From a virus, in IMG/VR virus record IMGVR_UViG_3300042526_000286, positions 1-20,827 of that record: DNA of 20,827 nt; one strand, given 5' to 3'. The notes beneath the pieces are model-generated. The model searched no databases, had not been told where the DNA came from, and worked only from the letters and a program-made list of their open reading frames with translations. Position numbers and translations under genes: made by a program. This document shows positions 1-20,827 of the stretch, one piece after another. How positions within the stretch are numbered: position 1 is the stretch's first letter; every line of letters begins with the position of its first letter.

Positions 1-114
1 AGAGAACTTCTCATCTAGATATGTAAAATTAGCTTTAACTTTATCAAATGATGCCTTTAAGGTATCACCTAATCCGCTGTTCTGCGGTTCGTTGTTGATA
101 GGTAGTAAACTCAT
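1..114 (-). CDS. Fibre-like virion protein, N-terminal fragment (runs off window)
   Basis: An ATG at 114 opens a frame that is still open at the window edge, giving 38 residues. They begin MSLLPINNEPQNSGLGDTLK and continue with a segment rich in Phe, Asp and Lys. The start overlaps the stop of the preceding gene by one base (TAATG), which suggests translational coupling. The N-terminus repeats the motif INNxPxNSGxGDTLKxSFDKV found at the start of the preceding 149-residue protein, so the two are paralogues over this stretch. Motifs of the form GxGDxLxxAFxKxNxNF are known at the N-termini of tail fibre or other appendage proteins of many tailed phages, where they probably attach the protein to the virion; that role is inferred here. 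The rest of the protein, and thus its function, lies outside the window. Confidence 0.7.
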   Translation of the reverse strand, partial: MSLLPINNEPQNSGLGDTLKASFDKVKANFTYLDEKFS

Positions 115-563
115 TATGCTTCAAGTGCATTTAATCTTTGTTTAATACTAAGAATATCAGCATTAATCTGAGTTATTAATCCATTTTGTGTGTTGATAGT
201 TTGTAACATTGCTGCTAAAGCACTATTAATATCTGTAATATCATTACTATTTGCAATACTAGCATCTTGCAAATCTGCAATATCATTTACAGTATTAGTA
301 GTATCAGCCTGCATTGAAGTTAAAGTAGTTTGTAAATCAATAATATCAGCAATCTCCCAAGTAGATGGTACATCACCAATAGTAATATAACCAGCATCAT
401 TAGTTAATTCTGATACAAGAGTAGGAAAAGCACCAATTGATGTAAATAATGTATCAACATTATCATATAATTCAGTAGTCATTGCATTAACTTTATCAAA
501 AGATTCTTTTAATGTATCTCCGTTACCGCTATTTGCTGGACTATTATTTATTTCTTGTCTCAT
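114..563 (-). CDS. Short fibre-like or appendage virion protein (149 aa)
   Basis: I see two parts. Residues 1 to about 40 carry the motif INNSPANSGNGDTLKESFDK, nearly repeated in the next gene downstream. Residues 70 to 149 are rich in Asp, Asn, Thr, Ile and Leu with heptad-like spacing (IADIIDLQ, VNDIADLQ, INADILSIKQRL), which suggests a trimeric coiled-coil shaft. There is no catalytic motif and no signal peptide. Position after the portal and head-tail connector, together with the tandem paralogue, suggests a virion appendage or short tail fibre; a tail chaperone is less likely. The ATG start has an A/G-rich tract just upstream (AAAGAAAAGAAAG) but no true Shine-Dalgarno, as is usual in Bacteroidota. 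The stop is TAA, overlapping the next start by one base. Confidence 0.6.
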   Translation of the reverse strand: MRQEINNSPANSGNGDTLKESFDKVNAMTTELYDNVDTLFTSIGAFPTLVSELTNDAGYITIGDVPSTWEIADIIDLQTTLTSMQADTTNTVNDIADLQDASIANSNDITDINSALAAMLQTINTQNGLITQINADILSIKQRLNALEA

Positions 564-645
564 CTTTCTTTTCTTTTTTTAGTTTTTCGTATAACGCATT
601 AATCAATCTAATGTGTTCTTTCTTTATTTCATATTGGCTAGCCAT
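544..645 (-). CDS. Possible 33-residue charged protein
   Basis: A short frame begins with ATG at 645, one base after the stop of the connector gene, and ends in tandem stops TAA TAG. It encodes a small protein that starts MASQYEIKKEHIRLINALYE and ends in a Lys-rich tail. It overlaps the start of the 149-residue gene by 20 bases. It fills what would otherwise be an 83-base gap, and tight spacing is the rule in this cluster, which favours a real gene. It may instead be only a coupling leader that carries ribosomes to the next start. I do not recognise a family; amphipathic helix is the only structural prediction I can make. Confidence 0.35.
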   Translation of the reverse strand: MASQYEIKKEHIRLINALYEKLKKEKKDETRNK

Positions 646-646
646 C

Positions 647-1153
647 TTAACAGCCCTTTCTTTTTAATGACCACCCTCCGACATTTATTCTATTTGAATG
701 TCTATTGGTATCTTCTTTAGGGTATTCAACAACGTCTTTATCCTTTATCCAAGCCAAGAATTGTCTTTCGTAGTGATTGTAAATCTTTCTTGCAGATTGA
801 ACAAGATAATCAACCTCTTCTTTTGATACTGATTCATTTGAATCTGATTTCATCTTAGAGATACCATTATTAGATACCATATAAGCACCTTGGGAAAGAT
901 AGATTTCACTGGATGAATGAATAACCATTTCCTTGATATAGTCCTCATACATTTCAAGATAATCCCCAGCAAGATCATCATTCTCAAAATCAAGACAAAT
1001 CTTATCATATAGAGTTTTACCAAGTAACGGTTTGATCATTGTGTTTTGAGCAATCTTTATCATAGGTAGGTATCTATCAACATCGATATTCCCACCCATT
1101 ATAGTGTTTCTTGTAAGCTCGTCCGGCTTTAATAATATAGTAGTTAGTGCCAT
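647..1153 (-). CDS. Head-tail connector/adaptor protein (gp6-like)
   Basis: A 168-residue, mainly helical protein. Residues 28 to 52 (YLPMIKIAQNTMIKPLLGK followed by TLYD) match the pattern I.xxAQxxxIxPxLGxxLYD that is typical of the small alpha-helical head-tail adaptors (gp6-like) of tailed phages, including a set common in Bacteroidota phages. Such proteins form a ring of about 12 copies beneath the portal and seal the DNA exit channel. The remaining helices include a segment EDYIKEMVIHSSSEIYLSQG and a basic C-terminus. The gene sits two bases after the portal stop codon, the expected place for an adaptor. Family assignment is from pattern recognition only, so the ring role is inferred from the family and the context. 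Confidence 0.65.
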   Translation of the reverse strand: MALTTILLKPDELTRNTIMGGNIDVDRYLPMIKIAQNTMIKPLLGKTLYDKICLDFENDDLAGDYLEMYEDYIKEMVIHSSSEIYLSQGAYMVSNNGISKMKSDSNESVSKEEVDYLVQSARKIYNHYERQFLAWIKDKDVVEYPKEDTNRHSNRINVGGWSLKRKGC

Positions 1154-1155
1154 AA

Positions 1156-2577
1156 TTATAGTTTTGTTATATTGATTCCAATTCCAGGTAATTGATCTAT
1201 CACATCTTGATTATTATCATAATGAATTGCAATCCTCAATTCTAATACCTTTTCAACTTTGGCTTTATTAGAACCAGTTGCATAAATTCTAGATAATGGA
1301 ATGCCATATCTTGCACCAAATTTATCTAATTCTGTTTCGTCTTGTCTAGCAGAGATGATATAGATCCTATTACCTTTAGCTATTTCTGACTCCAATAAGG
1401 CTTTTCCTTTGTCTGTTGTTAGTGTATTATCAAAATCAAAAGATATTCTCTTAGACGCAGCCATTTGAGTTGGTTGAGCAGGGTTTGTCTCTGTTTTTAT
1501 TCTTAATTCTTCAAAATCTATAAATTCTAATTTAACAGTAGGAGAATTTACCTTAAGTGCTTTTTCTAAACCTTTAGTTAGAATTTTTCTCATTGGATTG
1601 ATCTGACTTCTATAAAGAATTTTTAATGACTGAACCATTTGGTCGGCAACACTAGAAAATCCACTAGTCATTGGTAATCCGAATAAACTTGGATCGTTAA
1701 CTTTGTGGGACAACATGATATTAGTTTGTGCTTCTTTACTTAATGTTTCAAATTGTTGATAAGCATCAGTTACCTCGATATTTTCTACCGTTGTTGCATT
1801 TTCTTTATTTGAATTGAAGGATACTATAATATTACCAGCTACAGAAGTTCCTCTTACTTTAGCAAGAATGGCTGCTTCTGCTTCATCCTGTGCTTCATCA
1901 GTATCTGGGATACCTTCATTAACATTAATAATCTTACCCGCAGAGAAGTTATTCTTAATGTGATTATTATAATAGTTAGATAATTCCTCTTGTACTTCAC
2001 AATATTGTAATCCGGATTGATAATCAGGTAAAGCAAATAACGGTTGTGGTGATTGTCTTTTGATATAAAGAATTTCACTTTCGTTATTCTCACCAAATCC
2101 AAAAGCAGGAACGGTATAAGGCTTGAATTTAGTTTTATTTTTCCAGTCAAAACAATACCAATATTTCTCAATATCTTCAGTCATATCATCTTGTTTATAA
2201 ATAGCTACTGATTTAGTTGGAATATAAAGCATTTGTGCAACCTTTTTTTCCCTGCCTTTAGCATAAATTACTTGAACTGCACAGTTACCATGTATCTTAA
2301 AATCCGTAGCAATCATTCTCATTTCTTCTTCTTCTAGAATTTCTTCTAGATTGATTGTACCAGAAGCATCAACTAAACCATCCCCCAATATATAGTTGAC
2401 ATAATTGTCAATAATTGCTTGATTAGTTGGTGATCCCAAGTAACGATTTTCTACGTAATAAAAGAAATCATTGTCAGTTCCATTAGTAACATATTTATTA
2501 GTTTGGATAACTAATGTATGTGGGTCTGGTTTAACGTAATTATTTAGATTTAATACCGTGATTCTATCTTTTTTCAT
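1156..2577 (-). CDS. Portal protein with C-terminal HAD-type phosphatase domain
   Basis: A 473-residue protein with two clear parts. Residues 1 to about 365 look like a phage portal: an N-terminal wing, a central segment LSNYYNNHIKNNFSAGKII (199-217), then helical KEAQTNIMLSHKVNDPSLFG (281-300), a pattern shared by HK97-type portals, which form the dodecameric DNA entry ring. After a flexible Thr/Pro/Gln linker (362-371), residues 377-473 carry all HAD-superfamily motifs: DFDNT (381-385, nucleophile D381 and acid D383), Ser in IISAR (S409), Lys in SNKAK (K438 or K440), and DNNQD (454-458). The catalytic residues are intact, so phosphatase activity is plausible. The ORF is continuous, with no frameshift. 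An internal ATG (codon 372, at 1464) sits exactly before the HAD domain and could yield a free 102-residue enzyme. The portal call rests on pattern and neighbours; the HAD call is firmer. Confidence 0.8.
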   Translation of the reverse strand: MKKDRITVLNLNNYVKPDPHTLVIQTNKYVTNGTDNDFFYYVENRYLGSPTNQAIIDNYVNYILGDGLVDASGTINLEEILEEEEMRMIATDFKIHGNCAVQVIYAKGREKKVAQMLYIPTKSVAIYKQDDMTEDIEKYWYCFDWKNKTKFKPYTVPAFGFGENNESEILYIKRQSPQPLFALPDYQSGLQYCEVQEELSNYYNNHIKNNFSAGKIINVNEGIPDTDEAQDEAEAAILAKVRGTSVAGNIIVSFNSNKENATTVENIEVTDAYQQFETLSKEAQTNIMLSHKVNDPSLFGLPMTSGFSSVADQMVQSLKILYRSQINPMRKILTKGLEKALKVNSPTVKLEFIDFEELRIKTETNPAQPTQMAASKRISFDFDNTLTTDKGKALLESEIAKGNRIYIISARQDETELDKFGARYGIPLSRIYATGSNKAKVEKVLELRIAIHYDNNQDVIDQLPGIGINITKL

Positions 2578-2579
2578 AT

Positions 2580-2993
2580 TTAAAATTTAATAATTTTTGA
2601 TGCGTTCGGAACATTCATTTTGAATTCTTGCATATCCGTTTGATTTGTACAATATAGTTTACCTCTCCATAATAATTTATCAGATAAATCGTTAACAGTA
2701 ACCTCGAATGAAGTACCGTCATTAACATCAGATAGAATAAATGGAATCTCCATATAACCACTAGCATTAATAACAGTGCATTCTTGACTTATTGTTTGCT
2801 CTAATAGTTCATCCCAAAGGATAAACTTAACTTCAGTAGGATATTCTCTAGGAGTAATTGTAATTGAATAAGTACTTGGTTCTCCTATAATAGTAGCATC
2901 AACAGTAATATGTGTGTTATCTACAGTTATGTTAGTTGTGTCAACAGTTAATGGTTGAGAATTATAGTTATTATTTATATGTAGTATCTTCAT
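2580..2993 (-). CDS. Beta-rich virion-associated protein, unknown function
   Basis: A 137-residue protein that I cannot assign to a named family. Its sequence alternates hydrophobic and Thr/Asn/Asp-rich strands (for example TVDTTNITVDNTHITVDATI at 16-35), which suggests an all-beta fold. A later segment, SDKLLWRGKLYC (about 103-114), resembles a stretch I associate with small proteins beside capsid and portal genes in Bacteroidota phages. There is no signal peptide or membrane segment. It lies between the terminator that follows the duplicated structural genes and the portal gene, two bases ahead of the latter, so it is probably made with the portal. A minor capsid, decoration or connector role would fit. 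The ATG is preceded by the recurring TGTTTTTAATTTAAAATA leader. Confidence 0.55.
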   Translation of the reverse strand: MKILHINNNYNSQPLTVDTTNITVDNTHITVDATIIGEPSTYSITITPREYPTEVKFILWDELLEQTISQECTVINASGYMEIPFILSDVNDGTSFEVTVNDLSDKLLWRGKLYCTNQTDMQEFKMNVPNASKIIKF

Positions 2994-2996
2994 CGC

Positions 2997-3016
2997 CTAT
3001 TTTAAATTAAAAACAC
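2997..3016 (-). promoter_or_regulatory. TGTTTTTAA leader motif before the 137-aa gene
   Basis: On the minus strand the sequence GTGTTTTTAATTTAAAATAG begins 23 bases before the ATG at 2993. It matches similar leaders in front of four other genes in this window (consensus RTGTTTTYAAWTAAA). It may be a promoter element, a transcript start or an A/T-rich translation enhancer; the sequence alone does not decide. Confidence 0.4.
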
Positions 3017-3041
3017 CTTACTATTGGATTGTCATATAAAT

Positions 3042-3070
3042 AAAAAACCCTATCGGTTAAGATAGGATTT
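3042..3070 (-). terminator. Intrinsic terminator after the 185-aa structural gene
   Basis: Read on the minus strand, a 10-base-pair stem (AAATCCTATC paired with GATAGGGTTT, loop TTAACC) runs into a T tract. One pair is a U-G wobble only in the minus-strand RNA; on the plus strand it would be a C/A mismatch, which supports the minus direction. It closely resembles the terminator at 3740-3770, so the pair was duplicated with the genes. Confidence 0.75.
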
Positions 3071-3130
3071 AGTAATTATTTAGTCACACATTTGACCTGG
3101 GTGACAAGGTATTATAGGTGAAGGTGTAGT

Positions 3131-3688
3131 TTAGTCTTCAGTTATCCAAGAATCTATAACAATACTTGATAAATCTTCGATTGCACCAGCAGATAACCAA
3201 TAAATAGGTTCAGATTCTTTAGCAGTAGCAGTAAAAGTATAACCATTAATTCCATCTATAGTTCCACCTAAATCTGATTTACCCGTTATCTGACAACCGT
3301 TTTCAGTTCCCATTATGAAATGTTTACCATTATTCATCTTACATATCAAAAATGGTCTACCCTTAGCCATCATCTTGAATTGATATTCCATCTCCTTACC
3401 TAAATTAGGTAGTACAAAGGTTAAAGAAGGTGAATACATAGTAGTAAAGTTATCTTCACTAAATGTTTGTGTTTGAGTAAAAGCATTAGTTGTATGCCTT
3501 AATTCAAATTTAGCAGAAGAAGCAGCTGGTATTAATCCAGTAGAAAGTAATTCATGACCAGCTTCATTTGAAACTGTTTGTCCATCAAATGCTCCTTCTA
3601 AGAAATTCATTAAATATATTGATTTGATTCCTGCTGTTAAATTTTTACAAGATAATAGTTTCTTACCTTTTGTTATATTACAACCCAT
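3131..3688 (-). CDS. Virion structural protein, paralogue 2 (185 aa; major tail protein candidate)
   Basis: A close paralogue of the 193-residue product just upstream. By hand alignment 98 of 111 residues are identical from KFELRHTTNAFTQ to WLSAGAI, while residues about 28-60 and the last 15 differ. Both open with C-N-I-[TS]-K-G-K-x-L-L-[ST]-C-K-N-L-T-A-G-I-K, including two Cys. Lack of enzyme motifs, strong terminators on both sides and proximity to the capsid gene point to an abundant virion protein. A tail tube or a capsid decoration protein are the leading options. After the TAA stop the same frame stays open for 16 codons (TTPSPIIPCHPGQMCD) to a second TAA, so the ancestor may have been longer or rare readthrough may occur. 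The start is an ATG with an A/T-rich leader. Confidence 0.65.
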   Translation of the reverse strand: MGCNITKGKKLLSCKNLTAGIKSIYLMNFLEGAFDGQTVSNEAGHELLSTGLIPAASSAKFELRHTTNAFTQTQTFSEDNFTTMYSPSLTFVLPNLGKEMEYQFKMMAKGRPFLICKMNNGKHFIMGTENGCQITGKSDLGGTIDGINGYTFTATAKESEPIYWLSAGAIEDLSSIVIDSWITED

Positions 3689-3690
3689 AA

Positions 3691-3714
3691 TTTGTTTATT
3701 TTAATTAAAAACAC
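3691..3714 (-). promoter_or_regulatory. TGTTTTTAA leader motif before the 185-aa gene
   Basis: Minus-strand GTGTTTTTAATTAAAATAAA lies 25 bases before the ATG at 3688, directly after the terminator of the previous gene. It is almost identical to the leader of the 137-aa gene, and similar to those at 7149-7169, 9088-9104 and 15462-15477. A promoter for transcription restart after the terminator, or a translation enhancer, are both possible. Confidence 0.4.
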
Positions 3715-3718
3715 TTGG

Positions 3719-3733
3719 ATGACAAATTGTCAT
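3719..3733. promoter_or_regulatory. 15-bp palindrome, possible operator
   Basis: ATGACAAATTGTCAT is a perfect 7+1+7 inverted repeat placed between the terminator at 3740-3770 and the leader of the 185-aa gene. In the duplicated copy near 3019-3035 only the right half (ATTGTCATATAA) is kept. It could bind a dimeric regulator or be a chance feature of A/T-rich DNA. Confidence 0.25.
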
Positions 3734-3739
3734 ATAATA

Positions 3740-3770
3740 AAAAACCCTATCTGATTAGGATAGGGTTTTT
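3740..3770 (-). terminator. Strong intrinsic terminator after the 193-aa structural gene
   Basis: A perfect 12-base-pair stem (AAAAACCCTATC and GATAGGGTTTTT) with a 7-base loop. On the minus strand it is followed by a T6 tract, giving a textbook Rho-independent terminator. The A tract on the other arm means it could work in both directions. It separates the highly expressed capsid and first structural gene from the second paralogue, and probably sets their relative dosage. Confidence 0.85.
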
Positions 3771-3789
3771 AGATTATTTAATGGATTAA

Positions 3790-4371
3790 TTATGCAGGAA
3801 GATCTTCTCCAACAAATAAAGTAGAAGTCATAGTACCCAATCCAGTTATTGCACCAGCAGATAACCAAAAGATTGGCTCTGATTCTTTAGCAGTAGCAGT
3901 AAATGTGTACCCATTAGCAGCATCAATTGTACCACCTAAGTCAGATTTACCTGTTATTTGGCAACCGTTTTCAGTTCCCATTACGAAATATTTTCCGTTA
4001 TTCATTTGACAGAACAAGAATGGTCTTCCCCAAGCCATCATTTTCCATTGGTATTCCATTTCTTTTCCAAGATTTGGTAGTACAAATGTCAATGAAGGAG
4101 CATACATAGTAGTGTAGTTATCTTCACTAGCTGTTTGTGCTTGAGTAAAAGCATTAGTTGTATGTCTTAATTCGAATTTGTAAGCTTTTGTAGTAGGAGA
4201 ATCTGCTGTTAAACCTGCAACTGTATTTAATATATGACCAGTTTCGGTAGAAGTGGTACCACTAGGTGTTAATCCTCCGTCTTTGAAATCTACTAAATAT
4301 ATTGCTTTGATACCTGCTGTTAAATTCTTACAAGTTAAAAGGGCTTTCCCCTTTGATATATTACAAGGCAT
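3790..4371 (-). CDS. Virion structural protein, paralogue 1 (193 aa; major tail protein candidate)
   Basis: The 193-residue product follows the major capsid gene and is a tandem paralogue of the next gene. It opens MPCNISKGKALLTCKNLTAG, then has a variable Gly/Thr-rich segment (about 32-65) and a highly conserved core from KFELRHTTNAF to WLSAGAI. The core is rich in aromatic and Gly residues and in predicted beta strands, as expected for a tube or decoration subunit. There is no signal peptide or catalytic motif. Two conserved Cys (positions 3 and 13) occur in both copies. The gene is bounded by a stem-loop upstream and a strong terminator downstream, so it is probably produced at high level together with the capsid protein. 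Tail tube protein is my preferred call; a head fibre or decoration protein cannot be excluded. Confidence 0.65.
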   Translation of the reverse strand: MPCNISKGKALLTCKNLTAGIKAIYLVDFKDGGLTPSGTTSTETGHILNTVAGLTADSPTTKAYKFELRHTTNAFTQAQTASEDNYTTMYAPSLTFVLPNLGKEMEYQWKMMAWGRPFLFCQMNNGKYFVMGTENGCQITGKSDLGGTIDAANGYTFTATAKESEPIFWLSAGAITGLGTMTSTLFVGEDLPA

Positions 4372-4399
4372 AGTTTATTTATTTATTTTTATTATTAAT

Positions 4400-4424
4400 A
4401 GGGGATCCTAAAATAGAATCCCCT
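4400..4424 (-). terminator. Stem-loop after the capsid gene, no clear T tract
   Basis: Minus-strand RNA can form AGGGGAUUCUA / UAGGAUCCCCU, an 11-base-pair stem with a UUU loop that includes one U-G wobble. On the plus strand that pair is a C/A mismatch, so selection on the minus-strand RNA is suggested. What follows is AUUAAUAAUAAAAAU, not a run of U, so it may be a weak attenuator or a 3' stabiliser of the capsid mRNA instead of a full terminator. Confidence 0.55.
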
Positions 4425-4443
4425 TTAATTTAATTTACTCTAC

Positions 4444-5346
4444 TTATGCAGTAGCTCTAGAGTAAACGATTTGATTACCAAATGAATAACCAACACCAGC
4501 GTTGAATACCATTTTAGTTCTGATATTACCAGACAAATCAGATTCGTCCATATCTTTAACAGTTACGTTGTTTAAGTCAGCTTCTAATCCTGTAAGGAAA
4601 GCTACATTTTTAACTCTATATGCTATGATAGTAGATGCAGGAAGACCTCCAATTGATACCATTTTAACACCTAAGTAATCAAGATCTTTATCTCCTACTG
4701 GAGTACCGATATTAAGAGCAGCTTGAGCTTGTTTGTAAGCTTTAGCAACACCAGTTGATACTGCGAAGATTAAATCAGATTCTTCAGCAACTGAGTCTGG
4801 AACTAAGTTGTAAACTGCATCTAATTGAGCAATTACGTTAGCTTTTGTAGTAGCAGCAACTGAAGCGATGTCAATTACATCAGCATCAGCTAAGAATTTA
4901 GGTAAAAGACCAGCGAATTGTCCACTAGTACCAGCACCTTGCCAGATTTGAGTATCTACTAAAGCACCCATATTAGTAACCATTGCAAGTAAGATAGCTT
5001 CTTGAATAGTAGCAGGTATTTCATCATTAGCACCGAATAAACCAGCTGATTGAGCTTGAAAAGTTTGGTGAAACTCATCTTTACATAATTCGTGTTCGAT
5101 TTTGAATTTTTTAGTGATTACTTCTTTATCAGAATAATCTACAGTTCCATTACCTGACCATCCACAAGCGTAGTCAACTAGACCAGATGTGTAAGACAAT
5201 TTTGGTAAATAACCACTACCAATAACGTTTGGTAATACAGTGATAGCACCTTTAGAGATAGTATCAGATTTTTTAAAAGCTTGAACGAATATCTCTCCAG
5301 CTTGTACTCCTACGAAAGAAGAATTTACATTTAATGTTGTTGCCAT
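4444..5346 (-). CDS. Major capsid protein
   Basis: A 300-residue protein in the expected place right after the protease-scaffold gene. Features seen are an acidic-to-neutral, Ala/Gly/Val-rich composition, a central segment typical of shell proteins (IQEAILLAMVTNMGALVDTQ at about 118-137, the likely spine helix), and a C-terminal half with alternating strands. I assume an HK97-like fold from context and general character; I cannot prove it by motif. There is no long N-terminal delta domain, which fits a separate scaffold supplied by the upstream gene. Codon use is somewhat more even and G+C is locally higher than in neighbours, as often seen in abundant proteins. The ATG follows an A-rich, Shine-Dalgarno-free leader (AAAAACAAAAACAAATG). 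A stem-loop follows the stop. Confidence 0.8.
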   Translation of the reverse strand: MATTLNVNSSFVGVQAGEIFVQAFKKSDTISKGAITVLPNVIGSGYLPKLSYTSGLVDYACGWSGNGTVDYSDKEVITKKFKIEHELCKDEFHQTFQAQSAGLFGANDEIPATIQEAILLAMVTNMGALVDTQIWQGAGTSGQFAGLLPKFLADADVIDIASVAATTKANVIAQLDAVYNLVPDSVAEESDLIFAVSTGVAKAYKQAQAALNIGTPVGDKDLDYLGVKMVSIGGLPASTIIAYRVKNVAFLTGLEADLNNVTVKDMDESDLSGNIRTKMVFNAGVGYSFGNQIVYSRATA

Positions 5347-5365
5347 TTGTTTTTGTTTTTATTTT

Positions 5366-7144
5366 TTATTTATTTTGAACTATTCTTGATAATGCCTCCA
5401 TTGTTGATTCTGCCCCTTTAGATTTAACTTGATTAGCTTTTAATCTTGTGTCTTTCGGTTTAGCGGATAGTTCTGCATTTAAGTTTAAAACACTGTCTCT
5501 TTCTTGTGTTATAATTTCAAGTTGCTTAGAAAGAATATCAATCTTTTCTAAAAGTTTATCAATGTCAATTTGTTCTATTGGTTGTTCAACCTCTATTGCA
5601 ATATCTTCAGCTACTGTCATAATCTCCTCGATTGCTGCATCAGATGCTTCATTCATTTCAACAGGTTCAACTTCCGTAGCTGGTTCCATTTCTGGTTCAA
5701 CTTCTTCTTGTACTACTTCTACTTTTTCAACGATTTTACCAGTTTCATCAGTAGTGTAAGTGTACCCTTCATACTCGAAAGTTTGGCTTACTAATGGTAA
5801 TTGCTCACCTTCTGTTTCTTGATAAACAACGTTATCTAATTCGAAAGCATCAGCTGTAAGATTACCGAATCCTTCAACCATCATAGTAGCTAATTTTACA
5901 TCAGCACTAAACATTTCAATTAATTTTTTTAACATACTCATTTTTTTCTTTTTTAATTTTAGTTTTGTAACATTCTTTGGTAGAAATACTTCTTCATTTA
6001 TAGATAATATTAAATCGTCAACTTCCTGTTGGTCTATAAGGATCCAATTATCGGATGGCTGACCTTCACCTTTTGTTATAAAAGTATCTATTATCTCCGA
6101 AGGTACCTCTTCTTGATTAGAAACACTACAATTGCATTCTGTTACATTTTCTTTGGAAAGTCTCCAGTGATTGTTAGCAGAACTCGCTGTTTGTGATACT
6201 TCTGATGGATTAACCTCCAAGATGGCTTTAACAGCATCTGCTTTAGATAAACCACCTATATAGTCTAATGCTTCTTTAAGTGTCATACCAGTAGCATTAT
6301 TTTTATTTAGATAAATCTGTCTCAACCAAGCATGTCTGCAATTAACTCCACCTTTATATTTGAAAAGGTTGTAGTAATCTGATCCATTAGGTCCGAATCC
6401 GGGATTAACTGATCCAGCCGTTAGTATATCTTCTTTTCTGTAAACAAGATCAGCAGTGGTCATTCTAATGCAAAAATCTCTAGAGTTTAAACTAGTTCCT
6501 GAAGGTGAATATTTATATCTAACCTTGAATAGTTCATTATCTTGTTCACTTATTGCATCTGGGTTTGCATCTATTGCTTGTGCTAATTCAACTTGTGCTT
6601 GTGCATTCATTAGCACCTTTTCCATTTGAATGTAACTATCAATTGAAAATCCTTTAGCCACACCGGTTGTAATATATTCATCCCAAAGTGGTTGTGATAA
6701 CTTCATAGTAATCATCCAAGTTCCCATTGGTAAACCTTTGAAATTTAATGCGTTAGCTTTATCATTCTTTGGATCAACTATTAGCCAACTTTCTACTACT
6801 GATGTTCCATCCAACCATAACTTATCGTCGTGATTATATGTTGTATTTCTCTGGTAACCCTTAGTTAAGAAATCTTGAGATAGTCTTTCTATAACTGGTT
6901 CGTCAAAATAGATTTCGTATTCCGAACCATCTTTATTAACTCTTGGTATTCTTTGATTTGGAATAAGAACCACACCAGTTAATAATCTTTTTTGGGAATC
7001 GCTTACTTGTAAATTAACTACCTTTCTACCTTCTTTAGATAAGGTTAGAAAGTCATAAAGATTAGCTGGATTATCTACTATAGATATTCCATAAAGATCT
7101 CCGTCGGTTTCGTCATTATAAACAATTTTATATAGTTCCTTCAT
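5366..7144 (-). CDS. Prohead protease (XkdF-like) fused to MuF-like segment and scaffold
   Basis: A 592-residue multidomain protein. Residues 1-175 match the XkdF-like phage serine protease: GISIVDNPAN near the start, LTGVVLIPNQRIPR (55-68), NHD (H105 likely catalytic), GTWMITMKLSQPLWDEY (141-157) and GFSID (S167, likely nucleophile). Residues about 210-280 hold FCIRM...YRKEDI...KGGVNCRHAW (264-273), a Cys/His pattern like the C-terminal part of MuF-type head proteins; this call is tentative. A Lys-rich linker (395-401) leads to residues 402-592, a scaffold-like region: an MSMLKKLIEMFSADVKL start, a Glu-rich tract (473-525) and a coiled coil (about 527-560). Such maturation proteases process scaffold and themselves during capsid expansion. 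ATG 402 sits behind an A-rich tract, so a free 191-residue scaffold may also be made, like Nu3 within lambda C. Confidence 0.78.
   Translation of the reverse strand: MKELYKIVYNDETDGDLYGISIVDNPANLYDFLTLSKEGRKVVNLQVSDSQKRLLTGVVLIPNQRIPRVNKDGSEYEIYFDEPVIERLSQDFLTKGYQRNTTYNHDDKLWLDGTSVVESWLIVDPKNDKANALNFKGLPMGTWMITMKLSQPLWDEYITTGVAKGFSIDSYIQMEKVLMNAQAQVELAQAIDANPDAISEQDNELFKVRYKYSPSGTSLNSRDFCIRMTTADLVYRKEDILTAGSVNPGFGPNGSDYYNLFKYKGGVNCRHAWLRQIYLNKNNATGMTLKEALDYIGGLSKADAVKAILEVNPSEVSQTASSANNHWRLSKENVTECNCSVSNQEEVPSEIIDTFITKGEGQPSDNWILIDQQEVDDLILSINEEVFLPKNVTKLKLKKKKMSMLKKLIEMFSADVKLATMMVEGFGNLTADAFELDNVVYQETEGEQLPLVSQTFEYEGYTYTTDETGKIVEKVEVVQEEVEPEMEPATEVEPVEMNEASDAAIEEIMTVAEDIAIEVEQPIEQIDIDKLLEKIDILSKQLEIITQERDSVLNLNAELSAKPKDTRLKANQVKSKGAESTMEALSRIVQNK
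5939..5954 (-). promoter_or_regulatory. Probable internal start site for a nested scaffold protein
   Basis: Minus-strand AAAAAAGAAAAAAATG places an in-frame ATG (codon 402 of the protease fusion) behind an A-rich tract like those at real starts in this window. The product would run to 5366 and have 191 residues. A second ATG follows two codons later. In frame the same bases encode the Lys-rich linker, so A-richness may also reflect that. Confidence 0.4.
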
Positions 7145-7148
7145 ATTA

Positions 7149-7169
7149 GTTTATTTTATTTAAAAACAT
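7149..7169 (-). promoter_or_regulatory. TGTTTTTAA leader motif before the protease-scaffold gene
   Basis: Minus-strand ATGTTTTTAAATAAAATAAA begins 25 bases before the ATG at 7144, in the 46-base gap after the tape measure gene. It is the best match to the recurring leader. It also reads as a 7-codon mini-ORF (MFLNKIN) whose stop touches the start region, so a leader peptide is a further option. Confidence 0.4.
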
Positions 7170-7190
7170 ATTATTTTCTGATTGTTCTTA

Positions 7191-8936
7191 TTATAAGAAT
7201 GTTGCAGAATTTAATCTTGCTCTATCAAGTGATTGCTGATTAGTAACATCGCTACCAACTACATAAGCTTTAATAGGTTGGTTTTGTTGTTTACCTATTG
7301 TAGCAGCTAGTTGGTTAGTACCTGAGGAACCTACTACGTTAAATTGTGCTTGTGGAGCAGGTGGAGCAGTTGTTGAACCACCGGCATCACCACCACCACC
7401 AGCTCCAAGTATTTTCTTAGCTTTATTAATGTTACCAATAATCATAAGTGCAGAACCTGCATAGGAAAGTCCAGTAGCAATAGGACCTGCTAAAGGTGCT
7501 GCTGGTCCAGCTGCCTTAGCTGCTTCTTCACCAGCTTTAAGTGCCATTGGTACTGCAGTAGAGAATGCTTTTGCAGTATCAATACCGATAGCAGTTAATG
7601 CTAATCCTTTTTGAATACCTATTGTTGCTTTACTTCTACCAATACCAGCTGCTTCAATTTTCTCCATCCAGGCTTGACCGTCACTAACTAATCCTGTTGC
7701 TGCATCATAATAATCTTGTTTAGATTTTATCTTAGCATCATTCATTTCAATTTCTCTCTGAAGTTTTGCATCTTCTGAATCATAAATAAGTTGAGCATTT
7801 TCTGCTTCAAATTTACTTTGAGCATCTAATGTATCTTGTTTATATGTAGTATCTTTATCTCTTTTAGCTTGATTGGTTGAATCTATTAATGTTAATTCAT
7901 TTTCTGCAGTTGAAATATCTATATCAGATAGTTTTTGTGCTTCTATTTCTTTTGCTTCAACTTTTGGTGATTTTTTAGTAGGGTCAATATATGTTGATTT
8001 AGTTTCTAATTTACCAGCTGCAATATTTGCTTTAATAGTTTCTTCTGATGCTAATTTAGTATACTTAGCCTGTTCTTTTTGAGTATCTATTACTTTCTCT
8101 GCTATTGTTGTAGCAACAGCACTATATCCTAATAATGCTATCTTAGCTTTATCATACCAAGTAAGTTCAACTGCTTCACCAGATGCTAATTTAGCTGCTG
8201 CTTCTGCAGCTTTACCAACAAATAAGGCTGCTGTTGCTTTTGCTATCTGAGATTTAATATAGTTGTCGGTATTAGCAATCATTTTACGCTCAACCTCATC
8301 AAGAGTATTAACTTTACCAAATGCTTCACCTAATGTATCGTTATAGGTTTTTACTGCATCAGATTTCTTTATAATACCTTTCTTAGCCTCATTAACAGCT
8401 TCATTAACTGTTATTAAACTTTTATATACATCAGTTAAACTCTTAGTCACATCAGCCTGTGCTTCTGCATAAGCTTTGGTTTTAAATGTTGCTCCAGTTA
8501 CAGCATCAGTTACCTTATCCCAATTTGCTATAAGCAATCCTAATCCAATAATAAACAAACCTATACCTGTTGCTGCTAACGCTAATTTGAATCCTTTCAT
8601 TGCACCAGTAGATTCACCTACAATTAATGCATAAATTTTTTGATATGCTGCTCCAATTTTAGATTCAGTAGTAAATAAATCCATTGATTCAACTGCATCT
8701 TTAAAATCCATCGCAAGACCACCAGTAGCATTAGATAATAATCCCATTGCTCCCCCATTCTCTAAAATACCTTTTCTATTCTTATCTAATGATTCACTAT
8801 GTAAATTAGTTGAACTAGTTACCTTAGTTGTTGATGTTTCTAATCCATCAAGTGAATTTGATACTTTATTAATACCTTCTACACCAGCAGCAGTATCTAC
8901 ATTTATTACAATAGTTTTTTCTATTTTATCGCTCAT
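7191..8936 (-). CDS. Tail tape measure protein
   Basis: A 581-residue, Ala/Lys/Thr-rich, mostly helical protein. A hydrophobic segment LALAATGIGLFIIGLGLLIA (118-137) looks like the membrane-active helix common in tape measures. Long Lys/Glu/Ala helices (about 150-410) suggest coiled coil. The C-terminal part (450-510), with AFSTAVPMALKAGEEAAKAA followed by a Gly/Pro/Ala-rich stretch and a second hydrophobic segment (about 489-501), then a Gly-rich linker, is a pattern I know from tape measures of Bacteroidota phages. The protein sets tail length and probably helps DNA pass the host envelope. By the usual 0.15 nm per residue, 581 residues would give a tail near 85-90 nm, short for a siphovirus. 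Its ATG overlaps the preceding stop by one base (TAATG). Confidence 0.8.
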   Translation of the reverse strand: MSDKIEKTIVINVDTAAGVEGINKVSNSLDGLETSTTKVTSSTNLHSESLDKNRKGILENGGAMGLLSNATGGLAMDFKDAVESMDLFTTESKIGAAYQKIYALIVGESTGAMKGFKLALAATGIGLFIIGLGLLIANWDKVTDAVTGATFKTKAYAEAQADVTKSLTDVYKSLITVNEAVNEAKKGIIKKSDAVKTYNDTLGEAFGKVNTLDEVERKMIANTDNYIKSQIAKATAALFVGKAAEAAAKLASGEAVELTWYDKAKIALLGYSAVATTIAEKVIDTQKEQAKYTKLASEETIKANIAAGKLETKSTYIDPTKKSPKVEAKEIEAQKLSDIDISTAENELTLIDSTNQAKRDKDTTYKQDTLDAQSKFEAENAQLIYDSEDAKLQREIEMNDAKIKSKQDYYDAATGLVSDGQAWMEKIEAAGIGRSKATIGIQKGLALTAIGIDTAKAFSTAVPMALKAGEEAAKAAGPAAPLAGPIATGLSYAGSALMIIGNINKAKKILGAGGGGDAGGSTTAPPAPQAQFNVVGSSGTNQLAATIGKQQNQPIKAYVVGSDVTNQQSLDRARLNSATFL

Positions 8937-9085
8937 TATCCTTTATATTTATATTTTCTTATCCACTTAGTTTTGATTGCTTTGAATCCAACTGGAATCT
9001 CGTTTTTCCCCTTGGCAATCTCAACCAGATTACTAATATTGTAGAATGGATGGGATTGTAAAAGTTCTATAGTTTGTGTTATCAT
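8936..9085 (-). CDS. 49-residue protein coupled to the tape measure gene
   Basis: A small frame from ATG at 9085 to a TAA that shares one base with the tape measure ATG (TAATG). The product begins MITQTIELLQSHPFYNISNL and ends with a Lys/Tyr-rich basic tail (KWIRKYKYKG). There is no membrane segment or signal peptide. It is preceded by a variant of the recurring leader motif, which argues for real expression. In other phages the genes just before the tape measure encode tail assembly chaperones, but this one is too short for the usual type, and a chaperone-like frameshift gene exists elsewhere (15477-16255). I do not recognise a family; a small tail assembly factor is a reasonable guess from position. 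Confidence 0.65.
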   Translation of the reverse strand: MITQTIELLQSHPFYNISNLVEIAKGKNEIPVGFKAIKTKWIRKYKYKG

Positions 9086-9087
9086 AT

Positions 9088-9104
9088 CTTTTTATTGAAA
9101 ACAT
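9088..9104 (-). promoter_or_regulatory. Variant TGTTTTCAA leader motif before the 49-aa gene
   Basis: Minus-strand ATGTTTTCAATAAAAAG starts 19 bases before the ATG at 9085, in the gap after the large tail protein gene. It departs from the other four copies at one T-to-C position and in spacing, so it is the weakest member of the set. Confidence 0.3.
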
Positions 9105-9120
9105 TATTATCATTTAGTGT

Positions 9121-12100
9121 TTATTCTACTAAACCATTTTGAGTAACTAATACTTGAGTAAGTATTCCATTTACTGTAAAGTTTAATATCAATCTTCTTG
9201 ATAAATAAACTTCTGGTGGGGTTTGACTAGCTTTTTCTTTTATTAAAATAGTTAATGTATCTCTTTTAGGATATGATAATTCAATCCATTCAGTACCAAA
9301 TCCATCTTCCCTAGCTTCTACCGACCATATTGCATCTTTTAGTACATTAATATCAAAGTATTTGCTACCAGCATTCATTACAATCTCATTAGTTGATAAT
9401 AGCTCTATAGAATATTCTTGAATAGGTCCAACAGTTGTAAATGCAATAGACAAATCAGCAATCATAATACTAGGACCAAAAGGTAGATTACCATATACTT
9501 CAGTACCAATTACAAAAATATTGTCATATCCAGCTGGTAGTTCCCTAAAGATTGTACCATTTGAATTAAGAATAATGTTACCATTTTGAATAATAGTTCC
9601 ATTATAGATAGTTGCATTAGATGTTACTAAAACTTTATCAGTATGAATTAATCTAATATCTGTAACCAATCCAGCAAATCCATTTCCACTATTGAAAGAA
9701 GTGTCAAGTTGTCCACTTGGTAATATCTTAACAATACCCCAAGCAGTTTCACCAGCATATCCACTAATATCCCCACCAACATAGATTGAATCACTTTCTG
9801 ATTGAATAACTTTTAAATAAGAACTATATTCTGAAGTTAGTACCTGTGGAACAAATGAAGTAACTTCACCAAATCCAGTAGCATCAATTGCTATAATATG
9901 AGGTCTACTATTACCATTGTGTTCATCAAATACTCCCACTACATATAGAGTATTTGGATTATTCTTAGCAGCAACCATAGAAGTTATAGCATTGTTAAAC
10001 CCAACACCACCTGTATTAATAGAGATATTGTTACCATTTGCTGCATCAACCTTAACAAAATAATCTGTTTGGTATGCTGTTAATCCATTATAATCTAAGA
10101 ATGAACCACCTATAAGAAATGATTCAGATGTTCCGTAAGGTGCAATAGTTGTAGTTGCTCCATCAAATCCTACCCCAGGATTAAATCCACTATGAGTTAA
10201 ACCATTAATGTCTATATAAGCAATATTGTTTGTACTTACCCCATCGTATTTATCAAAAATACCAGTAACAATCATTCTTCCATCAATGTGTTGTAGAATA
10301 GATGCTCCTAATCTTTGGGGAGCCATTGTAAGTCCATCAGATAGTGTAAATCCATCTCCAAAACTTGTATACTGATAAGGTGTACCATCAAAATTCAGTC
10401 TAATAATAACATTGTTAGTTGCTCCATCATAAGAAGTGAAGTTACCATATAAAGTAATATAACTTTGTGCAGTATCTACATAGTAATCTCTAAGTACCCA
10501 TTCTTGGTGCACATCATCTGAATCATAATAATCAAATGAACCAAATGTTTTACCCAGTTCATTAATTTGAGAATGGTTCCAATCGTAGATGTCATTGAAT
10601 AGTGTAAGAACTCCTTTGCCAGTAGTAAGGTCAATCTTATAGTCATTAATTTTAAATCTATTATTATTAATAATCACTCTATCATTCAATGATAACTCCT
10701 GTACATATCTAGGTGGTAACTGAACATTGTAAGTGAACTTACGTTGTTTTAGAGAGTAGATAGTGTCTATCCAATCTTTCCAATAGTTTTTAAATAAAGA
10801 TTTATCAGCCTTAGCTAAATGCCAAGGGTCTATTTCTTCGCCATAATTAAGGGTATTAGTAACTTGTTCTAATATTGCATCATTTGTATTTCCAGCTTGG
10901 TATGAATAGATGAAAGGAACAGCTGTTTCATTTCCATATTTAAAATAAACTGGAGCATCTGGATGAGACATTAAACCATTATTAAAGAATATAATAGGTT
11001 TAGTGTTATTTTTAGATAAAGTATTACCATCTAATTTACAGGCTTGTCCTATAGTGATATTAGTTTGTTTATTTGCACCTATACCTGGTTTAAGTATTCT
11101 CTCAAATAACATATTTTCAAAAGGTAATTCAACTGTTAATACATCCTTAGATTCTATGATTGCTATTTTAGAATTTAAGTCACCATATCCAATGAGATTT
11201 GATGGATTATTAGTTTCTCTAAATTTCTTACCATTTACATTTTCTGTTTTTTGGTATTTAAAATCAATCGACTTATAGATAAGTGGTCTATCAATTTGAA
11301 TAGTCTTTTCATCAACGTATTGATTAATGTTAAGAATATTTCCATTATCATAATATGAATTTAATGTATCTAAGTAAAAGATACTATCAGAAACAGGTCT
11401 AATAATAAGTTTGAACTGTTTCATCAATCCCTGTATAAAATCAATCACCTTCATTTTAGGTAGAATATTGCTAAAAGTAATACCCCATACACTAACTTGC
11501 CAAATACCACCTGTTGATGGTTGATTATTTATCTGAACATAATTACTCCAATCTGGTGCTAATAGTATTATTGTATAGTAGTAATTGAATAGACTATCTG
11601 ATTTAATTTCATAAGTTATTTTATGAGAACCACTAGTATTAACAGAGATGACATTCATTCCTTTTAATTCCTCAGATTCAGATAATTTTATACCATTATC
11701 ATATACAATTAGTTTATAACTAACATCCTCAAATCCAACAGCATCATCAATATATATTTCTACACTTCTATTTTGTTCTGTTGATACATAGGAAATACTA
11801 TTATCTGTATTATTAACAGTAAATCCATTTGCAGTAGCAAAAGCTAGTTGAGTAGGTGTAGCTTCAATATCCAATAATTGATAATCTCCAAATGAAGATA
11901 GAGATGGGTCAGTCCACATATAGGCATTATTCATCACTTCCAAACCAAAGAAGTCTCTAGTAAATGTAATACCATACTTATTTTCTATTGCTTCTATAAT
12001 TCTCATTAATCTAATTGCTGGTCTTAGTTCAGTATTTAGTATAGCACCAACAGAAGTTCCAATATCAATAGTATTTGCTGTTCCGTAGTTCCAATCTCTA

Positions 12101-13014
12101 TCAGCATAGGCTATAAGTGGAGTAATAACATTACCATCCATAAAAGATGGGTCAGACATAGTACGAAGGGTATTAGCAGATGTGCTTTCATAGTTAAACT
12201 GTGACAACTTAGTCCAAGTAGGTTCCAAATCTGTTACACCAAATTGGTCTTTATTATAGTCTAATTTATCTATAGTATCTTCACCAAGTAAATCTGTAAG
12301 TTGTTTCAAACCCCCAAAGAATGTTATCTTATATGCATAAGGTTCTCCATCCTTCATTTGAACACCTTCTAATTGAAACTTACCATTTCTGAATACATAA
12401 GTATCAACCTCTATATAAGCATTCACTCTGATATTAGCATTAAATTGGTAATCATCTTCAGCTGAATAATCAAAGTAATATTTAAGTGCTGCACTATTAG
12501 TAGGAGTTGCTGGGATGGTAAATGAATCACTAAAATCAGTAAAGATATTAGATAGCTTTTCAATATCTGCTAACTTACTTGTGAACTGAATAGACTCATC
12601 TTTGAATAAATCTAATTCAGTATAACTTTCTGTATTATCAACAAGAGTATCAATCACATAAACTTGCTCTGGTTCAGTTGGTCCAGAAAAGATTAATAGG
12701 TCATAAAATGTAAATAACGATGTAAATGTTGTTGATGTTGTTTCATCTACTACATATTCATTCATACTAAAATCATAGATACCTAATTCTGCTTGTAAGT
12801 CATTAACATACTGCATAAATGCTTCTATAAATAACTGTAAAGTTGCTTGGTCATTATGTATCATATCAGATTCAGTAGTTCCAAATCTAAATGAGTAGGT
12901 AGTTCCATTCATTATGAATGAAATCTGTCCCCCTGTTACAGGAATAGCTTGCCACTCTAAGTTAAGAGTACTAGGTCCTAAGTTTTGTTGTCCTACGTAT
13001 AATTTTACTTCCAT
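9121..13014 (-). CDS. Large tail/baseplate protein with beta-propeller repeats and BACON-like C-terminus
   Basis: A 1297-residue tail protein, the longest in the window. Residues 1 to about 830 form the tail core: SFTIPATPTNSAALKYYF (164-181), then FRNGKFQLEGVQMKDGEPYA (208-227), LPKMKVIDFIQGLMKQFKLI (518-537) and a DTLNSYYDNGNILNI stretch, motifs I know from tail proteins of Bacteroidota phages and prophages. Residues about 850-1160 hold six units marked by G-x-F-x-x-Y-[DN]-G (857, 918, 970, 1027, 1081, 1133), with sentences like LPSGQLDTSFNSGNGF (1098-1113); this is the delta-60/DUF5122 type of beta-propeller repeat. Residues about 1205-1297 resemble a BACON domain ending in VLVTQNG. The C-terminal third is probably the part that meets the host surface. 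The ATG overlaps the preceding stop by one base. The recognition target is unknown. Confidence 0.75.
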   Translation of the reverse strand: MEVKLYVGQQNLGPSTLNLEWQAIPVTGGQISFIMNGTTYSFRFGTTESDMIHNDQATLQLFIEAFMQYVNDLQAELGIYDFSMNEYVVDETTSTTFTSLFTFYDLLIFSGPTEPEQVYVIDTLVDNTESYTELDLFKDESIQFTSKLADIEKLSNIFTDFSDSFTIPATPTNSAALKYYFDYSAEDDYQFNANIRVNAYIEVDTYVFRNGKFQLEGVQMKDGEPYAYKITFFGGLKQLTDLLGEDTIDKLDYNKDQFGVTDLEPTWTKLSQFNYESTSANTLRTMSDPSFMDGNVITPLIAYADRDWNYGTANTIDIGTSVGAILNTELRPAIRLMRIIEAIENKYGITFTRDFFGLEVMNNAYMWTDPSLSSFGDYQLLDIEATPTQLAFATANGFTVNNTDNSISYVSTEQNRSVEIYIDDAVGFEDVSYKLIVYDNGIKLSESEELKGMNVISVNTSGSHKITYEIKSDSLFNYYYTIILLAPDWSNYVQINNQPSTGGIWQVSVWGITFSNILPKMKVIDFIQGLMKQFKLIIRPVSDSIFYLDTLNSYYDNGNILNINQYVDEKTIQIDRPLIYKSIDFKYQKTENVNGKKFRETNNPSNLIGYGDLNSKIAIIESKDVLTVELPFENMLFERILKPGIGANKQTNITIGQACKLDGNTLSKNNTKPIIFFNNGLMSHPDAPVYFKYGNETAVPFIYSYQAGNTNDAILEQVTNTLNYGEEIDPWHLAKADKSLFKNYWKDWIDTIYSLKQRKFTYNVQLPPRYVQELSLNDRVIINNNRFKINDYKIDLTTGKGVLTLFNDIYDWNHSQINELGKTFGSFDYYDSDDVHQEWVLRDYYVDTAQSYITLYGNFTSYDGATNNVIIRLNFDGTPYQYTSFGDGFTLSDGLTMAPQRLGASILQHIDGRMIVTGIFDKYDGVSTNNIAYIDINGLTHSGFNPGVGFDGATTTIAPYGTSESFLIGGSFLDYNGLTAYQTDYFVKVDAANGNNISINTGGVGFNNAITSMVAAKNNPNTLYVVGVFDEHNGNSRPHIIAIDATGFGEVTSFVPQVLTSEYSSYLKVIQSESDSIYVGGDISGYAGETAWGIVKILPSGQLDTSFNSGNGFAGLVTDIRLIHTDKVLVTSNATIYNGTIIQNGNIILNSNGTIFRELPAGYDNIFVIGTEVYGNLPFGPSIMIADLSIAFTTVGPIQEYSIELLSTNEIVMNAGSKYFDINVLKDAIWSVEAREDGFGTEWIELSYPKRDTLTILIKEKASQTPPEVYLSRRLILNFTVNGILTQVLVTQNGLVE

Positions 13015-14510
13015 TATTTGAATGATTTTATTGTCTTGTGTGATAATTTAACCTTTAATGTATAGTTGATTAACTTATCATTATATTGTGTCTTAAAAGT
13101 AACCGTATCATCTACTCTTGTTACTGGATGTACTTCAAATGTTGATTGACTTCTTATCCACATCTCTTCAGATAACATAGCTTGTCTGATTACATCATTA
13201 TTAAATTCTGGTATATAATCAGTATTAAGAGTCCATTGTTCCCCACCATTAGTATTGAACTGTTTTGTAGTGTGTCTAAGAGGATTATATGAACCATTAA
13301 TATCAACTATGTTTCTACTATAATCTTCACTTGTAACCGTTAGGTTCTTAACTGATTTTTTAGTTAATGGTAGAGTTTGTAAGAACCCTGTCTTATCCTT
13401 GAATATTAAATCCCAAACTTCATTCTGACATTCAGTAATAAGGAAGTATTTCTTACTCATTGTAAATGGTTCTCCACCTATACTATATATTGCAACATAT
13501 TTAATCCACTTTTCGCTAAGTATATCAACCTCTGTGGCATTATCTACTACACCTACACTAGCTATATAGTCTGTTGATAGATTAGGGTCAAATGATAATG
13601 TTCCACTAGGACAAGAGTGTTCAGTAGATGGGTCACTTGAGACGTAGTAACCTATTTTAACTAAATCTTGCATCTTAAAGTAACATCTTTCTGGTGAAAA
13701 CATTGAAATACTCTTAGTAATACCACCTTGAAATAGTGAATTTAATGAATTAGCTTGTACTTCATTATTGTTTATATATCCATCTGTTATGTATAGGTGC
13801 TGTGTTGTAGTATGTTGAACTGTGTCGAATAATTTATTAACCATTTCAACAGCACACCATTTACCTTCAGTTTCTCTAATAGGAATAGGTCCTAATGTGT
13901 GTTGATTAGCCAGGTAATAGTCAATATCAGCTGAGAATCCTTCTCTTACCAAATACGATATGTTACTATAAACTATGCTTTGTAATCTTTGTACTTTTTT
14001 CTTTATCTTAGAGAATCTTACTGGAACATCTATAAAGGTATCGAATAAACCATTATAAACTTTTATGTTAAATACTGTGGTATCAAAAGTTTGTGTATCT
14101 TGGGATAGTGCTAAATATGGACTTCTCACCACTGTATCTCTTCTAACTATTGCTGGTTCTGGTGGAACTCCCTCACCAAAGATTACTGATTCATTTTTAC
14201 CATTATAAGAATAGTTAAATATATCACTACCATTCATAGTTCTCATGTAAACTACATTATCCACAACAACTACTTCAAAGTTACCACCATAATCTAATAC
14301 AAAAGCATTCCCATATAGAGTAGCTTGGTCGTTATTGGAAGTTCCAATAGTTGTTTGACCAGGATTAATTCTTGCATCTTGGAAAACTTCTCCTCTAACA
14401 AATTCTACTGAATCTGTAGGGTGGTCTCCCCAAAAAGATAATGTTAATATATCATCTATTGAACATAGGTCTACGAATGTTATTGTTAAATTTTGTACTG
14501 GTGCTGGCAT
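13014..14510 (-). CDS. Tail/baseplate structural protein (498 aa)
   Basis: A 498-residue, beta-rich protein with many aromatic and Asn/Thr residues, no signal peptide and no catalytic motif. The N-terminal 75 residues contain NNDQATLYGNAFVLDY (59-74), which resembles HNDQATLQLFIEAFMQY (53-69) near the N-terminus of the next, much larger tail protein, so the two may share an N-terminal domain. The C-terminal part (about 400-498) has alternating strands ending in KLINYTLKVKLSHKTIKSFK. Its stop overlaps the start of the 1297-residue gene by one base, and proteins made from coupled genes often bind each other. I place it in the distal tail or baseplate by context; whether it corresponds to a Dit-type protein cannot be told from sequence alone. 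Confidence 0.6.
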   Translation of the reverse strand: MPAPVQNLTITFVDLCSIDDILTLSFWGDHPTDSVEFVRGEVFQDARINPGQTTIGTSNNDQATLYGNAFVLDYGGNFEVVVVDNVVYMRTMNGSDIFNYSYNGKNESVIFGEGVPPEPAIVRRDTVVRSPYLALSQDTQTFDTTVFNIKVYNGLFDTFIDVPVRFSKIKKKVQRLQSIVYSNISYLVREGFSADIDYYLANQHTLGPIPIRETEGKWCAVEMVNKLFDTVQHTTTQHLYITDGYINNNEVQANSLNSLFQGGITKSISMFSPERCYFKMQDLVKIGYYVSSDPSTEHSCPSGTLSFDPNLSTDYIASVGVVDNATEVDILSEKWIKYVAIYSIGGEPFTMSKKYFLITECQNEVWDLIFKDKTGFLQTLPLTKKSVKNLTVTSEDYSRNIVDINGSYNPLRHTTKQFNTNGGEQWTLNTDYIPEFNNDVIRQAMLSEEMWIRSQSTFEVHPVTRVDDTVTFKTQYNDKLINYTLKVKLSHKTIKSFK

Positions 14511-14522
14511 AGTTATTTGTTT

Positions 14523-14999
14523 TTATTTTATTTTATTATCTATTTCGTCCATTAAATCATCGGCTACCGAGTTTGCAAGTATGTTAGCAAATTGATTCAT
14601 CTTAGCATCGAAATCGATAGATATGAATAAGGTTGGTCTGATACCGTTTTTATAGATACTTCTTGCTATTGCAAATTGTAATCCTTTTCTTGATTGGAAC
14701 TGTCCTCTTCCGTTTCTTGGTGCTATTCCCTTTCTAACTATCCATTTGTCAAACACACTAGCAGGTGGCATTCTATTGGTATAAGAATATGGGGTATTGA
14801 ATTTACGTTCTGTCCCACTAACCCCTTTGTCTAGGTACTTACCATAGTTAGCCATTAGAATTTCGATTGTGTTGTCATCATTGATAACAAAGTCGATTGA
14901 TTTAGCTAATTCTCCACTTGCTACTGGAACTCTGTTTCTTAGAGTATCACAATATTCGTTAAAGAATTGGGAGATAGTTTGGTGTTGATTTACTAACAT
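14523..14999 (-). CDS. HK97-gp10-like neck / head-tail joining protein
   Basis: A 158-residue protein with the hallmark of the HK97-gp10-like family: an N-terminal helix, then RVPVASGELAKSI (19-31) and a strand-turn YGKYLDKGVSGTERKF (52-67), followed by helical segments and the strand PTLFISIDF. Members join the head to the tail as part of the neck. A short basic loop (RKGIAPRNGRGQFQSRKGLQ, 89-108) is also family-like. The gene overlaps the preceding one by 7 bases (ATGTTAG, where the upstream stop is TAG), which fits coupled synthesis of neck and tail-terminator proteins. The order neck after terminator is reversed compared with many siphoviruses. The ATG is the only in-frame start consistent with the conserved N-terminal helix. 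Confidence 0.7.
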   Translation of the reverse strand: MLVNQHQTISQFFNEYCDTLRNRVPVASGELAKSIDFVINDDNTIEILMANYGKYLDKGVSGTERKFNTPYSYTNRMPPASVFDKWIVRKGIAPRNGRGQFQSRKGLQFAIARSIYKNGIRPTLFISIDFDAKMNQFANILANSVADDLMDEIDNKIK

Positions 15000-15451
15000 A
15001 TGCTTATAACATCATTTGGAGCCATCAAAGTTAATTGTAGAACTAACCCATCCAGTATATTGAAATCTTTCATTAGAAGCGGTGTAGCGCTTGTAACGCT
15101 GTCTAAAATGATCTCGTATTCATTCTCCTGAAGTGTAAGGTAGGTTACCAAGTCATTCAATATAGCATAACAAAGATTTAGATTATCTATTACATTATCG
15201 TTACCTTCAAACTTAGTATTAGTGTCTTCCTTATTGATATTTCTTTGTTCGAATACACCAACCTCAAAAGTAAACATAGATACCTGGGAGTTTCTAAAAG
15301 GTATTTCCATTGGATTGATATGAGCTAATGGATAGATTGCCTTTTTATATAAATCTTTCTCTTCTGTTCTAGAGAAGACAACAGTATTAACCTGCTCGTT
15401 CGATTCGAGTCTAGCTTTTATTAGATTTACTGCATTATAGAAATTATTCAT
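14993..15451 (-). CDS. Tail terminator / tail completion-like protein
   Basis: A 152-residue alpha/beta protein. The opening helix (NAVNLIKARLESNEQVNTVV), then AIYPLAHINPMEIPF (38-52), and MFTFEVGVFEQR (59-70) match a pattern I know from small proteins next to the neck genes in Bacteroidota phages: an N-terminal helix, a conserved FPLAHI-like strand and an exposed FxVxVxxxD/E strand. Tail terminator proteins cap the tail tube and connect it to the neck, and this family looks like that fold. A later segment VIDNLNLCYAILNDLVTYL (86-104) forms the second main helix. The stop codon is TAG, unlike most genes here, and is followed directly in frame by TAA. The role is inferred from pattern and its place beside the HK97-gp10-like gene. 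Confidence 0.6.
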   Translation of the reverse strand: MNNFYNAVNLIKARLESNEQVNTVVFSRTEEKDLYKKAIYPLAHINPMEIPFRNSQVSMFTFEVGVFEQRNINKEDTNTKFEGNDNVIDNLNLCYAILNDLVTYLTLQENEYEIILDSVTSATPLLMKDFNILDGLVLQLTLMAPNDVISIC

Positions 15452-15461
15452 AGTTGGTATT

Positions 15462-15477
15462 ATTTATTTAAAAACAT
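15462..15477 (-). promoter_or_regulatory. TGTTTTTAA leader motif before the tail-terminator gene
   Basis: Minus-strand ATGTTTTTAAATAAAT begins 26 bases before the ATG at 15451. Its first ATG overlaps the stop of the -1 frame (TAATG) and could begin a 5-codon mini-ORF (MFLNK). It matches the leader at 7149-7169 almost base for base. Confidence 0.4.
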
Positions 15478-15776
15478 TAAACATTACTTGTGTTTTGCGA
15501 TCTGGCAATTCTGGCTGCATCCAGTTGGGATTTCCTTGTATAGAAGTTCATGAATGTTAGAAATTCGATGGCTGGGGATTGGAGAACCTCTTCTATTTTT
15601 AGATAGTCTTCCTTAGCTGCAATGTATAACATTGGGTACCAACCAAACTCCTCTGCAAATTCCTCTTCATCTCCTACGAAATCGGTTGGATTCCCTTCTG
15701 GTCCTTCTTCTACTACTTCTTCCCTTTGTTTGTATAAATATCCACACCTATCAATAAATCCTTGTTTAGTTCCCAA
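15477..15776 (-). CDS. -1 frame extension of the tail assembly chaperone (GT-like)
   Basis: A 99-residue open frame overlaps the end of the 180-residue gene in the -1 frame. It has no ATG or GTG start and no ribosome site; its only possible start is a TTG inside the slippery T run. It is therefore best read as the downstream half of a frameshift product: 160 residues of the first frame, ending MVFF, then LGTKQGFIDRCGYLYKQREE and onward, 259 residues in total. The extension has an acidic stretch (GDEEEFAEEF) and a helical part, YPMLYIAAKEDYLKIEEV. Lambda G/GT and many other tailed phages make two chaperones this way, the longer one bridging tape measure and tube protein. The -1 frame is closed by TAA upstream near 15840, so it cannot be an independent gene with a normal start. 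Confidence 0.75.
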   Translation of the reverse strand: MGTKQGFIDRCGYLYKQREEVVEEGPEGNPTDFVGDEEEFAEEFGWYPMLYIAAKEDYLKIEEVLQSPAIEFLTFMNFYTRKSQLDAARIARSQNTSNV

Positions 15777-16255
15777 AAAAAAACCATCGCTCCTAGATAG
15801 ATTTCTATTGATACCTTCTTCATGGTATTTATATCTTCTTTAGTGGTACCTCTATATTGGGATAACCTATAGTTTTTATTCTTCTTGTCTTTACTAACTA
15901 TTGGTCTATATAATATTGATAACATTTCAGGAATCGCGGTTTCTTCTTTTTGAAAATCATCCAGATCTATATACTCCGCAGTTGTTATCTCTTCAAGATT
16001 TGGTATGAATCCATATTCTGTCCCGCGGTATTCGAATCTTTCTATAAATCTTGGGGGTTGTGCTAATAGATCTAGGATTCCACTTATGATAGTTGAACTC
16101 TCCTTAATTGTGGATTCATCAAAATAGTAATCAGCTATGCCTTTTAATATTTTACCATCATCCTTCTTATAAACCCCAATTATCATTTTCATATGTAGAT
16201 AATCTTCTACTGAAATGTCATTCAATGTTTGTGGTATTGGTCTTCTTAATTTCAT
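15713..16255 (-). CDS. Tail assembly chaperone-like protein (G-like, 0 frame)
   Basis: A 180-residue product in the zero frame. It is mainly helical, with YLHMKMIIGVYKKDDGKILK near the N-terminus, a central strand segment FEYRGTEYGFIPNLEEITTA, a conserved-looking SILYRPI, and a C-terminal GAMVFFWELNKDLL. I know this pattern from Bacteroidota phages, where it sits in the packaging/tail region. The codons for VFFW contain nine T residues, a slippery site leading into the overlapping -1 frame. Its ATG overlaps the terminase stop by one base (TAATG). In most siphoviruses the chaperone gene lies directly before the tape measure gene; here the two are about 7 kb apart. The chaperone call rests on the frameshift layout more than on sequence similarity. 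Confidence 0.65.
   Translation of the reverse strand: MKLRRPIPQTLNDISVEDYLHMKMIIGVYKKDDGKILKGIADYYFDESTIKESSTIISGILDLLAQPPRFIERFEYRGTEYGFIPNLEEITTAEYIDLDDFQKEETAIPEMLSILYRPIVSKDKKNKNYRLSQYRGTTKEDINTMKKVSIEIYLGAMVFFWELNKDLLIGVDIYTNKGKK
15775..15783 (-). other. T9 slippery site for programmed -1 frameshifting
   Basis: Minus-strand reads ATG GTT TTT TTT TGG in the zero frame, so T TTT TTT forms a perfect X XXY YYZ heptamer. A -1 slip at 15776 enters the open frame of the 99-residue extension. An AGGAG lies 7 bases upstream of the heptamer (15794-15790), which could stimulate slippage in SD-using hosts, but Bacteroidota ribosomes make little use of such sites. A run of nine T could also cause RNA polymerase slippage, giving a mix of transcripts with the same protein result. 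Confidence 0.8.
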
Positions 16256-17565
16256 TATCTTATTCTAAATTTTTTAACTGTTGGCGTGAGGGTAAACCAC
16301 ATCCTCATCATTATGGTATCACTGTAATCAGGAGATCTTCCTATTAACTGTTTAACCTCGGTTTTAGGCATTATTTTTAATTTACCATCTGAATCTATAT
16401 CTGCCGCTTTTATTTGCTCTAATTCTTCAATTATTGCATCTTGTTGTGCCTGGGATAGTTCTGCTGATATATATATCGAATCAGAATTAATCATGTCTGC
16501 TAATTTATAATAACATTGGGTTTTTAGATTCTGGAAATTCTCGTCATTTAAACATTTTGAGTTGTTAACAAAATCCTTGATTCTAAGGTTGTCAACTAAA
16601 CCTCCACCCACACCATCACCATCGGCAATTATATGGTTACTACTAACATTGTATCTATTCTTTAAACCCAGAATAGCAGTTTGGAGATCTGTAATTTTAC
16701 TCGTAGCATAATCAAATATGTCAACGAGTTCAAAACCTCTCCATAAACATATAACAGCCTTATCAGACCCAAATCTTGCGACATCACAAGTAATATAATA
16801 TCTATCATTTTCATTTCGTACGTATGTGTTTGTGAATAGATTCAATATGTTATCGTATTCAACTAATTTTGTAGGATCGTCATCAGATTCCCAGTTACCT
16901 AATAATAGTCTTGACTTTTGTGCCTTAGGTAGAGACATTAAGTTGTCAATATAGTGTTGTGATATGAATGGATTATCTGTTACTAAAGCTTGGATAAAAC
17001 ATTTATGTGGTTCTATATCATTTATCTTTTGTGGTTTGTAGAATTCTTTATAAACCCAATTCTTGGATGGATTACAAGTTCCTAATATTTTTGGTATTAG
17101 CCCATACTCATCTAGCTTGTATCTAATACGGGATTTAACTATCTGCCAAGCTAATGCAACGGTTTGGTTAACCTCATCAATAAATGCTCCCGTTATCTCT
17201 AACGAACCTAATTCATCAAATTGTGGATCGGCAGGATAGTAAGCTAAATCTTTCATTAGTATCTCTGAACCATTTATGAAATGGATTGTGTTTGATGAAC
17301 CGTTAATAGTGAAATGTGTTCCATTAATAACTCCTTGCATCTTACATACTTCTAGAAATGAATTAAGTGTTGTCTCCTTAAGAGTCTTTAACTTCTTTCT
17401 CCCCATTAACCATCTAGTTCCAGGATATTTCAAACACATCTTTAATAACCAATAACAACCAAGAATAGATTTAGCTGAACCAGCACCACCTCCGAAGATT
17501 ATCTCTTTGTGGGTAGAGTCTTCTAGAATGTCTAGAGCTTCCGTTTGCTTACGTGTTAGTACCAA
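16255..17565 (-). CDS. terL: Terminase large subunit
   Basis: A 436-residue packaging motor ATPase and nuclease. Walker A is GGGAGSAKS (25-33, with Ala in place of the usual second Gly), Walker B is AFIDE (127-131, D130 and E131), and a coupling motif GTCNPS lies at 162-167. The nuclease domain shows DVARFGSDKA (D261), ADGDG (D315/D317) and the last acidic residue in PDYSDT (D416), the RNase-H-like metal triad. The start is a TTG at 17565 overlapping the small subunit gene by 17 bases; no ATG exists in frame before Walker A and a TAA lies three codons upstream, so TTG is the best start. It binds the portal and drives genome packaging into the prohead. The chaperone-like gene follows with a one-base overlap. 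Confidence 0.93.
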   Translation of the reverse strand: MVLTRKQTEALDILEDSTHKEIIFGGGAGSAKSILGCYWLLKMCLKYPGTRWLMGRKKLKTLKETTLNSFLEVCKMQGVINGTHFTINGSSNTIHFINGSEILMKDLAYYPADPQFDELGSLEITGAFIDEVNQTVALAWQIVKSRIRYKLDEYGLIPKILGTCNPSKNWVYKEFYKPQKINDIEPHKCFIQALVTDNPFISQHYIDNLMSLPKAQKSRLLLGNWESDDDPTKLVEYDNILNLFTNTYVRNENDRYYITCDVARFGSDKAVICLWRGFELVDIFDYATSKITDLQTAILGLKNRYNVSSNHIIADGDGVGGGLVDNLRIKDFVNNSKCLNDENFQNLKTQCYYKLADMINSDSIYISAELSQAQQDAIIEELEQIKAADIDSDGKLKIMPKTEVKQLIGRSPDYSDTIMMRMWFTLTPTVKKFRIR

Positions 17566-18070
17566 AACTATTTATATCTTCATTTCCAAGATCTTTTTTA
17601 TCTGGGGTATAACTCTTAGTTTCATTCCAAGTTATCTTATTAATAGATTCACCATTAGTTGTTATATCCATCTTTCTAGTTTCAAATCCTGCTATCTTAC
17701 TTAATTGTGCTAATGCTTTTAATGATGATTGTCTATCTGGTCTGGATATTACTCTTCCTGTGGCCGGGTCTCTCTCAGTTATTTCCAGTTTAACCTCCTC
17801 CACTATAGATTTAAGTTCTTTAACAACCCAAGACAACTTAATGTCCTCCTGTATAGCTATATGAGCTTGTTTATTTTCAATATAATTCTTAACCCTAGGT
17901 AATGCTAATAATTTATGTGCTAACACGTCCGCACTTTTATCAGTTACATCTGGTTTTAAATGAAGATATGCTAGTCTACCATTGAAATTAAATTCAAAAT
18001 AGGCTTCTATAAATCTCTTTTCCCAGTCATTTATTTTATCAGGATCTTCTTTGGATGCTCTTGCTGCCAT
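17549..18070 (-). CDS. terS: Terminase small subunit
   Basis: A 173-residue DNA-recognition subunit. The N-terminal part, NDWEKRFIEAYFEFNFNGRL (14-33), with W-x-x-R-F-x-E-A-Y followed by a helix-turn-helix (LAYLHLKPDVTDKSADVLAH) and KLLALPRVKNYIENKQA, is the typical small terminase DNA-binding pattern. A coiled-coil oligomerisation stretch follows (KELKSIVEEVKLEI), then DRQSSLKALAQLSKIAGF, a C-terminal motif widely seen in the Terminase_2 type. It would assemble as a ring that recognises the packaging site and activates TerL. The gene starts with ATG two bases after the 51-residue gene (TAATAATG) and ends by overlapping the terL start. A pac or cos site is often inside or near this gene, but I cannot point to one. 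Confidence 0.87.
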   Translation of the reverse strand: MAARASKEDPDKINDWEKRFIEAYFEFNFNGRLAYLHLKPDVTDKSADVLAHKLLALPRVKNYIENKQAHIAIQEDIKLSWVVKELKSIVEEVKLEITERDPATGRVISRPDRQSSLKALAQLSKIAGFETRKMDITTNGESINKITWNETKSYTPDKKDLGNEDINSFGTNT

Positions 18071-18072
18071 TA

Positions 18073-18228
18073 TTATTTACTTATTTTATGTGCTAATGCT
18101 TTTATGATTGTCTCCACCGGAACAAATCTAACTAAAAATCTTAACCATCTACCAGCACCAGTTGTTGCTTCTGATTTACTGTATTCCATTGCAGCTTCTT
18201 TTACTGCTTGTGTAACTTGTTCTTCCAT
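18073..18228 (-). CDS. 51-residue protein between the Cys-pair protein and terS
   Basis: A short frame from ATG at 18228 (one-base TAATG overlap with the preceding stop) to TAA, two bases before terS. The product starts MEEQVTQAVKEAAMEYSKSE and continues with GAGRWLRFLVRFVPVETIIK, a partly hydrophobic and basic helix, then ends in a Lys-rich tail. The helix is amphipathic and too polar for a clear membrane span, so a holin is unlikely, though a membrane-associating peptide cannot be ruled out. Coupled spacing on both sides and a full-length reading frame make it a probable real gene. I do not recognise a family. A packaging accessory role is only a guess from position. Confidence 0.65.
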   Translation of the reverse strand: MEEQVTQAVKEAAMEYSKSEATTGAGRWLRFLVRFVPVETIIKALAHKISK

Positions 18229-18611
18229 TATATATTTATGTTTAAATGTTTATTAAGTCTTTCGATGAATGTTCTAATTAAACCAGGGCAATTACATCTT
18301 TTTGCATTAGTGTGGTGTATTCTATTATAAAGAGCAAATAGTTTATCTACATTTTGTGATTCCATTATTTTACTCTTTTGGATTTCTGTCATGAATTCAA
18401 CATCATTTAAAGTTTGTTCATCCAGAATAACTGGTTCGATAACTTCCAATTGTGTGGCCGCTTCTGCTTCAGCTTTTAAAACTTCAGCCCATTTATCCTT
18501 ACAATTAGTACAGGGTTTCTCTTTTTTTACATCAGATACTGATTTAATCATAGATTCCGAAGTGGATTTTGGTTTAGTACAATCAGTACATGGCTTATTT
18601 GTTTTTTTCAT
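18228..18611 (-). CDS. Small Cys-pair protein, possible zinc binder
   Basis: A 127-residue protein with two copies of a short motif, KPCTDC (7-11) and KPCTNC (33-37), and a third cysteine pair CNC (106-108). Four to six Cys could bind one zinc ion. Between them lies a long helix-rich, acidic region (EVLKAEAEAATQLEVIEPVI), and the C-terminal part LFALYNRIHHTNAKRCNCPG then helix LIRTFIERLNKHL resembles small proteins I have seen next to terminase genes of Bacteroidota phages. I cannot name the family. The gene overlaps the sigma-like gene by 17 bases and is followed by the 51-residue gene with a one-base overlap, so the three are co-expressed. A protein-protein or nucleic-acid adaptor is possible. 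Confidence 0.65.
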   Translation of the reverse strand: MKKTNKPCTDCTKPKSTSESMIKSVSDVKKEKPCTNCKDKWAEVLKAEAEAATQLEVIEPVILDEQTLNDVEFMTEIQKSKIMESQNVDKLFALYNRIHHTNAKRCNCPGLIRTFIERLNKHLNINI

Positions 18612-19149
18612 AGTAATCTTTTATTTTGTTTTTAATTATTTTTATTCTATAGTGGATTATTGCTAATGATAATCCACTTTGTCTAGCCATTTCTCTTTGT
18701 GATAGACCTTCTTCGAAATGGATTTTATATAATTTCTGTTCAAAACTATTTAATATAGTATCAAATACTCTCTTGATTGCGTATAATTTATCATCCTGTA
18801 TTTGTTTTTTTAGTAATTCTTCTTCAATTTCTTCACTAGTTACATCTAAACCATCAGAATCACTGGTAACAAAATCGAAATATGCTTTACTATTCTTTCT
18901 TTTGGTTGATTCTTTACCCATCAGATAAAGATACGTATTTCTTAGTCCTATGAAAACATAATTATCATTAACATCGAAATTGGGTTCGCCCTCAACTTTC
19001 TTTTGTAATTTATTTAAGAAATAGTGTAAGGTTTCGTCTGCAAAATAATCATCTCCTTCTGCAACTACTAATGCTTTTATTCTCCAATGTCTATATTGTT
19101 TAGGACTTAGATTGAAAACATCTACCTTATTATTTGTTTTTTCTGACAC
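18595..19149 (-). CDS. Sigma-70-like transcription factor
   Basis: A 184-residue protein resembling a small ECF-type sigma factor. The C-terminal part carries a region 4 helix-turn-helix: FEQKLYKIHFEEGLSQREMA then RQSGLSLAIIHYRIKIIKNKIK (about 136-176), where GLSQREMARQSGLS is the classical turn. The N-terminal half (ADETLHYFLNKLQKK and YVFIGLRNTYLYL, 37-76) fits a degenerate region 2. It would direct host RNA polymerase to phage promoters or act as a terminase-region regulator. The start is GTG at 19149, overlapping the 86-residue gene by 20 bases; the first in-frame ATG is at codon 77, too late for the domain. A close relative of this HTH gene occurs before terminase in phages I know, often annotated only as HTH protein, so a packaging role is an alternative. 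Confidence 0.7.
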   Translation of the reverse strand: MSEKTNNKVDVFNLSPKQYRHWRIKALVVAEGDDYFADETLHYFLNKLQKKVEGEPNFDVNDNYVFIGLRNTYLYLMGKESTKRKNSKAYFDFVTSDSDGLDVTSEEIEEELLKKQIQDDKLYAIKRVFDTILNSFEQKLYKIHFEEGLSQREMARQSGLSLAIIHYRIKIIKNKIKDYYEKNK

Positions 19150-19390
19150 GGGATTTCTTTATTTTTACGTCATTCCTAACTAGGAATTTAGAGGTTTCTT
19201 CATTACTTTTAGTTTTTAAATCACCAAAAGTTATTGAATATTTACCTCTTTCGTCAAAATCATAATGAAGTACATCACTATCTAATTGGACTTCTTTTTC
19301 CTCTTCTGAGGTATACTTATCGTAAAATATACGTAATCTGATATGGAAATTATCTCCCATCTGTTTTAAAAATTCTTCTTCTGTGTTCAT
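19130..19390 (-). CDS. 86-residue protein, unknown function
   Basis: A small acidic-then-basic protein: the first 60 residues are rich in Glu and Asp (for example YTSEEEKEVQLDSDVLHYDF, 26-45) and the last 20 rich in Lys and Arg (VKIKKSRVRKNK). Beta strands are likely in the middle (KYSITFGDLK). I recognise no family and no signal peptide or membrane segment. The gene lies five bases after the homing endonuclease gene and overlaps the sigma-like gene start by 20 bases, so it is probably translated with it. The ATG at 19390 follows an A/T-rich spacer. Binding partner of the sigma-like protein is one idea suggested only by the overlap. Confidence 0.55.
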   Translation of the reverse strand: MNTEEEFLKQMGDNFHIRLRIFYDKYTSEEEKEVQLDSDVLHYDFDERGKYSITFGDLKTKSNEETSKFLVRNDVKIKKSRVRKNK

Positions 19391-19395
19391 ATTAT

Positions 19396-20076
19396 TTATA
19401 GTTTATTTAATGCTTTTTCATAAGCTTGATATGCTTCCTCCTCTGTTGCGAAGCATCCTAAATATATTCTTTTAGAACCTATTCTTATATGTGCTATCCA
19501 TTTATTCTTATTATTTTTTCCATAAGTGACCCCTACATATTTGGATGCTGTAGATTTTTTAGCATAACCAAGAGATGTATTCTGTCTATTTGTAACTAAT
19601 CTAAGATTTTCAAGTCTATTATCAGTTTTTATACCATTTATATGGTCTACAACTATGATATTTCCATTTGGTATATGGTTCAGAAATGCTATTGCCATAA
19701 ATTGATGAACCTTATTTATATTAGATTTTTTACCATCCACAGATAAAGTTGAACACAAATATTCTTTAATTGGGCTGGTTTTTAATATGATAGGGGTTCT
19801 ATTTTTTATACTAAGAATTCTTCCCTGGTTACTTATTTTATATCCTGGATGTTCTGGGATGTTAATGAAAAATTCATTTTCATTAACATTAATATATCTA
19901 TCTACCGATAAATTCCAATTATAATTATCTATTTGTTTATCCTGGGTTTCAATTATATTATTTCTAATAATAGATCTACTTAATCCAGTAATTTTTGATA
20001 CTGAATCCAAATAAATAAATTCAGAATTTTCAATCAATAGATTTATAGTTTTTTGTATTATAGATTTATCTTTCAT
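19396..20076 (-). CDS. HNH homing endonuclease with NUMOD4 and AP2 domains
   Basis: A 226-residue free-standing homing endonuclease. Residues 20-42 look like a helix-turn-helix (VSKITGLSRSIIRNN). A NUMOD4-type segment EHPGYKISNQGRILSI (75-90) follows. The HNH_3 nuclease core runs 122-165: VHQFMAIAFL (H124), VDHINGIKTDNRLENLRLVT (143-162, H145 and N147, N153 and N157) and NRQN. Residues 179-222 form an AP2-like DNA-binding domain (SKYVGVTYGKNNKNKWIAHI then YLGCFATEEEAYQAYEKAL). Such enzymes cut DNA lacking their own gene so that repair copies them in. No intron or split coding gene surrounds it, and neighbours are intact, so it sits between genes. Codon use is more A/T-rich than the neighbouring phosphoesterase gene, as expected for a mobile gene. 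HNH catalytic residues appear intact. Confidence 0.88.
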   Translation of the reverse strand: MKDKSIIQKTINLLIENSEFIYLDSVSKITGLSRSIIRNNIIETQDKQIDNYNWNLSVDRYINVNENEFFINIPEHPGYKISNQGRILSIKNRTPIILKTSPIKEYLCSTLSVDGKKSNINKVHQFMAIAFLNHIPNGNIIVVDHINGIKTDNRLENLRLVTNRQNTSLGYAKKSTASKYVGVTYGKNNKNKWIAHIRIGSKRIYLGCFATEEEAYQAYEKALNKL

Positions 20077-20118
20077 TTTTTATATTTTATTATTATATCT
20101 AAATAGTGTAGGGATGTT

Positions 20119-20802
20119 TCATGATTCATACATAGGTATTAATATGGGTTGGGTTCCGTCTATTACAACTAAACAGGATAAAACGCTTTTTTTACCCCAT
20201 TTTCCATAAGCAAATGCTATTTGTGTGTCGTCAACTCCTACCCCTACTTGGGCAGCAAATATAGTTTTGTCCGATCCTGCAAAGAATTTAATATAGGCTA
20301 AACTATGATAATGACCGGAAACACATGATCTAAATTCTGATTTAACCCTAGATTCCGCATTTTGCTGTAATCCATGGCAATAAAATACACCATCTATCTC
20401 GATACTTTCTACAAAATTCCATCCAGGTACACCAAGAACTTCGGCTAATTCTTTTCTAAATTGAAAGGGTATTCCTGCAGCGTGCAATCGCCTTTCGTAA
20501 TTTTTGTCATGATTGCCCCATGTAACAGCAGCTTTTGGAAAAGCTTTATACCATTTGGCAATTCTGCTTTTAGCTAATTCTAATTCATCAGCAGCACCAG
20601 GCATATCAGGATTTGTTTCGTGAAAATTCCATGCTGCGGAGTCTAAAATATCACCAATAAATAGAACTGTGTCGCATTTCCATTTTCTGTATTCATCCTT
20701 GCAAAATTGTAAATAATCTGGATGATCCCACGGACAGTGTAAATCAGCTATTACAAGTACTCTACTTTTTTTTTCTTTTGGGGTTTTTAATTTGTTAAAC
20801 AT
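20119..20802 (-). CDS. Calcineurin-like metallophosphoesterase
   Basis: A 227-residue enzyme with every metal-binding motif of the calcineurin-like family: D20-x-H22 in VIADLHCPW, G50-D51 in FIGDILD, GNHD (96-99), H143 in YCHGLQQ, and GHYH (163-166). It should hydrolyse a phosphate ester using two metal ions. The substrate cannot be predicted; phage members may act on nucleotides, nucleic-acid ends or cyclic nucleotides. It has no signal peptide, so it is cytoplasmic. Length fits a single catalytic domain. The stop is TGA, unlike most genes here. The ATG at 20802 has an A/T-rich upstream stretch; the window ends 25 bases further, so the promoter and upstream neighbour are not seen. A homing endonuclease gene follows after 42 bases. 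Confidence 0.85.
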   Translation of the reverse strand: MFNKLKTPKEKKSRVLVIADLHCPWDHPDYLQFCKDEYRKWKCDTVLFIGDILDSAAWNFHETNPDMPGAADELELAKSRIAKWYKAFPKAAVTWGNHDKNYERRLHAAGIPFQFRKELAEVLGVPGWNFVESIEIDGVFYCHGLQQNAESRVKSEFRSCVSGHYHSLAYIKFFAGSDKTIFAAQVGVGVDDTQIAFAYGKWGKKSVLSCLVVIDGTQPILIPMYES

Positions 20803-20827
20803 TTAGTTTTTGTTATTTTGATGCTAT

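Follow-up and report, generated by a model that had tools for sequence, protein, structure and literature searches.

A predicted HAD phosphatase domain fused to a phage portal belongs to a family carried by head proteins and by free genes

Introduction

Why should the portal protein of a phage end in what looks like a complete phosphatase? The question is raised by a 20,827-nucleotide stretch of viral DNA (IMG/VR record IMGVR_UViG_3300042526_000286, positions 1 to 20,827; hereafter the window), in which a first-pass annotation, made from the sequence alone, had noticed a portal-like body that continues into a HAD domain. Small enzymes on head proteins have precedents: the portions of PMC9503650 and PMC5512222 cited here describe Nudix enzymes joined to MuF, portal and capsid-processing serine peptidase proteins and 2H enzymes joined to MuF or portal, and predict that such fusions are packaged and injected. 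We asked whether the fusion in the window is real, whether its HAD domain is likely to be an enzyme, and where else this domain is found.

Results

The portal and the HAD domain share one reading frame

The fusion is encoded by a single minus-strand ORF at 1156-2577 (473 aa), in which a portal body and a cap-less HAD domain lie in one frame; the annotation had given this frame without its strand, and the frame is real. Its parts and the head genes around it are as follows.

1483..2577, minus strand: portal body, residues 1-365 (PHROG 33693, PF04860, similarity to the Nonlabens phage P12024S portal)
1453..1482, minus strand: linker, residues 366-375, Thr/Pro/Gln-rich, including Met372 (direct translation)
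1462..1464, minus strand: internal ATG at codon 372 (position 1464), perhaps left over from the start of a once separate gene and unlikely to be used
1159..1452, minus strand: predicted HAD phosphatase domain, residues 376-473, C0 (no cap) (conservation, AlphaFold2, PHROG 4256)
647..1153, minus strand: DUF6712 protein adjoining the portal, probable head-tail adaptor (PF20459, E 5.3e-15; conserved position after the portal)
4444..5346, minus strand: major capsid protein (synteny with P12024S gp02; PHROG 11320, E 1.7e-51, function not named)
5366..7144, minus strand: S78_2 (XkdF-like) prohead protease, without HAD (PF14550, E 1.4e-10; PHROG 24921, E 1.3e-41)
6185..6598, minus strand: C/H domain in the protease gene, residues 183-320 (PHROG 33693 positions 414-549, E 4.7e-25)

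The portal-like character of the body was borne out by the PHROG 33693 'portal protein' profile, which matches residues 8-360 (E 2.1e-69), by PF04860 (E about 1e-8 to 1.6e-8; 34.6 bits, just under the curated cut-off of 39.1) and by 37.8% identity to the P12024S portal (gp06). The gene lies in a head module whose TerL, S78_2 protease and DUF6712 protein are recognised by profile and whose capsid protein is recognised by synteny. P12024S shares the same protease-capsid-tube-portal-adaptor gene order; its portal, however, ends in a C/H domain, whereas that of the window ends in the HAD. PDB sequence searches with the HAD and with the portal gave no convincing match, and the AlphaFold2 model of the whole fusion (pLDDT 50) was too poor for placing the HAD.

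Elsewhere on the minus strand of the window we noted two similar adjacent genes (3131-3688 and 3790-4371), probably tail-tube-like paralogues by synteny; a 1297 aa protein whose C-terminal part has DUF5122 beta-propeller repeats (9121-13014); an HNH homing endonuclease with AP2 and NUMOD4 motifs (19396-20076); and a calcineurin-like metallophosphoesterase (20119-20802; PHROG 221, E 3.5e-47), which gives the phage a second phosphoesterase.

The possibility that an assembly or sequencing error had fused two genes is now negligible. A survey of related phages found portal and HAD joined in frame again in L002 (86% identical) and in L025/L026 and L047 (about 60% identical), all from other samples, and between L001 and L002 dN/dS is 0.09 in the portal and 0.12 in the HAD, so the error is refuted. 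L001/L024 is a contig that overlaps the window and carries the fusion in an ORF 100% identical to it. The HAD evolves under purifying selection; in the linker stretch (residues 358-375, 17 codons) dN/dS for the same pair is 0.61.

The active site of the HAD domain is conserved

The HAD motifs lie at D381-T385, S409, K440 and D454-D458. All residues that had been proposed for four intact motifs are present, and 87/87 unique relatives keep D381, D383, S/T409, R411, K440, H452 and N456; D454 is found in 83 (the other four have E), T385 in 83 and D458 in 80. The exception to the proposal is K438, its second lysine, which only 60 of the 87 retain, and we therefore take K440 as motif III. AlphaFold2 modelled residues 372-473 as a cap-less HAD core with a pLDDT of 96.4. 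In this model the motifs fall at their canonical places, the ends of strands 1, 2 and 4 and within the helix that precedes strand 4. The best PDB fold matches of this model are YrbI/KDO8P-type C0 phosphatases (3n07, 4hgo; best E 2.4e-3), which share the cap-less fold; the phage domain, however, is only 15-18% identical to them, shorter, phage-borne and found on head proteins.

Profile searches, which the annotation had suggested as a check, gave a divided answer: no Pfam or NCBIfam model matched the window HAD above threshold (NCBIfam HAD-SF-IIB reached only E 0.12), but PHROG 4256 (function not named) did at E 7e-6. We assign the domain to the HAD class because of this match together with the catalytic conservation and the fold. 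Among 40 relatives, PHROG 8630 'nucleotidase' matches 28 (best E 6.7e-6), the polynucleotide kinase profile PHROG 415 weakly matches 8 (best E 0.011) and PF00702 weakly matches 8 (best E 0.038), so that by sequence the nearest named families are phage nucleotidases and then, weakly, polynucleotide kinases. T4 polynucleotide kinase (1rrc), whose 3'-phosphatase domain has HAD motifs, as do the nucleotidases of PHROG 8630, stands lower among the fold matches (E 0.039). The resemblance to these enzymes in sequence and fold is weak, and they differ in that the phage HAD has no kinase domain and that neither the T4 nor the PHROG 8630 enzymes are virion-linked. We found no Pfam model covering this HAD family. 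BFVD structures include clear relatives, several named XkdF, and HAD-protease fusions have thus already been deposited; we found no comment on them.

The annotation had also allowed for a merely structural cap. A cap or decoration without catalysis would suit a small, stable fold in a head-gene context, but the catalytic positions are conserved in all carriers, across 87 relatives, and we hold such a role to be very improbable.

An internal start at codon 372 is unlikely

The internal ATG from which a free enzyme had been proposed to arise is indeed present at position 1464. Its leader, though, is atypical for the window genome, with 50% A+T in the 20 bases before it versus 70-100% (mean 88%) before 22 window ORF starts, which disfavours a start there, and the proposal of release by internal initiation is weakened. 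Of the 9 portal fusions, 8 have a Met no more than 8 residues ahead of the HAD, against 8 of the 31 S78_2 fusions; this Met may be a relic of free-standing genes that became fused, with the portal cases not independent of one another.

Most related portals lack the HAD

The view that the fusion is unusual for a portal held up. Among the matches listed, which exclude the known fusion carriers L025 and L047, 80 portal-body relatives include a HAD only in the window's own contig; about 66 complete ones lack the HAD, and 52 complete ones end in the C/H domain (SRxFC...GGxxCxHxW). One relative, L110, has a portal body 63% identical to that of the window; its protein ends at residue 366 and carries neither the HAD nor the C/H domain, and no HAD was found anywhere on its 17.6 kb. 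Since most relatives have the C/H domain and L110 has neither, the portal family does not need the HAD, and within PHROG 33693 portals the fusion is rare.

The C/H domain, the C-terminal portal domain of most relatives, sits in the prohead protease gene of the window; in L025 and L047 we detected it neither in the portal nor in the protease gene. An identification of this domain as MuF was dropped when Pfam gave no MuF match.

The HAD domain occurs on several head proteins and as a free gene

IMG/VR holds at least 480 relatives of the HAD. Of 90 unique HADs, with carrier classes assigned from representative carriers, 42 occupy small genes and 31 sit in S78_2 proteases; PHROG 33693 portals account for 9, S78 proteases for 7 and a PHROG 12 portal for 1. 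Across 107 loci, all large fusion partners are head proteins, namely two portal families and the S78_2 and S78 prohead proteases. The point of attachment varies: in S78_2 (XkdF-like) proteases the HAD, with a small Cys module, interrupts the family profile near position 41-44 (L055, L095), and in L060, L067, L070, L072 and L077 it lies between the portal body and the C/H domain. Among the free genes, those of L098 and L102 overlap the end of the protease gene and precede the capsid gene, and that of L104, from a Bacteroidetes MAG, is likewise placed between protease and capsid; those of L004, L030, L086, L092 and L006 lie a short way upstream of TerL. Because 42/90 unique HADs stand free, attachment to a head protein is not essential; because the module is so widespread on other carriers and as a separate gene, the special role at the DNA gateway that the annotation had envisaged, a role specific to the portal, is unlikely.

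Could the enzyme instead be a metabolic nucleotidase with its task in the infected cell, linked to late genes only for their expression level, the fusion being incidental? Close to half of the unique HADs do stand as free genes, and nucleotidase is the nearest named PHROG, but the large partners are without exception head proteins, one mode of fusion being an insertion inside the protease domain, and no HAD fused to a metabolic or replication protein was found in the 107 loci. We regard this explanation as quite improbable.

An enzyme of packaging or assembly, which would work on DNA ends, nucleotides or phosphorylated packaging factors with no role after ejection, deserves more weight and is still unlikely in our judgement. 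In its favour, the free HAD genes of the five loci just named closely precede the terminase genes, others lie in or beside protease and portal, and the fold matches include T4 polynucleotide kinase. Terminase-cut ends, however, normally need no phosphatase, and close relatives, L110 and the complete portals among the matches listed, do without the HAD.

No locus among the 107 has two HAD ORFs, and whole records contain exactly one HAD in 11/12 cases, L110 having none; since many records are fragments, a single-copy rule is provisional. On the HAD tree, built from an alignment of only 95 columns, parsimony requires 12 carrier changes, compared with 40 in shuffles. Neither a single clade of the four C-terminal portal HADs (p 0.68) nor one of eight portal HADs (p 0.44) was rejected by AU tests. 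With so few columns, and with single clades left standing, the tree does not yield a count of independent fusions.

Two small modules accompany the family. The Cys module (GESxxxFxxRC...QAxAIC), which has no Pfam match and a weak one to PHROG 2423, is often found ahead of the HAD, whether the carrier is a protease, a portal or a free gene (L035, L055, L060, L095 and many others), and a second module (DGCGxLMWxAWGG; L008, L031, L035, L095), part of PHROG 2859, is inserted in the same head proteins. In L079 (9824-10930), a 368 aa protein away from recognised head genes combines the Cys module, the HAD and a C-terminal C/H-like motif.

The phages probably infect Bacteroidota

HAD loci were found in a Bacteroidetes MAG, a Flavobacteriaceae MAG and Myroides, and together with the Nonlabens phage portal match they suggest that the hosts are probably Bacteroidota. 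With 5 hits in 84,980 species genomes the family is almost missing from them, and isolated phages gave no close HAD match. A distant relative in Myroides marinus (L106, 7863-8381) lies in a seemingly chromosomal, non-prophage setting and is a possible cellular source of the module.

Discussion

We propose, with a probability of roughly 0.6, that the HAD is an active Mg2+-dependent phosphomonoesterase, with nucleotides or nucleic-acid ends as its probable substrates, and that it is a mobile module placed in the head by way of head proteins. The portal C-terminus would then be a catalytically competent cap-less enzyme with Asp381 as nucleophile and Asp383 as acid/base, the Mg2+ being held by the DNNxD motif. 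Such a module would be kept within the set of head-assembly genes, usually joined to a protein that enters the procapsid, and it would ride on whichever carrier offers itself, be it the portal, the prohead protease or an adjoining linker. From established phage biology, the partner proteins of the HAD are known to go into the procapsid or to form its lining, and the C-terminus of the portal to sit at the crown, on the inner side of the head. The simplest account of this shared property is that selection favours an enzyme in the head and not on the portal as such.

Covalent attachment would bring up to twelve copies to the portal crown inside the head, where the enzyme could act, or it could act once released by the prohead protease and ejected with the DNA. 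It would take off terminal phosphates, and weak similarity to nucleotidases and polynucleotide kinases suggests nucleotides or nucleic-acid ends as the most likely substrates. Portals are not ejected, and action in a new host would therefore need cleavage; we identified no cleavage site.

A bolder version of this proposal, which we offer tentatively and hold to be possible, is that the family is a transferable, procapsid-delivered effector of phages of aquatic bacteria (probably Bacteroidota), present as one copy per genome in any head-protein slot (portal C-terminus or linker, protease loop) and released or exposed at infection, where it would strip phosphates from a host signal or a nucleic-acid end.

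The closest parallel is with polyvalent-effector fusions (Nudix, 2H, PBECR, ART), which, in the portions of PMC5512222 and PMC9503650 cited here, are likewise small enzymes on the same head-protein classes, in a late-gene context and with predicted packaging in the head. Unlike them, the HAD is a phosphatase, a type that those portions do not name on head proteins, and unlike the long multidomain polyvalent effectors it is usually a single module, with many copies as free genes. Our search of open-licence PMC literature found no report of a HAD on a portal or prohead protease, and in that literature the family on head proteins is undescribed.

The family thus adds one more enzyme type, a phosphatase, to the short list of those fused to phage head proteins. 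It also presents a single enzyme domain that switches carriers, between portal, two types of protease and a free gene, while gene order remains largely constant, and this switching offers a comparative handle on the purpose of enzymes inside phage heads. With relatives that have the HAD and relatives that lack it, the role of a head enzyme becomes directly testable.

Follow-up and report, generated by a model that had tools for sequence, protein, structure and literature searches.

How many proteins are encoded by the gene beside the large terminase gene of this virus, what gives access to its second reading frame, and what might the products do? The window (the whole stretch of DNA that was analysed, 20,827 nucleotides, positions 1 to 20,827 of the record IMGVR_UViG_3300042526_000286) carries this gene on its minus strand. 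The original prediction was of a programmed frameshift at a run of nine T, in a gene laid out like the tail assembly chaperone genes G and GT of phage lambda. As a whole, we find it probable that one gene yields two products, G and GT, by ribosomal -1 slippage and that these act as a tail assembly chaperone pair. The features on which the argument draws are as follows.

16255 to 17565, minus strand: large terminase gene (TerL), directly upstream of G; PF04466, phrog_2.
15713 to 16255, minus strand: G, the zero-frame ORF, 180 aa (160 aa to the slip site plus a 20-aa zero-frame tail); matches phrog_32199; AlphaFold pLDDT 88.8.
15790 to 15794, minus strand: AGGAG in the sequence, a possible (speculative) Shine-Dalgarno-like stimulator, 8 nt before the P-site codon.
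15775 to 15783, minus strand: the T9 slip run, seen in the sequence; T7 or longer in 261 of 262 frameshifted gene copies.
15776 to 15782, minus strand: the in-frame heptamer T TTT TTT (codons GTT TTT TTT), intact in 261 of the 262 copies with the -1 arrangement.
15477 to 15776, minus strand: T, the extension in the -1 frame (99 aa and a stop codon), which has a conserved GWY motif; AlphaFold pLDDT 72.8, helical; matched by profile in this frame in 262 gene copies.
14993 to 15451, minus strand: the next gene downstream, 152 aa, in the same order in relatives.
14523 to 14999, minus strand: a 158-aa gene resembling tail-completion or neck proteins (by eye only), its order kept in relatives; phrog_29822, of unknown function.
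7191 to 8936, minus strand: candidate gene for the tape measure protein (581 aa), located about 6.5 kb beyond T in the downstream direction and so called from its size and its coiled and hydrophobic make-up; phrog_32985, of unknown function.

The slip site is as it had been described: the codons across T9 are ATG GTT TTT TTT TGG on the minus strand (GTT at 15784-15782, TTT TTT at 15781-15776, then TGG), with a perfect T TTT TTT heptamer in register. T9 at 15783-15775 is the only run of at least seven T on the window's coding strand. The -1 frame is open from about 15839 to its stop at 15477, and joining the frames at the last TTT gives the in-phase fusion of 259 aa (160+99) that had been proposed; under a first-order model of the window sequence, the probability that chance alone leaves the -1 frame open over 99 codons is about 3e-4. 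The -1 frame had also been said to contain no ATG or GTG: this holds for its early part, but there is an ATG at 15632-15630, about halfway through T and within the conserved domain. The AGGAG was not counted as a Shine-Dalgarno-like stimulator; relatives mostly have GGTGC at this place, encoding a conserved Gly-Ala.

Profiles of G and T were run over all loci in related viral contigs, after wider searches. The counts given here are of gene copies and not of independent phages, as some contigs are included under more than one locus; reduction left 96 clusters. Among 273 G genes, T was found in the -1 frame for 262, in the same frame for three and in the +1 frame for none, and was not found for the other eight (four are cut by a contig end, three are G-only paralogues, and one, L191, combines T9 with a divergent -1 frame recognisable by eye). 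At sequence level, two products with a common N-terminus and a -1 shift late in the first ORF are therefore encoded in 262 of the 265 copies where both G and T could be placed. The original prediction had named conservation of the run in related phages as a check, and the run lengths in the 262 copies are T9 (246 copies), T10 (11), T11 (two), T8 (one), T7 (one) and T5 (one). A search with an alignment of the N-terminal part only, a pattern far from the run, gave 81 loci; in all 81 the run is exactly T9, its register is unchanged, and the -1 frame after it has a (W)GWY-type domain that is complete in nearly all. T9 is kept in the gene after TerL by relatives whose TerL is about 50% identical. 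The T8 member (L078, GGT TTT TTT TAC) and the T7 member (L057, AAT TTT TTT ATG) both have the in-frame T TTT TTT; the one exception is L190 (2084-2844), where G and T are in the -1 arrangement with T5 only (GAA CTT TTT ACG) and which is the sister of L057 in the tree. Judged from these sequences, the -1 arrangement of G and T is not due to chance, and a programmed -1 transition is strongly supported, with hundreds of relatives keeping the run, the direction and the downstream domain.

Loss of the T run together with a start codon gained by the second frame, which had been named as the observation that would speak against the frameshift, was not seen as such among the relatives. The sole lineage without the frameshift has both domains in a single frame and a separate short gene added. 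It consists of L056, L107 (a second copy of the L056 contig) and L108, in which G and T share one open frame of 239-242 aa.

L056, 6552-8278: region with the single-frame GT and a G-only paralogue, neither with a T run.
L108, 838-2552: region with the single-frame GT and a G-only paralogue, neither with a T run.

The G-only paralogue is found two genes downstream of the fusion (in L056 it has 174 aa, at 7754-8278) and ends near the usual end of the zero-frame product. In L056 it is 40% identical to the G of L104 and 22% identical to the G part of its own fusion. A tree of the T domain places the L056/L108 lineage among the T9 members, beside the window (support 96 for the 14-row set; the inner forks are weaker), and a search with the fused protein found no further single-frame lineages. 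The simplest reading of these sequences is that the frameshift gene was replaced by two genes, which would be needless unless the short and the long product both matter; the lineage thus argues that both are needed. Taken together, the comparison shows a transition between frames with a fixed direction, conservation of the T domain, and one lineage that has a separate gene for each product.

The codons of the run appear to be under constraint. Its two Phe codons are TTT in all 96 clusters, in which TTC makes up 25% of the Phe codons upstream in G; at a conserved control Phe (in the GFIPN motif), TTC is used in 17 out of 74 (23%). In 84 of the 96 clusters, replacing the heptamer's final T by C would change the amino acid in neither frame, yet this C is never present. 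Such a C needs a CTR Leu codon in the -1 frame, and of the Leu codons of type TTR or CTR in T, roughly one in four is CTR. Multiplying the codon frequencies gives a very small probability, the exact figure of which is unreliable because of the shared ancestry of the clusters and this need for CTR Leu. With respect to tRNA-Phe pairing, a UUU codon in the A site can pair again after the shift at no cost, but with UUC a G-C pair is lost; the absence of C therefore does not discriminate between slippage of the ribosome and slippage of RNA polymerase.

If the ribosome slips, one gene would give two proteins with a common start: most ribosomes would read G (180 aa), and a minority would slip back by one base, with two Phe-tRNAs on T TTT TTT, and then read in the -1 frame to give GT (259 aa), adding the helical domain with its GWY motif. 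It is likely that the slipping agent is the ribosome and not RNA polymerase. A constant direction of the shift is a criterion for ribosomal frameshifting, and confirmed cases of transcriptional slippage have both directions among orthologues (PMC3711429); here the direction is constant over 262 copies (none in +1), which favours ribosomal -1 slippage on T TTT TTT. A slippery heptamer of the form X XXY YYZ is in the zero frame, as T TTT TTT, in all frameshifted relatives except L190. This last member counts against the ribosomal explanation, since tandem slippage on T is impossible with T5.

Slippage of RNA polymerase, which the original prediction had put forward as an equal possibility, would add a U at T9, and the share of mRNA with U10 would be read straight into T, giving the same proteins. 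We consider it unlikely, but to be taken seriously. The length of the run suits it: slippage is efficient at runs of nine A or T, and T9 is among the lengths that make bacterial RNA polymerase slip with high efficiency (PMC5009743), and the run has at least nine T in 259 of the 262 copies with the -1 arrangement. It is also consistent with a run that is never broken by C, even where this would be silent in both frames, and with the result for stimulators, as no downstream RNA structure above background was found in the 96 clusters (mean z of 0.04 as compared with 0.05 for the control, in a test with pseudoknots and conserved-structure models outside its scope). Against it, orthologues never shift to +1, unlike the confirmed transcriptional cases (PMC3711429), the T7 and T8 members persist with the in-frame heptamer intact, and a need for hydrophobic residues, encoded in one or the other frame, can also account for the two T outside the heptamer. 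The junction peptide MVFF-LGTK, which had been suggested as a target for mass spectrometry, would be the same under both mechanisms and cannot separate them. A broader form of the polymerase explanation, which we regard as doubtful, is that RNA polymerase slippage on T9, and not ribosomal frameshifting, sets the proportion of the two tail-building proteins in a large group of unannotated phages of Bacteroidota, with one branch having escaped by duplication of G and fusion of G with T; this would be the lambda system's transcriptional counterpart.

G and GT may be a pair of tail assembly chaperones analogous to those of lambda: G would cover the tape measure protein, tail tube subunits would be recruited through the T domain, and the slip rate would fix the ratio of G to GT. 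The layout agrees with this part of the original prediction, but the position is unlike that in lambda, and no kinship of G or T with a known tail chaperone, in sequence or in fold, was detected by profile search of the PDB, Foldseek or VIA (the best PDB fold scores being a Foldseek E of 0.9 and a VIA Z of 3.1; failing to match the PDB does not show that a fold is novel). Matches to the predicted structure of G were limited to phage proteins that are uncharacterised, one of P12024S among them, and the NCBIfam search gave matches at chance level only. Because the gene is not directly upstream of the tape measure gene, we do not file it as a member of the lambda-type G/GT genes, only as one that may work like them.

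Phage_Gp15 (PF06854), whose gene immediately precedes the tape measure gene in A118 and other Firmicutes phages, was also considered. L057 has a weak match to it (E = 7e-4, 20.1 bits, under the curated cut-off of 23), and the window has no match to this family. Kinship with Phage_Gp15 or gp14 of Firmicutes phages was rejected, as profile-profile comparison gave no support: with alignments built from A118 and its relatives, the hhalign probability is <1% for both families.

The products could instead be another morphogenesis protein with a minority long form, e.g. a head-tail connector or a terminase accessory protein, which would fit either slippage mechanism and which we think rather unlikely. 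The gene immediately follows TerL, with several genes between it and the candidate tape measure gene, and the lack of a homology or fold match to known chaperones is in keeping with such a role. On the other hand, its size, the layout with a shared N-terminus, a T domain that is small and helical, and the fact that both isoforms are retained all fit G/GT, and no other gene of the window has a long start-less frame overlap of a comparable kind.

The start ATG of G overlaps the stop of TerL. G and T are surrounded by TerL (PF04466), portal, protease and other virion genes, and the order of TerL and the next genes around G/T is kept in relatives. Several of the neighbouring genes have features of their own. 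At 3131-3688 and 3790-4371 of the window, after the likely major capsid gene, there are tandem paralogues (M.CNI.KGK.LL.CKNLTAGIK.IYL) that are candidate tail tube proteins. The portal protein (1156-2577) is extended at its C-terminus, and this additional part (residues 370-461) has matches to PHROGs 4256 and 4919 as well as a weak one to a phosphoheptose isomerase PHROG; it looks like a fused phosphatase-type domain. The gene at 5366-7144 encodes an XkdF-like protease domain and a segment matching the C-terminal part of the portal PHROG phrog_33693, a segment that seems to be placed in a different gene relative to that family. A 226-aa ORF at 19396-20076 has an HNH-like motif (VVDHINGIKTDNRLENLR) and is likely to be a homing endonuclease (by eye).

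The two halves of the gene fall into two PHROG families of unknown function. All 42 members of the family alignment match phrog_32199 with G (E = 3e-7 for the window), and six out of 42, the window itself not among them, match PHROG 38404 with T. The only annotated relatives found are the Nonlabens phages P12024L and P12024S, in which the halves are listed as two separate hypothetical proteins. The family is also found in a MAG labelled Bacteroidetes, and Bacteroidota is most likely the host group.

That T is an independent gene reached by re-initiation, with the T run incidental, is very improbable. P12024L is annotated in this way (gp40 and gp41), with an ATG at the stop codon of G. Nearly all of the 96 clusters have no usable start, though: in the -1 ORF, an ATG or GTG upstream of the run is found in two clusters and an ATG within 20 codons after the run in two, so separate starts are no general explanation for T; in addition, the T frame is conserved from the run itself, and the L056 lineage has a single-frame fusion. 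A pseudogene or a sequencing error is scarcely credible, as homopolymers are error-prone but the same arrangement occurs in 262 copies from many lineages and a second contig is identical to the window across the G/T gene.

A frameshifted tail chaperone is of a known kind; what is new is the poly-T site fixed across a whole unannotated group, the position beside TerL and the replacement by two genes. We found no report of a poly-T frameshift in tail genes of Bacteroidota phages in the open-access literature, a scope that excludes most subscription papers. Through the analysis, two PHROG families without a known function, found beside TerL in several hundred environmental Bacteroidota phage contigs, gain a probable role and an actual product, and the gene models of PHROGs 32199 and 38404 are corrected. 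The relatives also form a natural series (T11, T10, T9, T8, T7, T5 and no run) in which ribosomal and transcriptional slippage at long T runs could be told apart, and the two-gene lineage is a natural test of whether both isoforms are needed.

Besides Phage_Gp15, three known systems can be compared with the gene described here. One is gp40/gp41 of Nonlabens phage P12024L (JQ823123), which belongs to the same family: its run is also T9 and in register with that of the window (CTT TTT TTT TAT), its T domain is reached in the -1 frame, it is placed directly after TerL, and its G is 26% identical to that of the window over 59% of the window's G; unlike the window, it is annotated as two genes. In Thermus dnaX, T9 transcriptional slippage likewise uses a nine-T homopolymer to give access to another frame (PMC5009743); unlike at such sites, the direction here is constant in all orthologues found, and some of them have shorter runs with the ribosomal heptamer intact. 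The layout of lambda G/GT (Xu, Hendrix and Duda 2004, 2013), as outlined in the review PMC5009743, is kept across phages despite little sequence similarity, and the part of it described there is also found here: a short zero-frame product, a longer one with the same N-terminus made by a -1 shift near the end of the first ORF, and a second frame without a usable start. Further likenesses are isoform lengths of 180 and 259 aa, a T domain that is small and helical, and a location within the block of virion genes. The gene described here differs from lambda G/GT in that its slip site is T TTT TTT within T9, it has no detectable relation to G/GT in sequence or fold, it adjoins TerL instead of directly preceding the tape measure gene, and one of its lineages has replaced the shift by two genes.
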